From Rubricoccus marinus (GTDB lineage Bacteria; Bacteroidota; Rhodothermia; Rhodothermales; Rubricoccaceae), in assembly GCF_002257665.1 (NCBI RefSeq), contig NZ_MQWB01000001.1, forward strand, positions 2,890,619-2,954,618: a DNA stretch of 64,000 bases. Reading direction: 5' to 3'. The notes under the pieces were generated by a model. That model made no database searches and was not told the origin of the DNA. It was given only the letters and a program-made list of their open reading frames with translations. Shown in pieces: positions 1 through 64,000 of the stretch (the first letter of the stretch is position 1; each line of letters starts with the position of its first letter). The translations under genes were made by a program, and so were the position numbers.

Positions 1-615
1 GTGACGCATGCCGCTGCGCTGCCCCACGGACTCGGCCGAAAGGGCTGCGGCGGGGTGGGTGCCTTCGCTAAAAGGGAGCACGAGGCCGTACGGACCCGCG
101 TGGCCGGCGTACACGCCGAGCGCCTCGGCGTTGCCGAGGTCCTCCCCGGCCTGCTTCAGGCGGATCTTCCCCTCATCCAAGATCACGATGGGATCGCCCT
201 CGACGACGTCCTCGCTGTCGGAGACGAAGACGAAGCGGGCATTGCTCAACTCCTCGTCCCTCTTTGTCTGCGGGTCCAGGCGCAACGCGTGGACGGCCTC
301 GCCGCGCAGGAGCGTCTGCAACGTGAGCCGGTCGGAGCCCGGCTGCGGCGTCAGTGCGCCCCCCTTGACCGACCAGCGCACGCCGATGCTGCCATCCCGC
401 CCGTTGCGGTCCACGAGGTGGTAGCCGTCCGTATCACGGCGCAGAAACCCCTTCTTCGAGAGCGCCTGGAGGTTCTGCGTAACCGAGTTCGGGGACCGGT
501 AGCCGAAGTGGTCTACGATCTCACGGTACGTGGGCCACACCTTCGTTTCGGAGACCGCCTCCTGTAGGTATTCGAGGAACTGGTGCTGCTTTTGCGTGAG
601 ATGACGGCGGCTCAT
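1..615 (-). CDS. LexA-like winged-helix regulator (3' end off window)
   Basis: Reading leftward from ATG at 613-615 the frame is open for 205 codons to the window edge. Residues 5-66 match the LexA DNA-binding wing-helix: LTQKQHQFLEYLQE, then PTYREIVDHFGYRSPNSV and a QNLQALSKKGFL recognition-helix region. The following part is only loosely like an S24 peptidase: a VxGD-like segment (VVEGDPIVILDEGKIRLK) is visible, but the Ser of the usual G-S-M motif is not where expected. It may be a LexA paralogue that has lost self-cleavage, or a divergent LexA whose catalytic Lys lies beyond the edge. recO is the next gene upstream on the same strand, a DNA repair context. A good promoter lies at 646-676. 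Confidence 0.72.
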   Translation of the reverse strand, partial: MSRRHLTQKQHQFLEYLQEAVSETKVWPTYREIVDHFGYRSPNSVTQNLQALSKKGFLRRDTDGYHLVDRNGRDGSIGVRWSVKGGALTPQPGSDRLTLQTLLRGEAVHALRLDPQTKRDEELSNARFVFVSDSEDVVEGDPIVILDEGKIRLKQAGEDLGNAEALGVYAGHAGPYGLVLPFSEGTHPAAALSAESVGQRSGMRH

Positions 616-645
616 GGGAGGGGTGGAAGCCGGGATGGAGTCCGC

Positions 646-676
646 TGAAAGTAGAGACTCATATGTTAGGACACAA
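646..676 (-). promoter_or_regulatory. Bacteroidota-type promoter of the LexA-like gene
   Basis: On the minus strand TTG (674-676) is followed by a 20-base spacer and TACTTTCA (646-653). This matches the Bacteroidota sigma-A consensus TTG / TAnnTTTG in form and spacing. It lies about 30 bases upstream of the ATG at 615. Confidence 0.55.
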
Positions 677-692
677 CTTACGGGCCTCCGGC

Positions 693-1451
693 TCAGACCT
701 CCTCGCGTCCGGCTCCAATCTCCCCCGCGATGCGACGCACACGGTCTGGCACGTTACTCCCCGCGTGGACGGCGAGATACGCGTCCACCAACGTCTCGAC
801 TTCGGAGCGCACGTCGGCGTCGAGCGTCATCCTCCCGGCCGTCTGCAGGTCCACCCGGGCGAACACCGCAAAGGCGCGCAGCGCCGCGCGGCTTGCAGCG
901 ATCTGGCGCGGCCCGTCCGCGGCGTCCCGCACGGCTCCGGTTTCGAGCAGCAGCACGCCGCCCTCGTCCGGGAGCGCGTCGAGTTCGGCGCGGTGGAGGT
1001 CGGGTGAGAACCCCAGGAGGTTGGCGAAGTGGAGCTGGAACCAGAGCAGCGCGTTACCCAGCCGGTCTTCGGCGGCGTCCAAGAACGTGAGCGTGCGGGC
1101 GAGCGCTTCGAGCGCCAGAGGCTGCACGTCTCCCTCGTCGAGGAGGGCACGCGTGAGTTCGAGCGCGCGGAGTGCGAGCGTAACGCGTTCCAGGTCCGTG
1201 GTGAGGCGCGGAAAGCGCTGGAGGTGCGAGACCTCGCGCAGCGTCTGAAGCCCGCGCTCGGGCTTGTAGTAGTACACCGCCTGGACGTACGACCCCGGCT
1301 GGAGCGTGGAGCCGAACGTGCTGGTGGGGCGGCGCGCGCCCTTCGCCATCGCGCCCACGATGCCGTTCTGGCGCGTGAGCAACGTGACGATGCGGCTGGT
1401 CTCGCCGTAGTCGAACGAGCGGAGGACGACGGCGTCGGTGCGGACGATCAT
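693..1451 (-). CDS. recO: DNA repair protein RecO
   Basis: A 252-residue protein of the usual RecO length. The OB-fold N-terminus is typical (residues 1-37, MIVRTDAVVLRSFDYGETSR then VxLLTRxxG and AKGARR), followed by an all-helical C-terminal half. RecO anneals single strands and loads RecA on SSB-coated DNA in the RecF pathway. The four-cysteine zinc site found in some RecO proteins is missing: the protein has no cysteine at all, and an acidic GGVLLLE stretch stands where it would be. The next gene downstream is the LexA-like regulator. Confidence 0.93.
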   Translation of the reverse strand: MIVRTDAVVLRSFDYGETSRIVTLLTRQNGIVGAMAKGARRPTSTFGSTLQPGSYVQAVYYYKPERGLQTLREVSHLQRFPRLTTDLERVTLALRALELTRALLDEGDVQPLALEALARTLTFLDAAEDRLGNALLWFQLHFANLLGFSPDLHRAELDALPDEGGVLLLETGAVRDAADGPRQIAASRAALRAFAVFARVDLQTAGRMTLDADVRSEVETLVDAYLAVHAGSNVPDRVRRIAGEIGAGREEV

Positions 1452-1485
1452 GGCGGGCCTACGCCCGAGTTCCGACGCGGTGCCC

Positions 1486-1503
1486 CGCCAGAGGCCTCTG
1501 GCG
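1486..1503. repeat. 18-bp palindrome CGCCAGAGGCCTCTGGCG
   Basis: Perfect tail-to-tail pair of the 9-mer in the recO / comEA-like divergent spacer, 35 bases in front of recO. Confidence 0.9.
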
Positions 1504-1591
1504 AGACCGCGGGCTCAGTCCATCTCGCGAGGAGTAACGGCTGTTAGACCGGCGCACGCGCGGGGTCTACCGGGTGGTCCCGTTCGCCCTT

Positions 1592-2149
1592 ATGCGCGTC
1601 CTCTACCGGTTTCAGAACGCCCTCCGCCTGACCTCCCCCGAGGGGTCCGGGCTACTGGCGCTGACGCTGGCAGGCGCGCTCGGCATGGGCGCGTTCGAGC
1701 TCCAGCAGCACGCGGGCGCGCCCTCCTCCGAGCTGTACTCGGAGTCCGACGCCGCGTTTGCCGCCGCCTCTCGCGCCGCGGTCCCCGCCGCGCAGGTGCT
1801 GGGGCCTGAGCCGGCCGCGGCCCCCTTCGCGCTGCTGGACTCCATCCCGACCCCGCCAGAGGCGGTCCCGCCCGATACCACCCAGGCCTCTGGCGCGGAG
1901 GCGCCGCTACCGCCCCCGCCGGTGACGGCCGGGAGAGCCTCTGGGCGCAAGGAAGCCGGCCGGGCAAACCTCAACACGGCGAGCCTCCAGGACCTCCAAC
2001 GGCTGCCCGGTGTGGGGCCCGCCATCGCGCAGCGGATCATCGACTACCGGAATCAGAACGGACCGTTTCGCAGCGTCGACGCCATCACGGGCGTCAGGGG
2101 GATCGGGCCGAAAACGCTCGAGAAGATGAGGCCGTACGCTCATTTGTAG
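1592..2149 (+). CDS. ComEA-like helix-hairpin-helix DNA-binding protein
   Basis: A 185-residue protein taken from ATG at 1592; a GTG at 1574 would add six residues. After a short basic N-terminus comes one membrane helix ([17 protein letters not shown], about residues 23-39). An Ala/Pro-rich linker follows, then a C-terminal tandem helix-hairpin-helix of ComEA type: [20 protein letters not shown], then [19 protein letters not shown]. Membrane-anchored HhH proteins of this shape bind incoming double-stranded DNA in transformation, although related HhH proteins of unknown role are common in Bacteroidota. The linker itself carries two CCTCTGGCG-type repeats (near 1857 and 1891). It sits alone between recO (divergent) and glgA. 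Confidence 0.8.
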
Positions 2150-2242
2150 CGGCGAAGCGGGCGTGCAGCTACACGCGTTGTGTGGATACACTAGGGAGCG
2201 TGCCGCCAGAGGCCGCGTCTGTTCCACCTCTCCCCCGCTGCT

Positions 2243-3691
2243 GTGACCGTCCTCCACCTCGCCGCCGAGTGCGCCCCGTTCGCCAAAGTAGGAGGGCTCG
2301 CCGATGTCGTCGGCGCGCTGCCTGGCGCGCTCGCAGGCCTCGGCGTCCAGAGCGCGGGCCTGATGCCGCTCTACGGCGGCCCCGAGGGAGCAGTCGCCAC
2401 CAAGGCCGGGCCTCTGGCGCGCGTGGCTGCCGGCGAGATCCGGTACGGGGAGAAGCCTCTCGCATACGCGATCTACCGCGCCGAACGGGAGGACGGTGCG
2501 CCGCTCTTTCTACTACATCAGCCCGAGCACTTTGGCGCCGAGGGCGTCTATTTCGGCCCCGGCAACCTCCCGTTCGAGAACGCCGACGACCGTTTCCCGG
2601 TCTTCCAACTCGCCGCGCTGGACTGGCTCGCCGCAGGCGAGGGCTTCTCGCCGGACGTTCTCCACCTGCACGACCACCACGTCGGCTTTGTCCCGGCGCT
2701 CTTGAAGCACGACGCTCGGTTCTCGTCTCTAGCAACCGTGCCGACCGTTTTCACCGTTCACAGCGCCGACCACCAGGGGTGGGCGCCAGAGGCCGTCTGG
2801 AAGAACATGGGCGCCCCGGAGGTCCCGTCAGAAGCCGTGCGCCTGGGCGGCACGCTCAACAGCATGAAGGCCGCGCTCCGCTACGCCGATGCCGTCACGA
2901 CCGTCAGCCCCAGCTACGCGCAGGAGCTTCAGGCCGACGACGAGATGGCGCACGGCCTCGCGCACGAGTTCCGCGCCGCTGCGGACCGTTTCACCGGCAT
3001 CGTCAACGGCGTGGACACGTCGGAGTGGGACCCCGCAACGGACCGGCACCTGCCGGCGCCTTTCTCTGCTGCCGACCTCAGCGGCAAGGCCGAGACCCAG
3101 CGCGCCGTCCGCGCCGAACTCGGGGTGGACGCCAGAGGCCCGCTGCTCACGTTTGTCGGGCGGCTCATGCGCGAGAAGGGCGCCGAGATCCTGCCCGGAG
3201 CCCTCGCGCGGATCCTGGAGGAGACGGACGCGCGGATCGCCCTCCTCGGCTCCGGCGCCCCCGAGTACGAAGCGCAGATGCGCCGGCTCGCCTCTGGCGC
3301 CGAGGCCAGCCGTCTCTCCGTCACGCTCGCCTTCGACAACGCGCTCGCGCACCGGCTCTACGCCGCGGGCGACTTTTTCCTGATGCCCTCGCGAAGCGAG
3401 CCGTGCGGTCTGGGCCAGCTCTACGCGATGGGCTACGGCACCCCGCCCATCGTCCACGCGGTCGGCGGGTTGCGCGATACGGTCCGGCCGTGGGACGGGG
3501 AGGCCGGCGTGGGCTTCGCGTTCGACGCTTTCACCGAGGACGCCTTCGTGGACGCCGTGCGCCGCGCGCTAGACGTGTTCGCGGCGCCAGAGGCGTACCG
3601 TCGGCTCCAGCACAACGGCATGGCCGCGGACCACTCGTGGGCGGCGTCCGCGAGCGCCTACGTTCACCTGTACAACGCTCTCGGCGCTTGA
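2243..3691 (+). CDS. glgA: Glycogen synthase (GT5)
   Basis: A 482-residue protein starting with GTG at 2243, the only start that gives the correct N-terminus. The ADP-glucose binding motif KVGGLADV (residues 15-22) is complete, and the C-terminal domain has the retaining-GT motif PSRSEPCGLGQLYAM with its two glutamates and the following YGTPPIVHAVGGL. It transfers glucose from ADP-glucose to the non-reducing end of alpha-1,4-glucan in the cytosol. glgC lies 85 bases downstream on the same strand, so the pair forms a glycogen-synthesis unit. Several CGCCAGAGG words lie inside the gene in loop regions. Confidence 0.95.
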   Translation: MTVLHLAAECAPFAKVGGLADVVGALPGALAGLGVQSAGLMPLYGGPEGAVATKAGPLARVAAGEIRYGEKPLAYAIYRAEREDGAPLFLLHQPEHFGAEGVYFGPGNLPFENADDRFPVFQLAALDWLAAGEGFSPDVLHLHDHHVGFVPALLKHDARFSSLATVPTVFTVHSADHQGWAPEAVWKNMGAPEVPSEAVRLGGTLNSMKAALRYADAVTTVSPSYAQELQADDEMAHGLAHEFRAAADRFTGIVNGVDTSEWDPATDRHLPAPFSAADLSGKAETQRAVRAELGVDARGPLLTFVGRLMREKGAEILPGALARILEETDARIALLGSGAPEYEAQMRRLASGAEASRLSVTLAFDNALAHRLYAAGDFFLMPSRSEPCGLGQLYAMGYGTPPIVHAVGGLRDTVRPWDGEAGVGFAFDAFTEDAFVDAVRRALDVFAAPEAYRRLQHNGMAADHSWAASASAYVHLYNALGA

Positions 3692-3697
3692 TTTCCA

Positions 3698-3713
3698 CCT
3701 CTGGCGCCAGAGG
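3698..3713. repeat. 16-bp palindrome behind glgA
   Basis: CCTCTGGCGCCAGAGG begins seven bases after the glgA stop codon, in the glgA-glgC spacer. No T-run follows. Confidence 0.9.
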
Positions 3714-3776
3714 CGGGTTCTTCTCGCGCACTCGCGCGTAGGACTCCCCTGGCCCTCTCCTTCTCCCTTCTTTCTC

Positions 3777-5045
3777 ATGCGTGACACTCTCGCGGTCATC
3801 CTCGGCGGTGGCGCCGGGACCCGGCTCTTCCCCCTCACCGACCACCGTTCCAAGCCCGCCGTGCCTCTGGCGGGGAAGTACCGGCTGATCGACGTGCCGA
3901 TCTCGAACTGCATCAACAGCGAGTTGCTGCGCATGTTCGTCCTCACGCAGTACAACTCCGCGAGCCTCAACCGGCACGTCTCGCGCGCCTACCGCTTCGA
4001 CCGGTTCGGCCACGGGTTCGTCTCCATCCTGGCTGCGGAGCAGACCGCGGATTCGAAGGAGTGGTTTCAGGGGACTGCGGACGCCGTGCGTCAGGTGCTC
4101 CCGCACATCAACCCGTACCCGCACCGCCGCGTGCTCATCCTCTCGGGCGATCAGCTCTACCGGATGAACTTCGCCACCTTCGGGCAGCACCACACCGCGT
4201 CGAGGGCGGACCTGACCGTTGCCACCATCCCGGTCACGGCCGACGAGGCGCCAGCGTTCGGCATTCTCAAGACCGACGCCTCTGGCGTGATCACGGAGTT
4301 CCACGAGAAGCCCGCGCGAGACAAGCTCGACGGGCTGGAAAGCCCCGTCTCCGCTAAGATGCGCGAGCAGGGACGCATCTACCTCGCGAGCATGGGCATC
4401 TACATGTTCGAGCGCGAGGCGCTTGGAGACGTGCTCGGCGCAAACCCCGAGGAGATCGACTTCGGCAAGCAGATCATCCCTGCGGCCATCGAGCAGCGGC
4501 GCGTGGTGAGCTACCCGCACGACGGCTACTGGTCCGACATCGGGACCGTGCGCTCGTTTTACGACGCGAACCTCGACCTCGCCGTCCCCCAACCGCAGTT
4601 CGACCTCTACGACGAGGACGCGCCGCTCTACACCCGGGCGCGCATGTTGCCGCCGGCCAAGATCCAGAACTCCCACATCCGGGACTCCATCATCGGCGAG
4701 GGCTCAGTCATCACCAACGCCACCATCGAGAACTCCGTGGTCGGCATCCGCTCCTATCTCAGCGAGGGCTCGACGCTGCGGCGCACCGTCATGCTCGGTG
4801 CCGACTACCTCCCCTGGCGCGATGCCGAGCGGCGTCCCGGCATCAACCCGCCACCCAACCCGGGCGTTGGTCCGAGGAGCCTAGTAGAGGGGGCCATCAT
4901 CGACAAAAACGTCCAGATCGGCGCCGATTGCCGCATCACCGACGCCAGCAACAAGCCGGACGCCGACGGCGACGGCTGGTACATCCGCGACGGCGTCGTC
5001 GTGCTCGCTAAGAACGCCATCATCCCGGACGGGACGGTGATCTGA
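3777..5045 (+). CDS. glgC: Glucose-1-phosphate adenylyltransferase
   Basis: A 422-residue enzyme of typical GlgC length. The nucleotide-binding loop GGGAGTRLFPLT (residues 10-21) is followed by SKPAVPLAGKYRLIDVPISN, and the C-terminal third is a left-handed beta-helix with hexapeptide-like repeats (IRDSIIGEGSVITNATIENS). It makes ADP-glucose from glucose-1-phosphate and ATP, feeding GlgA. It probably shares a transcript with glgA, although the 85-base gap holds a repeat palindrome. In the family, GlgC is allosterically tuned by sugar phosphates; the N-terminal Arg/Lys-rich segment needed for this is present. Confidence 0.95.
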   Translation: MRDTLAVILGGGAGTRLFPLTDHRSKPAVPLAGKYRLIDVPISNCINSELLRMFVLTQYNSASLNRHVSRAYRFDRFGHGFVSILAAEQTADSKEWFQGTADAVRQVLPHINPYPHRRVLILSGDQLYRMNFATFGQHHTASRADLTVATIPVTADEAPAFGILKTDASGVITEFHEKPARDKLDGLESPVSAKMREQGRIYLASMGIYMFEREALGDVLGANPEEIDFGKQIIPAAIEQRRVVSYPHDGYWSDIGTVRSFYDANLDLAVPQPQFDLYDEDAPLYTRARMLPPAKIQNSHIRDSIIGEGSVITNATIENSVVGIRSYLSEGSTLRRTVMLGADYLPWRDAERRPGINPPPNPGVGPRSLVEGAIIDKNVQIGADCRITDASNKPDADGDGWYIRDGVVVLAKNAIIPDGTVI

Positions 5046-5068
5046 CCGCTCGCCCCTAGCGTCACTGG

Positions 5069-5084
5069 CCTCTGGCGCCAGAGG
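5069..5084. repeat. 16-bp palindrome behind glgC
   Basis: Perfect head-to-head pair in the convergent spacer between glgC and the lipoprotein gene at 5107. Confidence 0.9.
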
Positions 5085-5106
5085 CCGGCTGGAGCGACCG
5101 ACGGCG

Positions 5107-5598
5107 CTAGTCGCTCCAGCGTACGCTGAGGCGGACTTCGGTATCGCCGCTCCCGCTGGTCACGCGGAACGACTCGTTGAGATCGCTCTCTAGGTAGTCG
5201 CCCAGCCGAAACGGGCCGATCTCGTCGATGAACTCGTCGTCCAAGAGCCCGTCGTCGTCGTACAACACCACGTAGACCTCCTCGTCAATGCCGACCTCGG
5301 TGGCCGGGACATCGTAAAAGACGGGGAGGTCACGGCTGTCCACATTGGGAATCGGAGCCGTCTCGATGATCAGTTCCCCGGACCTCGTCTCCAATACGAG
5401 GTAGATGTCCGGGTTCGGAGACGTGAGGCCGCTGTCCCATTCGTTGCCGTCGGGCTGGACCAATGGGAAGTCTTCGAGTTCGAACGTCCGGACGAACCCT
5501 CTGCGCACATCGTTGGCTCGCAGAGGGTTCGAGTCGCAACCCGCTACCACTCCGATGAGGAGAAGCGGGAGAATGCGCGAGAGCAGGAGCTGTGGCAT
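5107..5598 (-). CDS. Lipoprotein with C2-like beta-sandwich, family unknown
   Basis: A 163-residue protein with a clear lipoprotein signal: hydrophobic ILPLLLIGVVAGC with Cys at residue 21. The mature part is acidic and beta-rich. It shares a pattern with the neighbouring protein at 5659-6141: a PDG-x-(E/D)WD segment, then a PD(I/V)Y strand and later an LYDDDG or KDGG turn. Calcium-binding C2 or C2-like sandwiches show such Asp-rich loops, but no database family can be named with confidence. The two genes are adjacent and probably arose by duplication. Confidence 0.7.
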   Translation of the reverse strand: MPQLLLSRILPLLLIGVVAGCDSNPLRANDVRRGFVRTFELEDFPLVQPDGNEWDSGLTSPNPDIYLVLETRSGELIIETAPIPNVDSRDLPVFYDVPATEVGIDEEVYVVLYDDDGLLDDEFIDEIGPFRLGDYLESDLNESFRVTSGSGDTEVRLSVRWSD

Positions 5599-5658
5599 CG
5601 GAGCGTGGGCGTCGCGGGATCACAAGATCGTGCCCGCGATGCTTCGGTGCCGACGCGC

Positions 5659-6141
5659 TTAGTTGTAGTCGAAGGTGACGCGCAGGTCGACCCCCGCGGC
5701 GGTGTCCTGGAAGGAGCGGACCCGGACGTTGCCGTCCACCAACGACTGCACGGCCACCGCGGCCGTCGTTCCCATGATGTCGTCCGCGCTCGCGGCGCCG
5801 CCGTCCTTGTCGACTACCTGGAAAGAGAGCGAGCGATCGAGTTGGTTGAGCGAGATCGTCCCGCCGATGTTCAACGTCTGCGGCAGCTCATCTTGGTCGA
5901 GGTCGCCGAACTCGCGGTCCCTCGTCGTCGCGACATCCACGCCATCGAGGCGAACGCGGACGTACACGTCTGGACCACCACTGCCGACCGCGTTGTCCCA
6001 ATCGGAGCCGTCCGGCTTGTTCTCGGGGATCTGGTCCACGGTGACGTTGGTGATGCGCACGCTGGTGATCTCCTCTTCGCCGCCGGAGTCACAGGCGGTG
6101 AGAGCGAGAGGAAGCACGAGGAGGAGGGCGAGACGACGCAT
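5659..6141 (-). CDS. Lipoprotein paralogous to the neighbour at 5107-5598
   Basis: The start at 6141 gives MRRLALLLVLPLALTAC, a textbook lipoprotein signal with Cys at residue 17; the longer frame from 6195 would bury it. The 160-residue protein repeats the layout of its neighbour: PDGSDWDNA, then PDVYVRVRLDG, then a VVDKDGGAASADD acidic turn. This suggests an exported calcium-type beta-sandwich. Function is unknown. The gap to the next gene is about 60 bases, so the pair may be co-transcribed. Confidence 0.7.
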   Translation of the reverse strand: MRRLALLLVLPLALTACDSGGEEEITSVRITNVTVDQIPENKPDGSDWDNAVGSGGPDVYVRVRLDGVDVATTRDREFGDLDQDELPQTLNIGGTISLNQLDRSLSFQVVDKDGGAASADDIMGTTAAVAVQSLVDGNVRVRSFQDTAAGVDLRVTFDYN

Positions 6142-6195
6142 TCGGAGAGGCGGGAGTGGGTACAGGCGCCGTATACCCTCCCGGTCTCGCCGCAA

Positions 6196-6213
6196 CGCCA
6201 GAGGCCTCTGGCG
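6196..6213. repeat. 18-bp palindrome in a spacer
   Basis: Tail-to-tail pair located about 20 bases beyond the stop of the response regulator at 6233-6898 and upstream of the lipoprotein at 5659. Confidence 0.9.
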
Positions 6214-6232
6214 CCGGAGTCCCTTGAGCCGG

Positions 6233-6898
6233 TTAGGCGACGCCGAGTTCGACTGCGCGGCGCGAGGCCTCGCCCCGGCTGTGCACGTCCAGCTTGCGGT
6301 AGAGGCTCTTGACGTGGCTCTGGACCGTGTGGACGCTCACGCCCATCGCAGCGGCCATGCCGTCATCGGTGTCGCCCCTCGCGATCAGGGCGAGAACCTC
6401 CTGCTCACGCGGCGTGAGGCCGAGGGCCGCGCGCTCCCGCTCGGCCTCGTGCGCGCGGCTGGCGTCAGCGCGGACGCGCTCGACGAGCGTGCGCGCCACG
6501 CGGGCGCTGACGGGGGCGCCGCCCTTCCGGAGGTCGAGTACCGCGTCCACGATCCTATCGGCGGGCTCTTCCTTGAGGAGGTAGCCGCTGGCGCCAGCGG
6601 CGAGGGCGGACTCGATGCGCGCCTCGGCGTCGAACACCGTCAACATTACCACCTCGATCTCCGGGTGCTCTGCCTTGAGGTGCCGCGTGGCTTCCACGCC
6701 GTCCATCTCCGGCATCTCGATGTCCATCAGCACGACCTCTGGCGCCAGAGGCGCGAGCGCGAGATCGGCGAGAAAGGCGGCACCGTCGGCCGAGGAGAAG
6801 AGCACCTCCACCTCGTCGAACAGCGCGAGCCGTTGGAGGAGCCTCTGGCGGAGGTCGTCGCGGTCTTCGACGACAGCGAGACGGACGGGAGCGGGCAT
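6233..6898 (-). CDS. NarL/LuxR-type response regulator
   Basis: A 221-residue regulator from ATG at 6898, chosen because the receiver domain begins there (VRLAVVEDRDDLRQRL). The phosphoacceptor is Asp59 in VVLMDIEMPEMDG, the conserved Thr is in VVMLT and the Lys in LLKEE. The C-terminal LuxR helix-turn-helix is complete: LTPREQEVLALIARG, then VSVHTVQSHVKSLYRKL. No histidine kinase gene lies nearby, so its signal is unknown. A perfect repeat palindrome (6736-6751) encodes PLAPE in the receiver just in front of the phosphoacceptor strand. Confidence 0.9.
   Translation of the reverse strand: MPAPVRLAVVEDRDDLRQRLLQRLALFDEVEVLFSSADGAAFLADLALAPLAPEVVLMDIEMPEMDGVEATRHLKAEHPEIEVVMLTVFDAEARIESALAAGASGYLLKEEPADRIVDAVLDLRKGGAPVSARVARTLVERVRADASRAHEAERERAALGLTPREQEVLALIARGDTDDGMAAAMGVSVHTVQSHVKSLYRKLDVHSRGEASRRAVELGVA
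6736..6751. repeat. 16-bp palindrome inside a receiver domain
   Basis: Lies in frame in the response-regulator gene and encodes PLAPE (residues 50-54), immediately before the strand carrying Asp59. Confidence 0.9.
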
Positions 6899-6983
6899 GC
6901 GACGGGGGCGGCGGACGAACCGCAAGAAACGACGCGGGCGGGTTGTCACGGCTCCCGAGATCTCGGGACTCTGTGCCCGGAGG

Positions 6984-6999
6984 CCTCTGGCGCCAGAGG
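6984..6999. repeat. 16-bp palindrome abutting the pfkA stop
   Basis: Directly behind the pfkA stop codon (minus strand), with no base between palindrome and stop. Confidence 0.9.
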
Positions 7000-7983
7000 C
7001 TAGCTCAGCAGCGCCGTGAGTTGGAGCAGGTCGTAGTCCACTTCTTTCTTGCGCCCCCACACGTTGCGGATGGGCGTCAGCTTGACGTCGTTGTTGACGA
7101 TGCCGACCATGACGCCGGAGTGGCCTTCCAAGAGCGCCTCCACCGCGGCGTTGCCGAGGCGGCTGGCTAGGACGCGGTCGCGGGCCGTCGGGCTGCCGCC
7201 ACGCTGGACGTGGCCGAGAACGGTCACGCGCGTGTCGATGTCGTCAAAGGCGCTTTCTTCGCGGAGCGCCTCGGCGATTTTCTGCGCGCCGCCCAACTCG
7301 TCGCCCTCGGCGACGACGACGATGCTGGAGCGGCTCTGGCTGGACATCAGCGAGAGGATGCGCTCCTTGATCGCGCCCATGTCAGTCAGCATCTCGGGGA
7401 TGAGGACCAATTCGGCGCCGCCGCCGATGCCACACGAGAGCGCGATAAAGCCCGTGTCGCGGCCCATCACCTCGATGAGGAACAGGCGGTCGTGCGCGTC
7501 GGCCGTGTCGCGGATCTTGTCGATGGACTCTAGCGCGGTGTTCAGCGCCGAGTCGAAGCCGATGGTTTCGTCGGTTCCGAAGAGGTCGTTGTCGATCGTG
7601 CCCGGGCAGCCGACCACGGCGATGTTGTGCTCCTCGCCCAGGCGCGTCGCGCCCTCCAGCGTGCCATCGCCACCGATGACGACGAGGGCGTCCACGCCGT
7701 GCGCCTTGAGGTGCTCGGCGGCGCGCTCGCGTCCCTCTTTCGTGCGGAACGCTTTGCTGCGGGCGCTCTTGAGGATGGTACCGCCTTGCTGCAAAATGTT
7801 GGAGACCGAGAGGCGGTCCATCTCCACGAAGTCGCCGTCAATCATGCCCGCGTAGCCGCGCCGGATGCCGACAACCTCCAGACCTTCGGCGAGCGCGCGG
7901 CGGACGGCAGCGCGGATGCAGGCGTTCATGCCGGGAGCGTCACCGCCAGAGGTGAGCACGCCGATACGGGAAAGCTCCTTCAC
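7000..7983 (-). CDS. pfkA: ATP-dependent 6-phosphofructokinase
   Basis: A 327-residue enzyme, GTG start at 7983. It has the group A bacterial PFK motifs: TSGGDAPGMN (residues 11-20), GGDGTLEGA and PGTIDNDLFGTDETIGFD. The PGTIDND form (not PKTIDND) and the GGDG context favour ATP rather than pyrophosphate as phosphoryl donor. It phosphorylates fructose-6-phosphate at the committed step of glycolysis in the cytosol. It stands alone between a response regulator and a DUF1460 lipoprotein; pyk, the other control point of glycolysis, lies at 48.6 kb. Confidence 0.95.
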   Translation of the reverse strand: MKELSRIGVLTSGGDAPGMNACIRAAVRRALAEGLEVVGIRRGYAGMIDGDFVEMDRLSVSNILQQGGTILKSARSKAFRTKEGRERAAEHLKAHGVDALVVIGGDGTLEGATRLGEEHNIAVVGCPGTIDNDLFGTDETIGFDSALNTALESIDKIRDTADAHDRLFLIEVMGRDTGFIALSCGIGGGAELVLIPEMLTDMGAIKERILSLMSSQSRSSIVVVAEGDELGGAQKIAEALREESAFDDIDTRVTVLGHVQRGGSPTARDRVLASRLGNAAVEALLEGHSGVMVGIVNNDVKLTPIRNVWGRKKEVDYDLLQLTALLS

Positions 7984-8035
7984 GAGGACTGGGGGCTAGA
8001 AACAGAGACGGGCGGGAGCACGAAGTCTACCGCCA

Positions 8036-8051
8036 CCTCTGGCGCCAGAGG
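8036..8051. repeat. 16-bp palindrome upstream of pfkA
   Basis: In the 189-base spacer between pfkA and the DUF1460 gene; two more single 9-mers follow near 8138 and 8158, and the spacer also contains a direct repeat of GCCGGCCGAAAGCCGCTCAC. Confidence 0.9.
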
Positions 8052-8172
8052 CGGAAGCCTTCGGGAAAGAGCGCGCCAGGTGCCAGAGCCGGCCGAAAGC
8101 CGCTCACCGCGCCGGCCGAAAGCCGCTCACCGCGCCGCCAGAGGCCCATCGCCCGGCCTCTGGCGGCGTAGG

Positions 8173-9138
8173 CTAGCCGCGCGGGTCCTTCGGGCGGACG
8201 AGCACGATGCCGACCTGGGACTTGATGCCCTGGACGTAGCTCTGCAAGTCGTCCGAGATCTTGACCTGCTCGGACGAAAGCGAGGCGTGCATAAACCCGG
8301 TATGGGCGGCCGTTTTGTGGACAAACCCGGTGTGCGTCACGTCCAAACCGCCGATGCTCGTCGCCGTCGCGATGATGTCGCCGGGCTGCATAAAGCCGTA
8401 GGCCTGCGCGATCCGGTTTTGCGGGATGTAGTAGAGTTCGGTCCCCGCGAGGTCGGCTTCCATGTCGACGATGCAGGCGTACGAGGAGTCTGCGGCGAGG
8501 TGCGGGTACGCGTCGCGGTGCGTGGACATGAAGTCGATGCGCTTGTCGAACGCTTCGCCGCCAGAGGCCTCGGTGATGTTGGTGAGCGTGCCGCGAGCCT
8601 CGTTGTCGCGGATCCAGTCCGAGAAGTAGTGCAGGCGGGAGCAGTAGGCGCCCATCTCGCCGCCGCGGTACCGGAGCTCGCGCACCCCACGCACGTAGCT
8701 GGCGTGGTCCGTCTGACCGGTCGCGATAGCGTTCGCGAGCGCGAGCACGTTCTCGATGTAGAGCACGCAATCGAACGCGCGGAGCGTGACCACGAGGGTT
8801 TCCGTAGCGGGCTCGTCCAGCAAGCCCCCGATGTACGGCTGGCCGATCATCATCTCGCCCACCTTCTGGACCAACTCGCCGTAGGGCAATGTGGCCCACT
8901 CTTCGACGTCGGCGCGTTCTATCACGGACGTGAAGAGCGCCTTTGTCTCGGCGTCCAGCGCAACGAGCGTGTCGGCGGCGACCAACTCGCCCGCGTTGGG
9001 CAACGCGTTGGAGGCGGGCGGCGCGGCGGCGCCAGAGGCCTCTGGCGCGCGGGCTTCGGCCGGGCCGGGATCGGTGCAACCGGAGAGGGCGGGCACCACG
9101 AGAAGCGCGGCGAGGAGGAAGGCGAGCACGGCTGGCAT
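8173..9138 (-). CDS. DUF1460 (NlpC/P60-fold) lipoprotein
   Basis: Starting at ATG 9138 the protein begins MPAVLAFLLAALLVVPALSGC, a lipoprotein signal with Cys at residue 21. The frame extends upstream only through repeat-rich spacer. The mature domain matches DUF1460: AFDCVLYIENVLALA carries the nucleophile Cys of the NlpC/P60-like fold, and later VTHTGFV supplies the catalytic His. Family members are predicted cell-wall amidases or endopeptidases acting on peptide stems. At 321 residues it is near the family length. A B-type palindrome encodes APEASGA in the linker behind the lipid-anchored Cys. Confidence 0.82.
   Translation of the reverse strand: MPAVLAFLLAALLVVPALSGCTDPGPAEARAPEASGAAAPPASNALPNAGELVAADTLVALDAETKALFTSVIERADVEEWATLPYGELVQKVGEMMIGQPYIGGLLDEPATETLVVTLRAFDCVLYIENVLALANAIATGQTDHASYVRGVRELRYRGGEMGAYCSRLHYFSDWIRDNEARGTLTNITEASGGEAFDKRIDFMSTHRDAYPHLAADSSYACIVDMEADLAGTELYYIPQNRIAQAYGFMQPGDIIATATSIGGLDVTHTGFVHKTAAHTGFMHASLSSEQVKISDDLQSYVQGIKSQVGIVLVRPKDPRG
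9030..9047. repeat. 18-bp palindrome in the DUF1460 gene linker
   Basis: Read in frame as APEASGA between the lipidated Cys and the catalytic domain. Confidence 0.9.
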
Positions 9139-9190
9139 AGACTGGCGGGGGCAGGGCGACTCAAGAACGCCCGAGGCGCGGGGCTGTTGC

Positions 9191-9236
9191 GGGTTCTGGG
9201 TTCTGGGTTCTGGGTTCTGGGTTCTGGGTTCTGGGT
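9191..9236. repeat. Tandem heptamer (GGGTTCT)6.6
   Basis: Six full copies of GGGTTCT followed by GGGT, all identical. Heptamer arrays of this kind slip easily. Confidence 0.95.
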
Positions 9237-9254
9237 AAAGCTGTCCCGCGCTCG

Positions 9255-9270
9255 CCTCTGGCGCCAGAGG
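9255..9270. repeat. 16-bp palindrome in repeat-filled spacer
   Basis: Sits 18 bases after the heptamer array. Confidence 0.9.
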
Positions 9271-9290
9271 ATTCCTGGAACCCACAGGCG

Positions 9291-9330
9291 AGGTCCCCTC
9301 TCCCCTCGGGAGAGGGACAGGGTGAGGGGC
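9291..9330. repeat. Inverted element with CTCTCCC / GGGAGAG arms
   Basis: CCCCTCTCCC, CTC, then GGGAGAGGG forms a short hairpin, followed by ACAGGGTGAGGGGC. The wording resembles an interspersed intergenic element found in many GC-rich bacterial genomes; only one copy was seen in this window. Confidence 0.5.
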
Positions 9331-9338
9331 GATCCGAC

Positions 9339-9356
9339 CGCCAGAGGCCTCTGGCG
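9339..9356. repeat. 18-bp palindrome in repeat-filled spacer
   Basis: Perfect tail-to-tail pair, nine bases after the inverted element. Confidence 0.9.
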
Positions 9357-9471
9357 GGACCCGGAGGCATCCTGCGAGCCGGGCGTGTGCAACACGCCCC
9401 TGCCGGAGGCCACGCCGAACACCAGAGGTGTGTGCCGAACGCGGCCTCCGGCGGAACAAATCGGGCCGCGG

Positions 9472-9511
9472 ACACCCTCACACCCTCACACCCTCACACC
9501 CTCACACCCTC
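9472..9511. repeat. Tandem octamer (ACACCCTC)5
   Basis: Five identical octamers. The array overlaps the 3' end of aat, so it encodes the last residues of that protein (CEGVRV) and its stop codon. Confidence 0.95.
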
Positions 9512-10124
9512 CGCCAGAGGCGGCAACCGCGTCGCCGCGCCAGTCGGCGTGTAGGGACACGGCGGCGGCCAGACGCGCTTCGTACTCATCGCGCGGGATC
9601 TCGACGACGCCCAGGCTCGCGAGGTGATCGGTCTGCATCTGCACGTCGAGAAGCACGAAGCCTCTGGCGCGAAGCCGTTCCACGAGGTGCACGAGCGCCA
9701 CCTTGGAGGCGTCCGTCGCGCGGCTGAACATGCTCTCGCCGAAAAACGCGCCCCCAACCGCGACGCCGTAAAGGCCGCCGACCAGCTCGCCAGAGGCATC
9801 CCAGCATTCCACCGAATGCGCCGCGCCCTCGCGGTGGAGCTCGGTGTAGGCCCACTCCACCTCGGCCGAGATCCAGGTCTGCTCCCGGCCCGGAGCCGGG
9901 CGCGCGCACGCCCCGATTACGGCCTCAAACGCCTGGTCCACCGTCACGGAGTACGTTCCGCGGCGGAGCCTCTGGCGCAGCGAGCGTGAGACGCGGAGGC
10001 CATCGAGCGGGAGAATGGCGCGCGGGTCCGGCGCGAACCAGTAGATGCGGTCGCCGTCGTCCGGGTCCGCCATCGGGAAGAACCCGATGCGGTAGGCGTG
10101 GAGCAGGACGGCGGGGGTTAGCAT
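9486..10124 (-). CDS. aat: Leucyl/phenylalanyl-tRNA--protein transferase
   Basis: A 212-residue protein from ATG at 10124 (LTPAVLLHAYRIGFFPMA), a typical Aat start; the longer frame runs into the divergent gene's leader. Diagnostic segments are WFAPDPRAILPLDGLRVSRS and FGESMFSRATDASKVAL, with LLDVQMQTDHLASLG near the end. Aat attaches Leu or Phe to N-terminal Arg or Lys of proteins, marking them for ClpS-ClpAP. The last residues are encoded by an octamer array and probably vary between strains. Confidence 0.93.
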   Translation of the reverse strand: MLTPAVLLHAYRIGFFPMADPDDGDRIYWFAPDPRAILPLDGLRVSRSLRQRLRRGTYSVTVDQAFEAVIGACARPAPGREQTWISAEVEWAYTELHREGAAHSVECWDASGELVGGLYGVAVGGAFFGESMFSRATDASKVALVHLVERLRARGFVLLDVQMQTDHLASLGVVEIPRDEYEARLAAAVSLHADWRGDAVAASGGGCEGVRV

Positions 10125-10203
10125 AAGAGGGTGCGTGGAAGGTGGACCCCGCGCGCTGAAGGTGCAAGCCCCTTCGGGTATCTTCCGCCGACTCCCCGCA
10201 CCT

Positions 10204-10716
10204 ATGCAGTTTCCTTCCGGCCCCCTCCAAGCCCGTACCGGCGACCACACGTTCACCGTAGAGCGCGATGGCGATACGCTCCTCGTCAACGGCGAGGCCA
10301 GCGACGCGCGCGTCGTGCGCCTGGACGATCACGCGGTTCTCTTTACGGAGAACGGCAAAACCACCGTCGTCGGCATCGAGCGCCAGGACGACGGCTCTGT
10401 GATCGCGACGGTGAACGGCAAGCGGATCCCGGTGGAGATCAAGACGGCAACAGACCTTCTGCTGGAGTCCTTCGGCATGGACGCGGGCGCGAGCACCGCC
10501 GACCGCGAGATCCGCGCGCCGATGCCCGGACTCGTTCTCCGCGTGCTCGTCAAGCCCGGAGACGCCGTCGAAGCCGGCCAAGGCGTGGCCGTATTGGAGG
10601 CGATGAAGATGGAGAACGAGCTGAAGGCGCCCGCAGCGGGGACGGTCGCGGCGGTCCACGCCGAGGCCGGCGCGGCGGTCGGCAAGAACGACCTGCTGAT
10701 CGAACTCGGCGAGTAG
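10204..10716 (+). CDS. Biotin carboxyl carrier (biotin/lipoyl attachment) protein
   Basis: A 170-residue protein from ATG at 10204; the upstream in-frame ATG at 10135 lies in the leader. The C-terminal 80 residues form a biotinyl domain with the biotinylated Lys135 in EAMKMEN, and the N-terminal part is a beta-rich linker region as in carriers of acyl-CoA carboxylases. It likely carries CO2 between the carboxylase and carboxyltransferase of propionyl-CoA, methylmalonyl-CoA or a similar enzyme, whose other subunits are not in the window. A TATCTT element at 10179-10184 may be its promoter. Transcribed divergently from aat. Confidence 0.85.
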   Translation: MQFPSGPLQARTGDHTFTVERDGDTLLVNGEASDARVVRLDDHAVLFTENGKTTVVGIERQDDGSVIATVNGKRIPVEIKTATDLLLESFGMDAGASTADREIRAPMPGLVLRVLVKPGDAVEAGQGVAVLEAMKMENELKAPAAGTVAAVHAEAGAAVGKNDLLIELGE

Positions 10717-10744
10717 CCACTGGCCCACGGGCGGCGCCCCCCGG

Positions 10745-10760
10745 CCTCTGGCGCCAGAGG
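10745..10760. repeat. 16-bp palindrome between convergent genes
   Basis: Lies between the convergent stop codons of the biotin carrier and the rlmB-type methylase, where a bidirectional terminator would be expected. Confidence 0.9.
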
Positions 10761-10768
10761 CCTCCGGC

Positions 10769-11611
10769 CTACTCCCCTTCCGGCGCGTTCGGCTCGGCTT
10801 CGGGCATGCCCCACTCGGACGTGCCCCACGTGCTCGCAGGGCGGTCCTTCGTGGCGATAAAGAGCGCGACGCCAGCGGCGACGCTCGCGTTGAGGCTCTC
10901 AGCCGGCCCGCGCATAGGGATCGCGGCGAGGCCGTCGCAGGCCTTGCGTACGCCTACGCTCAGGCCACGGCCCTCGCTGCCGATGACGAGAACGGTCGCG
11001 CGGTCCCAGTCCCAATCCCAGACCGTCGTGGCGCGGCTGTCGGCCTCTGGCGCGGCCTCCAGGCCCACCACCCAGTAGCCGCGCTCCTTCATGGCACCCA
11101 GCGCGCGGCCGAGGTCGCGCGTGCGCGCCAGAGGCGCCTGGAGCGCCGTCCCGGCGCTGGCCTTGACGGCGGTCGCGGAAAGCGGCGCCATGCCTTTCTC
11201 CGTCACCACCATCGCGTCAACGCCCGCGCCCACGCCGCTGCGGATGATGGCGCCGTAGTTGTGCGGGTCCTCCACGCCGTCGAGCGCGAGGACGAGCGGC
11301 TTCCGCTCGCGCACCTCGTCGTTGGTCGGCGCGATCTGGCTGAGCAACTCGTCCACGTCGCGGTAGGCGATGGGCGCCACGAGCGCGACGACGCCTTGGT
11401 GCACAGCACCCTTGGCGGAGCGCTCCAGCGCCTGCTGCGGCACCATCTGGACCGGTACGCCTGCGGCGCTAGCGGCCTTGCGGACCTTTTCCAGCGCGCC
11501 CTCGATGCGCCCGCTCCCCCGCGCGAGCATGATCTTTTCGATGCGCGACGGCTCGGCGTCGAGGAGTTCGCGGACGGGGTTGCGCCCGGCGACGATGGTG
11601 GGATCGGACAT
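10769..11611 (-). CDS. rlmB: SpoU-family 23S rRNA/tRNA 2'-O-methyltransferase (RlmB type)
   Basis: A 280-residue protein from ATG at 11611 (MSDPTIVAGRNPVRELL). The N-terminal L30e-like substrate-binding domain is followed by the trefoil-knot SPOUT domain with all three motifs: LALDGVEDPHNYGAIIRS, VIGSEGRGLS and IPMRGPAESLNASVAAGVAL. These bind S-adenosylmethionine and supply the catalytic Arg. RlmB methylates G2251 of 23S rRNA in E. coli; the exact target here is inferred from the N-terminal domain. The region 11050-11140 contains two 9-mer copies. Confidence 0.88.
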   Translation of the reverse strand: MSDPTIVAGRNPVRELLDAEPSRIEKIMLARGSGRIEGALEKVRKAASAAGVPVQMVPQQALERSAKGAVHQGVVALVAPIAYRDVDELLSQIAPTNDEVRERKPLVLALDGVEDPHNYGAIIRSGVGAGVDAMVVTEKGMAPLSATAVKASAGTALQAPLARTRDLGRALGAMKERGYWVVGLEAAPEADSRATTVWDWDWDRATVLVIGSEGRGLSVGVRKACDGLAAIPMRGPAESLNASVAAGVALFIATKDRPASTWGTSEWGMPEAEPNAPEGE

Positions 11612-11725
11612 GTCTCGGCGTGCGGTCGTGAGGCGGCAAGGTGCCAGCCACTGGCGTCCGGGACAAACGAAAAGCGTGCGCCTCTGGCGAGTGCGGCGCC
11701 GCACCGTGCCTCTAGCGCGAGAGGC

Positions 11726-13153
11726 TCAGACCATCTCCTCCAGCCGCGTCACGAGGCTCTCGGCCCACGCTTCGTGCTCCGGCTTCATCAGCACGCTGCG
11801 GAGGATGCGCGCGTGCGGGCGGTCGCGCACGATCTCGGGCGGGAAGGCGTCCGCGTCCACGCGGTAGAGGCTGAGATAGACGGCCTCTGGCGCGGCCATC
11901 GCGCGGTCGAACAGCGCGCCAGAGGCCGCGTCGATCTCTGAGAGCGACGCGCTGGCCGGGTAGTAGCCCACGATGTCGAGTTCGGGCTCGCGCCAGAGAC
12001 GGAACGCGGGCGACGCCTCAATGCCTCTTGCGAAGGCGCGGGCGGCACGGAGCGTGGCGGCCAGGACCGGGCCCAGCCCGTCGTCAGGCGCCAGGGGTAG
12101 CGCGCGGAGCGTGAGCCACAGCGCAGCGGCGGCGGCTCCCGGGCGGCTGCACTCCAGGCTGATCTCGCCCAGGTGCAGCGCGTCGGACGTGAAGTAGGTG
12201 TACGGCGAGTCGTGCCGGTAGAAGCGGCCCACCGACGGATCGCGGAAGAGGACGGCGCCGCAGCCGTAGGGCTGGAGCCCGTGCTTGTGCGGGTCCACCA
12301 CGACCGAGTCGGCGTCCTCGATCGCGAGGAAGTCCCCGGCGGGGAAGCCGCTCAGGCCTCTGGCGCCAGAGGTCTCCCCTTCTCCGTTCTCGCCAGAGGC
12401 CAGCAGGCGGAAGAAGCCGCCGTACGCCGCGTCGATGTGGACGCGCGCGCCGTAGCGGCGGCACAGCGCGATGCCCTCGCGGATGGGGTCCACCGTTCCG
12501 AGCCCCGTCGTGCCGGCGGTCAGGACCACGGCGCTCACGGCGCCCTCTGCCAGAGGCCCCTCCAGCGCGCCGAGGTCCATGCGGCCTCTGTCGTCGGTCG
12601 GGACCGTGACGACGTCCAGGCCGAGGACGTGCGCCATGCGGGCGTGCGTGTAATGCGCCGCTTCGCTGACCGCGATGGCTGGGGGCGTGCCTGCTTCGCG
12701 CGCGAGCTCGCGGACGACGAAGAGCGCTTCGAGGTTGGCGACCGTTCCGCCGCCGGTCAGGTGGCCCAGGTGCTCGGCCGGGAAGCCGAACATCGCGGCC
12801 AGATCCGCCACCACCTCCTTCTCCATCCTGCCCGTGGCCGGGCCGCCGTCGAGCGCGTGGTTGTTGGGATTGAGCCGCATCGCCGCCGCGTAGGCCGCCC
12901 ATGCGACCGGGTGCGGCGGCTTGAGCATCTGCCCGGCGTAGCGCGGGTGGAAAAACGGATAGATGCCGTCCTCCTCGCCATCGGTCGGCGCCGTGAGGCG
13001 CGCGGTGAACTCCGCGATGGCGCCGTCCAGCCTCTGGCGCGGCACGCCGAGCGAGGGGTGTGCCTCGAACGCGCCGTGCTCGGCCTCCCAGGCCTCTACC
13101 GGGTCCAGGATCTGCGCGAGCAACGCGCGAGGATCGACGGCGTCCGCGCTCAT
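11726..13153 (-). CDS. PLP-dependent group II decarboxylase
   Basis: A 475-residue fold-type I enzyme of the DDC/GadB family. The PLP lysine is Lys290 in VVVDPHKHGLQPYG; HLTGGGTVANLEAL (about 131-144) binds the phosphate and VHIDAAYGGFF (238-248) stacks on the ring. The substrate, an amino acid such as glutamate, aspartate or an aromatic one, cannot be told from sequence alone. Between DAAYGGFF and the PLP lysine there is an extra loop rich in Gly and Ser (ASGENGEGETSGARG) built from two repeat units, one a perfect 16-bp palindrome. Its ATG overlaps the lgt stop by four bases (ATGA), implying translational coupling. Confidence 0.87.
   Translation of the reverse strand: MSADAVDPRALLAQILDPVEAWEAEHGAFEAHPSLGVPRQRLDGAIAEFTARLTAPTDGEEDGIYPFFHPRYAGQMLKPPHPVAWAAYAAAMRLNPNNHALDGGPATGRMEKEVVADLAAMFGFPAEHLGHLTGGGTVANLEALFVVRELAREAGTPPAIAVSEAAHYTHARMAHVLGLDVVTVPTDDRGRMDLGALEGPLAEGAVSAVVLTAGTTGLGTVDPIREGIALCRRYGARVHIDAAYGGFFRLLASGENGEGETSGARGLSGFPAGDFLAIEDADSVVVDPHKHGLQPYGCGAVLFRDPSVGRFYRHDSPYTYFTSDALHLGEISLECSRPGAAAAALWLTLRALPLAPDDGLGPVLAATLRAARAFARGIEASPAFRLWREPELDIVGYYPASASLSEIDAASGALFDRAMAAPEAVYLSLYRVDADAFPPEIVRDRPHARILRSVLMKPEHEAWAESLVTRLEEMV
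12357..12372. repeat. 16-bp palindrome inside the PLP decarboxylase
   Basis: In frame, encoding TSGARG (residues 261-266) in a loop between two conserved PLP-binding segments. Confidence 0.9.
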
Positions 13154-14169
13154 GCCGAGACCGGGACGGCGTCGCCAGAGGCCGACGTGCCGGGCGCGTC
13201 AGAGGCGCCGGGCGTGCCCGCCTGGGGCGGCGTGGTGATGCGTCGCGTGAGCATCGCCACGCCGATCGCGCCGAGCGTGATCAGGCCGATGGAGATCCAT
13301 TGCGACTGCGAGAGGCCCAGCGCCCAGACCTTGTTGGTGCGCATGAACTCGATCAGGAACCGCTCGGCGCCCGTCAGGATGAGATAGACCGAGAAGAGCC
13401 AGCCGGCCTTGAACGGGTGCTTGCGCATGATCCACAGGAGCCCGCCGAGCACGAGCGCGGCAAACGTCTCGTAGAGCATCGTCGGGTACACGCCGATCGC
13501 GCCTGGGATGTCACACTCGATCTGTCTGGCGAGGGCGTTGAACGTTACCGGGTCCTGGATCGGCCCGCCGTAGACGTAGGCGCGAGGGAAGGTTTCGGTC
13601 CAGAGAAAGCCGGGGACCCAGGCGGGCTTGTCCGCGAGCGTGGAGCACAGGCCCCAGTCACCATCGCCGGAGAGGTAGCAGCCGATGCGGCCGATGCCGT
13701 AGGCAATCATGAGCCCCGGCGAGGCAGCATCCGAAAGACGCGGCACCTCGATCTTCTTTTTGCGCGCGTACCACATCACCGAGAGCGTCGCGAGGATGAG
13801 GCCGCCGTAGAACGTCAGCCCCGCGCCGGAGAACAGGACTTCGACGGGGTTGCGGACGAACTCGTCCCAGAAATCGAGGATGTTGAACAGCTTGGAGCCC
13901 ACAATGCCCGCGACGACACCGATGCCCATCAGCGTCCACACGTAGACAGAGGGGCTGACGAGGCTGCTCTTCTCCCGCCCCTTCGCGTCCGTAACCGTCG
14001 CGCGGACGGGCGCGATGAGGCCACGGTTGTACAGCCGGTCCAGTTCCTTCTTCGTCAGCCACGCGGCGACGAGAAAGGCCGTCGCGACCATGAGGCCAAA
14101 CGAGTGGAGCGGGATCGGGGAGGTGAACCCGAAGAGATCCTGAAAGATGTCGCTGACGCGGGGGTACAT
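13150..14169 (-). CDS. lgt: Prolipoprotein diacylglyceryl transferase
   Basis: A 339-residue membrane enzyme from ATG at 14169 (MYPRVSDIFQDLF); an alternative ATG at 14214 adds 15 residues. About seven membrane helices are visible. Landmarks are the N-terminal PIPLHSFGLMVATAFLVA helix, the signature GRIGCYLSGDGDWG (usually GRxGNFxNxE, so clearly divergent), and ERFLIEFMR near the end. Lgt transfers diacylglycerol from phosphatidylglycerol to the lipobox Cys. The long loop after the second helix (KGREKSSL) and the extra C-terminal tail (PQAGTPGASDAPG) lengthen it relative to the E. coli enzyme. Many lipoproteins in this window are its clients. Confidence 0.9.
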   Translation of the reverse strand: MYPRVSDIFQDLFGFTSPIPLHSFGLMVATAFLVAAWLTKKELDRLYNRGLIAPVRATVTDAKGREKSSLVSPSVYVWTLMGIGVVAGIVGSKLFNILDFWDEFVRNPVEVLFSGAGLTFYGGLILATLSVMWYARKKKIEVPRLSDAASPGLMIAYGIGRIGCYLSGDGDWGLCSTLADKPAWVPGFLWTETFPRAYVYGGPIQDPVTFNALARQIECDIPGAIGVYPTMLYETFAALVLGGLLWIMRKHPFKAGWLFSVYLILTGAERFLIEFMRTNKVWALGLSQSQWISIGLITLGAIGVAMLTRRITTPPQAGTPGASDAPGTSASGDAVPVSA

Positions 14170-14259
14170 GGGCGCGAGGCTGGGGACGGCAAGATCGCAC
14201 GCCGCCTGCCCCAACGGGGCCCCCGCCGTTTCTCGCGCCCGCGACGCCCCAGGTCTTCA

Positions 14260-14277
14260 CGCCAGAGGCCTCTGGCG
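14260..14277. repeat. 18-bp palindrome in the lgt upstream spacer
   Basis: Perfect tail-to-tail pair; a 16-bp palindrome follows 36 bases later in the same spacer. Confidence 0.9.
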
Positions 14278-14313
14278 CACGTCCACTCCTGCCGCGACTG
14301 AGTGCGTGGCGCG

Positions 14314-14329
14314 CCTCTGGCGCCAGAGG
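14314..14329. repeat. 16-bp palindrome behind the lipoprotein methyltransferase
   Basis: Sixteen bases beyond the stop codon of the gene at 14346-15143. Confidence 0.9.
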
Positions 14330-14345
14330 CTCAGTTGGGCGTCGG

Positions 14346-15143
14346 TTACTCCGGCTTCTCGAAGACGAGGATGTGCTGCTGCGGGAGCACGTCGCGGTTC
14401 TCCACGAAGCGCCAGCCGTTGGCCTCCACCTCGGCGATGGCCTGCCTCTCCGTCATCGTGTGAAGGCGCTTGATGGGGATCGTGGGGTCCTCGCCGCGGT
14501 ACTCCACGAGAACGAGCTGACCGCCCGGCCGCGTGCCGCGGAGGATGGCAGCCAGCATCTCGCGCGGGTGCGAGAACTCGTGGTACGCGTCCACGATCAG
14601 CGTGAGGTCCACGGACTCCGGCTCTAGACCGGGGTCTGAGACCGTGCCCATGACGGTCTCCACGTTCGTCGCGTTCTCCACCTCTGCGCGCCCGGCGACG
14701 ATCTGGAGCATCTCGCGCTGGATGTCGACGGCGAGCACCTTGCCCGTTGGGACGAGGGGCGCGAGGCGGAACGTGAAGTAGCCCGTGCCCGCGCCCAGGT
14801 CTGCCACCACGGCGTCGGGGGCGAGGTCCAGCGCGTCCACGAGCAAGTCCGGGCGCTCCTGGCGCGCGCGGTCCGGGCGCTCCAGCCACGCCGCGCCGCG
14901 GTGGTCCATCACGAGCGCGATCTCGCGGCCCATGTAAAACCGGCCGGTCCCATCGCGCGAGGCCTCGCCTTCCTCGTAGAAGACGCCATCGCGCGCCTGG
15001 CTCAACGAGCCTCTGGCGAAGGGCGTCGTCTGGGTGGTCTCGGCGGGCGCCAGAGGCTGCGGTTCCGGCGGGCTCTGCGCCGAGCAGCCGAGCGCGGCGC
15101 CGGTGCCCAGAAAGGCGGCGGCGAGCACGAGGCGGGTCGTCAT
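14346..15143 (-). CDS. Exported class I SAM-dependent methyltransferase (lipoprotein-like)
   Basis: A 265-residue protein from ATG at 15143, which gives MTTRLVLAAAFLGTGAALGC, an export signal with a lipobox-like AALGC (Cys20). The mature part opens with the signature RFYMGREIALVMDHRGAAWLER, then a Rossmann methyltransferase core: VVADLGAGTGYFTFRLAP (motif I) and an acidic VLAVDIQREML. Proteins of this architecture are frequent in Bacteroidota and Planctomycetota; the substrate is unknown. It is odd for a SAM-dependent enzyme to be exported, since SAM is cytosolic, so either the N-terminus stays as a membrane anchor or it works on a membrane quinone-like substrate. Confidence 0.78.
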   Translation of the reverse strand: MTTRLVLAAAFLGTGAALGCSAQSPPEPQPLAPAETTQTTPFARGSLSQARDGVFYEEGEASRDGTGRFYMGREIALVMDHRGAAWLERPDRARQERPDLLVDALDLAPDAVVADLGAGTGYFTFRLAPLVPTGKVLAVDIQREMLQIVAGRAEVENATNVETVMGTVSDPGLEPESVDLTLIVDAYHEFSHPREMLAAILRGTRPGGQLVLVEYRGEDPTIPIKRLHTMTERQAIAEVEANGWRFVENRDVLPQQHILVFEKPE

Positions 15144-15255
15144 GGATGTGCGAGGGGTGTGCACGAGCAGGACGCCGTGGACGGCGTGGAAGTCACACCG
15201 TGAACGTACGGACACCCGCGCGGGTGCCCCGGCGGCCGGAAGCCTTCCCCGGCCG

Positions 15256-15271
15256 CCTCTGGCGCCAGAGG
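15256..15271. repeat. 16-bp palindrome behind terC
   Basis: One base from the terC stop codon. Confidence 0.9.
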
Positions 15272-15272
15272 C

Positions 15273-16172
15273 CTACGCGTTCGGCCGCGCCATGGGCACG
15301 GGGCGCTGGATGGACTCCGGGAACGGCATCCCGCCCGTCCCGTCCGGCACGGCGTACGGCTCGCGGAGCTCGACCGGCTCCGGGGTGCCCTTCCGTTTTT
15401 TGGACGCGATGTTGAGAAACTCGACGAGCAGCGAGAATGCCATCGCGGAGTAGATGTAGCCCTTGGAGACGTGTTGGTCCAGGCCCTCGGCGACGAGCGT
15501 GACACCGATAAGGATCAGGAACGCGAGCGCCAGCATCTTCACCGTCGGGTGCTTGTGCACGAAGTTGGAGATCGGCGTCGCGAAGACCATCATCGCGCCC
15601 ACGGCGATCACGACGGCGATGATCATGACCATGATCTCGTCGGCCATGCCGACGGCCGTGATGACGGAGTCCAGCGAGAACACGATGTCCAAGATCGCGA
15701 TCTGGATCAGGACGCTCGTAAACGAGACGGCCTTCTTGGTCTCCTGAGACGAGTGGGCGTCGCCTTCCAGCTTGTTGTGGATCTCGTGGGTGCTCTTGCC
15801 GATCAGGAAGAAGCCGCCCAGGAGCAGGATCAGATCCCGGCCCGTGATCGCGCCTGGCGTCCCCTCCGGCGGCACGCCCCCGTGACCCACGCCTCTTGCG
15901 CCCTCGCCGAATCCGATCAGCGTGTCCAGGAACGGCAGCTCGAACAGCGTGCTCGTCAGCCCCATCACCCATGAGAGTGAGAGCAGGAGCAGGATCCGCA
16001 TGCCCATCGCGAGGCCGAGCCCGATGGTGCGCCCGCGCGCCTGTTGCTCCTCCGGCAGCTTGCCGGTCAGGATCGAGATAAAGATGATGTTGTCGATCCC
16101 GAGGACGACCTCCAAAAGGGTGAGCGTCCCGAGCGCGACCCACGCATTCGGATCTGCGAGCCAGTCAAACAT
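15273..16172 (-). CDS. TerC-family integral membrane protein
   Basis: A 299-residue protein with about seven membrane helices. The two TerC acidic signatures are present: EVVLGIDNIIFIS in the first helix and DIVFSLDSVITA in the middle. Family members (TerC, Alx) handle manganese or other metal ions in the membrane, partly at the exit of the Sec translocon. The extended loop GEGARGVGHGGVPPEGT and the C-terminal tail are poorly conserved. A TAGCTTTC promoter element lies 28-35 bases upstream of the ATG. Confidence 0.88.
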   Translation of the reverse strand: MFDWLADPNAWVALGTLTLLEVVLGIDNIIFISILTGKLPEEQQARGRTIGLGLAMGMRILLLLSLSWVMGLTSTLFELPFLDTLIGFGEGARGVGHGGVPPEGTPGAITGRDLILLLGGFFLIGKSTHEIHNKLEGDAHSSQETKKAVSFTSVLIQIAILDIVFSLDSVITAVGMADEIMVMIIAVVIAVGAMMVFATPISNFVHKHPTVKMLALAFLILIGVTLVAEGLDQHVSKGYIYSAMAFSLLVEFLNIASKKRKGTPEPVELREPYAVPDGTGGMPFPESIQRPVPMARPNA

Positions 16173-16199
16173 GAGCGAGAGGTGTGGAAGAGAGGGGCC

Positions 16200-16207
16200 G
16201 AAAGCTA
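16200..16207 (-). promoter_or_regulatory. TAnnTTTG-like -7 element for terC
   Basis: TAGCTTTC on the minus strand, 28-35 bases upstream of the terC ATG. No clear TTG is seen 20-21 bases further upstream. Confidence 0.35.
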
Positions 16208-16278
16208 GCCCGACGGCGCCCCCGAACCTTGCCCGGCCATTCCTGGAGTTTGCCCCACGCCGATCCGCCGCGCTTTCG

Positions 16279-16294
16279 CCTCTGGCGCCAGAGG
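16279..16294. repeat. 16-bp palindrome in the divergent terC / glycosyltransferase spacer
   Basis: Between terC and the GTG start of the glycosyltransferase. Reading through it upstream of that GTG would add LWRQRP, an argument for the downstream start. Confidence 0.9.
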
Positions 16295-16330
16295 CCGGGG
16301 CGATCTTGCGCGTCCACCTCCTCCCCCGCT

Positions 16331-17476
16331 GTGCCCTTTCCCGCCCTGCTGGCGACGGTCGCCGTTGTCTACGCCGCGTTTGTCGGGTGGTGCGCGTGGC
16401 GCGTCCGCACGGCGCCCGGCGAAGATGCCTCTGGCGGGGAAGCGGATCGCGCCAGAGGCGCCGGTGAGGAGTGGCCGCACGTCGCCGTCCTCGTGGCTGC
16501 GCGCGACGAAGAGGTCTCTATCGCGAGGTGCCTCGACGCGCTCCTCGCGCAGGACTACCCGGCGGACCGGCTCCAGATCATCGTCGCCGACGACCACTCC
16601 ACGGACCGCACGGCGGAGATCGTCCAGCGGTACGCGTCGCCTCTGGCGCCAGAGGCGACGCCGCGCGTTCGTCTCGTAAGCGTCCCCGATCCCGACGGCC
16701 CGCTTTGTGGCAAACCCCTCGCGATCCACACCGCACTCGACGCCACCGACGCTCCGGTTCTGCTCGTCACCGACGCCGACTGCGCTCCGCCAGAGGCGTG
16801 GGTGCGCGGGCTTGTTAGCTCGCTCGGCCCCGACGTTGGGCTCACGGGAGGGCTCACGCTGATGGAGGCTCGCACGCGCTTTGAAGCGGCGCAGTCGCTG
16901 GATTGGAGCTACCTCCTAGGCGTGGCGAGCGCGCTGACCGAGGCGGGCCTGCCCGCGACGGCGATGGGCAACAACCTCGCCTTTCGCCGCGAGGCCTACG
17001 ACGCGGTCGGCGGCTACCCCGGTCTCCCGTTTTCCGTGACGGAGGACTACGCGCTGTTCAAAGCCATCGCAGACCAAGGCCTCTGGCGCGTGCGCTTCCC
17101 GCTCCACGCGAGCACACGTGTCCGCACGCTGCCGGCGCGCTCGTTTTCGCACGCGTATCGCCAGAGGCGCCGCTGGGCGCGAGGCGGAATGCGCGCGGGC
17201 CCGACGCTGTGGGCGGCCTACGCACTCGCCCACCTCGCGCACCTGGTGCCGCTCCTCGGCCTGGCTCTAGCGCCAGCGGCCGGGCTCGCGGCCCTCGCCG
17301 TCAAGCTCGGCGCAGATGCGCTGCTGCTCTCGGCGGTGACGTCCCGCGTTGAGGGCGACCAACTCCGAGCGGGGTCCTTTCTCGTGTTCGAATGCTTTCT
17401 CTTCCTCTACATGACCACGCTGCCTCTGGCGCTTCTGCTCGCGCCCAAGATCCGCTGGAAAGGCCGGACGCATTGA
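16331..17476 (+). CDS. Membrane glycosyltransferase, family 2
   Basis: A 381-residue protein from GTG at 16331, chosen because the N-terminal membrane helix starts there (PALLATVAVVYAAFVGW). The GT-A domain has VAVLVAARDEEVSIARCLDA, the DxD-type VTDADCAPPEAWV, a TEDYALF acidic motif and Q-x-x-R-W (QRRRW). Three membrane helices close the protein. This layout is typical of enzymes transferring sugars to lipid or polysaccharide acceptors at the inner membrane; donor and acceptor are unknown. The CGCCAGAGG word at 17160-17168 encodes the QR of the catalytic QRRRW motif. No partner biosynthesis genes are adjacent. Confidence 0.88.
   Translation: MPFPALLATVAVVYAAFVGWCAWRVRTAPGEDASGGEADRARGAGEEWPHVAVLVAARDEEVSIARCLDALLAQDYPADRLQIIVADDHSTDRTAEIVQRYASPLAPEATPRVRLVSVPDPDGPLCGKPLAIHTALDATDAPVLLVTDADCAPPEAWVRGLVSSLGPDVGLTGGLTLMEARTRFEAAQSLDWSYLLGVASALTEAGLPATAMGNNLAFRREAYDAVGGYPGLPFSVTEDYALFKAIADQGLWRVRFPLHASTRVRTLPARSFSHAYRQRRRWARGGMRAGPTLWAAYALAHLAHLVPLLGLALAPAAGLAALAVKLGADALLLSAVTSRVEGDQLRAGSFLVFECFLFLYMTTLPLALLLAPKIRWKGRTH
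16640..16655. repeat. 16-bp palindrome inside the glycosyltransferase
   Basis: In frame, encoding SPLAPEA in a surface-type loop after the first strand-helix units. Confidence 0.9.
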
Positions 17477-17960
17477 AGGGCCTAGTCCGGACGCAGAGCG
17501 CACCCGCCCTCAAAGCGAGGAGCCCGCTGGGCAGAACCAAAGCTCGAATCGGACGACCTTCCGCCATTAGCCTCTGGCGAAGCGAAGCCGGTTAGGCCTG
17601 GAGTATAACAGAGCGTTCGTTGTAGAACGATCGGTCGCCTTCCCCCGATTCCCCGCCCCTCTCTCGTGCCTCTGAACGGGCACAGTGGCCTTCACGGCGT
17701 CATCTTCGCGTTCTCGCGAGGCGTGACTCACGCTTGCAAGACGCCAGAGGCGGGATGGGTGTCGAGTAGAGAGCACCAGACTGTCGCTCTCTCCATCGTT
17801 GCGGCTGATTCTGCGAAGAGACGTATTCAGCAACACGCGCAGGCCGTGTAGCTACGTATCCGTTCCAGTCGTTCCAGGGCGCATCCTAATTCGGATCAGG
17901 ATCGTAGCTTGTGAACACCGCCCAAAGCCAGGGCTTTTCTTCGTTTGCACTCTCCGATCC
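17477..17960. other. 484-base stretch without a recognised gene
   Basis: No credible reading frame or tRNA fold was found. It holds two 9-mer repeat copies (near 17571 and 17742) and, at 17905-17912, TAGCTTGT, a possible -7 element for the AP2-like gene. The last 300 bases are less GC-rich than the surroundings. Confidence 0.5.
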
Positions 17961-18473
17961 ATGCCCCGCTCAAAAGGCGTCATCCGGATCGACTCCGACT
18001 CTACCCACGGCTGGCAGGTCCGGGTCTACCGACACGGCAAGACGTATTCCAAGTTGTTCTCTGACCGGAAGCATGGGGGTCGAGAGGAGTCGTACGAAGC
18101 GGCAGCAGCGTACCGGGAGGAGCTCGAAGCCGAGGTCGCCGCGCTGCCCGAGGCCGCGCCACGGCGCCGCCTGATCCGCCATAACAAGAACAACTCGACA
18201 GGCGTCGTCGGCATCTCGCGCACGTACAAGCGCGACCGCCGCGGCATCAAGCACGAGGTCTACGCCGTCTCTTGGAACCCGGAGCCGGGCGTCGCCAGAG
18301 GCACCTCGTTCTCCATCAAGCGCTATGGGGAGGACACCGCGTTCCGGCTCGCGTGCGAGCTGCGGTGGAGCAAGATGAAGGAGATCTACGGCGACCGCTA
18401 CGACGTCTCCAGCTACCTCGACCTCTACCGACAGAAGGCGACCGTCGACGCGCGCCAGAAGGACAAGGAGTAA
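17961..18473 (+). CDS. Tandem AP2/ERF-like DNA-binding protein
   Basis: A 170-residue basic protein from ATG at 17961. Residues 5-55 (GVIRIDSDSTHGWQVRVYRH, then GKTYSKLFSD and an Ala-rich helix) and residues 80-145 (NNSTGVVGISRTY, then YAVSWNPEPG, FSIKRYG and a long helix) each look like the three-strand-plus-helix AP2 domain. Bacterial AP2 proteins are known as free-standing regulators and as parts of HNH homing endonucleases; no HNH motif is present here. The role is unknown. The gene is isolated between a gene-poor stretch and the ribosomal cluster, and the composition of its upstream region suggests possible transfer. Confidence 0.75.
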   Translation: MPRSKGVIRIDSDSTHGWQVRVYRHGKTYSKLFSDRKHGGREESYEAAAAYREELEAEVAALPEAAPRRRLIRHNKNNSTGVVGISRTYKRDRRGIKHEVYAVSWNPEPGVARGTSFSIKRYGEDTAFRLACELRWSKMKEIYGDRYDVSSYLDLYRQKATVDARQKDKE

Positions 18474-18531
18474 GGCCGCCGGAGCGCGCGAGCTCTCGAC
18501 GCAGGCCTGCGCCTCTGGCGCCCGAACCCCA

Positions 18532-18568
18532 CAAAAAACGCCCCGCCCGGAGATTCCGAGCGGGGCGT
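18532..18568 (-). terminator. Intrinsic terminator of the ribosomal cluster
   Basis: On the minus strand ACGCCCCGC pairs with GCGGGGCGT around a 13-base loop and runs into six Us (18533-18538). It lies 29 bases beyond the rplQ stop and ends the whole str-S10-spc-alpha unit. Confidence 0.9.
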
Positions 18569-18596
18569 CGTGGTCTAGACGCGATGCGCCAGAGGC

Positions 18597-19319
18597 CTAG
18601 CGGTTGTCCGCGCTGCGTCCCTGGTTCTCGGCCTGCGCCTCTGGCGGCGGCTCGCCCGTGCCGGTTGCAGCACCCTGCTCGGCGTCGGGGTGATCCGCGC
18701 CCGCCTCGGTCTGGGGGACCTGCGGGTTGCCGGTGGCGTCCGGGTTGGCGGAGTCCGAGGCCACAGCCTCAGCTTCCTGCTGCTCCGGGGCTTCGCTCTC
18801 CTCACCAGAAGCCTCTGGCGCGGCGTCTGGCGTGTCCTCCGTCTGCGGAGCCTCGGCCTTCGAAGAAGACGTAGCAGCTGCGCCGGCGGAACCGCCGCGA
18901 CGGCGGGACGACGAACGGCGCGTCTTGCGCTTCGTGCCACCGGTGCCTTCGGGCTTGACGTCGTTGAAGTCGACGAGCTCGATGACCGCCATCTCCGCGG
19001 CGTCGCCGCCGCGCTGGCCCAGCTTCACGATCCGCGTGTAGCCGCCGGGGCGGCCGTCAATGGCTCCCGCGATCTCGGCGTACAGCTCCTTGACCGCCTC
19101 CTTGTCCTGGAGCTTGCGGAACGCCTGGCGACGGCTCGCTGTGGAGTCGTCCTGGGCGCGGTGGATGATGGGCTCAACGAAGGGCCGGAGCGCCTTCGCC
19201 TTGGCGAGGGTGGTCTCGATCCGCTTGTGGCGGATCAGCGCGGTAGAGAGCGCCTGGAGGGTCGCTTTCCGGTGGGACGCATTCCGCCCGATCCGCTTTT
19301 TCTTGTTTGCGTGTCGCAT
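18597..19319 (-). CDS. rplQ: Ribosomal protein L17 with long acidic tail
   Basis: Residues 1-121 are a full L17 (MRHANKKKRIGRNASHRKAT). They are followed by a 119-residue extension: first basic and Ser/Arg-rich (KRKTRRSSSRRRGG), then very acidic and rich in Ala, Glu, Pro and Gln. The tail contains repeat-derived pieces (PEASGE). Most L17 proteins stop near residue 120; Bacteroidota members often carry acidic tails, but this one doubles the protein. Last gene of the alpha operon, after rpoA and directly before the terminator. Confidence 0.95.
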   Translation of the reverse strand: MRHANKKKRIGRNASHRKATLQALSTALIRHKRIETTLAKAKALRPFVEPIIHRAQDDSTASRRQAFRKLQDKEAVKELYAEIAGAIDGRPGGYTRIVKLGQRGGDAAEMAVIELVDFNDVKPEGTGGTKRKTRRSSSRRRGGSAGAAATSSSKAEAPQTEDTPDAAPEASGEESEAPEQQEAEAVASDSANPDATGNPQVPQTEAGADHPDAEQGAATGTGEPPPEAQAENQGRSADNR

Positions 19320-19329
19320 ATCAGTTTCT

Positions 19330-19389
19330 GGTTGTCGGTTTTCGGTCTCTGGCCCGCGCAGGAATGCCGCGGGCCGCGAACCGACAACC
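19330..19389. repeat. Nested inverted repeat between rpoA and rplQ
   Basis: Outer arms GGTTGTCGGTT (19330-19340) and AACCGACAACC (19379-19389) are perfect; inside them GGCCCGCG (19351-19358) pairs with CGCGGGCC (19368-19375). It fills the rpoA-rplQ gap and ends 11 bases from the rplQ ATG, so it would fold in the mRNA just ahead of that start. Processing or attenuation is possible. Confidence 0.7.
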
Positions 19390-19390
19390 G

Positions 19391-20371
19391 CTAGGCGGGC
19401 TGTTCAGCGTAGCGCCCGACCTCCATGCCGAAGCGGAGGCCGCGCTCATCGAGGACCTGGACGAGCTCCTGCAAGCTCTTCCGGCCGAAGTTGCGGAACT
19501 TGAGCATCTCGCTCTCCTCCCGGCCGACGAGGTCGCCGATGGTCTTGATGGAGGCCGCACGCAGGCAGTTCTGTGCGCGGACGGAGAGGTCGAGGTCGTC
19601 GACGGACTGGTGGAGGATGGCGCGGACGCGCTGAACCTCAGCGTCGACCTCGGTCGTCTCCTCCGTTTCCTCCGGCGCCGTGTCCACCTCGACGAAGAGG
19701 CCGATGTGATCCCGGAGGATCGCAGCCGCTTCGGTGAGAGCGTCCTCTGGCGTGATGGAGCCGTCGGTCTCGATCTGCATCGTGAGCCGCTCGAAGTCGA
19801 GGCTGTCACCGACGCGGGTCGGGGTGACCTCGTACTTGACGTTCAGGATGGGCGTGAAGATGGAATCCACAGCGACAACGCCGATGGGGTCGTCTGCACG
19901 CTTGTTCTCCTCGGCGGGGATGTAGCCGCGTCCCTGCCCGATCCGGAGATCGACGCGGACTTCAGCGTCCTCTGCGAGGTACGCGATGTGGTGGTCGGGG
20001 TTGAGGATGTCGAAGTCCGCCGTAGCGTCTGCGATGTCCTTGGCCGTCCACTCACCAGGGCCCTCGAGGAGGATAGAAATGGAACCCTCGTCCTCCTCGT
20101 GCGCGCGGAAGCGCACGCCCTTGAGGTTGAGGATCACGTCGGAGATGTCCTCGGTCATGCCGGGGACGGTCGAGAACTCGTGCTGGACGCCGTCGACCTT
20201 GAGGGCCGTAATGGCGGTGCCGCCGAGGCTCGAGAGCAGCACGCGCCGGAAGGCGTTGCCGATCGTGAGACCGTAGCCGCGTTCGAGCGGCTGGACGACA
20301 AACCGCCCGTAGGTGTCGCTCATTTCCTCGACCTGGACGCCGTCAGGCATCTGGAGCTGGATCGTAACCAT
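19391..20371 (-). CDS. rpoA: RNA polymerase subunit alpha
   Basis: A 326-residue alpha subunit. The N-terminal assembly domain is complete (GYGLTIGNAFRRVLLSSLGG), and the C-terminal domain (residues about 250-315) has VRAQNCLRAASIKTIGDLV and NFGRKSLQELVQVL, the DNA- and activator-contacting module. An acidic linker (EETEETTEVDAEV) joins them. In the alpha operon between rpsD and rplQ. Only one 9-mer copy interrupts the gene (near 19743). Confidence 0.97.
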   Translation of the reverse strand: MVTIQLQMPDGVQVEEMSDTYGRFVVQPLERGYGLTIGNAFRRVLLSSLGGTAITALKVDGVQHEFSTVPGMTEDISDVILNLKGVRFRAHEEDEGSISILLEGPGEWTAKDIADATADFDILNPDHHIAYLAEDAEVRVDLRIGQGRGYIPAEENKRADDPIGVVAVDSIFTPILNVKYEVTPTRVGDSLDFERLTMQIETDGSITPEDALTEAAAILRDHIGLFVEVDTAPEETEETTEVDAEVQRVRAILHQSVDDLDLSVRAQNCLRAASIKTIGDLVGREESEMLKFRNFGRKSLQELVQVLDERGLRFGMEVGRYAEQPA

Positions 20372-20430
20372 GCGTAGGTAGGGGTGTGTGTTCGTGAGAG
20401 CGAGCCGCCAGAGGCCACGGGGGCCGGCTG

Positions 20431-20446
20431 CCTCTGGCGCCAGAGG
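20431..20446. repeat. 16-bp palindrome in the rpsD-rpoA spacer
   Basis: Intergenic, 42 bases beyond the rpsD stop; a single 9-mer lies 15 bases away at 20407. Confidence 0.9.
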
Positions 20447-20488
20447 CGCGGAGGCAGGCTGCGCGGGGCAGCGGCTGGCGGCGGCGGT

Positions 20489-21091
20489 TTACTTCGAGTA
20501 GAGCTCGACGATGAGCTGCTCGCGGATGTTTTCCGGGATGTCCTCCCGCTCCGGGTAGTCCAGGAACTTGCCGACGAGGCGGTTCCGGTCGACTTCCAGG
20601 TAGGGGAACGAGCGCCGGTTGCGCTCGGCGGACTCCTTGACCATCTCCAAGTTCTTGGACTTGGGCCGGACCTCGACGATGTCGCCGGGGCGGAGGAGGT
20701 GGCTCGGGATGCCGCTCACGCGGTCGTTGACCATCACGTGCCCGTGGGCGACGAGCTGGCGGGCCTGGCGGCGCGTCCGCGCAAAGCCGAGGCGGAAGAC
20801 GACGTTGTCGAGACGGGACTCGAGGAACTTCAGGAGGTTCTCTCCGGTGACGCCCTTCTTGCGGGCGGCCTTCTCGAAGAGGTTCCGGAATTGCTTCTCG
20901 AGCAGGCCGTAGGTGTACTTCACCTTCTGCTTCTCGGCGAGCTGCACGGAGTACTCAGACTCCTTGCGGCGGCGTGCGTTGCCGTGCTGGCCGGGACGGT
21001 AAGGCTTGCGCTCCAGCGCCTTGGAGGGGCCGAAGATGGGCTCGCCAAATCGGCGGGCGAGCTTTTGTTTGGGTCCGCGGTAACGGGCCAT
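20489..21091 (-). CDS. rpsD: Ribosomal protein S4
   Basis: A 200-residue S4 with the N-terminal MARYRGPKQKLARRFGEPI and a complete S4 RNA-binding domain (LESRLDNVVFRLGFARTRRQ, then GHVMVNDRVSGIPSHLLRPGD). It nucleates 16S rRNA folding. The N-terminal zinc-type cysteines are absent, as in many non-zinc S4 proteins. Alpha operon, between rpsK and rpoA. Confidence 0.97.
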   Translation of the reverse strand: MARYRGPKQKLARRFGEPIFGPSKALERKPYRPGQHGNARRRKESEYSVQLAEKQKVKYTYGLLEKQFRNLFEKAARKKGVTGENLLKFLESRLDNVVFRLGFARTRRQARQLVAHGHVMVNDRVSGIPSHLLRPGDIVEVRPKSKNLEMVKESAERNRRSFPYLEVDRNRLVGKFLDYPEREDIPENIREQLIVELYSK

Positions 21092-21303
21092 GAGCTGTGG
21101 GGGGCTTCGTTGAAAAGAAAACGTTGCGACTGCCCAGCGGGGAGCCTCGCTGGAGCCTCTGGCGGGTGCCAGAATGCTCCGCTCCCGACCAGCCTCTGGC
21201 GGTGCGGCGTGAACCGCGCCAGAGGCTGATCAGCAATCGCGGCCGGGCTTCTGCCTGGCGCCAAGCGGTGAGGATGGAGCGGGGTCTCCCCCGTCCCAAT
21301 CAC

Positions 21304-21699
21304 TCAGACGCGGCGGCGCTTCGGCGGCCGGCAGCCGTTGTGAGCGAGAGGAGTGGTGTCGCGGATGGAGAGAACCTCCAGGCCCGCGTTGGCGAGAGCG
21401 CGAACGGCGCCTTCGCGGCCCGAACCCGGGCCCTTGACGTACACGTCGACGCGGCGCAAGCCGAGGTCGTGTGCTTCCTTGGCAGCCTCCGCCGCGGCCA
21501 CCTGGGCGGCGTACGGCGTGTTCTTCCGCGATCCGCGGAAGCCCATCTTGCCGGCCGAGCTCCACGAGATCGTGTTGCCGTAGGCGTCGGTGATGGTGAT
21601 CAGGACGTTGTTGAACGTCGCCTTGACGTAGCACGAGCCGTTGGACTCGACCTGTACGTTCTTCTTGCGGGCGCCGCGGCCCCGCTGTTGCTTAGCCAT
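21304..21699 (-). CDS. rpsK: Ribosomal protein S11
   Basis: A 131-residue S11 from ATG at 21699 ([16 protein letters not shown]). The conserved core [20 protein letters not shown] and the C-terminal CRPPKRRRV are present. It lines the platform of the 30S subunit. The 212-base spacer to rpsD is unusually long for this operon and holds several 9-mers. Confidence 0.97.
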
Positions 21700-21903
21700 G
21701 TCTGTAGATGTTGGAGTCCGGTGCGAACGCGTCAGGGGTGGTCTCGCCAGAGGCCAGAGCCTTCTGGAGATGCCTGCCTGCGTCTGCTCCCGTTGCCTCT
21801 GGCGGGCGGCCCGAAGGCCGCGCCAGCGGCGAAAGTGCAAAGCGGTGCGAGCCTCTGGCGCCAGCGGCACGGCGTGCCGGGGTGCGCGGGGCTCGCAAGA
21901 GCG

Positions 21904-22284
21904 CTATTTGCGCGGTGCCTTCTTCTTACCGGCGACGGTGCGCTTGCGGCCCTTACGGGTGCGCGCGTTCGTCTTGGTGCGCTGCCCGCGAACGGGGAGG
22001 CCCTTACGGTGACGGAGGCCGCGGTAGCAGCCGATGTCCATCAGCCGCTTAATGTTGAGTTGGACGTCGGTGCGGAGCGCACCCTCGACGACGTAGTTGT
22101 CCTCAACGATCGCGCGGACTTTGCGCGAGTCGTCTTCGGTCCATGTGTCGGGGTGAGCGTTCGGGTCCAGACCGGCGGCCTCCAGGATTTCCTGGGAGCG
22201 GCTCAGCCCGACGCCGAAGATGTCGGTCAGCGCGATCAGGCCGCGCTTGTTGCCCGGCACGTCGACTCCTGCGATGCGTGGCAT
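21904..22284 (-). CDS. rpsM: Ribosomal protein S13
   Basis: A 126-residue S13 ([20 protein letters not shown]) with the C-terminal basic tail [28 protein letters not shown] that reaches toward the P-site tRNA. Conserved [15 protein letters not shown] is intact. Between rpmJ and rpsK in the alpha operon. Confidence 0.97.
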
Positions 22285-22353
22285 ATGCTGTATTCGGTGT
22301 ACGATGAATCGGAACCCGACTCGCCAGAGGCTTCTGGCGGCCGGCCTCCTAGA

Positions 22354-22470
22354 TCACCCCTGGCGCTGCTTGTGCTTGGGGTTCTTCTTGTTGATGACGT
22401 AGACGCGACCCTTCCGACGGACAATCTTGTCGTCGGCAGAGCGCTTCTTGACGCTGGCGCGGACCTTCAT
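22354..22470 (-). CDS. rpmJ: Ribosomal protein L36
   Basis: A 38-residue protein read from ATG at 22468-22470 to TGA at 22354: [20 protein letters not shown], then [18 protein letters not shown]. The zinc-ligand cysteines of the classical L36 (CxxC...C...H) are replaced (RSADDK, VINKKN), so this is the cysteine-free C-minus form. Lies between infA and rpsM, the usual place. Confidence 0.96.
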
Positions 22471-22525
22471 AGTGGTGCGGTTCGGGCCTCTGGCGAGAAC
22501 GGGCGAGGCCCGGCGCCGGAGGCGG

Positions 22526-22744
22526 TTACTTGTATCGGTAAACGATGCGACCCTTCGTGAGGTCGTACGGCGAAAGCTCCACGGTCACACGGTCGCCCGG
22601 GAGGATCCGGATGTAGAACTTCCGCATCTTGCCCGAGAGGAGACCGAGGATCTCGTGTCCGTTTTCGAGCTCGACCCGGAACTGGGCGTTCGGAAGGGCT
22701 TCAGTGACTTTTCCGTCTTGACGGATCGCGGGCTGCTTAGCCAT
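22526..22744 (-). CDS. infA: Translation initiation factor IF-1
   Basis: A 72-residue single OB-fold protein from ATG at 22744. The family pattern [38 protein letters not shown]-like middle (here [19 protein letters not shown]) and [15 protein letters not shown] end are complete. It binds the 30S A site during initiation. Between map and rpmJ. Confidence 0.96.
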
Positions 22745-22769
22745 ACGGTATCGGAGGGTGATTGCTTGG

Positions 22770-23627
22770 TTATGCGTGAGCGGGTTCGGCGCCAGAGGCT
22801 TCTGGCGCGACGCCGCCCTGTGAGGCTGCAAGGGCAGCTTCGATGGCGTCGTACGAAGAGATGACTTCGGCCGAGCCTTTGGTAACGAGGACCATGTGCT
22901 CATAGTGTGCACTCGGTAACCCGTCAGCGGTCCGGATGGTCCAGCCGTCGTCGTCGACGGTGACCTCATCCGTGCCCATGTTGATCATCGGCTCAATGCA
23001 GATGGTCATGCCGCGCTTGAGCTTTTTGCCCCAGCCGCGGCGGCCGGTGTTGGGCACGCTCGGCGGCTCGTGCAACCGCTGACCGATGCCGTGACCCACG
23101 AGCGCCGTGACGACGCCGTAGCCTCGGCTCTCGGTATACGTTTGAACCGCGTTGCCGATGTCGCCGACGCGGTTGCCCGCGCTTGCCTTTGCAATGCCCT
23201 CGTAGAGCGACTGTTTCGTCGCATCCAGCAGAGCGCGCTTCTCCTCAGAGATCTCGCCGACCGCGAACGTGTACGCGAAGTCCCCGAAGTAGCCGTCGAG
23301 CTCAACGCCGCAGTCGACGGAGATCACGTCTCCCTCCTGCAGGATCACGTCCTCGCTCGGGATGCCGTGGACGACGACATCGTTGACGGACATGCAGAGC
23401 GAGCCCGGGAACGGCATCTCGTCCGGATCGAACTGATAGCCCTTAAACGCGGGCCGGGCGCCAGCCTCGCGGATGATCTTCTCTGCTTCGAGGTCGATCT
23501 CCAGCGTGTTCGCGCCAGGCTTGATCCGCGTGGCGGCATCTGCCAGTACGCGCTCAACCAAACGCGCGGCGTGGCGAAGCATCGCCACGTCGCGGTCGTC
23601 TTTGAGAACAATCGAGCCCGAAGCCAT
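22770..23627 (-). CDS. map: Type I methionine aminopeptidase
   Basis: A 285-residue pita-bread enzyme. Metal ligands are visible in [19 protein letters not shown] (two Asp), [12 protein letters not shown] (His) and [10 protein letters not shown] (Glu), with a last Glu near KGSAEVIS. It removes initiator Met from new proteins. A C-terminal tail of about 20 residues ([15 protein letters not shown]) beyond the fold is built partly from the repeat word (variant pair at 22789-22807). Between secY and infA. Confidence 0.95.
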
Positions 23628-23636
23628 CTCCAGTAC

Positions 23637-24950
23637 CTAGCGGCGACGGCTGCGCACGCGGCCGGTCTTCATGAACCCGTCGTAGTGGCGCATCAGGAGG
23701 TGGCTCTCGATCTGCTGCAACGTGTCCAGCGTAACGCCGACGAGGATGAGCAGGCTCGTGCCGCCGAAGAACTGCGCGAAGCCAGGAAGCACGCCGAAGT
23801 AGGCGGCAAAGGCGGGCAGGATGGCGACGAAGCCGATGAACAGAGCACCCGGGAAGGTGATGCGCGTCAGGATGGTGTCGATGAACTCGCTCGTCTGGCG
23901 GCCTGGGCGCACGCCCGGGATAAAGCCACCCTGGCGCCGCATCGTGTCTGCCATCTCCTGAGGGTTCACCGCGATGGCGGTGTAGAAGTAGGTAAAGAAG
24001 ACACAGATGATGAAGAAGATCAGCGAGTACCAGAATCCGAAGATGTTGGTCGTCGCCGTTCCGACACCCTGCCAGAACGTGCTGTCCGGGAAGAACGAGG
24101 CGAACGTGCTCGGGATGAACATGATCGACTGCGCGAAGATGATCGGCATGACGCCAGCGGCGTTCACGCGGAGCGGGAGGTACTGCGTAGTGCCTCCGTA
24201 CACCTTCCGGCCCACCACGCGCTTGGCGTACTGGACTGGAATGCGGCGCGTGCCCTGAGTCACCAGGACGACGAACATCGTCACCAGGAAGAGCGCGCCG
24301 ATCTCGATCAGGAACACGAACAGGTTCGCCTTACCGGTGATCTCGTTGAAGAGCGAGGCCGGGAGGAAGGCGATGATGCCGATCATGATGATCAGCGAGA
24401 TGCCGTTGCCGATGCCCTTTTCGGTGATGCGCTCACCGAGCCACATCACGAAGACCGTACCCGCCGTGAGCGAGATGACCGCCGAGGCGAAGAACAGCCA
24501 ATCCGGGACGACGATGGCCGCGCCAGAGGTGGCCTTCAGGTTGATGGCGTACCCCACAGACTGGAAGCCCGTGATGATGACCGTCGCGTACCGCGTCCAC
24601 TGCGTGATCTTCCGCCGGCCCTCGTCGCCTTCGCGCTGGAGCTTCTGGATGGCGGGCATAACCGCGCCCAGCAGCTGGAAGATGATGCTCGCGGTGATGT
24701 AGGGCATGATGCCCAGCGCGAACACTCCCGCTCGGAAGAAGGCGCCGCCGACGAACAGGTTGAACAGCCCGAAGAGGCCGCCTTGATCGTTCTGAGCGTT
24801 GATCTGCTCCAAGATGCCGGCGTCGATACCGGGGAGCGTGATGTAAGAGCCCAGGCGGTACACGATGAGGATCCCCAACGTGAAGAGGATCCTCTGGCGG
24901 AGCTCGTGGATCCGCCAGATGTTCCGCAGGCTTTCGGCAACCGATGGCAT
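23637..24950 (-). CDS. secY: Preprotein translocase subunit SecY
   Basis: A 437-residue, ten-helix membrane protein from ATG at 24950 (MPSVAESLRNIWRIHELRQR), which restores the usual short cytosolic N-terminus. The plug segment, the LGIMPYITASIIFQLL helix and the conserved cytosolic loop QGTRRIPVQYAKR are present. It forms the Sec channel. In the spc operon, ten bases ahead of map and behind rplO. Confidence 0.96.
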   Translation of the reverse strand: MPSVAESLRNIWRIHELRQRILFTLGILIVYRLGSYITLPGIDAGILEQINAQNDQGGLFGLFNLFVGGAFFRAGVFALGIMPYITASIIFQLLGAVMPAIQKLQREGDEGRRKITQWTRYATVIITGFQSVGYAINLKATSGAAIVVPDWLFFASAVISLTAGTVFVMWLGERITEKGIGNGISLIIMIGIIAFLPASLFNEITGKANLFVFLIEIGALFLVTMFVVLVTQGTRRIPVQYAKRVVGRKVYGGTTQYLPLRVNAAGVMPIIFAQSIMFIPSTFASFFPDSTFWQGVGTATTNIFGFWYSLIFFIICVFFTYFYTAIAVNPQEMADTMRRQGGFIPGVRPGRQTSEFIDTILTRITFPGALFIGFVAILPAFAAYFGVLPGFAQFFGGTSLLILVGVTLDTLQQIESHLLMRHYDGFMKTGRVRSRRR

Positions 24951-25001
24951 AGTGCTACTGTGCGTGATCGTGCGACGGCCCACCAGAGGCGGGCCGTGCG
25001 A

Positions 25002-25460
25002 TTAGTCGACGATGGTGACGGAGCCGCCAGCGGCTTCGATCTTCTCGCGAGCGGAGGCGGAGAAGGCGTGGGCGTGCACGTCGAGCTTGACGTTGATATC
25101 GCCACCACCGAGGACCTTCACGCGGCCGTTCTTGCCGCCGAAGCCCATCGCCTTGAGGCTCGCGGGGTTCACCGTGTCGCCCTCGGAGATCGCGCCGGTC
25201 TCGACGAGTGCTGCGAGGCGGTCCAGGTTGAGCGCGTCGTAGGCGACGCGGAAGCGGTTCTTGAACCCGAACTTCGGGACGCGGCGCTGGAGCGGCATCT
25301 GGCCGCCTTCGAACCACGCGGGAATGCTCGCGCCGGAGCGGCTCTTCTGGCCGTTGTGGCCCTTGCCGGCGGTGCCGCCGTTGCCGGAGCCTTCGCCGCG
25401 GCCAATGCGCTTCTTCGTCTTCGTTGAGCCCTTGGCGGGCGTCAGCTTGCTGAGATCCAT
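25002..25460 (-). CDS. rplO: Ribosomal protein L15
   Basis: A 152-residue L15 (MDLSKLTPAKGSTKTKKRIG) with the glycine-rich GRGEGSGNGGTAGKGHNGQK and the C-terminal HAFSASAREKIEAAGGS. Normally it follows rpmD directly; here two lipoprotein genes and about 1.5 kb separate them. Confidence 0.96.
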   Translation of the reverse strand: MDLSKLTPAKGSTKTKKRIGRGEGSGNGGTAGKGHNGQKSRSGASIPAWFEGGQMPLQRRVPKFGFKNRFRVAYDALNLDRLAALVETGAISEGDTVNPASLKAMGFGGKNGRVKVLGGGDINVKLDVHAHAFSASAREKIEAAGGSVTIVD

Positions 25461-25730
25461 CGTAAGAGGGGTGGCTAGAGTCGCCCGCTCCTGCTGCGCC
25501 TCTGGCGGAATGCCGGGCCGGGAGCGGACTCGCTGTGTGCCGTGCGTCTAGAGCACGACGGGCGCAGAAGATAGAGCCCCCTTTGTGTGGCCTCTGGCGC
25601 GAGGCAGAGCGTTTTACGTGAAGCGGGCCAGATGTGGGACCTCAGCGGGATCCCTGACGAGCAGGCGGAACCAGCCTCTTGCGAGGATGCTCCGACGGGA
25701 CCACTACGGATACGCCTCAGGCGCCAGAGG
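25461..25730. other. 270-base spacer ahead of rplO
   Basis: No gene seen. It contains single 9-mers near 25499 and 25589 and a one-mismatch palindrome (CCTCAGGCGCCAGAGG, 25716-25731). rplO must be transcribed from here or from read-through of the lipoprotein genes. Confidence 0.5.
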
Positions 25731-26219
25731 CTACGGCGTGGGAATGCGTGCGTAGTAGGCCCCCTCGACGGTGACCTTCGGGGGGTTGGCGCTGGACTCG
25801 ATCCGCTCCAGGCGGTACCGGAACCGCCCCCCGACCTCGCCCTCCGTCCGCACGTCGACTACGCTCCCCCTGCCCTGCCCCTCGCTATACAGCACGATAG
25901 GGGATTCCGATTTCCGATACTCTATGTGCTCACGGAATGGCTCGCCGATGGGAGCGACGAGGAGCTCACCCCCTCTGATTTCGAGGTACGGAGTAAGCAA
26001 GGGGAAGCCGTCGCCCTCAGCGTCGCAGAAGAGGCCGGAACGCGGGCTTAGCCCCGAGACGCCGACGTAGGCGCGATGCTCGTAGCGCTCGACCTCGCCG
26101 TCCTCGTAGGTCACGGTGTACTCGCACATGCCGAGCGCGGGGAGAGGCCGATTGGGGATCCCACTGTCGCACGCGGACAACAGGAGAGCCGCCAGGGGCC
26201 AGAGGTGGAGCGCTCGCAT
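25731..26219 (-). CDS. Small lipoprotein inserted in the spc operon
   Basis: A 162-residue protein with lipoprotein signal MRALHLWPLAALLLSAC (Cys17). The mature part is beta-rich: LGMCEYTVTYEDGEVERYE, a CDAEGDGFPLLTPYL block, and VGGRFRYRLERIESSANPPKV near the end. It is paralogous to the neighbour at 26255-26810. No known family was recognised. It has its own TAACTTGA -7 element at 26250-26257. Sitting between rpmD and rplO, it is foreign to the usual operon. Confidence 0.75.
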   Translation of the reverse strand: MRALHLWPLAALLLSACDSGIPNRPLPALGMCEYTVTYEDGEVERYEHRAYVGVSGLSPRSGLFCDAEGDGFPLLTPYLEIRGGELLVAPIGEPFREHIEYRKSESPIVLYSEGQGRGSVVDVRTEGEVGGRFRYRLERIESSANPPKVTVEGAYYARIPTP

Positions 26220-26249
26220 CCGAAGTCAGCGGTCAGTGACAAAGAGCAC

Positions 26250-26257
26250 TCAAGTTA
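26250..26257 (-). promoter_or_regulatory. -7-like element of the spc-inserted lipoprotein
   Basis: TAACTTGA on the minus strand, 31-38 bases upstream of the ATG at 26219; no TTG at the right distance upstream. Confidence 0.3.
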
Positions 26258-26810
26258 CCGCCCCGGCCCGACGGCCTCTGGCGCCAGAGGCTGCTCGTCG
26301 ACGACCGGCGCGTGGAAGGCGCCCTCGACGATGACCTCGGGAGGGTTGCGCGCGGACTGAAAGAGCAGCGTGCGGAATCGGAACCGGCCGCCGATCCGCT
26401 CCTCAATCGCGCACGTCAATCGTGACCTGGCCTTGCTCGTTGTAGTAGAGTGCGCCGTTCTCCTTAACGTAGGAGACGATAGGATTGAACGACTCGCCGA
26501 CAGGGACGGTGAGGAACTCGTCCTCGTTGACGCCGCTCAGCCTGAGGTAGGGCAGGTCCAAGAGGCCGACCTCCCCGTCCGCGTCGCAGATCACGCGCGC
26601 AGGGGCAGTCTCGGAGTCGAGTAGTTGAACGAAGTACGCGCGTTGTTCGATAGTCGTCGCCGCACCGTTCTCGTCCGTAACGGTGTAGGTACACATGCCG
26701 AGCGGGGGTAGCGGGAGATCCGGCGGCGTGGGGTCGAAGCCGCTGGCGAAGGAGTCGCAGCCGGTCAGTGCGAGGACGCACGCCAGAGGCAAGACGAAGA
26801 AGAACCGCAT
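26255..26810 (-). pseudogene. Frameshifted lipoprotein paralogue in the spc operon
   Basis: The intact frame 26403-26810 encodes 135 residues from a lipoprotein signal (MRFFFVLPLACVLALTGC) and a mature part matching the neighbour: LGMCTYTVTDENGAATTIEQ, then CDADGEVGLLDLPYL. It stops abruptly after TIDVRD. Another frame continues at once with AIEERIGGRFRFRTLLFQSA, then RNPPEVIVEGAFHAPV, the counterpart of GGRFRYRLERIESSANPPKV in the paralogue, and ends at TAA 26255-26257. One extra base (or two missing) near 26403-26412 explains it. It is either a recent pseudogene or a sequencing error; the truncated 135-residue form may still be exported. Confidence 0.7.
26275..26290. repeat. 16-bp palindrome at the frameshifted 3' end
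   Basis: Encodes PLAPE in the out-of-frame tail of the pseudogene, ten codons before its stop. Confidence 0.9.
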
Positions 26811-26984
26811 CGACAGAGAGAGTGGCAGGCGCCCGAACGTAGGTAACCCTGCGCCAATGCTAATTCCTACGCACGTTTGCGCGCGCCTCTGGCGTCAGAG
26901 GCTCCCACCCTGTCCCTCGTATACAACGCGGCCTCTGGCGCGAACACGCCAGAGGCCGGAGTCTTTAGAGACAGTCGCCAGAGG

Positions 26985-27164
26985 CTACGCCTCTTCGGTC
27001 GTCACCAAGTGCTTCACCACGCGGACCATGCCCTCGAGCTGAGGCGTGACCTCGTGCTCAACGGTCTGGTTCATCTTGCGGATGCCGAGCGCGACGAGCG
27101 TCCGCTTCTGCTTGGTGGAGCGGTTAATGGCGCTTCGGACCTGGGTAATCTTGATCTTCGACAT
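26985..27164 (-). CDS. rpmD: Ribosomal protein L30
   Basis: A 59-residue protein read from ATG at 27164 to TAG at 26985: MSKIKITQVRSAINRSTKQK, then LVALGIRKMNQTVEH and the C-terminal VKHLVTTEEA. The family pattern of strand-helix-helix is complete. Between rpsE and the inserted lipoproteins. Confidence 0.95.
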   Translation of the reverse strand: MSKIKITQVRSAINRSTKQKRTLVALGIRKMNQTVEHEVTPQLEGMVRVVKHLVTTEEA

Positions 27165-27193
27165 AGTTGGTATTGGCTGTGGGGCCTAGCAGG

Positions 27194-27209
27194 CCTCTGG
27201 CGCCAGAGG
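27194..27209. repeat. 16-bp palindrome between rpmD and rpsE
   Basis: Located 29 bases behind the rpsE stop codon and 30 bases ahead of rpmD. Confidence 0.9.
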
Positions 27210-27237
27210 CCGAAGCCCGCGCCGGAGACGGTCTGCT

Positions 27238-27783
27238 CTAGCCCTCGAAGACGCGCTTGATAGAGATACCGCGGCGTGCGGCGACCTCGGCCGGGTCCTG
27301 GACCTGCGCGAGCGCGTCCATCGTGGCCGCGACGACGTTGTGGGGGTTGGACGAGCCCTGGCTCTTGGAGAGCACGTTGCGGATGCCTGCGCACTCCAAG
27401 ACGGCGCGTACGCCACCACCGGCGATCACGCCGGTACCCTCGGAAGCGGGCTTCAAGAGCACGATGCCTGCGTCCTGACGGCCGCGGACCGAGTGAGGGA
27501 TGGTGCCCTTGCTCGTTACGGGGACGGAGATCATGTTCTTCTTCGCGGCCTCGGTGCCCTTCGAGATCGCGTCTGCGACCTCGTTGGCCTTGCCGAGCCC
27601 GGAGCCGACCTTGCCCGCTCCGTCACCGACGACGACGACGGCGTTGAACGAGAAGCGACGGCCGCCCTTGACGACCTTCGACACGCGGTTCACCTCGACG
27701 AGGCGCTCGATGAGGTTGGACTGGTTGGAGTCGTCCCGGTTGTTGCGACGGCGGTCGTTTCCCCGTCCTTGCTGCTGAGCCAT
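27238..27783 (-). CDS. rpsE: Ribosomal protein S5
   Basis: A 181-residue S5 with the double-stranded-RNA-binding N-terminal domain ([20 protein letters not shown]) and the C-terminal domain with the [20 protein letters not shown] loop. An Arg/Asn-rich N-terminal extension ([20 protein letters not shown]) precedes the core. Spc operon. Confidence 0.96.
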
Positions 27784-27801
27784 TGTTCTGTTCGGATGGG
27801 G

Positions 27802-28155
27802 TTAGAAGCGGAGGCCGCCTTCGCGGGCTCCTTCAGCGACGGCCTTGACGCGACCGTGGTAACGGTAGCCGCCACGGTCGAAGACCGCAACGTCCACGCC
27901 AGCGGCCTTGGCGCGCTCGGCGAGGGTCTCGCCCACGGCCTTGCCCGCCTCAACGCCGGTGCTGCTGATGTCGGCCTCGCGGCTCGATGCAGCGGCCAAC
28001 GTGACGCCAGCGGCGTCGTCGATTAGCTGCGCGTAGATGTACTTGTTCGAGCGGAAGACCGCGAGACGCGGGCGCTCAGCCGTTCCGGCCACTTTGGCGC
28101 GGATGCGGCGACGGATGCGGGCGCGGTTGCGCGCCTTGAGAGAAGTCTTAGCCAT
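27802..28155 (-). CDS. rplR: Ribosomal protein L18
   Basis: A 117-residue L18 with basic N-terminus ([20 protein letters not shown]), [15 protein letters not shown] and the C-terminal [20 protein letters not shown] signature. It binds 5S rRNA. Spc operon, 18 bases after rpsE begins upstream on the same strand. Confidence 0.96.
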
Positions 28156-28254
28156 CGGGGTGTGCGTGAGGGCTCGGCGATTGCCGACCGGCGAGCCACG
28201 CGAAAGAGGAGCGCGAACGCCAGAGGCTTGGTGTCAGCCTCTGGCGGGAGTGCG

Positions 28255-28821
28255 CTAGCGAGCGGCGGTCTTGCCTGCCTTGCGGCGGACGAACTCGTCG
28301 GTGTAGCGAATGCCTTTGCCCTTGTAGGGCTCCGGCGGGCGGAGGGCGCGGATCTTCGCGGCCACCTGGCCCACGAGCTGCTTGTCGACGCCGGTGATCT
28401 TGATCCGTGGGTTCTGACCACGAATGGTCTCGGCCTGGATGTCGATGCCCTCCGGCGGAACGAAGTAGATCGGGTGCGAGAAGCCGAGCGCGAGTTCGAG
28501 GACGTCCATGCCGGACATCTTCGTTGCGTCGGCGCGGTAGCCCACGCCGATCACGTCGAGCTCCTTCGTGTAGCCCTCGCTCACACCCTGCACCATGTTG
28601 GCGACGAGAGAGCGGGTCAGGCCGTGGAACGAGCGGTGACGCTTCTGATCCGTGGGACGCTCGACGATGACCTCGTCACCTTCGACCGTGACCGTCATGT
28701 CCGGGTCAGCCTGGAAAGAGAGCTCTCCTTTGGCGCCCTTGACGGTGATGGTGTTGTTCTTGGCGACGTCTACCGTCACCCCACCCGGGATCGAGACCGG
28801 CTGTTTTCCGATTCGAGACAT
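28255..28821 (-). CDS. rplF: Ribosomal protein L6
   Basis: A 188-residue L6 with both repeated L6 domains and the C-terminal signature PEPYKGKGIRYTDEFVRRKAGK. N-terminal MSRIGKQPVSIPGGVTV is standard. Spc operon between rpsH and rplR; the 99-base spacer behind it carries two opposed 9-mers. Confidence 0.97.
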   Translation of the reverse strand: MSRIGKQPVSIPGGVTVDVAKNNTITVKGAKGELSFQADPDMTVTVEGDEVIVERPTDQKRHRSFHGLTRSLVANMVQGVSEGYTKELDVIGVGYRADATKMSGMDVLELALGFSHPIYFVPPEGIDIQAETIRGQNPRIKITGVDKQLVGQVAAKIRALRPPEPYKGKGIRYTDEFVRRKAGKTAAR

Positions 28822-28839
28822 TGTGTTAGGGGTCGGGGG

Positions 28840-29241
28840 TTACTGGACGGTCGCGAGAACCTCGCCACCGATTCCGGCGCGGCGAGCCTCCTTGTCGGTC
28901 ATCACGCCACGGCTCGTAGAGACGATGGCGATGCCGAGTCCGTTGAGGACGCGCGGCAAGTCGGCTGCGCCAACGTAGCGGCGGAGGCCCGGCTTGGAGA
29001 CGCGGGTGATCTTCTGGATGACGGGCTTGCCGCCGCGGAGGTACTTCAAGTAGACCCGGATCAGGCCCTGCTTGCTGTCCTCCACGTTGACGAAGTCCTG
29101 CACGAAGCCCTTATCCTTGAGGATCTGGGTGATCGCCCGCTTCAGGTTGCTGGCGGGCACGTCGACGTGCGGGTGGCGGGCCTTCTGCGCATTGCGGATG
29201 CGCGTGAGGTAGTCCGCGACGGGGTCGGTAACTGCGCTCAT
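28840..29241 (-). CDS. rpsH: Ribosomal protein S8
   Basis: A 133-residue S8 ([20 protein letters not shown]) with the conserved C-terminal [20 protein letters not shown] that contacts helix 21 of 16S rRNA. In E. coli S8 represses the spc operon; whether it does so here cannot be seen. Confidence 0.97.
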
Positions 29242-29337
29242 GTGTCTTCGGTCAGTTCGGACGCGGGTGCCCCTTAGGGCGGCGCCGCTTGACCGCTAGA
29301 TGAATAGAAATGGGTGCCGATGGCGCGAGGCCCGAGG

Positions 29338-29353
29338 CCTCTGGCGCCAGAGG
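29338..29353. repeat. 16-bp palindrome behind rpsN
   Basis: Four bases beyond the rpsN stop codon, in the rpsN-rpsH gap. Confidence 0.9.
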
Positions 29354-29357
29354 CGCT

Positions 29358-29627
29358 TTACCAGCTCGCCTTGCGGACGCCTGGGATCTTGCCGTCGTGT
29401 GCCATCTCACGGAAGATCACGCGGCTGATGCCGAACTTCCGGAGGAAGCCGCGGGGGCGACCCGTGAGGGCGCAGCGGTTGTGGAGGCGAACGGCAGCGG
29501 AGTCACGGGGAAGCTTCTGGAGCCCCTCGTAGTCGCCAGCTGCTTTGAGTTCGGCACGCTTGGCGGCGTACTTCTCAACGAGCTTGCGGCGCTTCTTTTC
29601 GCGGGCGATAACGCTCTTCTTGGCCAT
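29358..29627 (-). CDS. rpsN: Ribosomal protein S14 (zinc-free form)
   Basis: An 89-residue S14 ([20 protein letters not shown]) with [20 protein letters not shown], the C-terminal RNA-binding signature. The CxxC pairs of the short zinc form are absent, so this is the long C-minus type. Between rplE and rpsH. Confidence 0.96.
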
Positions 29628-29641
29628 GGTGTGTTGGGGTC

Positions 29642-30214
29642 TTAAGCGGTTTCCTCCTCCTCCCGACGCACGAACGGCATGCCGAGCTCCTTCAGGAGCG
29701 CGAACGCCTCCTCGTCGGTTTCAGCCGTCGTGACGAAGCTGATGTCGAGGCCCGTGACGCGGTCCACCTTGTCGATGTCGATCTCGGGGAAGATGATCTG
29801 CTCCTTGATGCCGAGCGTGTAGTTGCCGCGGCCGTCGAACGAGCGGTCGGGGATGCCACGGAAGTCACGGACGCCAGGAAGTGCGAGCGTGATCAGGCGA
29901 TCCAGGAACTCCCACATGCGCTCCCCGCGCAGCGTTACCGCAACGCCGACGGGCATGCCCTCGCGGAGCTTGAAGTTAGAGATCGACTTCCGCGACGCGC
30001 GGATCGCAGGCTGCTGACCCGTGATCTTGCGGAGCTCCTCGACGGCGTCGTCCAGGATCTTCTTGTTGACGGAAGCCTCGCCGATGCCCTTGTTGATGAC
30101 GATTTTCGTCAGCCGGGGCACCTGCATCGGGTTGGCGTACTCGAACCGTTCGGTGAGCGCCGAGGTGATCTCAGAGCGGTAGCGCTCTTTGAGTCGGGGT
30201 GTGTAGTTCTCCAT
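29642..30214 (-). CDS. rplE: Ribosomal protein L5
   Basis: A 190-residue L5 from ATG at 30214 ([20 protein letters not shown]). The conserved [28 protein letters not shown] and [16 protein letters not shown] segments are intact; the C-terminus ends with an acidic REEEETA. It binds 5S rRNA and the P-site tRNA. Confidence 0.97.
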
Positions 30215-30270
30215 GTGTGTCGTCGTCGAGCGGGCCAGTTGGCGCGGAGGAGAGCCGGAAAGGCTCAGGG

Positions 30271-30286
30271 CCTCTGGCGCCAGAGG
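30271..30286. repeat. 16-bp palindrome between rplX and rplE
   Basis: In the 121-base rplX-rplE spacer, with a single 9-mer 25 bases away. Confidence 0.9.
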
Positions 30287-30335
30287 CGGGCCGCCTCGTG
30301 GACGGATGCGGCGCCAGAGGCTGGCGCCAAAGTGG

Positions 30336-30728
30336 TTAGCTGTCCAGCTCTTCGCCGGTGGTCTTGGCGTAGCGGACCCAGCGGCCCTTGCCCGTCCCGG
30401 AATCCTCGACGCGCTTGCGTCCGATCCGAGTGGGGGCGCCGTTGCCGTCGACCGGGACCACGTTCGAGATGTGGATCGGTCGCTCGGCTTCGATGCGGCC
30501 ACCGTTGGGGTACTGCTGGTTCGGCTTCGTGTGCTTGTAGCGCACGTTGACGCCCTCCACGAGCACCTTATCGAGCTTCGGGTACACCTCCAGCACGCGA
30601 GCCTGGTAGCCCTTCGGGCGGTCCTGGTTCGGGCTGAGGTTCTTCGCGCTCGTGATCGCCTTGGTGAGGGCGACGGTCTCGCCCTTTTTGACGTGGAGCT
30701 TCTTCTGCTTGTTCTTGGTACGCGGCAT
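30336..30728 (-). CDS. rplX: Ribosomal protein L24
   Basis: A 130-residue protein from ATG at 30728. The KOW motif ([15 protein letters not shown], then [21 protein letters not shown]) is followed by [20 protein letters not shown] and a VGRKRVED-like end ([10 protein letters not shown]). It is slightly longer than most L24 (about 105) through a basic C-terminal tail. Starts five bases past the rplN stop. Confidence 0.96.
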
Positions 30729-30732
30729 CGGT

Positions 30733-31101
30733 CTAAAGGACTTCAGGAGCGAGGGAAACGATGCGCATGTACTGGCGCTCGCGGAGCTCACGGGCCACAG
30801 GCCCGAAGATGCGCGTGCCGCGCGGCTCGTCGGAGTCGTTCAGCAGCACGGCCGCGTTCTCGTCGAAGCGGATGTAAGAGCCGTCGGGACGACGGAGCTC
30901 TTTCTTGGTGCGAACGATGACGGCCTTGGAGACGTCGCCTTTCTTGACGTTGCCGCCAGGGATGGCGCTCTTGACGCTGATGACAATCTTGTCACCAACG
31001 CTGGCATAGCGACGCTTGGAGCCGCCGAGGACGCGGATGCACAGCACCTCCTTCGCCCCGCTGTTATCGGCTACTGCGAGCCGGGATTCCTGCTGGATCA
31101 T
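30733..31101 (-). CDS. rplN: Ribosomal protein L14
   Basis: A 122-residue L14 ([20 protein letters not shown]) with the [20 protein letters not shown] and [20 protein letters not shown] signatures, the usual length and ends. Between rpsQ and rplX. Confidence 0.97.
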
Positions 31102-31122
31102 GGGTGGGAGACGTAGGGGTGA

Positions 31123-31509
31123 TTACTTCGCGCGCTCAACCACCTCGACGAGGCGCCAGCGCTTCGTTTTGGAGATCGGGCGTGTTTCCTGGATGCGGAC
31201 GACGTCGCCTTCGTTGGCGTCGTTGGACTCATCGTGGGCCTTCAGCTTCGTCGTCTGCTTGATAAACTTCCCGTAGATCGGGTGCTTTACCTGACGCTGG
31301 ATCGCGATCGTGATCGTCTTATCCATCTTGTCGGAGACGACGAGGCCGACGCGGAACTTGCGCGCGCCGCGCTCGGAGTCCGTCGAAACGGAGGATCCGG
31401 TCGCGATCTGCGAGAGCGAGGCCATCGAGGGGCTCGTCTGCGCGGGCTCCTGCTCGGGGATCTCGGTGCCCGTCTCGGGCGCGTCCAGCTCGGGCTGGGA
31501 ATCTGCCAT
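31123..31509 (-). CDS. rpsQ: Ribosomal protein S17 with N-terminal extension
   Basis: Residues 49-128 are S17 ([20 protein letters not shown], then [19 protein letters not shown]). The first 48 residues ([20 protein letters not shown]...) are acidic, rich in Gln and Ser and probably disordered. An internal Met29 (MASLSQ) could be an alternative start but would still leave an extra 20 residues. Most S17 are about 85 residues. Confidence 0.94.
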
Positions 31510-31755
31510 AGCGGCGGTGCCCCTTGAGGGGGCGGCTAATTCGCTTGGTGAGCCGGCACCTCACCAACTACGTGGGATATCGTGCTCGCAGGAGGCCTCT
31601 GGCGAGGCGCGCGCTGGCGAGCGTCCGACCGCCGGGGTCGGAACGGATGAGAATACGGAGGGGCGCAGTGAAGGCACCGGGAAGCCTACCCGCTGGTGCG
31701 GAGGCCACCGAGACTTCACCCTCTTGCCTCTGGCGCGGCGCCAGAGGCAGGAGCG
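31510..31755. other. 246-base spacer between rpmC and rpsQ
   Basis: Long for this operon. No gene seen; a single 9-mer near 31596 and a compound pair (CCTCTGGCG, CGG, CGCCAGAGG type) at 31726-31747 next to the rpmC stop. Confidence 0.5.
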
Positions 31756-31953
31756 CTAGGCGTCGGCCTTCTTCTTCTCGTTCAGAATGGTCTTGAGGCG
31801 AGCGATCTCGCGGCGCTTCTCGCGCAGGATCACCGGGTCCTCCAGGCCCGCAACAACGCGGCGGAAACGGAGCTCGGTGATGTCCTGACGGTTTTCGGCG
31901 ATGCGCTCCTCGATCTCGCTCGAGTTCATCTCGCGGATGTCTTTGGCCTTCAT
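31756..31953 (-). CDS. rpmC: Ribosomal protein L29
   Basis: A 65-residue two-helix protein (MKAKDIREMNSSEIEERIAE) with ELRFRRVVAGLEDPVILREK in the middle and the basic KTILNEKKKADA end. It surrounds the peptide exit tunnel. Between rplP and rpsQ. Confidence 0.96.
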   Translation of the reverse strand: MKAKDIREMNSSEIEERIAENRQDITELRFRRVVAGLEDPVILREKRREIARLKTILNEKKKADA

Positions 31954-32009
31954 CTATCGGGGGGTCACAGAACGCCCCGGCCACAAGGACCGGGGCGCGC
32001 TAAATGGAT

Positions 32010-32861
32010 CTAAGCGGGGTTGAGGTCGGCGTCGCCGCCCGTGGCGTCGGTCGTGTCCTCGCCAGAGGCGTCCTCGCCGGCCGTGTCGCCAGAAGCCTCT
32101 GGCGTCTCGTCGGTCGGGATCTCGACTTCGTTGCCGTCCTCCGCGCGGAGGCTGTCAACGTAATCGGTGAGCGCCTCGAAGTCGCCGTCGGCGAGCAGGC
32201 GTGCCTGCTTCGTCCACGTCTCCTCGTTGACGAACTCCTGATCGGTGCCGTCGGCTTCGATGACCGCACGGAGCTTCTCGAGGTCCATGTCGGCAAGTGC
32301 CGCGTAGGTCTCGATGCCCTCGTTCGCGAGCGCCTCCAGCATGGAGCCGCCGAGACCGTAGATCTTCGTGAGGTCGTCGTTGCTGACCGTGGCCGTGAGG
32401 CTGGTGTCACCGCCAGAGGTGAACGCGTCCGCTGCCGGGGCAACGGGGGTCAACTCGGGCCGCATGACGATCTTCGCCTTGATCGGGAGCTTCTGGATCG
32501 CGAGTCGCATGGACTCACGCGCCACGTCCTCGGTCACGCCGCTGATCTCGAACAGAATGCGGCCGGGCTTGACAACGGCCACCCAGTACTCGGGTGAGCC
32601 CTTGCCCTTACCCATGCGGGTCTCGGCCGGCTTCTTCGTGATAGGCTTGTCGGGGAAGACGCGGATCCACACCTTACCCTGTCGCTTCATGCGACGGGTC
32701 ATGGCGATACGAGCGGCTTCGATCTGACGGGAGGTGATCCAGCCCGCGTCGAGCGCTTTGATTCCGTAGTCCCCAAAGGTGACACGGGCACCGCGCTGCG
32801 CGAGCCCCTTCACCCGGCCCTTTTGCATCTTGCGGAACTTGGTCCGCTTCGGCATCAACAT
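32010..32861 (-). CDS. rplP: Ribosomal protein L16 fused to an HhH-like domain
   Basis: Residues 1-136 are a standard L16 ([20 protein letters not shown] to [12 protein letters not shown]). A second module follows at 161-236: [40 protein letters not shown], then a [20 protein letters not shown] helix. This is the helix-hairpin-helix-like domain that is found fused to several ribosomal and DNA-related proteins in Bacteroidota (G-x-G hairpin, then the W-x-x-Q-A-x-L-A-x-x-G-D-x-x-x-L end). An acidic tail (240-283) containing TPEASGD closes it. The protein is twice the usual length; a role in binding rRNA or polymers is inferred. Confidence 0.93.
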
Positions 32862-32889
32862 AATCTCAGAGGTTTAGGGTTGGGGTCGG

Positions 32890-33708
32890 TTAGCGTCGGC
32901 CGCGGCCTCCGCCGCTACCTCCAGTGTTGCCGCCACGTCCGCCGCGGCCGCCTCCGCCACCGCGGTTGTCGCGACCGCCACCGCGTCCACCGCGGTCGTC
33001 ACGTCCACCGCGACGGCGCTCGGGCACGCTCGGAGCAGCGGACTGCTGGCGCTGTGCGTAGGCGTTCGGGGAAAGGTCGGGCTTGCCGATGACCTCGCCG
33101 TGGAAGATCCAGACCTTCACGCCGCAGGTGCCTGCAACGGTAAAGGCAGTGGCCTCGGCGTAGTCGATGTCAGCACGGAGCGTGTGGAGCGGCACGCGGC
33201 CTTCCATGTACTGCTCCACGCGACGCATCTCGGAGCCGCCGAGGCGGCCGCCGACTTTGATGCGGATGCCTTCGGCACCCATGCGCATCGCGGCGCCGAG
33301 CGCCTGCTTCATCGCGCGGCGGTAGGACACGCGGCCCTCCAGCTGCTGCGCGATGTTCTGCGCGACGAGGCTGGCGTCCAACTCGGGACGCTTGATCTCG
33401 TTGATGTTGATCTGGACGTCCTTGTCTGTGAGCGTCTTCAACTCCTCGCGGAGCTTCTCGACCTCGGAACCGCCGCGGCCAATGATGACACCGGGACGGG
33501 AGGTGTGGAGCGTGAGGATGACGCGGCGAGGCGTCCGCTCGATGACGACGCGGGAGAGCCCCGCGCGCTTCAGGCGAGCGTTGAGGTACCGGCGGATCTC
33601 CTCGTCTTCGACGAGCTTCTCCGCGAAGGAACCGGTCTCGAACCAGTTGGAGTCCCAGCCGCGGATGACGCCGAGGCGGAATCCAACGGGGTTGATTTTC
33701 TGACCCAT
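32890..33708 (-). CDS. rpsC: Ribosomal protein S3 with RGG-rich tail
   Basis: Residues 1-220 are S3 with the KH-type loop (VIIGRGG at 74-80) and the C-terminal domain ([20 protein letters not shown], then [14 protein letters not shown]). Residues 231-272 are an Arg/Gly tail with RGG repeats ([15 protein letters not shown]...). RGG tails bind RNA in many eukaryotic proteins; such a tail on bacterial S3 is uncommon. S3 forms the mRNA entry helicase site with S4 and S5. Confidence 0.95.
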
Positions 33709-33790
33709 GAGTGTGGGGGTGTGCTTTGCAGGTCGCGAGGGCAGGCGCGCACGGCGCGAAGCCTCTGGCGCGACCTCTACGTGCTGATGA

Positions 33791-34150
33791 TTACGCCTCG
33801 GCGCCAGAGGCCTCTGGCGTGCCGACGATGACCGTGAGGTGGCTGGACCGCTTCAGGATCGGGTGGGCCCGACCGCGAGAAACCGGCTGAAAGCGCTTCA
33901 TGACCGGCGCTTCGTCGACCATGACGGTCTTGACGACGAGCTCGGTCTCGTCAACGCGGTCCTCGCTCCGGTCGAAGAGGTTGGCGACGGCAGACCGGAT
34001 GGCCTTGTCGAGGATCGGAGCAGCCTTCTGCGGCAGGAACTGCAGCGTGGCGAGGGCCTCCTGGGCGTTCTTGCCCCGGACGACGTCGGCCACGATCCGC
34101 AGCTTGCGCGGGCTGATCTTGATGTACTTGTGCTTGGCGCGTGCTTCCAT
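33791..34150 (-). CDS. rplV: Ribosomal protein L22
   Basis: A 119-residue L22 ([20 protein letters not shown]) with the beta-hairpin segment [20 protein letters not shown] that lines the exit tunnel near the macrolide site. The last residues TPEASGAEA are encoded by a perfect 18-bp repeat palindrome reaching almost to the stop. Confidence 0.96.
33802..33819. repeat. 18-bp palindrome forming the rplV C-terminus
   Basis: In frame with rplV; it encodes PEASGA four residues before the end of the protein. Confidence 0.9.
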
Positions 34151-34222
34151 GTCAGTATTCGGTGTTCGGTGTTCGGCGCGTCGCCAGAGGCCGGGCCCCT
34201 GGCGACGGAACGCCGTCGACCA

Positions 34223-34507
34223 TTAGCGACGGCGCTTGTCCGCCTTCGAACCAGCGTGGCCCCGGAAGGTGCGCGTGGGCGCGAACTCTCCGAGCTTGTG
34301 GCCGATCATGTTCTCGGTCACGTAGACCGGGATGAACTGCTTCCCGTTGTGCACGGCGAAGGTGAGTCCGATCATGTCGGGGGTGATCATGGAGCCGCGG
34401 CTCCACGTCTTGATGACCTTCTTGCGGCCGGCGCCCTCCTGCATCGCGTCCACCTTCTGGCGGAGCTTGTAGTAGACGAAAGGGCCCTTCTTGAGCGAGC
34501 GTGCCAT
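34223..34507 (-). CDS. rpsS: Ribosomal protein S19
   Basis: A 94-residue S19 ([20 protein letters not shown]) with the C-terminal [20 protein letters not shown] signature. It contacts 16S rRNA and the P-site. Between rplB and rplV. Confidence 0.97.
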
Positions 34508-34513
34508 ATCTGG

Positions 34514-35344
34514 TTACTTCTTGGCCTTGCGGCGGCGGACGATGAACTGGTTGGACGCCTTCTTCTTCTTGCGCGTCTTGAAGCCCTTGGCGTACACGCC
34601 GGTGGGGCTCTTCGGGTGACCACCAGAGGACTTGCCCTCGCCACCGCCCATCGGGTGATCAACGGGGTTCATCGCAACGCCGCGCGTCTGGGGGCGGATG
34701 CCGAGCCAGCGCGAGCGACCGGCCTTGCCGATCTCGATGTTCATGTGGTCCGGGTTCGAGGTCTGCCCGATCGTCGCCATGCAGAGCACGGGGACCTGGC
34801 GGACTTCGCCGGAAGGAAGCTTGAGCGTTGCCAGCTTGCCCTCGCGGGCGGTGAGCTGTGCGTACGTGCCAGCACTGCGTGCCAGCTGCGCGCCCTTACC
34901 GGGGATCATCTCGATCGCGTGCACGGACGTGCCGAGCGGGATGTTCGACAGCGGGAGGCAGTTGCCGAGGTCCGGCAGAGCGTCGGGGCCGCTCAGGAGC
35001 GACATGCCGACCGTCACCTTGTCCGGCGCGATGATGTAGCGCTTCTCACCGTCTGCGTAGACGAGGAGGGCGATACGCGCCGAGCGGTTGGGATCGTACT
35101 CGATCGCGGAGACGCGCGCGGGGATGCCGTGCTTGTTCCGCTTGAAGTCGATGATGCGGTAGCGGCGCTTGTGGCCTCCGCCGCGGTGGCGGGAGGTCTT
35201 GCGGCCGGTGTTGTTGCGTCCGCCCGAGCGCTTCAGGGGCGCGAGGAGGCTCTTCTCGGGCTCCGACTTCGTGATCGTGTCGAAGGCCGAGACCGAGCGC
35301 TGGCGCTGGCCTGGCGTGTTGGGCTTGAGCTTGCGAATTGCCAT
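34514..35344 (-). CDS. rplB: Ribosomal protein L2
   Basis: A 276-residue L2 ([20 protein letters not shown]) with [20 protein letters not shown] and the peptidyl-transferase-near C-terminal [20 protein letters not shown]. Its usual His229-equivalent lies in this segment. Nearly free of the 9-mer. Confidence 0.98.
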
Positions 35345-35417
35345 GGGTCTGGGAATGTGGGCATACGTGCCTCTGGCGCGAGTCCAGGGACCCGCCAGAG
35401 GCTTTGCGCCCAGGGTG

Positions 35418-35708
35418 TTATACGGCCTCGTAGAGGTCGATTTCGCCGCTGCGGAGGGTGACGATGGCCTTCTTATAGCCAGCCACGCGGCCCTCCACGA
35501 CGCCCTTCTTGGTCATCTGGCGGCGGCGCTTGCCGCGCACGATCATGGTGCGCACTTCCTTGACGGTGACGTCGGGGTAGCGCTCCTCGATCGCGGCGCG
35601 GATCTGGATCTTGTTGGCCTCCTTCATGACCTTGAACGCGTAGTGCTGCTCCGTCTCAGCGAGGCGGGCGGATTTCTCGGTCAGGATGGGCTCGATCAGG
35701 ATGTTCAT
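35418..35708 (-). CDS. rplW: Ribosomal protein L23
   Basis: A 96-residue L23 ([20 protein letters not shown]) with the basic loop [18 protein letters not shown]. It forms the docking site for SRP and trigger factor at the exit tunnel. Between rplD and rplB. Confidence 0.96.
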
Positions 35709-35719
35709 AGTCGGTTCGG

Positions 35720-36412
35720 TTACGCCTCGTCGGCAGTCTCAACGCCAGAAGTCTCGGGCGCGGTGGTCGCCGTCTTCTTGCCCTGCGGGCGAAGCGCGTC
35801 GGTCAGCGTCTCAACGGCGCCTTCGGTCAGGAGCACCTGAGCGGCACCCATGAGGTCGAGCGTCGAAGCCTGAGCGGCGTCCTTGACGGTGAGCTTCGGG
35901 ATGTTGCGGCCCGAGCGGTAGAGCACGTCGTCGCGGCCTGCCGTGAGCAGGAGCACCTTCTTGCTCTCCATGGACTGACCGCTGAGAAGCGTCGCGATCT
36001 CGCTCGTCTTCGGCGCGGCCATCTCGATGTTCTCGACAATGCGGACCGCGTCGTTGCGGAGCTTGTGCGCGAGAGCGCTACGGCGAGCAAGCTGCTTCGT
36101 CTTGCGGTTAACGCCGACGGAGTACTTGTGCGGCTTGGGCCCAAAGATGGTACCGCCGCCCTTGCGGAGCGGGCTCTTGGCGTCACCAGCGCGCGCGTTG
36201 CCGGTGCCCTTCTGGCGATACAGCTTGCGGCGAGACTTGGCGACTTCGCCACGCTCTTTAGTCTTGTGCGTGCCCTGACGGCCCGCGGCCTGGATGGACC
36301 GCACGTCGAGCCAGATCACGTGGTCGTTGGGCTCGATGCCGAAGATGGCGTCGTCGAGCTCGACCTCGCGTCCAGCCTCGGAGCCGGTACGGGTGTAGAC
36401 AGGAAGTTTCAT
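35720..36412 (-). CDS. rplD: Ribosomal protein L4
   Basis: A 230-residue L4 from ATG at 36412 ([20 protein letters not shown]). The tunnel loop [20 protein letters not shown], then [15 protein letters not shown] is complete. A 15-residue tail ([14 protein letters not shown]) extends the usual end. In E. coli L4 regulates the S10 operon. Confidence 0.96.
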
Positions 36413-36480
36413 GTGTCTGGGTCGTGATTCGTAATGCGCGAGGGGCGCCAGAGGCTGCCTCACGGATCACGCAGTACGGA
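36413..36480. other. rplC-rplD spacer with imperfect inverted text
   Basis: GATTCGTAATGCGCGAG near the rplD side and GTACGGATTACG at the rplC stop are imperfect inverted counterparts bracketing a single 9-mer. Layout resembles the inverted spacers at 19330 and 41443. Confidence 0.4.
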
Positions 36481-37104
36481 TTACGCTTTCCGGATTTCGA
36501 GGATGCCGTTCTTGGGGCCGGGGACGGCACCCTTGACGAGCACGAGGTTGTTGTCCGGGAAGAGGCGGACGACGCGGAGGTTCTTGACCGTCACGCGCTC
36601 GTTGCCTGTCCGGCCGCCCATCTTGGTGCCCTTGAACACGCGCGATGGGTCCGACGCCTGGCCGATGGAGCCGGGAGCCCTCTGGCGGTTGTGCTGTCCG
36701 TGCGTCGCGTCGTTGACACCGCCGAAGCCGTGCCGCTTGACGACGCCCTGGAAGCCTTTGCCTTTGGACTTGCCTGCCACGTGGACGCTGTCGCCTTCGG
36801 CGAGCACGTCGGCTACACCGAACTCGTCGCCGATGTTGACATCGTTCTTGAAGTTCTTGAACTCCACGATGTGACGCTTGAACGTCGTGCCAGCAGCCTC
36901 GAAGTGGCCACGCATGGCCTTCGTCGTGTGCTTTTCCTTCTTGTCCTGGAAGCCGATCTGGACGGCGTTGTAGCCGTCGATCTCGTCGGTCTTGACCTGT
37001 GTGACGTGGCAGGGTCCTGCCTCGATGACGGTGCAGACCGTCTGGCGGCCTGCCTCATCGTACACGGTGGTCATACCGACCTTGCGGCCGAGAATGGCGC
37101 TCAT
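36481..37104 (-). CDS. rplC: Ribosomal protein L3
   Basis: A 207-residue L3 (MSAILGRKVGMTTVYDEAGR) with the loop FQGVVKRHGFGGVNDATHGQ, then RAPGSIGQASDPSRVFKGTK that approaches the peptidyl-transferase centre. The Gln methylated by PrmB in other bacteria is present in the HGQHN context. Between rpsJ and rplD. Confidence 0.97.
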   Translation of the reverse strand: MSAILGRKVGMTTVYDEAGRQTVCTVIEAGPCHVTQVKTDEIDGYNAVQIGFQDKKEKHTTKAMRGHFEAAGTTFKRHIVEFKNFKNDVNIGDEFGVADVLAEGDSVHVAGKSKGKGFQGVVKRHGFGGVNDATHGQHNRQRAPGSIGQASDPSRVFKGTKMGGRTGNERVTVKNLRVVRLFPDNNLVLVKGAVPGPKNGILEIRKA

Positions 37105-37176
37105 TGAAACCTGTTGGTTTAGTTAAGCAGGGACAGTCTCACCGCTGGCTTGCGCCAGAGGCCGACTGCCCTGGAA

Positions 37177-37485
37177 TCAGACCTTGATCTCGACGTCGAC
37201 ACCGCTCGGAAGCTCAAGCTTCATGAGGGCGTCCACCGTCTTAGACGAGGTCGAAAGGATGTCGATCAGGCGCTTGTGCGCCCGGGTCTCGAACTGCTCG
37301 CGGGCTTTCTTGTCCACGTGCGGTCCGCGGAGCACCGTAAAGATCTGCTTGCGCGTCGGGAGCGGGATCGGGCCGCTTACCACGGCGCCAGTCTGCTTGA
37401 CAGTGCGGATGATCTTCTCGGTGCTCTTGTCGACCAGGGTGTGGTCGAACGACTTGAGCTTGATCCGAATCTTCTGGTTGGCCAT
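37177..37485 (-). CDS. rpsJ: Ribosomal protein S10 (NusE)
   Basis: A 102-residue S10 ([20 protein letters not shown]) with [20 protein letters not shown], the loop that binds NusB during antitermination. First gene of the S10 operon part of the cluster, behind tuf. Confidence 0.97.
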
Positions 37486-37553
37486 GTGTTTGGCTGGGTT
37501 GAGCCCGGCCTCTGGCGACGGCGTGCCGCCAGAGGCTCGGAGTCAGCTATTGA

Positions 37554-38741
<1,188 letters not shown>

Positions 38742-38791
38742 TGTGCTGTGTTGTCTGTGCGGCCAGGCCGCTGTATTGAATATCTATTGGG

Positions 38792-40891
38792 TTACGCAGC
38801 GACCTCCGTCTTCATGGAGGCGGCGATCTCTTCGGCGACCGACTGGGGCACCTCGGAGTAGTGGTCGAACTGCATCGAGTAGATGGCGCGACCCTGCGTG
38901 TTGGAGCGGAGGTCGGTGGAGTACCCGAACATCTCGCTCAGGGGGACCATCGCTTCGATGACCTGCGCATCGTTGCGCTGCCCCATGGTGCCGATCTGAC
39001 CACGGCGGGAGCTGAGGTCGCCGATGACGTCGCCCATGTACTCCTCTGGCGTGATGACTTCAACCTTCATGATCGGCTCCATGATGACCGGCTTCGCCAG
39101 ACGGCTCGCCTCGCGGAAGGCCATACGGCCTGCGAGCTCGAACGAGAGCTGGTCGGAGTCGACGTTGTGGAACTTGCCGTCGAAGAGACGGGCCTTGACG
39201 CCCTCAATGGGGTAGCCCGCGATCGGTCCGCGGCTCATGGCCTCCTTGATGCCCTTCTCGACACTCGGGATGAACTCGCGCGGGATGGAGCCACCAACGA
39301 TGCCGTTCTCGAACTCGAAGCCGGTTCCGTCCTCGGTCGCGGTGAACTCGATCTCGACGTGCGCGAACTGGCCGCGACCACCGGTCTGCTTCTTGTGCGT
39401 GTACGCGTGGGTGACCTCTTTGCGGAGCGCCTCGCGGTACGACACCTGCGGCTGACCAACGTTGGCCTCGACCTTGAACTCGCGTTTGAGGCGGTCCACG
39501 ATGATCTCGAGGTGCAGCTCGCCCATTCCGGCGATCAGGGTCTGACCCGTCTCCTCGTCGGTGGTGACCTTGAAGGTTGGGTCCTCCTCAGCGAGCTTCT
39601 GGAGACCGACGCCGAGCTTGTCGATGTCTGCCTTCGTCTTGGGCTCAATAGCGATGCGGATCACGGGCTCCGGGAAGTCCATCGACTCCAACACAACCGG
39701 GGCGTTGGGGTCGGTGAGCGTGTCACCGGTCTTCGTCTCCTTGAGACCCACGATCGCGCAGATGTCGCCGGCCTTGACCTGATCGACGTCCTCGCGCGTG
39801 TTGGCGTGCATGAAGAGGAGGCGGCCAGCGCGCTCCTTCTTCTCGTTGCTCGCGTTCATGATCGAGTCGCCTTTGTTGAGCGTTCCCGAGTAGATGCGGG
39901 CAAACGTCAGCTTACCGACGTAAGGGTCGGTCGCGATCTTGAACGCGATGGCCGAAAGTGGCTCGTCGGGGCTGGGCTTGCGGATGACGATATCGTCCGT
40001 ACGCGGGACGTGGCCCTCCATTGGAGGCGCGTCGAGCGGGCTCGGGAGGAAATCGATGACGCCATCGAGCAGGCGCTGGACGCCCTTGTTCTTGAAGGCA
40101 GAGCCGCAGAACACCGGCGTGATGTCGAGCGCGATGGTGGCCTCGCGAACGATGCGCTTGATGTGGTTGGGGTCGATGGTCTCGCCCTCCAGGTACAGCA
40201 TCAGGAGCTCGTCGTCGTGCTCGGCGACGGCCTCCATGAGGTTGATGCGCCACTTGCGCGCCTCGGTCTTGAGGTCCTCCGGGATCTCGATCTCGTCCCA
40301 GGTGGAGCCCTGAGTCGCCTCGTCCCAGACGATGGCCTTGTTCTCGATGAGGTCGATGACCCCGCGGAACATCTCGCCGTCTCCGATGGGGATCTGGACG
40401 GGGACGGCGTTGGCGCCGAGCCGGTCCTTCATCATCTGGACAGCGTTGAAGAAGTCAGAGCCCGTCCGGTCCATCTTGTTGACGAACGCGATGCGGGGCA
40501 CCTTGTACTTGTCCATCTGGCGCCAGACCGTCTCGGACTGCGGCTCCACGCCGCCGACCGAGCAGAAAAGCGCGACCGCACCATCGAGCACGCGCAGCGC
40601 GCGCTCCACCTCCACGGTGAAGTCGACGTGCCCGGGGGTGTCGATGATGTTGATGCGGTGATCCGCCCACTGCGCCGTGGTGGCGGCAGAGGTGATCGTG
40701 ATGCCACGCTCCTTCTCCTGCTCCATCCAGTCCATCGTGGCGCCGCCCTCGTGGACTTCGCCGATGCGGTGGAGGCGTCCCGTGTAGTACAGGATGCGTT
40801 CCGTCGTCGTGGTCTTGCCCGCGTCGATGTGCGCCGAGATCCCGATGTTTCGGGTCTTGTCGAGCGGGAACTGCTTGCCGTGGATGCTCAT
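38792..40891 (-). CDS. fusA: Elongation factor G
   Basis: A 699-residue EF-G. G1 is [11 protein letters not shown] (residues 20-30), G3 [12 protein letters not shown] and G4 NKMDRTG; domains II to V are complete, with the domain IV loop [15 protein letters not shown]. It catalyses translocation. In the str operon between rpsG and tuf. Only one 9-mer occurs within the gene (near 39043). Confidence 0.98.
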
Positions 40892-40907
40892 GGTGGGTCG
40901 GTCGTGT

Positions 40908-40925
40908 CGCCAGAGGCCTCTGGCG
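40908..40925. repeat. 18-bp palindrome between rpsG and fusA
   Basis: In the 58-base rpsG-fusA gap, 17 bases from the fusA ATG. Confidence 0.9.
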
Positions 40926-40949
40926 GGCGGCCCGGAGGGCCGTTGCTAC

Positions 40950-41420
40950 TTAGAAGCGCGCGAAGTGGGAGAAAGCCTTGTTGGCCTCTGCCATGCGGTG
41001 CGTGTCGTCCTTTTTCTTGACGGCACCGCCCTCTCCGCGGGACGCGGCGAGGAGTTCGGCGGCGAGGCGGTTGGCCATCGACTTATCGCCGCGCTGGCGG
41101 GAGTACTGGAGGAGCCACCGGAAGGCGAGCGAGGTGCGCCGCTCTGGGCGGACCTCGATGGGCACCTGGTAGGTGGCGCCGCCGACGCGCTTGCTGCGCA
41201 CCTCGACGAGGGGCGCGATGTTGTTGATCGCCTTGCGGAAGACCTCAACGCCGGGCTCGGCGGTGCGCTCTTCGATCACGTCGAAGGCGCCATAGACGAT
41301 CTTCTGGGCGAGGCTCTTCTTGCCATCGCGCATGACAGCGGCGATGAACTTGGCGACGGTGACGTCGGCGTAGATCGGATCGGGGATGGGGATCCGCTTT
41401 TCTGCTTGCTTCCTGCGCAT
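40950..41420 (-). CDS. rpsG: Ribosomal protein S7
   Basis: A 156-residue S7 ([20 protein letters not shown]) with the conserved [20 protein letters not shown]. It nucleates the 30S head and in E. coli represses the str operon. Between rpsL and fusA. Confidence 0.97.
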
Positions 41421-41442
41421 TGGTTTTGTCGGGTGTCGGTGA

Positions 41443-41527
41443 TCGGTTGTCGGCGGTCTCGCGCCCTAGCCTCTGGCGGGGCGCCCGGGTGGGCGCGGCC
41501 TCTGGCGAGGGGCGAGCCGAGAACCGA
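41443..41527. repeat. Inverted repeat bracketing the rpsL-rpsG spacer
   Basis: TCGGTTGTCGGC (41443-41454) and GCCGAGAACCGA (41516-41527) pair with one mismatch. The second arm touches the rpsL stop. The layout repeats that of the rpoA-rplQ gap; two 9-mers lie inside. Confidence 0.55.
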
Positions 41528-41902
41528 CTACGCCTTCGGCTTCTTGGCGCCGTACTTGGACCGGCTCTTCTTGCGGTCGGCGACACCGGCGGTGTCGAGC
41601 GCGCCGCGCACGATGTGGTACTTCACGCCGGGGAGGTCCTTAGCACCACCGCCGCGCACGAGCACGATGGAGTGCTCCTGGAGGTTGTGGCCCTCGCCCG
41701 GGATGTAGGCGATGACCTCCATTCCGTTGGTGAGGCGAACCTTGGCCACCTTGCGGAGGGCGGAGTTCGGCTTCTTCGGAGTCGTGGTGTACACGCGGGT
41801 GCAGACGCCGCGGCGCTGCGGGTTCTCCTGCAGCGCGACGGACCCGGAGGTCTTGCGCTTTGGCGTGCGGCCCTTGCGGACGAGCTGGTTGATCGTTGGC
41901 AC
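41528..41902 (-). CDS. rpsL: Ribosomal protein S12
   Basis: A 124-residue S12 ([20 protein letters not shown]). The decoding-centre segment [14 protein letters not shown] has the streptomycin-sensitive Lys, and [18 protein letters not shown] carries the second one. First gene of the leftward ribosomal cluster, preceded by a good promoter at 42029-42060. Confidence 0.98.
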
Positions 41903-42209
41903 AGCGGTGCGGAAAGCTGGGAGTCAGGACGGCCCTCGACGGAGGGCCTGGAGCGCGGCGCATTCTCCCGGCTCGGTTCACCGAGCGTTCGCCTCTGGCG
42001 ATGGGAAGGCCGCGCGTAACGACAGACACAAAGGTACAGGCGCCAGAGGCCCGCCTTCAATCTGGCACGGGTGGCGCGACCCCAGGATCGTGCAGATGCG
42101 GCCTCTGGCGCGTTAAGCGAACGGGAATACGGTATACCGATCTGTACCACACACGACCGGTTCACATGACGCGCACGTTTTGTGGTGGCCCTGGGCAGAG
42201 ACTTTCTCC
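41903..42209. other. Leader and promoter region of the str operon
   Basis: This 307-base region holds the promoter at 42029-42060, the 5' leader of rpsL (with the short hairpin CCCTCGACGGAGGG at 41933-41946) and three 9-mers. No gene is seen. Confidence 0.6.
42029..42060 (-). promoter_or_regulatory. str operon promoter (TTG / TACCTTTG)
   Basis: On the minus strand TTG (42058-42060), a 21-base spacer and TACCTTTG (42029-42036) match the Bacteroidota sigma-A consensus. The spacer contains a copy of the 9-mer. The leader to rpsL is about 120 bases. Confidence 0.65.
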
Positions 42210-42466
42210 CTACTGCGCAACGACGAACCGCGCGCTCGCCACCACGCCGCCGACCTCGGCACGTACGATGTACACGCCCGCCGCCCACGCCGACGTGTCT
42301 ATGGCCAACACGTGCGCTCCTGACTCTCGCGCGTCAGAGGCCAGCGTTGTGACCTCGCGGCCTCTGGCGTCGAAGATCGAGACCCGCACGTCGGTCTGGC
42401 GTGACGGGAGTTGAAGGCGGACCGTCGTGGCGCCAGAGGTGGGGTTCGGGCTCACGCCAATGCTCG

Positions 42467-42484
42467 CGCCAGAGGCCTCTGGCG
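42467..42484. repeat. 18-bp palindrome at the T9SS domain boundary
   Basis: Encodes APEASGA just in front of the conserved start of the sorting domain. Confidence 0.9.
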
Positions 42485-42490
42485 CACACG

Positions 42491-42526
42491 CAAAACGCCC
42501 CGGCTCTCTCACGAGGGCCGGGGCGC
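42491..42526 (-). terminator. Intrinsic terminator of ftsH
   Basis: On the minus strand GCGCCCCGGC pairs with GCCGGGGCGT around a 12-base loop and is followed by a TTTT run (plus-strand AAAA 42492-42495). It lies 26 bases beyond the ftsH stop. Confidence 0.8.
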
Positions 42527-42551
42527 AGATCATCTCGTCAGAAGCGATCGG

Positions 42552-44651
42552 TTAGGCTTCTGGCGGACTGCCCATCGGCGGGGCCTCCGCCTCTGGCGTA
42601 GCGGCGCCGTCACCCATCGCGCCAGAGGCGGAGTTGGGCTCGATGTTGGTCGGCTCGCCTTCGGCCGTCACGCCGCGCTCGTGGTCGGGCAGCGCGTACG
42701 GGCGCTCGCCGAGCACGGCCTTGAGGTCGTTCTCGTTGAGCACCTCCTTTTCGAGAAGCGCCTGCGCGAGGTCTTCGAGCTTGTCGGCGCGCTCTTCGAG
42801 CAGGCGGCGCGTCTGCACGCGCACGTCGTCGATCAGCACCTTCGCTTCGATGTCGATGCGCCGCGCGAGGTCCTCGGAGTACGGCTTGTCGAAGACCGGC
42901 TGGTCCTTCTGCTTGCTCATGTTGAATGAGACGTAGCCGATCTCCTCGCTCATGCCGTAGTCCACGATCATGGCGTAGGCCATGGCCGTGATCCGCTCCA
43001 AGTCGTTCTGCGCACCGGTCGAGATCTGGCCGAAGATGATCTCCTCCGCCACGCGCCCACCCATGGTCATCACCATGCGGTCAATGAGAGCCTCCTTCGT
43101 GTAGAGGTACCGTTCCTGAGGCAGACTCTGCGCGTAGCCGAGCGCGGCAAGGCCGCGCGGCACGATGGACACCTTCACCACGGGGTCCGTGTACTCGCGG
43201 AACCAGCCTGCAACGGCGTGGCCCGCTTCGTGATAGGCCACGATGCGCTTCTCATCGGGCGAGATCAGCTTGTTCTTTTTCTCCAGCCCGCCGATCACGC
43301 GGTCGATGGCGCGCTCGAAATCGATCATCTCGATCGCGTCCTTCTCTTCGCGTGCCGCCAGAAGCGCGGCCTCGTTGCAGACGTTGGCGATCTCCGCTCC
43401 TGCGAACCCGGGAGTCTGGCCCGCCAGAAGCCCCATATCGAGCTCGGGCGCGAGCGTCAGGCTCTCGGTGTGGACCTTGAAGATGGCCTCGCGCTCGCGG
43501 CGGTCCGGCTTGTCGATCAGCACCTGGCGGTCAAAGCGGCCAGGGCGGAGCAGGGCCGAGTCCAGCACGTCCGGGCGGTTGGTGGCCGCCATGATGATGA
43601 CGCCCTTATCCGTGTTGAACCCGTCCATCTCAACGAGGAGCTGGTTCAGCGTGTTCTCGCGCTCGTCGTTGCCACCGATGACCGACCCGCGTCCGCGCGA
43701 GCGGCCCACGGCATCGATCTCGTCGATAAAGATGATGCACGGCGCCTTCTCCTTGGCCTGCTTAAACAGGTCGCGCACGCGAGCGGCGCCCACGCCGACG
43801 AACATCTCGACGAAGTCCGAGCCCGAGAGCGAAAAGAATGGCGTGCCCGCCTCGCCCGCGACGGCCTTCGCCAAGAGTGTCTTGCCCGTACCGGGAGGGC
43901 CGACGAGCAGCACGCCCTTGGGCAGCTTGCCGCCGAGCCTCGTGAACCGCTTCGGGTCCTTGAGGAACTGCACGACCTCCTCAATCTCCTCCTTGGCCTC
44001 GTCCAGACCGGCCACGTCGTCAAACGTGATCTTGGTCCCCTCCGTCTGGTCGACGAGTGTCGCCTTGTTCTTGCCGATGTTCAGAACCTGCTGCCCCGGG
44101 CCACCCATCCGGCGCAGGATAAAGATCCAGAAAATGGCGATGATGCCGAACAGGACGACCCATGAGAGCAGCCCGCCCAGCCAGTTCTCTTGGAACTTGG
44201 CCGCGAACTCGACGGGCTCCGTTCCCGCCTCCTCGCGCGCGGCGTTGACCGTGTTCACGAACTCCGTGAGGTCGTGATCGGCGGGCTTGGTTGTGCTGAA
44301 GCGGAGGCGGGCCTTCTCGTCGGGCTCGCGCCCGAAAGCCGCCTGCGGCTCCTCGGTCTCGACGACCTCGTTCTCGACGGCCTCTGGCGTGTACAGCCCC
44401 GTGATATCGGCGCCGTTGACCACGGTGAACTCCGCGACGGCGCCAGACTGCACCTGATCGAGGAACTCGGAGTAATCCACCTCCTTGGAGGTGCTGCCGC
44501 CGAGCAAGACGGTTTGGAGCGCGAGGAGCCCGAGCGCGAGGAGGACGAAGAGGTAGAACCCGCCGAGCGACAACCGGGGCCGCTTGGGAGAGCGACCGTT
44601 CTGACCGTCGCGGGGGTTCTGAGGAGTGGGGGTCTTCTTCTGACGAGCCAT
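42552..44651 (-). CDS. ftsH: ATP-dependent zinc metalloprotease FtsH
   Basis: A 699-residue protein from ATG at 44651 ([20 protein letters not shown]). Two membrane helices flank a periplasmic domain of about 120 residues. The AAA module has Walker [14 protein letters not shown], Walker [13 protein letters not shown] and the second region of homology; the protease has the zinc motif [10 protein letters not shown]. It degrades membrane and unfolded proteins. The Pro/Glu-rich C-terminal tail ends in [14 protein letters not shown], partly repeat-derived. Confidence 0.96.
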
Positions 44652-44847
44652 GCGTAGGGCGCGGCGTGAAGCGCGCCGGGGAAGCGGACGCCGCATGCGC
44701 GGCGGATGACCCCGCACAGAACGGGGCCGAGCGATACCGGGTGGCAAACGGGCAAGTTCCGAACGTGCGTGCCCCTACGCCTCCTCTTCGTCTGCACCCC
44801 CGCACGCCAGAGGCAACGGGTGGCGAACGTACGCGGCGCGCTCCGTG

Positions 44848-47800
44848 TTACTGCCCGATCAGATCGTCTAGTCCGAGCAGCACGAGATCCGTGAGGGGCA
44901 CGATGCTCGCCCCCGCTCCTTGCACCTCGGCAGGCAGGTCCTCGCGCACGCCGAACGCGTCGGGCCGCGTCTCGAACTGCCCCACCACGATCCGGTACGC
45001 ATCGCCGTCTCGTACGGCGGCGGCGCGAATGCTTCGGGAGAGGTAGTCCGCGAGAATCGTGTACGCCGAGGCCGTATCTGGAATGCGCTGCGCCCGCCAC
45101 GTAAACCCGCCGAGAGAGGCGTTGAGCGCATCGCGCCCTTCGAACCCGTACGTGCCCGGCGCGGCGCCAGAGGCCGCGGGCGCGCTCTCGGAGGCCTCCG
45201 CCTCTGACGAGGGTGTGAGGCCGGCACGAAGGGTAGCGGCCCGCTGAGCGTACGGAGTACTGGGCGCGCGCTCTTCCACGAGGGCGAGCACGTCCATCAC
45301 CGTCGGGCCGGTCGGTACAGCGGTCGTGGAATCGGACCGTACCGGATTCACCTGCGCGGAGTCTGCCGCCAGAGGCTCCTCATTGCTCTCGTCGAGGGGC
45401 AGTTCAGCGATTGGCTCCGCCTCTGGCGCTTCCGTAGAGTCCGTGAGCACGGCTTCGGCCTCTGGCGCCGTTGTGGAGTCCGCCGGAACAGCTCCGGCGT
45501 CTGGGACGATGGTGGTGTCCAGCGCGGCGGCACTGTCCAGAAGGACAGGGTCCGAACCTGCCGGCAGCGGTGAAACCGGAGAGGGCTCTTGGTCTCCCGG
45601 CTGCCGAACAGTCACGTCGCCCAGCGTGATGGTGGCATCGTTGCCAATCCGCAGCGACTCGCTCCCTCCCCTCTCTTCGCTTGGAGCGATTTCCCCAGGA
45701 GGAAGCTCGCGCTGGGGAGCAGGTTGGACTTCGGGAGCGCGCAGCGGCGTCGCGGGGCGCTCGGGTTGCGCCCCTGGCGGGTTTACAGGCCTGTCTGGAG
45801 TCCCGCTTGCACGCGGAACGCGAGAGGGCTTGTCTGGAATCCCGTTTTCCTGGGGAGTACGAGACGGCTTGTCTGGGATCCCGCCCGGCGGCGGGGGTGG
45901 CGGCGCTCCGGGACGCGCGGCATCGGCTGGCTGCGGAATCACGCCAATGCGTGGCGTCGCGCCAGAGGCCTCTGGCGCGGGTCCTGCCGCGGCGGCGTTG
46001 GCCGCGCGCGTGGGGAACAGGCCGGACGGCACGAGCGAGTCGGGCAGGGGCCGCAGAGGCTCGAAGCCGTCCACGTTGGCCCACTCGATGTACGTGGCCG
46101 AAGCCGCGAGCAGCGCGCGGGGCGCGGTCGTGGCGCGCGAGGAGTCCGCCGCGAGCGCGAGGAAGCCGCGGACCGCTTCGGGGTATTCCGCCTGCCGCCA
46201 GAGGCTCCGCACGGCTTCGTACGCCTCTGAGGTGGAGTCGACCGCGACGACCTCTGGCGGCGCCTCCATGCCGAGGCGGAGACGCGCCGCCGCCGCGAGG
46301 TCGGAGTCCGGCGAGTCGTCGATCAGCGACTGGTACAGCTCGCTCGCGCGGTCGGCCCGGCCTCTGGCGGCCTCCACTTCGGCAAGCGCGAACCGGATCT
46401 GACCGGCAACCTCGTCTTCAGGCCCATCCTCAAGCGCGAGGGCGTAGAGCGCCGCGGCAGAATCGGGCCGCGCGAGCGAGAAGAAGAGGCTGTTGGCCGC
46501 TTCGTAGCGCAGCGCAGCACGCTCCGAGCGCAGCTTGATCAAGGCCGCGGGGGTACGCGGGATCGGCGTCAGGTCGAGCGGTGGCGGACCGTTGCCGGGA
46601 AAGCGGCGTCCCAAACGCGACGGATCCAACCCAGGCCCCACGACGGTCGCGACGCCGCCGGCCTCGATTGCTGCGGAGCGGCGCCAGTTGGGCACGAGGC
46701 CACGGTCGCCCCACACGCGCTGGAAGTTGAGAAGGTTGGCTTGGACGCTGGAAGGCTCGCGGAAGCTCAGGAAGCCCAGATCCCGACCGCCCGCGTTCGA
46801 CGCTGCCGCGGCACTCGCCCCCGCTCCCGGGATATCGCCCCCCGCCACGCCTCCGCCCTGGAACGCGCTCTGACCGCCTGCGAAGTCTTGAGACGCCCGC
46901 GAGGCAGCCAGCCTCCGCTGCTCCTCTTCGAATTCCACCAAACGCTGCGCCTCGATCTCTTGGATCCGCGCCGCAAACGCCTCGTCGTCCAGGCTGCCTA
47001 GCTCGTAGAGCGAATCGGCTTCCGCGAGCCGGACCGCGACCGTGGAGTACGCCTTAAAGGCCCCGGCCGTCCGGCGAACGTCCAGCAGCGCCGCACGCGT
47101 CGGCGTGTCGCCAGGCGCGATCGATGTGCGCAGGACCGTAGACGCGGTGTCGAAGTGCGCCGCAGCGCGGACAAAGTCGCCTCTGGCGTCGCGGTAGAAC
47201 TCCGCCAGGCGGGCGTGGGTCTCGCCGCGCAGGGAGCCCCCCGCCATCAGCGGATCGTACAACACCGACCGCATGGCCGTCAGCGCCTCCTGCGGCTCGC
47301 CAGAGGCGGCGAGCAGGCGGCCGTAGGCCAACTCCACCTCGGCGCGGTGCGCGTAGTTCTTGTCGTCGCGCCGCATGCGGCGGATGAGGTCAATGGCCTC
47401 TGGCGTCTGTTCCGCGTCCAGACCGAGCACGAGGGCGCGGCTGAGGTTGGCGGCGTAGGCCAGCTCATACGGTGGCGCCAGGCGGGTGACCTCGCGGTAG
47501 GCGTCGGCCGCTTCGGCGTAGCGGCCATCGGCCTCCAGCACCTGCCCGAGAAGCATGGACGCACGGGCCGCGAAGTCGCTGTCGCGCTCGTCCTCAAGCC
47601 CCATGCGAATGGATTCGGCCGCATCGGCGTAGCGGCCTTCGCGGGCGTAGAGCTCGCCGAGGACGAGCCGGATGCGCGCGAGGTCGCCCCGGTTGCCCTC
47701 GGCGGCAGCTAGACGGTCCTGCAGGATCTCCGTCCCCTCCTCGTAACGCTGCGCAGAGGCCAGCGTCCGGCCCAGCCAGATCCGCGCCTCGTCGGCCAGG

Positions 47801-48231
47801 CGGTCGTTGTTGCGCACGGTCGCCAGCTCGATCGTCTCGCGGAACTTCTGCTCCGCGCCGACCGCGTTGTTCTGGTAGTAGTACGCCTTCCCGATCAGGA
47901 ACAGCGCGTCATCCGCCCACTTGGAGTCGCCTCTGGCGCGGAGCAGTTCGCTGCTCTTGTCGATGGCCTCCTGAAACCCCGAGCCGCGCCCGCCAGAGGC
48001 CGAGGGGTACAGCGAGATCAGCTTTGTCCGGTCGATGGCCTGGTCCTGCCGGTCGAGCTGGCTCTCCCCCTCCTCCAACACGCGCTCCGCGTTGTAGTAC
48101 GCGTTGTAGTACGCGCGGAAGTCGTTGTACCGGCTCCCGAACAGCGCGCCGCAACCGGCGAGCAGGAACGCGCTCGCGAAGAGCGAGGCGGAGAACAGGG
48201 CGCGGCGGGCCGACGGCGCTGGGCGCATCAA
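44848..48231 (-). CDS. Large TPR lipoprotein with C-terminal SPOR-like domain
   Basis: A 1127-residue protein with lipoprotein signal ASLFASAFLLAGC. The N-terminal SRYNDFRAYYNAYYNAERVL and the many degenerate TPR helices up to about residue 700 resemble the SprE/PorW family of Bacteroidota, outer-membrane lipoproteins linked to type IX secretion. A Pro/Glu/Ala-rich linker follows, with a threefold 13-residue repeat (45766-45882). The last 90 residues (YTILADYLSRSIRAAAVRDG, then YRIVVGQFETRPDAFGVRED) look like a SPOR peptidoglycan-binding domain. A link to T9SS is inferred from the resemblance and the nearby sorting-domain remnant, not proven. Confidence 0.72.
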   Translation of the reverse strand: MMRPAPSARRALFSASLFASAFLLAGCGALFGSRYNDFRAYYNAYYNAERVLEEGESQLDRQDQAIDRTKLISLYPSASGGRGSGFQEAIDKSSELLRARGDSKWADDALFLIGKAYYYQNNAVGAEQKFRETIELATVRNNDRLADEARIWLGRTLASAQRYEEGTEILQDRLAAAEGNRGDLARIRLVLGELYAREGRYADAAESIRMGLEDERDSDFAARASMLLGQVLEADGRYAEAADAYREVTRLAPPYELAYAANLSRALVLGLDAEQTPEAIDLIRRMRRDDKNYAHRAEVELAYGRLLAASGEPQEALTAMRSVLYDPLMAGGSLRGETHARLAEFYRDARGDFVRAAAHFDTASTVLRTSIAPGDTPTRAALLDVRRTAGAFKAYSTVAVRLAEADSLYELGSLDDEAFAARIQEIEAQRLVEFEEEQRRLAASRASQDFAGGQSAFQGGGVAGGDIPGAGASAAAASNAGGRDLGFLSFREPSSVQANLLNFQRVWGDRGLVPNWRRSAAIEAGGVATVVGPGLDPSRLGRRFPGNGPPPLDLTPIPRTPAALIKLRSERAALRYEAANSLFFSLARPDSAAALYALALEDGPEDEVAGQIRFALAEVEAARGRADRASELYQSLIDDSPDSDLAAAARLRLGMEAPPEVVAVDSTSEAYEAVRSLWRQAEYPEAVRGFLALAADSSRATTAPRALLAASATYIEWANVDGFEPLRPLPDSLVPSGLFPTRAANAAAAGPAPEASGATPRIGVIPQPADAARPGAPPPPPPGGIPDKPSRTPQENGIPDKPSRVPRASGTPDRPVNPPGAQPERPATPLRAPEVQPAPQRELPPGEIAPSEERGGSESLRIGNDATITLGDVTVRQPGDQEPSPVSPLPAGSDPVLLDSAAALDTTIVPDAGAVPADSTTAPEAEAVLTDSTEAPEAEPIAELPLDESNEEPLAADSAQVNPVRSDSTTAVPTGPTVMDVLALVEERAPSTPYAQRAATLRAGLTPSSEAEASESAPAASGAAPGTYGFEGRDALNASLGGFTWRAQRIPDTASAYTILADYLSRSIRAAAVRDGDAYRIVVGQFETRPDAFGVREDLPAEVQGAGASIVPLTDLVLLGLDDLIGQ
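45766..45882. repeat. Three copies of a 39-bp repeat in the TPR lipoprotein
   Basis: Encodes GIPDKPSRTPQEN, GIPDKPSRVPRAS and GTPDRPVNPPGAQ in the proline-rich linker. Confidence 0.85.
45960..45977. repeat. 18-bp palindrome in the TPR lipoprotein linker
   Basis: In frame, encoding APEASGAT at the start of the disordered linker. Confidence 0.9.
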
Positions 48232-48406
48232 TCCGGGAGGTGGGGGACGAAACTGCGAGGGTAGGGAACGTCGGGGGCGCGCACCGGGGAGGGAGCCCGA
48301 AAACTACGGCGCCCGCCCGCGCTCCAGAGGGCACGAACGGAGTACCGCCGCGATGCGTGTGCGGGCCTCTGGCGAGTCTCGGTTATCCGTATCAAGTCCC
48401 GCCCCG

Positions 48407-48422
48407 CCTCTGGCGCCAGAGG
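48407..48422. repeat. 16-bp palindrome in the pyk downstream spacer
   Basis: Mid-spacer, about 190 bases beyond pyk. Confidence 0.9.
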
Positions 48423-48566
48423 CTCCGAGCTCTTCCTCTTAAAGGTGATCCATCGGACGACGCTCAGGACATCGGGGCGTGCGGCCCCACCGCAACGCCA
48501 ACCTCCCTCGGATGAGCAACCCGTAGGTGCGTGTTGCAACGCGCACACCGCCAGGGCACGCACTGC

Positions 48567-48584
48567 CGCCAGAGGCCTCTGGCG
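48567..48584. repeat. 18-bp palindrome behind pyk
   Basis: 32 bases beyond the pyk stop codon, with a further single 9-mer between them. Confidence 0.9.
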
Positions 48585-48615
48585 GCGAGACCACGCCTCT
48601 GGCGGGACCGCGCGG

Positions 48616-50058
48616 CTACACCCAGTCCTCGCCCAGCGTCGTCACGTGCACCATGTTCGTCTTGCCCACGGCCACGAGCGGCAGGCCCGCCGTGACAACG
48701 ACGTGGTCACCGGCTTTGCCCAGTCCCTCCTCCATCATCCGGCGGTGGATAGTGCGGATACCGTCGTCGGTGTGCTCCTGGAACGGGATCTTGACTGCCT
48801 CGGTCCCCCACGTGAGGCCCATCCGCCCAACGGTCCTCTCGCTGTCGGTAAACGCGTAGATCGGCATGTCTGGCCGGTGGCTGGCGATCTCACGCGCGGT
48901 GCTCCCCGAGTGCGTGAGGCAGCACAGCGCGCGCGCCTCAATAGCGCCCGCGAGGTCCACGGCCTGCGACGAGATCGCGCGGGTGATCTGCGAGGCGTCT
49001 GCGGTATCGCTGTCCAGCGCCTGACGCCCGCCCAAGCGGCGGCGGTTGCTCTCCGCCTCGCGCACGATCTCGTCCATGATCTCGACGGCCCGTGCGGGGA
49101 ACTTGCCGGCGGCCGTCTCGCCTGAAAGCATTACCGCGTCGGTCCCATCCAAAACAGCGTTTGCCACGTCGGTGGCCTCGGCGCGCGTCGGGCGGGGGTT
49201 CTCCATCATGCTCTCCAGCATCTGCGTGGCCGTGATGACCGGCTTCGACGCTTGCAGGCAGCCGCGGATGAGCTGCTTCTGCACGATGGGCACGCGCTGG
49301 ATCGGGATCTCGACGCCCAGATCGCCTCTGGCGACCATGATGCCGTCCGCCGCGCGGAGAACCGAGTCGAAGTTCTCCACCGCCTCCGGCTTCTCCACCT
49401 TCGCGATGATGCCGACCGACTTGCCCTCCGAGCGGATGCGTTGCGCGAGGTTGTCGATGTCGCGGGCGGTCCGCACGAACGAGAGCGCGATAAACTCCAC
49501 GTCCTGGGTGAGCCCGAACGCCAGATCCTCGATGTCCTTTGGCGTCATGCCCGGCCGCGCCGCCACGATCTGCGGCAGGTTGACGCCCTTCTTGGTCTTG
49601 AGCACGCCGCCGATCACGACCTCGGTGACCACGTCCTGACCGTCCACGTCGATGATCTTCAGCTCGATGTTGCCGTCATCGATAAGGATCCGGCCGCCCT
49701 GTACCACCTCTTCCGCGAGGGCGTCGTAGCTCACGTGCACGCGCTCCTCGGTCCCGATAGCCACAGGCTGCGCCGTGAGCCGGATCGTGTTGCCCGCGTG
49801 GATAAGCGCTCCGCCCTCCTCCATCGCGCCCAAGCGGATCTTCGGGCCCTGGAGGTCTTGCAGGATGGGCACCACGCGGCCCTGCTTTTTCGCCTCCTCC
49901 CGCACGATGCCGATCCGGCGCTCGTGGTCGGCGTGAGAGCCGTGGGAGAAGTTCATGCGGGCAACGTCCATGCCCGCCTTGATAAGCGCGGAGATGGCGT
50001 CGCGGCTGTCGGAGGCGGGTCCGAGGGTGCAGACGATTTTGGTGCGGCGGGTCCGCAT
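48616..50058 (-). CDS. pyk: Pyruvate kinase
   Basis: A 480-residue enzyme from ATG at 50058 (MRTRRTKIVCTLGPASDSRD). The active-site segments VARMNFSHGSHADHE, IIAKVEKPEAVENF and GIMVARGDLGVEIPIQRVPI are complete, as is the MLSGETAAGKFP loop of domain A. It makes pyruvate and ATP from phosphoenolpyruvate in the cytosol. The C-terminal regulatory domain is present. A perfect TAGCTTTG -7 element lies upstream. Confidence 0.96.
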   Translation of the reverse strand: MRTRRTKIVCTLGPASDSRDAISALIKAGMDVARMNFSHGSHADHERRIGIVREEAKKQGRVVPILQDLQGPKIRLGAMEEGGALIHAGNTIRLTAQPVAIGTEERVHVSYDALAEEVVQGGRILIDDGNIELKIIDVDGQDVVTEVVIGGVLKTKKGVNLPQIVAARPGMTPKDIEDLAFGLTQDVEFIALSFVRTARDIDNLAQRIRSEGKSVGIIAKVEKPEAVENFDSVLRAADGIMVARGDLGVEIPIQRVPIVQKQLIRGCLQASKPVITATQMLESMMENPRPTRAEATDVANAVLDGTDAVMLSGETAAGKFPARAVEIMDEIVREAESNRRRLGGRQALDSDTADASQITRAISSQAVDLAGAIEARALCCLTHSGSTAREIASHRPDMPIYAFTDSERTVGRMGLTWGTEAVKIPFQEHTDDGIRTIHRRMMEEGLGKAGDHVVVTAGLPLVAVGKTNMVHVTTLGEDWV

Positions 50059-50084
50059 GGGCACAGGGGGAGTCGGGAAGGACA

Positions 50085-50092
50085 CAAAGCTA
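50085..50092 (-). promoter_or_regulatory. TAnnTTTG -7 element of pyk
   Basis: TAGCTTTG on the minus strand, 27-34 bases upstream of the ATG; exact match to the Bacteroidota -7 consensus, but no TTG is found 20-21 bases further upstream. Confidence 0.5.
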
Positions 50093-50160
50093 CGCGCCCT
50101 CCCCGCCCGCCCGCGGCCCCTTCTCGGCCTCTGGCGCCCCACCCGGGCATCACTCCGCGT

Positions 50161-50850
50161 CTACAGCGCCTCTGGCGAGTCGCCGGTGCTCAGCCCGAGC
50201 GCGTTGGTGGTCCAGTCGTAGCAGAAGCGCGCCAGCTCGGCGCCGCTCTGGAGGCCCAGCTTCCGCTTGACGTTGGCGCGGTAGCTCTCGATGGTTTTAA
50301 CCGATAGGCTCAGCTCTTCGGCGATCTCTCGCGTAGACAGCCCCTGCCCGATAAACCGCACGACCTCTGTCTCACGGTCCGAAAGGTCCTCGACAGCCTT
50401 GCGGCCCTCTCCCCCCTCGATGGTGCGCCGCACCATGTCGTCCGCCAGCGAAGGCGACACATACAGCTCGCCGCCTAGGATGCGGCGGATGGCGGGCACG
50501 ATCGCACCGGGGTCGCCCTGCTTGGAGAGGTAGCCCTGCGCCCCAGCGCGGAGCACGCGCTCGGCGTAGTACGCCTCTTGGTGCATGGAGAGCACCAGGA
50601 TCGGGATCTTCTCATCGCGCGCGCGGATGTGGCGGATGAGGTCCAGGCCAGAGCCTTTCTTGAGGCCGATGTCGACCGTGATAAAATCGAACGACTGCTT
50701 GTCGATGAGTTGGAGCGCGTCATCCGACGACTCCGCCTCCGCCGCGACGACGAGGTCGGGCTCGGCTTCGAACAGCTTTTCCAAACCGTGCCGCACGATG
50801 GCGTGATCATCGACGACGAGAATGCGCGTGGGGGTGCCTGTAGAGGCCAT
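50161..50850 (-). CDS. NarL/LuxR-type response regulator
   Basis: A 229-residue protein from ATG at 50850. The receiver begins ILVVDDHAIVRHGLEKLF with phosphoacceptor Asp60 in FITVDIGLKKGSG, then VLSMHQEAYY and LSKQG. The LuxR domain is LSDRETEVVRFIGQGLSTRE, then LSVKTIESYRANVKRKLGL. Transcribed leftward ahead of pyk; no kinase is adjacent. Confidence 0.92.
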   Translation of the reverse strand: MASTGTPTRILVVDDHAIVRHGLEKLFEAEPDLVVAAEAESSDDALQLIDKQSFDFITVDIGLKKGSGLDLIRHIRARDEKIPILVLSMHQEAYYAERVLRAGAQGYLSKQGDPGAIVPAIRRILGGELYVSPSLADDMVRRTIEGGEGRKAVEDLSDRETEVVRFIGQGLSTREIAEELSLSVKTIESYRANVKRKLGLQSGAELARFCYDWTTNALGLSTGDSPEAL

Positions 50851-51004
50851 ACAAGAACAGCAGCACAACGGCTGTACAGGGGAGAGGGGTCTGACGTCGT
50901 CCCCCCGCTCGGGTCTTGACGACACGCCGAATGTACACATAGGGCATTCCCTCTAGCCAGCGGCCACCTATCCCCTCGTAAACTGGCCGTTTCCTCTTCC
51001 GCTC

Positions 51005-51865
51005 GTGCTCTCTCGCCCTTCTCGGCTGCCCCTCCTCCTGCTGGGGATCCTCGCCGCCTCCGTCGCCAGCGCCCAGCCCATGATGGAGACTCCGGCCGTC
51101 GCGGACACGCTCCGCCCCGCCAGAGGACCGAGCACGTGGGGAACCGTCGCCGTGGCCTCTGGCGCCGTCGCGCTGGGCGTGCTGGAGACGGCACGGCGCA
51201 CGCAGGACGACCGGCGCCTGACCGGCCCGTTCGACGTGGAGGTGGAGTGGGCGTATGCCGACGGCGCAGACAAGCTGGGGCACATGATCTCCTCTGGCGT
51301 GCAGGCTGAGGGGTACGCCGCCGCTTACCGCCTTGCGGGCCATTCCAGAAAGAGCTCCGCCACGTGGGGCGCGGCCACGTCGTTCGCGTGGATGCTCCAC
51401 TACGAGATCCTGGACGGCTACGGCAGCCACGAGGTGTTCGACCCCACCGACCTCGCCGCCAACGCCGCGGGCGCCGGGCTCGTGGCCGCGCGCGCTTACG
51501 TCCCCGAACTGGAAGCCGCGCGCCTCAAGATCTCCTACTGGCCATCCGGCGACAGTTGCGACGCCACGTGCGACTACGCCGGGCAGACGGCCTGGCTGGC
51601 CGTGAACCCGCGCGCCTTCGCGCCAGAGGCCGAGTGGCTGCCGCCGTGGATCAACGTGGCGCTGGGCTACGGCGTGCGCGAAGGCAGCGTCTCCCTCGGC
51701 GGCTTCGAAGAGAACCACGTCACGCTCGCGTTGGACTTCGAGCCCGCAGGGCTGCCTCTGGCGGGGCCGGTCTGGGAGGCCGTCCTGCCGTTCTTGCAGC
51801 GCGTGCACCTCCCGGCGCCGGGCATCCGGCTCACGCCGCGCCCGAGCTTCGTGCTGGCGTACTGA
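51005..51865 (+). CDS. DUF2279 (YfiM-like) exported protein
   Basis: A 286-residue protein, GTG start, with a cleavable signal peptide (LPLLLLGILAASVASAQ). The DUF2279 signature is visible: ADKLGHMISSGVQAEGYAAA, then a tryptophan-rich helix and HYEILDGYGSHEVFDPTDLA followed by ANAAGAGLV. Members are predicted membrane-associated or periplasmic proteins of unknown function. The C-terminal third, with SYWPSGDSCDATCDYAG, is less conserved. It is followed by another response regulator 48 bases downstream. Confidence 0.75.
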   Translation: MLSRPSRLPLLLLGILAASVASAQPMMETPAVADTLRPARGPSTWGTVAVASGAVALGVLETARRTQDDRRLTGPFDVEVEWAYADGADKLGHMISSGVQAEGYAAAYRLAGHSRKSSATWGAATSFAWMLHYEILDGYGSHEVFDPTDLAANAAGAGLVAARAYVPELEAARLKISYWPSGDSCDATCDYAGQTAWLAVNPRAFAPEAEWLPPWINVALGYGVREGSVSLGGFEENHVTLALDFEPAGLPLAGPVWEAVLPFLQRVHLPAPGIRLTPRPSFVLAY

Positions 51866-51913
51866 TCCTCTGGCGAGAACGCGAGAGAACTCGCCCCTGG
51901 TGGCCGTACTCGC

Positions 51914-52543
51914 ATGAGCACGCCCGCCGTCCGCCTCGTCATCGCCGACGATCACCCCGCACTCCGCGCCGGGGTACGAGCCGCCCTGGAGGCCACAGGC
52001 CGCATCGACGTCGTTGGGGAAGCCGCCTCTGGCGCCGAGGCGCGCCGGCTCGTCGCACAGATGGAACCCAACGTGATCCTGCTGGACGTGGAGATGCTTG
52101 AGGAGGATGGTGTAGCCGTCGCCCAGGCGCTTCGCGAGGCCGAATCCTCCACGCGCGTGCTGGCCTGTTCCGCTTACGACGATCATGCCTACGTCGCCGC
52201 GATGCTGCAGGCAGGCGCGGCAGGCTACATCACCAAGGACAAGCCCATCGCGCTTGTTGCCGAGGCGGTGGAGGCCGTCGCCAGAGGCGAAGGCCGCTGG
52301 TTTGTCTCCGTCGTGCCGCCGGAGGCCGACGAGCCGCCCCTTACAGATCGCGAGGTGGAGGTCTTACGCCACATGGCGCGTGGGCAGAGCAACGCTGAGA
52401 TCGCCGCCGAGCTAAGCATCTCGCCGTACACCGTCCGCAACCACGTCTCCTCTATTTACGAGAAGCTGGACGTGGGCTCCTGGCGCGAGGCCATTGCGTG
52501 GGCCTGGAAGCGAGGGTTGGTGGGCGAGACGAGCGGAGACTAG
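51914..52543 (+). CDS. NarL/LuxR-type response regulator
   Basis: A 209-residue protein. The receiver opens VRLVIADDHPALRAGVRAAL, with Asp58 in VILLDVEMLEEDG, ACSAYDD and ITKDKP. The helix-turn-helix is LTDREVEVLRHMARGQSNAE, then ISPYTVRNHVSSIYEKLDVG. Close behind the DUF2279 gene on the same strand. It is the third kinase-less NarL-type regulator in the window. Confidence 0.92.
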   Translation: MSTPAVRLVIADDHPALRAGVRAALEATGRIDVVGEAASGAEARRLVAQMEPNVILLDVEMLEEDGVAVAQALREAESSTRVLACSAYDDHAYVAAMLQAGAAGYITKDKPIALVAEAVEAVARGEGRWFVSVVPPEADEPPLTDREVEVLRHMARGQSNAEIAAELSISPYTVRNHVSSIYEKLDVGSWREAIAWAWKRGLVGETSGD

Positions 52544-52795
52544 ATCGGCACGCCAGAGGCGTCCACGGGAGCAGCGGCGCGCTTGCAGTCCACCTGAGGG
52601 CGTACGGACCGCGACCGTCCGGCTCACGCGGGCGATGGCCTTTGGCGCGAGGCCTAATGCGGCAGGCAAGAGCGCATGCGAGCGCCGTAGGGGCGGGAGC
52701 GTATCCGCGTGTAGCCGCACGCGCCGGGCCTCTGGCGTCCCGAGAAGGCAGGAGCCCCTTCCGTCGCCAGAGGCCCCGTGAGCGGCTCCCGCGTG

Positions 52796-53935
52796 CTAGA
52801 ACGCCAGTTGTCCTTGCAGGATGACAAGGTGCGCGTCGGGGAGGAACGCGCCATCGCGGTACTGGTAGGCCAGCGTGAGGCGCGCGCGGTGGTACGGGCC
52901 ACCGAGCGCGGCGCTGGGGCTGTAGCTGGCGCCCGCCGTGAGGTACGTGTCGCCCCTGGCGTCCACGTCGCTCCAGTAGCTCTCGGCGCGGGCGAACGCT
53001 TCGCCAGAGGCCCCGAGGCCGAGCGCGGCGAGGGCCGAGAGGCCGGCCACCTCCTGCGCGCCTCCGCCGTCGTCGGCGTAGCGGAGCGCGAGGGCGTCCA
53101 GCTTGAGGCGGACCGGCTGGCTGCCGGGCTCGGCGCCCCAGTACAGGTGCGCGCCGCCGCTCGTGTAGTCCCGGCCGCCCCTCCCGCGGGCCGTCCGCGC
53201 AGGGTCCGCGCCGTTGACGCTCCCAAAGGCGCCGACCTCGACGCCAGAGGCCAGCGTGTAGGACGCCGCTCCGGAGACCGCGAGGCCGCCCGTCTCGGGT
53301 CCGCCGACGACATCCGGGCTGGAGATTCCTTCGCGGTAGTTGCCCGCCTCGCGCCCAAACGTGCCCGCGCCGTTGTGGACGGCGAGCGACGCGAAGGCCG
53401 GACCGGAGCGGTACGTGAGGTCGGCGCCCATATCGCGGCCGTCGCCGCCCAGCGTGCCGCCCAGCCACCGCTCGACCGTGGCCGCTCGGTCTACGGCGTC
53501 GATGAGGAAGTATGGCGTGAGCACGCCGCCGCGCGGCTGCGCGATGGGGAAGTACCCCACGCGCGCCTGCACGCTCTTGGAGAGGTTCGCGAACGCAAAC
53601 AGGTCCACGCTCTCGACGGCGCCAGAGGCCCCGTCGACATCGTATTCCACCCCGGCGAGGTCGCGGTAGAGCACGCGCGCCTGGATGCGAGCGCGGCGCA
53701 GGCCGGCGCCGTAGCGGGTGTCGTCCTCGTCGGCGCGGTCTTGCACGCCGAGGCTCACGCGCGGCTGCACGCCGCCGGAAACCTCGAGGTCCAGGTCCGG
53801 CGCAATCGAAAGGCGCTGCGCCGTTGCGGGCGCGGCGGAGAAAAGAGCGGCCAGAGCCAGCACTGCGAGGCCTCTGGAGAGGCGGGGCCCTCTGGAAGAG
53901 CGCGGGCCTCTGGCGGAAATCGGGAGTCGGATCAT
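52796..53935 (-). CDS. Outer-membrane porin (phosphate-selective O/P type)
   Basis: A 379-residue protein from ATG at 53935 with a signal peptide (LAVLALAALFSAAPATAQ). The rest is a chain of amphipathic strands ending in a C-terminal aromatic (LQGQLAF), as expected for a beta-barrel. RARIQARVLYRDLAGVEYDV, VGYFPIAQPRGGVLTPYFLI and the gly-rich loops fit the OprO/OprP-like family. It likely forms an anion or phosphate channel in the outer membrane. The signal peptide is preceded by an Arg/Ser-rich stretch (SARGPRSSRGPRLSRG) derived in part from the repeat word. Next to an exported carbonic anhydrase. Confidence 0.8.
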   Translation of the reverse strand: MIRLPISARGPRSSRGPRLSRGLAVLALAALFSAAPATAQRLSIAPDLDLEVSGGVQPRVSLGVQDRADEDDTRYGAGLRRARIQARVLYRDLAGVEYDVDGASGAVESVDLFAFANLSKSVQARVGYFPIAQPRGGVLTPYFLIDAVDRAATVERWLGGTLGGDGRDMGADLTYRSGPAFASLAVHNGAGTFGREAGNYREGISSPDVVGGPETGGLAVSGAASYTLASGVEVGAFGSVNGADPARTARGRGGRDYTSGGAHLYWGAEPGSQPVRLKLDALALRYADDGGGAQEVAGLSALAALGLGASGEAFARAESYWSDVDARGDTYLTAGASYSPSAALGGPYHRARLTLAYQYRDGAFLPDAHLVILQGQLAF

Positions 53936-53951
53936 GGGAGTCAGATGCAGG

Positions 53952-53984
53952 ACGGCCCGGAGCACGGGCGTGCGCTCCGGGCCG
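53952..53984. terminator. 12-bp-arm hairpin between the porin and carbonic anhydrase
   Basis: ACGGCCCGGAGC and GCTCCGGGCCGT form perfect 12-bp arms around a 9-base loop, 22 bases behind the carbonic anhydrase stop. There is no T-run, so it may be a weak terminator or an mRNA-stability hairpin. Confidence 0.6.
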
Positions 53985-54006
53985 TCAAGGAGAAGAGAAC
54001 GGTCGC

Positions 54007-54768
54007 TTAGAGGGTCTCTGCGGTGATCATCGACTCCTCCATGAACATCACTTCGCCGGTCGCCACGTCGTGCATCGCGCCGATGACCATGAGCTTGCCC
54101 TCCTGCACGAGGTTGCGCATCACCGTGCTACGGTCCACCATGTTGCGGACGGTCATTTCCACGTTCTCGTGGGCGACGGCCTGCACGAAGTCCTTGTTCT
54201 TGGACGAGCGCTCGCCCTCGAAGTCGTTGATCGCGTAGACCGCAGGCGAGATGTTGGCGAGCGTGCTGGTGAGGTTGCCCAGTTCCACGTGGTCGCACGC
54301 GCCCTTCACGGCGCCGCACTCCGTGTGGCCGAGGACGACGATCACCTTGGCACCGGCCACGGCCGTCGCGAACTCCAGCGAGCCCAGGATGTCCGTGTTC
54401 ACGAAGTTGCCCGCCACGCGCGCCGAGAACACGTCTCCGACGCCTTTGTCGAACACGATCTCGTGCGGCACGCGGCTATCGATGCAGCCGAGGATGGCCG
54501 CCATCGGGTACTGGCCGCCGGCGGTCTCGCGGACCTGCTTCATAAAGTCGCGCTCCAGCGGCGTCCCGTCGATGAACCGCTTGTTGCCGTCCTTGAGGGC
54601 TTGCAACACGTCCATCGGGGAAAGCGCCGCCTGCGTTTCGGCAGTCAGGGCAACGGTAGGGTCACGGGGTTCGGGTGTGGACATCGATCCGGTTGCGGGG
54701 GTCTGGGCGCACGCGGTCGTCATTGACGCGGCGATGAGAAGGGCGAAAAAGGTCAGGCGGGTAAGCAT
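54007..54768 (-). CDS. Exported beta-carbonic anhydrase (lipoprotein)
   Basis: A 253-residue beta-class enzyme. Zinc ligands are Cys95 and Cys151 with His148 (CIDSR and HTECG), and the Asp97-Arg99 dyad is present. An N-terminal signal (MLTRLTFFALLIAASMTTAC) with Cys20 in a TTAC lipobox sends it to the envelope; most beta-carbonic anhydrases are cytosolic. It hydrates CO2 outside the cytoplasm, which would aid bicarbonate supply or pH control. The spacer to the porin is 71 bases, so the two may be linked. Confidence 0.88.
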   Translation of the reverse strand: MLTRLTFFALLIAASMTTACAQTPATGSMSTPEPRDPTVALTAETQAALSPMDVLQALKDGNKRFIDGTPLERDFMKQVRETAGGQYPMAAILGCIDSRVPHEIVFDKGVGDVFSARVAGNFVNTDILGSLEFATAVAGAKVIVVLGHTECGAVKGACDHVELGNLTSTLANISPAVYAINDFEGERSSKNKDFVQAVAHENVEMTVRNMVDRSTVMRNLVQEGKLMVIGAMHDVATGEVMFMEESMITAETL

Positions 54769-54941
54769 AGCACTAGCAGGAAAGGGGGGTTCGTGCCCGC
54801 GCCTCTGGCGGGACGGTCCCGCGTGGGCGGGACAGAAAAGGGACCACGCGAGGCCACTCCTCGCGCGAAATCAGGCCGGTAGCCTAGAGATCTGCGGCGC
54901 GTCTCCTCCCTGGCGGACGCCAGAGTCGAGAGAACGCGCCG

Positions 54942-55199
54942 CTACCGTTCCGGCGGCGGGAGCGGGGGCAACGCCCGCTCAAGGCCTCTAGCGAGGATCG
55001 CCGATGTACCAGGGCGCACGGCGCTACCCCGTTCCGCGAGGCGGAGGGGCAGCATCGCCTGCACGTCGTCGGGCTCCGCCTCGGAGACAGACTCCACAGG
55101 CGCCTCGATCGGCGCGGGCTCAATGTCCACCACGGCGCGAGCGGGCGCCCCGAAGGACACCGCTGCGAGGAGGACGGACAGGAGCAGACGCACGAACAT
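54942..55199 (-). CDS. Small exported protein, function unknown
   Basis: An 85-residue protein from ATG at 55199. MFVRLLLSVLLAAVSFGAPA is a signal peptide cleaved near ARA. The mature part is acidic at first (VDIEPAPIEAPVESVSEAEP), then helix-forming and ends in LPPLPPPER. No family recognised. It stands alone, divergent from gyrA across a 231-base spacer. Confidence 0.5.
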   Translation of the reverse strand: MFVRLLLSVLLAAVSFGAPARAVVDIEPAPIEAPVESVSEAEPDDVQAMLPLRLAERGSAVRPGTSAILARGLERALPPLPPPER

Positions 55200-55268
55200 G
55201 GCCCCTTTAGTCTCAGCGTCCGATCGTCGTTCCCGCTCTCCGCCCAACTTCTTCGCAACTCGACACGG

Positions 55269-55284
55269 CCTCTGGCGCCAGAGG
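55269..55284. repeat. 16-bp palindrome in the divergent gyrA spacer
   Basis: About 160 bases upstream of the gyrA ATG. Confidence 0.9.
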
Positions 55285-55395
55285 CCCCGCGCGTCCGCTC
55301 TCCCGCGATGGAGGTCCGCTCGCGGGGTCCCCTGCCTTCCCCCGGAATCCACCGCGAGAGGCGCCCTGTGACAGGCCCCTGGCGCTCAGATTTGG

Positions 55396-55401
55396 TACCT
55401 T
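55396..55401 (+). promoter_or_regulatory. Possible -7 element of gyrA
   Basis: TACCTT, 30-35 bases upstream of the gyrA ATG, matches the -7 consensus core; no TTG lies at the expected distance, so the call is weak. Confidence 0.25.
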
Positions 55402-55430
55402 CTCGGGTTGCTCAACTCTGACTCCGATAC

Positions 55431-58259
55431 ATGGCCGAGACGCCCGACGACGACCTCCCCCTCGACGACTCCTCCGACGCCGGCGCCCCCACGCCAGAGG
55501 CCTCTGGCGACGACGCCATCGGCGGCGACGGCGCGCTTGACGACCTAAGCTCGCGCATCATCCCGATCAACATCGAGGACGAGATGAAGTCGTCCTACAT
55601 AGACTACTCGATGTCGGTGATCGTGAGCCGCGCGCTGCCCGACGTGCGCGACGGGCTCAAGCCGGTGCAGCGCCGCGTGCTCTACGGCATGCAGGAGCTC
55701 GGCCTCGCGGCGGGGCGCGCGCACAAAAAGAGCGCCCGTATCGTCGGTGAGGTGCTGGGCAAGTACCACCCGCACGGCGACCAGAGCGTCTACGACGCAC
55801 TCGTTCGCATGGCGCAGGACTTCGCCATGCGCGGCCCGCTCGTGGACGGCCAAGGCAACTTCGGCTCGGTCGACGGCGATAGCGCGGCTGCCATGCGGTA
55901 CACCGAGGCTCGCATGACGCGCCTCGCGGAAGAGCTCCTGCGCGACCTGGACAAGGAGACCGCCGACTTCATCCCCAACTTCGACGGCTCGCTCGACGAG
56001 CCGACCGTCCTCCCGGCGGCGCTGCCCAACCTGCTCGTCAACGGCGCCAGTGGCATCGCGGTCGGCATGGCGACCAACATCGCGCCGCACAACCTCGGCG
56101 AGGCCATCGACGGCATCGTCGCCACGATCGACGACCCGGAGATCGACCTGGATGGGCTCATGGAGCACATCCCCGCCCCGGACTTCCCGACAGGCGGCAC
56201 GATCTACGGCATCGCGGGCGTGCGCGAGGCGTACCGGACCGGACGCGGGCGCGTGATCATGCGCGCCAAGATGACCGAGGAGGAGATCCGCAAGGACCGC
56301 GACGCGATCATCATCACGGAGATCCCGTACCAGGTCAACAAGAGCACGCTCATCGAGAAGATCGCGCACGCCGTGCGCGACAAGAAGATCGAGGGCATCA
56401 GCGACCTCCGTGACGAGTCCGACCGCGACGGCATGCGGATCGTGATCGAGCTCAAGCGCGACGCGGTGATCGAGGTCACCAAGAACCAGCTCTTCAAGTA
56501 CACCCAGCTCCAGCAGACCTTCGGCGTCAACACCGTCGCGCTCGTCAACGGGCGGCCGCGCACGCTGTCGCTGAAGGAGATGATCGAGCACTACATCGCG
56601 CACCGCCACGAGGTGGTGGTGCGGCGGACGGAGTACGACCTCCGCCACGCCGAGGAGCGCGCGCACGTGCTGGAGGGCCTGAGCATCGCGCTCGACCACA
56701 TCGATGCGGTCATCGCCATCATCCGCCACAGCGCGGACACGGACGAGGCCAAGGCCAACCTCATGGCGGGCGTCTACCCCGCCAGCCTCACGGCGGCGCA
56801 GTTGGAGCGCCTGGGCCTCCCGGCGCAGCCGCCCATCGCCAGCGGCAAAAAGCAGGACACCATCGCCGACCTCAACATCTCCGAGGCGGCCTCTGGCGCC
56901 AGAGGCGAGTGGCTGAGCGAGCGGCAGAGCGAGGCCATCCTGGCCCTGCGCCTCTCGCGCCTCACCGGCCTGGAGCGCGAGAAGATCCTCGCCGAGTACC
57001 GTGAGATCCTCCAGGAGATCGAGCGCCTGCGCAGCATCCTCGGCAACGAGGGGCTCCGGATGCAGATCATCAAGGACGAGCTCTTGGAGATCAAGGAGAA
57101 GTACGCCGACGAGCGCCGGACCGAGATCGACCCCATCGGCGGTGGCGACATCGACCTGGAGGACCTGATCGAGAACGAGCGGATGGTGGTCACGGTCACC
57201 AACCAGGGGCTCGCGAAGCGGACCGCCATCGACGAGTACCGGACGCAGAGCCGCGGCGGCCGTGGCCTCAAGGGGCTCGGCACCCGGTCCGAGGACTGGA
57301 TCGAGCACCTCTTCGCGGCCGACACGCACGACTACCTGCTCTTCTTTACCGACCACGGGCAAGTCTACTGGCTCCGCGTCTACGATGTGCCGGAGGGCGG
57401 GCGCACGGCCAAGGGCCGCAGCATCCGCAACATGATCCAGATCTCGCCAGAGGACAGCGTGAAGGCGGTGATCGGCATCAAGAAGGAGAACTTCCGCGAC
57501 CCGGAGTTCCTCGAGAGCCACTTCGTCCTCATGGCCACCCGCGATGGGCGCGTCAAAAAGACGGCGCTGGACGCGTTCAAGCGCCCCATGCGGACGGGCA
57601 TCATCGCCATCGACATCGTGGAGGGCGACCGGCTCGTGGAAGCGCACCTCACCGAGGGCGACACCGAGATCGTGCTGGGCTGCTCCGGCGGCCGCGGCAT
57701 CCGGTTCCATGAGACCGACGTGCGCTCCATGGGCCGCAAGAGCCGCGGCGTGCGCGGCATGAAGCTCAAGGACGGCGAGACCGTCGTCGGCATGATCGCC
57801 GTGCGGCGCGACGGGGCGCAGGTGCTCACCATCTCGGCGAACGGCTACGGCAAGCGGACCGACTTGGAGGAGTACCGCCAGCAGAGCCGCGGCGGGCTGG
57901 GCATCCTCGCGCAGAAGACGACGAGCAAGACTGGCGAACTGGTCGCGCTCAAGAGCGTGGCCGAGGAGGACGAGCTGATGATCGGGACCGAGCACGGGCT
58001 CCTCATCCGCATGGCCGTCTCCGGCATCTCGACGTACAGCCGCAACGCCCAGGGCGTGCGGGTCATCAACCTCCGCGATGGCGACAAAATCGCCGACGTG
58101 GCGCGCCTGGTGAAGGAAGACGAGGACCCGGACATCGCGACCGACGGCGTCGTGCCGGCTCTGGACGCCGAGGCGCCAGAGGCCTCTGGCGAGAGCGGAG
58201 GCGCGGAGGCTCCCGACACCTCTGGCGACACGCCTGCCGAGGAGACCGACGAGGCCTGA
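55431..58259 (+). CDS. gyrA: DNA gyrase subunit A
   Basis: A 942-residue GyrA. The winged-helix breakage domain has the catalytic Tyr157 ([11 protein letters not shown]); the GyrA box is [13 protein letters not shown] and the C-terminal beta-pinwheel has six blades, confirming GyrA rather than ParC. It supercoils DNA with GyrB. The quinolone-determining loop reads [15 protein letters not shown] (residues 113-127), so the position equal to E. coli Ser83 is Gln118. N- and C-terminal tails and one internal loop carry repeat-derived peptides ([14 protein letters not shown] near residue 486; EAPEASGES). Confidence 0.97.
55492..55509. repeat. 18-bp palindrome in the GyrA N-terminal tail
   Basis: Encodes TPEASGD (residues 21-27) before the conserved IIPINIEDE segment. 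Confidence 0.9.
56890..56905. repeat. 16-bp palindrome inside the gyrA coiled-coil region
   Basis: Encodes ASGARG (near residue 487) between NISEA and [11 protein letters not shown]. Confidence 0.9.
58174..58191. repeat. 18-bp palindrome in the GyrA C-terminal tail
   Basis: Encodes EAPEASGE in the acidic tail. Confidence 0.9.
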
Positions 58260-58281
58260 GCCTCTGGCGTCACGACAGAAG

Positions 58282-58312
58282 CGGCCCCGCCAGCACTGCG
58301 CTGGTGGGGCCG
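58282..58312 (+). terminator. Hairpin terminator of gyrA
   Basis: CGGCCCCGCCAGC (58282-58294) pairs with GCTGGTGGGGCCG (58300-58312), one G-U pair, five-base loop, 23 bases after the stop. Only two T residues follow directly. Confidence 0.7.
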
Positions 58313-58555
58313 TTCTGCGTCTGGTCTCTGGCGCGGAAGCCATCCCCTTCCCTTTTTCTGGGCCTGGCTACCGACTGAGTTCGCGGTTGCGCGTCTCTCA
58401 TGGCGGATCACGTGCCCTCGCGCGGGTCAGACGTGGCTCCGCGATTCCGCAGGGTCTCGCGCGGTCTACCTCGGTCTTGTCGCGAGGCCGTTCCTCTTGC
58501 CTGCGTGCCCGCCAGAGGCCAGGGCGACCTTTCGGCATTCCGCCCTCGCCTCCCC

Positions 58556-58978
58556 ATGCTTCTCAGCCCTTTTCCGCTCCTGCTCGCCATTGCGGGAACG
58601 GTGACATACCACCTCGCGCAGAAGGCCGTCCCCGAGGATGCGTCGCCGTTTGGCGTGATTGCGCTGGCCTACTTGGTAGGGTTCGTGTGCGCGCTCGGTG
58701 CTCTGCTAGCCTCTGGCGGCGCGGTAACGGAAACCGCGCGCATGGCGTGGAAGCCCGCCGTCGTCCTCGGACTCGGGGCGCTCGTCATTGAGGTCGGCTA
58801 CCTGCTGGCCTACCGCGCCGGGTGGCCCATCTCGACCGTCTCGCTGATCGCCAACGTGGCGGTTGCAGCCATCCTTCTCGGCGTCGGGATCTTTGTGTAC
58901 CGCGAAACGCTGACGTTGGCTCAGTGGTCAGGAGTCGCGCTGTGTGTAGCCGGGCTGGGCCTAATTGCATGGCGCTGA
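58556..58978 (+). CDS. Half-size EamA-type membrane transporter
   Basis: A 140-residue protein from ATG at 58556, the first start that leaves no long charged leader. It has five membrane helices with the EamA half-unit pattern (AIAGTVTYHLAQKAVPEDAS, then STVSLIANVAVAAILLGVGI, IFVYRETLTLAQWSGVALCV and AGLGLIAWR). Single-EamA proteins work as dimers and may export metabolites; the substrate is unknown. Confidence 0.75.
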   Translation: MLLSPFPLLLAIAGTVTYHLAQKAVPEDASPFGVIALAYLVGFVCALGALLASGGAVTETARMAWKPAVVLGLGALVIEVGYLLAYRAGWPISTVSLIANVAVAAILLGVGIFVYRETLTLAQWSGVALCVAGLGLIAWR

Positions 58979-59046
58979 CGTTGCCTCCAGCTTGGGGATC
59001 GAAGGCGCGCCTCTGGCGGTAGGGACCGCGCACCTCCCCCTGACCC

Positions 59047-59820
59047 ATGACTGTCTTCATTACCGGCGCCTCGGCCGGCATCGGCGCGGCCACCGCACAC
59101 GCCTTCGCCTCTGGCGGCCACCGCGTGGTCCTCGCCGCCCGCTCTGCCGACACGCTCGCCGACCTCGCCCGCAGCCTGAACGAGAGGCACGGCGAGAACA
59201 CCGCGCTCGCGCTGCCTCTCGACGTGACCGACGCTGAGGCCCACGCTCGCGCCATTACCGATCTGCCCTCTGACTGGCGCGATATCGACGTAGCGGTCCT
59301 CAATGCGGGTCTGGCAAAAGGGTTGTCGCCTGTTTGGGAGAACACCGTCGAGGAGGTTAACCAGATGGTAGACGTGAACGTCAAGGGCGTTCTCAACGGC
59401 ATCCGCGCGCTGATCCCCGGCATGCTGGACCGCGCCAGAGGCCACATGGTCATCATCGGCTCCACGGCCAGCCACTTCGTCTACCCCGGCGGGACGATCT
59501 ACTGCGCGACAAAGCACGCCGTCCGCGCCCTCGCGCTCGGCCTCAAGCAGGACCTCCACGCCACGCCGCTGCGCGTCTCGCTCGTCTCACCGGGTCTGGT
59601 GGAGACCGACTTCTCGCTCGTCCGCTTCTCTGGCGACGCCCAGCGCGCCGACGCCGTCTACTCCGATACCGTCGCGCTCACGCCAGAGGATGTGGCCGAG
59701 GCCGTCGTCTGGGCCACGACCCAGCCCTCGCGCGTCAACGTGCAGGAAGTGCTCGTCACCCCGCGCGCGCAGGCGGCCGGCGGCGCCATCGCCAGAGGCG
59801 ACGAGGTGCTTAACGTCTAG
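59047..59820 (+). CDS. SDR-family oxidoreductase (YdfG type)
   Basis: A 257-residue short-chain dehydrogenase. NADP-binding TGASAGIG (residues 6-13), NAG (86-88), catalytic Ser139 in IIGSTASH, and Y152xxxK156 (YCATK) are in place. The C-terminal GLVETDFSLVRFSGDAQRAD and VALTPEDVAEAVVW match YdfG-like NADP-dependent 3-hydroxy acid dehydrogenases, which oxidise serine or 3-hydroxy acids. The cofactor is inferred from the Arg after the second strand. Follows the EamA gene. Confidence 0.88.
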   Translation: MTVFITGASAGIGAATAHAFASGGHRVVLAARSADTLADLARSLNERHGENTALALPLDVTDAEAHARAITDLPSDWRDIDVAVLNAGLAKGLSPVWENTVEEVNQMVDVNVKGVLNGIRALIPGMLDRARGHMVIIGSTASHFVYPGGTIYCATKHAVRALALGLKQDLHATPLRVSLVSPGLVETDFSLVRFSGDAQRADAVYSDTVALTPEDVAEAVVWATTQPSRVNVQEVLVTPRAQAAGGAIARGDEVLNV

Positions 59821-59839
59821 CGAGGCTGCACGCGCCGAG

Positions 59840-60781
59840 CTAAAGGTCTTCGAGGGACACACCCGTTAGACTCGAGACGGCCGCCATGTCCTCGGCGAAC
59901 ACGCCCGAGAGCGCGGCACGCACATCGGGTTCGAACTCCATCTTGATATGCTTCTTGAATAAGCGTCGCTCTACCTTGCCGAGGGAGGTGCTGAGCGTGC
60001 TGCCGAGTAATGGCCGTATCGCCTTTTTTGCCGGCTCAATGACACGTCTCGCGAGCGCGCTCTGGTAGCGCTGCGGCGTTGCATTCACGCTCTGATCGAC
60101 TTGCATCGGCGCGGGGTCTATGCCCAAGAACGCCGCAATCTGACTCAATGCCTTGTTCTGGTCTTGCGTCATCGTACGGAACCCTATAAATAGAAACTGC
60201 TCTCGACCGAACGTCCAGATATAGCGCTGAATGTGCGCGTGGTACGCACTTACCGCTGCGTAGTTGAATGGAAACCCCTTCCTCGTCCAGGATGGGTGCC
60301 GCCCTATGATGTCACCGTTGGCGAGCCGCCGCGCCACCTCCTTAGCTTCATATTCCATGAGCGTTGGGAGCTCCATCCGGGAGATCTCGCGAGCGCTTGG
60401 GTAGAGGTCGGAAAGGCTCCGAACCATCTCCCCTCCGTCCTTCACCCGGAAATGCTTGAACGCCGATTCGATTCGGCGAACCGGATCGCGAAGCAAGACA
60501 ACGAATCGCGTACCGTCTCCCAAAGTCTCATGGATCCGGTCTGGGACCTCGCCGAAAGGCAGGTATGACTGCGACGCGTCGATCACGTACCTCTCTCCGT
60601 TGGTTGAAGAGAAGCGGTTGGCATACGCCGCCACTCCTTGAGCGTACAGGTCGTCCTTGGCGAAGAAATGCGGCTCCTTTGGTGTCCCGCTCGCGATATC
60701 GGGGTGGCGGGTGAGCAGACGGTACAGCGTCGTCGTTGCGCTTTTCTGCGCACCAGGAAGAATCAAATTGGGAAGACCCAT
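59840..60781 (-). CDS. Sulfotransferase (PAPS-dependent type)
   Basis: A 313-residue protein from ATG at 60781. The 5'-phosphosulfate loop is LILPGAQKSATTTLYRLL and the 3'-phosphate site FVVLLRDPVRRIESAFKHF, as in heparan-sulfate-type bacterial sulfotransferases. It would transfer sulfate from PAPS to a hydroxyl on a sugar or lipid. The gene is less GC-rich than its neighbours, uses more A/T-ending codons and contains no copy of the CCTCTGGCG word over nearly 1 kb, the signs of recent acquisition. No PAPS-synthesis genes lie near. Confidence 0.85.
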   Translation of the reverse strand: MGLPNLILPGAQKSATTTLYRLLTRHPDIASGTPKEPHFFAKDDLYAQGVAAYANRFSSTNGERYVIDASQSYLPFGEVPDRIHETLGDGTRFVVLLRDPVRRIESAFKHFRVKDGGEMVRSLSDLYPSAREISRMELPTLMEYEAKEVARRLANGDIIGRHPSWTRKGFPFNYAAVSAYHAHIQRYIWTFGREQFLFIGFRTMTQDQNKALSQIAAFLGIDPAPMQVDQSVNATPQRYQSALARRVIEPAKKAIRPLLGSTLSTSLGKVERRLFKKHIKMEFEPDVRAALSGVFAEDMAAVSSLTGVSLEDL

Positions 60782-61007
60782 ATGACTACAGTGTGTAGGA
60801 TGCGTCGGGGGAGGGGCCAAAAGCATAGCCAGCCTCTGGCGCTGCCGACCGTACGCGTGGGATAGATAGTGCGTCCAGCAGCAGCGTTTTACTTTGCCCC
60901 AAGCGCTCACAGCTTCTAACGCGATGCGCACGTTTCTCTTTCACCGCTCTGACGCTTGCCTCGCTCAAACTACTAGCCCCCCCTTACGAGGGAGTTCAAT
61001 CCTCTGA

Positions 61008-61214
61008 CGCCAGAGGCTCACGCGCGCCACTTTACCGGCGACTGGGCTGCGCTCGCAGGCATTCCCACGGTTTCAGTCGGGCACGCTGTTTGCGTTCGCG
61101 GTCAAAGACTACCGCCTCGCGCAGAGCGTGGGCCAGAAGACCGGCACGCGTACGACGGGCTTCGGCGAGGTGTTCACCTTCGCGCTTCCCAACTCCAGCC
61201 TGATAGGCTGGTAA
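61008..61214 (+). pseudogene. C-terminal remnant of an S41 (tail-specific) peptidase
   Basis: An open frame without a start encodes 68 residues ending in SGTLFAFAVKDYRLAQSVGQ, KTGTRTTGFGEVFTFALPNS and SLIGW. The pattern (S-G-x-L-F-a-x-x-V-K-D-x-x-L-a-x-x-V-G-x-x-T-G, then F-x-L-P-N-S) matches the end of Bacteroidota S41 peptidases around the catalytic Ser. The N-terminal PDZ part is gone. Confidence 0.5.
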
Positions 61215-61300
61215 TCCACCAAGCGGTTTGTCCACCCTAGTGCCAAGCTGCTTGATTCCTGACAGTGGAGTGCGCTCCTTGCACGAACGGTAGGTGACCG

Positions 61301-61325
61301 CCTCTGGCGCCAGAGGCCTCTGGCG
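61301..61325. repeat. Triple repeat: 16-bp and 18-bp palindromes overlapping
   Basis: CCTCTGGCG, CGCCAGAGG and CCTCTGGCG are joined so that both palindrome geometries share the middle unit. It lies about 80 bases upstream of the TonB-dependent receptor. Confidence 0.95.
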
Positions 61326-61403
61326 AAGCGTCGGCGGAACCGAACCCCTGCAGGAACAGCGCCCGCGCCCAACGCATCGGGCGGGCTCCCTCTCGCCGTT
61401 CCG

Positions 61404-63746
61404 ATGCTCGCTCGCCTTTTCCCGCCTCTGGCGGCCCTCGCCCTGTTCCTCGCGCCAGAGGCCCACGCGCAGTCCATCACCGGCCGCGTCGTGGACGCGG
61501 TCACGCAGCAGACGCTGCCGGGCGCGAACGTGGCCGTGCTGGACGCCTCTGGCGAGATCCTCGCGGGCGCCGCGACGGACCTCGACGGCGCGTTCTCGCT
61601 GTCGGGCCTCCGGGCAGGCAACTACCACCTCCAGGCTTCCTTTGTCGGCTACGACACCCAGACGCGGACGGACGTCGTCGTGCAGGCCAGCCGACCGACG
61701 TTCGTGCTGTTCGAGCTCCGGGAGACCACGACCGCGCTGGGCGAGGAGATCACGGTGACAGCAGGCTTTTTCGAGGACGAGCCCGACGCGCCCGTCTCGG
61801 TCACCGCGCTCGGGCCGGAGGAAATCCGCCGCACGCCTGGCGGGCAGAACGACATCTCGCGCTCGCTGCTCGCGCTTCCCGGAGTCTCCTCTGGCGTCGA
61901 CAACCGCAACGACCTCTTGGTGCGCGGCGGCGGGCCGAGCGAGAACGCTTATTTCGTGGACGGCATCGAGGTACCGCAGATCAACCACTTCGCGACGCAA
62001 GGGGCCGCTGGCGGCGCGCTGGGGCTCCTCAACGTGGACTTTATCCGCGAGGCGACGTTCTACACCGGCGGCTTTCCGGTCCGGTACGGCGACGCGGGCT
62101 CGTCGGTCCTGGTCGTCGAGAACCGTCCGGGCAGCCCCGGCCTGCTCTCGGGCGACATCACGGTCGGCGCGACCGAGACCGCGCTGTCTCTGGACGGCTC
62201 CTCTGGCGAGGACTTCAACTGGATCTTTAGCGCCCGGCGCTCCTACCTCCAGCTCCTGTTCGAGCTGATCGACCTGCCCATCCGGCCGGCCTACTGGGAC
62301 TTCCAAAACCGGACCGAGTGGGACGTCACCGACAAGGACCGGCTCGTCTTTTTCGGCCTCTGGGCCGTGGACGACTTCGACATCGCGCAGCCCGAAGACC
62401 CGGACGACTTCGAAGGTCAGGAGATCGCCTCTCGCGTGCTGGACAACGACCAGCGGAGCTACACCGCGGGCCTCTCGTGGCGCCGGCTCGTCCCCGGCGG
62501 CTTTTTTACGACGGCCTTCAGCCGCTCCTACCAGGAGTTCTTCTTCAACGACCGCGACGAGGCCGGCGACCCGCTCCTCTCCAACATCTCCGAGGAAGCC
62601 GCGTGGCGCCTGCGGACCGACGGCGACCTGCGCCTCGCGCCCGGCCTCACGCTCGGTGTCGGCGGCGGGGCCTCTCGCGAGACCATCGCGAGCGATTTCT
62701 TCCAGCGCGCGACGCCCGCGAACCGCCTCCCGGCCGATCTCGCCTTTGACGCCGATCTCGGTCTCTGGAAAGGCTTCGGCTACACCCAGATCACCGCGAA
62801 GGCCGCTGGCGGCAAGCTCGCCCTCACCGGCGGCGTCCGTGCGGATGGCACCGACTTCTTGGACCAGGGCTTCTCCGTCTCGCCGCGCGTGAGCGCGAGC
62901 GTCGACCTGACGGATCAGATCAGCGCCTCTGGCGCCGTGGGCCGCTTTACTCAATCGCCGGAGTTGGTGTCGCTCGCCGTGCGCGACGGCGTCTCGCCAG
63001 AGGCCCCGTACGCCAACCGCGGGCTCCGGTGGATCGCCGTCGATCAGGTAATCGGCGGGCTCGCACTCACGCCCGTGCCCAGCCTCCGCGTCTCGCTGGA
63101 GGGCTTCTACAAGCAGTACGACGACTACCCCGTCTCCGTGAGCGATCCGCGCGTGTCGCTCGCCAACCTCGGCGGCGACTTCGGCGTGATCGGCGCCGAG
63201 CCTCTGGCGCCCCAGGGCGAGGGCCGCGCCTACGGCGTGGAGCTCTCGGCGCAGAAGCGGCTGACCTCGAAGGTCTACGGACTCGGCGCGTACACGCTCG
63301 CGTGGAGCGAGTTCACCGGCGCCGATGGCGTCTACAAGCCGAGCGCGTGGGACGTGCGGCACAACCTCCAACTGACCGGCGGGATTCGGCTGGGTGGCTG
63401 GGAGATCGGCTCCAAGCTCGCGTTCCAGTCGGGCCGCCCGTTTACGCCGTTCGATTTCGCGGCCTCGGAAGTGGAGTACGCCCTCTCGCGCCGCGGCGTG
63501 CTGGACCTCGACCGGCTGAACCAGGAGCGCACCTCGGTCTACACCCGCTGGGACGTGCGCGTGGACCGCCGCTTCTCCATCGCGGGCCGCGTCAACGGCA
63601 ACGTGTACCTGGACGTGCAAAACATCCTCGACCGCGAAAACGTGTTCGGCGTGCAGTACACCGAGGACCCTGCGGTCCCGAGCCGCTTGCGCGAGCAGTC
63701 GGGCATCGGGCGGCTCCCGTCGGTCGGCTTCAGCGTCGAGTTCTAG
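61404..63746 (+). CDS. TonB-dependent outer-membrane receptor
   Basis: A 780-residue protein with signal peptide LAALALFLAPEAHAQ; the cleavage region LAPEAHA is encoded by a CGCCAGAGG word. A carboxypeptidase-regulatory-like beta-sandwich follows (SITGRVVDAVTQQTLPGANV to about residue 105), then the plug (VRGGGPSENAYFVDGIEVPQ) and a 22-strand barrel ending LPSVGFSVEF. The architecture is typical of Bacteroidota receptors for glycans, peptides or siderophores. It lacks a SusD partner, so the ligand is unknown. The next gene is a lipoprotein. Confidence 0.9.
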   Translation: MLARLFPPLAALALFLAPEAHAQSITGRVVDAVTQQTLPGANVAVLDASGEILAGAATDLDGAFSLSGLRAGNYHLQASFVGYDTQTRTDVVVQASRPTFVLFELRETTTALGEEITVTAGFFEDEPDAPVSVTALGPEEIRRTPGGQNDISRSLLALPGVSSGVDNRNDLLVRGGGPSENAYFVDGIEVPQINHFATQGAAGGALGLLNVDFIREATFYTGGFPVRYGDAGSSVLVVENRPGSPGLLSGDITVGATETALSLDGSSGEDFNWIFSARRSYLQLLFELIDLPIRPAYWDFQNRTEWDVTDKDRLVFFGLWAVDDFDIAQPEDPDDFEGQEIASRVLDNDQRSYTAGLSWRRLVPGGFFTTAFSRSYQEFFFNDRDEAGDPLLSNISEEAAWRLRTDGDLRLAPGLTLGVGGGASRETIASDFFQRATPANRLPADLAFDADLGLWKGFGYTQITAKAAGGKLALTGGVRADGTDFLDQGFSVSPRVSASVDLTDQISASGAVGRFTQSPELVSLAVRDGVSPEAPYANRGLRWIAVDQVIGGLALTPVPSLRVSLEGFYKQYDDYPVSVSDPRVSLANLGGDFGVIGAEPLAPQGEGRAYGVELSAQKRLTSKVYGLGAYTLAWSEFTGADGVYKPSAWDVRHNLQLTGGIRLGGWEIGSKLAFQSGRPFTPFDFAASEVEYALSRRGVLDLDRLNQERTSVYTRWDVRVDRRFSIAGRVNGNVYLDVQNILDRENVFGVQYTEDPAVPSRLREQSGIGRLPSVGFSVEF

Positions 63747-63788
63747 GGCGGGAGACGCAGAGGCCTCGCGCCAGAGGCCTCCGGCGCG

Positions 63789-63819
63789 TTCCCGCGCGGC
63801 AACCGCGTAGGTACTTTCG
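63789..63819 (+). promoter_or_regulatory. Promoter of the lipoprotein at 63828
   Basis: TTC (63789-63791), 20 bases, TACTTTCG (63812-63819), nine bases before the ATG at 63828. Close to the TTG / TAnnTTTG form, though the -33 element is off by one base and the distance to the start is short. Confidence 0.35.
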
Positions 63820-63827
63820 CGGGCGGT

Positions 63828-64000
63828 ATGAAACGCGCCGCTGTTCTCCTGTGCCTGCTCTCCCTTGCCGCGTGCGGATCGCCCTCGCGCGAGGACGTAG
63901 ACGAGCGGAAGCGCGAGAGCGGGACCCGCGAGTTGAATGGCAAGGTGGGCGTGTTTCTGGACGAGGGCCCGGTCTACTATCGCTACCGTTACCTGCCGGA
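63828..64000 (+). CDS. Lipoprotein, partial at window edge
   Basis: MKRAAVLLCLLSLAAC is a lipoprotein signal with Cys16. The visible mature part (GSPSREDVDERKRESGTREL, then VGVFLDEGPVYYRYRYLP) is charged and has no recognised family. It continues past the edge, downstream of the TonB receptor and perhaps functionally tied to it. Confidence 0.65.
   Translation, partial: MKRAAVLLCLLSLAACGSPSREDVDERKRESGTRELNGKVGVFLDEGPVYYRYRYLP

Follow-up and report, generated by a model that had tools for sequence, protein, structure and literature searches.

Orphan lipoprotein genes in the spc operon of Rubricoccus marinus lie upstream of a conserved, putative leader RNA of rplO

The spc operon of Rubricoccus marinus (family Rubricoccaceae, order Rhodothermales) was interrupted between rpmD and rplO by a genuine insertion that is specific to the Rubricoccus lineage. 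This operon is familiar from textbooks for its conserved gene order and its feedback control. The orphan lipoprotein pair concerned probably entered the rpmD-rplO spacer upstream of a pre-existing rplO promoter and RNA leader, and since it would have landed upstream of signals belonging to rplO, the rplO-secY-map genes and the alpha operon would keep their own means of expression. The leader appears to be a new element and a more interesting one than the insertion itself, and it is assigned a putative function throughout.

The genes lay on the minus strand of the window (i.e., the whole 64,000-nucleotide stretch analysed) in the order rpsE, rpmD, lipoprotein B, lipoprotein A, rplO, secY, map and the alpha operon. 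The gap between rpmD and rplO was 1,524 bp in length and contained two paralogous lipoprotein-like reading frames, as follows (a slash precedes the lipobox cysteine):

25002-25460, minus strand: rplO (uL15), the gene next downstream of the insert; identity to rplO elsewhere in the family, 72-77%
25731-26219, minus strand: lipoprotein A, an intact orphan of 162 aa with lipobox LSA/C, compared with the congener by dN/dS
26251-26257, minus strand: TAACTTG, a possible -10 box of A
26255-26419, minus strand: out-of-frame remnant, the C-terminal third of lipoprotein B
26403-26810, minus strand: reading frame of lipoprotein B, a putative frameshifted paralogue of 135 aa with lipobox LTG/C
26834-26841, minus strand: TACGTTCG, a possible -10 box of B
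26929-26958, minus strand: hairpin with a 12-bp stem formed by two inverted repeat units, directly 3' of rpmD and lacking a T-tract, a possible terminator or 3'-end element
26976-26987, minus strand: TAGCCTCTGGCG, a repeat unit overlapping the rpmD stop codon, a 3'-end signature shared with lipoprotein A
26985-27164, minus strand: rpmD (uL30), the last gene upstream of the insert

The original prediction held that two lipoprotein genes separate rpmD from rplO; the gap, its coordinates and the two paralogous frames were correct, but B was frameshifted and only A was intact. That the insertion would be lineage-specific was borne out by synteny in relatives, since the insert was absent from all seven other genomes of the family (three other genera), where the gap measured 130-284 bp, and the lipoprotein gene itself was found only within the genus. 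Across the order, gaps ranged from 38 to 284 bp (28 loci with both genes in reach). Neither rplO nor rpmD was found in the assembly of the congener UWMA-0293, of which the spc region is unassembled. The gap contained no further long frame, and hence no transposase or integrase gene, nor any flanking or target duplication of the kind that would characterize a transposon or integron cassette, and the only direct repeats at the site were those due to A/B paralogy and to a genome-wide repeat. The stretch between 26900 and 26990, containing the hairpin after rpmD, had a folding energy of -48.8 kcal/mol (z = -3.8). Elsewhere in the family, infA was not detected in its usual position between map and rpsM in three genomes from two other genera (L024, L026 and L028).

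Inspection of the translations identified a hydrophobic N-terminal signal followed by a lipobox cysteine in both frames (LLLSA/C in A and LALTG/C in B), and the two were 42% identical. The frame of B stopped at 26403, while an A-like C-terminal third (GGRFRFRTLLFQSARNPPEVIVEGAFHA) ran on in another frame between 26255 and 26419; there was a single place at which B departed from an open frame. Because the A-like C-terminus continued out of frame, B was interpreted as a probable frameshifted paralogue, sequencing error being the less likely cause. A programmed frameshift in B was also considered, and nothing was found in support of it. Comparison of A with its homologue in the congener gave a dN of 0.166 and a dS of 0.582, and the resulting ratio between the two species (dN/dS = 0.286) indicates that A has evolved under purifying selection. 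The divergence between A and B exceeded that of A between species, which suggests that the A/B duplication is older than the species split. As to the view that each lipoprotein gene may have its own promoter, TAnnTT-type boxes were present 30-40 nt before both B and A, which is suggestive only.

Neither A nor B matched Pfam or NCBIfam above cut-off. No homologue was present in plasmids, phages or viral contigs, nor in any other of 84,980 species genomes or any other relative searched, with the sole exception of UWMA-0293. Sequence profiles from the PDB produced matches with E values of 0.4 or worse only, and AlphaFold, applied to A and its two relatives, returned a pLDDT of 39.5, too poor for a structure search. 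With the orphan lipoproteins of Bacteroidota/Rhodothermota, A and B have in common a signal peptide, a lipobox and a small mature domain without known family; they differ from other lineage-specific orphan lipoproteins in their location within a core operon of ribosomal genes and in the tyrA-derived N-terminus found in the congener. Lipoprotein A may be an accessory lipoprotein of the outer membrane or periplasm, unconnected with the ribosome.

The congener is represented by a metagenome-assembled genome (UWMA-0293 or G001, contig DUBD01000224; region L023, 13.9 kb), in which the homologue of A was 75% identical and occupied L023:4568-5101, with tyrA (prephenate dehydrogenase-like, so named from its translation) on one side and an ATPase-like gene on the other. 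These two genes were adjacent in R. marinus, with no lipoprotein gene between them. A 79-bp stretch over the tyrA start in UWMA-0293 was duplicated beyond the lipoprotein gene with 82% identity, and the N-terminus of the lipoprotein was the translated repeat (MPDLSKRPARSTRIGTGLTRGSIALLVALSG/C, compared with MPDHPERPSRIALIGTGLIGGSIALALRA in TyrA), while the mature part matched R. marinus A from the lipobox cysteine onwards. The nucleotide-binding motif of the tyrA start had been turned into a signal peptide. The different site, together with the tyrA-derived N-terminus, implies that the lipoprotein gene relocates and acquires new signal peptides, and it appears to be a relocating orphan gene. 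With an N-terminus that comes from the start of an enzyme gene, the lipoprotein of the congener illustrates clearly, on a small scale, the way in which orphan secreted proteins gain new sites and signal peptides.

Between lipoprotein A and rplO, three features were recognized:

25468-25539, minus strand: rplO leader RNA, ending 7 nt before the ATG (CM match of 38.9 bits, E = 4e-8 for the genome; covariation)
25498-25507, plus strand: copy of a genome-wide 10-mer repeat, within the variable hairpin loop of the leader
25567-25573, minus strand: TATCTTC, a box resembling a -10 element, of a probable rplO promoter (present in 8/8 family members examined; TAnnTT enrichment)

The leader consensus was GCGAGUC-[variable stem]-GGCG-N-UAGC, and only a few bases separated its end from the rplO start; the corresponding parts in R. 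marinus were GCGAGUC at 25527-25533, a variable stem-loop, then GGGCG and UAGC (within 25473-25482). In an alignment of the leaders at 28 rplO loci in the order, ten columns never varied (CGAGUC and GGCG), and the stem differed in length. RNAalifold, unprompted, recovered the hairpin with five compensated pairs in these 28 leaders. Pairing was observed in 93.1% of cells, as opposed to 74.8% when shuffled and 32-46% with slid partners, while the covariation score was 0.487 against 0.128 in the control. An enlarged set, comprising 44 leaders and one chance match, produced a score of 0.501 against 0.148, and pairs that were invariant in the first set now included U-A for C-G. A conserved structure with compensatory changes, as expected of a ribosomal-protein leader (r-leader), was thus present.

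When the CM was applied to 40 relatives, and the matches judged against separately located rplO coordinates, every match with E < 5e-4 was directly before rplO, and 16 leaders outside the model-building set were recovered. In total the leader preceded this ribosomal-protein gene in 44 genomes from at least 10 of the 15 families of the order. Families f3, f9, f14 and f15 and most of f13 were without it, and in f3, f9 and f15 the rpmD-rplO spacer was also short. Beyond the order, a sample of the phylum contained no rplO-linked match; the phylum-wide match in G308 was attributed to chance, there being no rplO found in its locus. A second match in the window (14837-14892) was antisense within a predicted gene (14346-15143) and likewise dismissed as chance; it is included in alignment A3, which is slightly weakened as a result. 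Viral contigs were also scanned with a loose pattern, but the matches were due to chance and uninformative. The minimum-energy structure of the isolated R. marinus leader was not the consensus hairpin (z = -0.45), perhaps owing to the repeat in its loop.

The stretch that lies between A and rplO in R. marinus showed the same layout in 8/8 family members examined, that is, CTATCTT and then, nearer the gene, GCGAGTC-hairpin-GGCG-...AGCC. TAnnTT boxes were enriched upstream of R. marinus genes (71 in forward orientation against 25 in reverse; 0.08 per kb in coding DNA), which makes TATCTT a fair candidate for the rplO promoter; the exact hexamer was rare upstream of other genes (4 cases). Part of the ancestral spacer, CTTCACGTAAAA (common to G003), was kept downstream of A, and its survival there places the entry of the insert between rpmD and the rplO control region. 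Since the box occurred in all eight family members and the leader in most families of the order, both seem to predate the insertion. The proposal that rplO, secY, map and the alpha operon might depend on the lipoprotein transcripts was not supported by these results, because the conserved box and leader lie between A and rplO. The insertion appears ordinary in its consequence, being upstream of control signals that rplO would already have owned.

A resemblance to 23S rRNA bears on the identity of a possible ligand. Rhodothermales 23S rRNA reads AGCGAGUCUGAAUAGGGCGUAUAGUC; that of G011 reads AGCGAGUC-UGAAUA-GGGCG-UAU-AGUC and a second member of the order (G004) was similar, while the E. coli counterpart is CCGAGUC-UUAACU-GGGCG-UUA-AGUU, a domain II hairpin at about nt 634-656. 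The leader and Rhodothermales 23S rRNA share the core GCGAGUC...GGGCG...AG, including an initial G specific to the order. Given that about 1-3% of such rRNAs would contain a leader-like pattern by chance, and that the leader CM had no credible full match in E. coli rRNA, the conserved core alone being common to both, this resemblance is suggestive. The element is most likely a new r-leader and is perhaps bound by L15 itself, which is the best guess as ligand in view of the proximity of rplO, its nearest gene, of an end only a few bases before the start codon and of a match in large-subunit rRNA.

No match at the leader was found in Rfam 15 (cmscan up to E = 5, 20 loci), nor is a bacterial rplO/uL15 leader listed in the table of the catalogue of r-leaders by Eckert and Weinberg (2020; PMC7247131); the eL15 in that table is an unrelated archaeal protein. 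Like the r-leaders of that catalogue and of Rfam, the rplO element is a lineage-restricted, covarying 5' UTR hairpin beside a ribosomal-protein gene with possible rRNA mimicry, but its sequence and structure are different and its function is putative. The site through which S8 controls spc in E. coli is at rplE and mimics 16S helix 21 (PMC10931766); both elements are internal to spc, but the present one is located at rplO and resembles 23S domain II. As the lineage has no r-leader in the catalogue (PMC7247131), a conserved rplO leader would add a new class, and would also explain the tolerance of foreign genes at the rpmD/rplO spot.

The observations can be combined as follows. A gene under purifying selection and its frameshifted paralogue seem to have entered the spacer in one lineage only, having a relative at tyrA, beside a duplicated start, in the congener. 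Directly before rplO, across most of the order, is a hairpin in which GCGAGUC and GGCG are (nearly) invariant and the stem covaries. This hairpin would serve as an r-leader that represses translation on binding a free ribosomal protein, most likely L15; its end a few bases before the start codon and its likeness to the 23S domain II hairpin are consistent with such a role. With TATCTT as the probable rplO promoter, spc would be transcribed in this family as two segments divided at the rpmD/rplO boundary, and an insertion between these segments would do little harm. It is proposed, tentatively, that this is the first described leader of L15 self-control, imitating a 23S domain II hairpin, and that it marks a regulatory break in spc at rpmD/rplO in Rhodothermales that the insertion exploited.

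The leader could instead serve S4 or the protein of another downstream gene, stabilize the mRNA or provide a processing site. The downstream transcript also holds alpha-operon genes, and rpsM or rpsD operons are under the control of S4 leaders in other lineages (PMC7247131); yet rplO is the nearest gene, and likeness to 23S rather than 16S rRNA favours a large-subunit protein, so that such a role is considered unlikely, if a serious alternative to L15. An effect of the insert on regulation, whereby the promoters of rpmD or of the lipoprotein genes now drive most transcription of rplO and later genes and the lipoprotein is regulated together with ribosome synthesis, would be consistent with the strand and order of the lipoprotein genes, which are those of the operon, with the lack of a T-tract terminator after A and with the possible -10 boxes before A and B. 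This was judged improbable, given the strong hairpin after rpmD and the promoter-like box and leader after A, which have the same layout in insert-free members of the family. Assembly or sequencing error, either a misjoined scaffold or a read error causing the frameshift in B, was judged very improbable. The SG-29T assembly is a short-read draft with many repeats (4,430,441 bp in 15 scaffolds, from MiSeq and mate pairs at 58x; PMC5609423) and the single departure of B from an open frame could be explained in this way, but the insert lies within a scaffold of 3.95 Mb, the surrounding repeats are far shorter than the 300-base reads, and CTTCACGTAAAA, TATCTT and the leader join A to rplO in one retained ancestral stretch.

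The alternative that the A and B units are cassettes, moved by palindromes through recombination or template switching, concerns the repeat GCCTCTGGCG, inverted pairs of which bracket both units at a spacing of 560 and 611 nt:

25714-25731, unstranded: 18-bp repeat palindrome with one mismatch, overlapping the TAG stop of A
26274-26291, unstranded: 18-bp repeat palindrome without mismatch, separating the units of A and B
26885-26902, unstranded: 18-bp repeat palindrome with one mismatch, upstream of B

Such repeats follow a large share of R. marinus genes, moved or not, while the relocated copy in the congener was without a nearby repeat and the 10-mer was not among the enriched words of that contig; movement as cassettes is thus quite improbable. 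The palindromes around A and B are explained by the genome-wide repeat, and no role in insertion need be invoked for them. Nor are they likely to be strong terminators, being common between spc genes, with no T-tracts in the insert region.

The repeat is a striking feature in its own right. There were 193 copies of GCCTCTGGCG in the window, where 0.8 were expected, and 1,607 copies in a 464-kb sample, or about 3.5 per kb, which extrapolates to approximately 15,000 per genome. The R. marinus genome contained 982 copies of the 16-bp palindrome, the congener a single copy and the remaining members of the family 0-4. Repeat units were 2.5 times denser between genes, tended to form inverted pairs (a further example in the window is at 27193-27210) and peaked immediately after stop codons, often as TA-GCCTCTGGCG overlapping a TAG stop, as in rpmD and A; TAG terminated 168 of 350 predicted genes. 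When 17 units in the L043/L044 regions were aligned with congener region L023, ten aligned gap-free, with 4-8 of 10 bases matching, and many units therefore seem to arise by substitution rather than insertion. In density the repeat is comparable to cyanobacterial HIP1, a short motif found about once per few hundred bases both within and between genes, but the motif here is GCCTCTGGCG, whereas HIP1 is GCGATCGC and has cognate methyltransferases. In placement, the units are comparable to uptake-sequence terminators. A different 8-mer, GCTGGCGG, was enriched in the congener (36 copies in 14 kb, against 3 expected) and in one other genome of the family, G007 (L025); it may be an iterated motif of a related type or else a Chi-like site.
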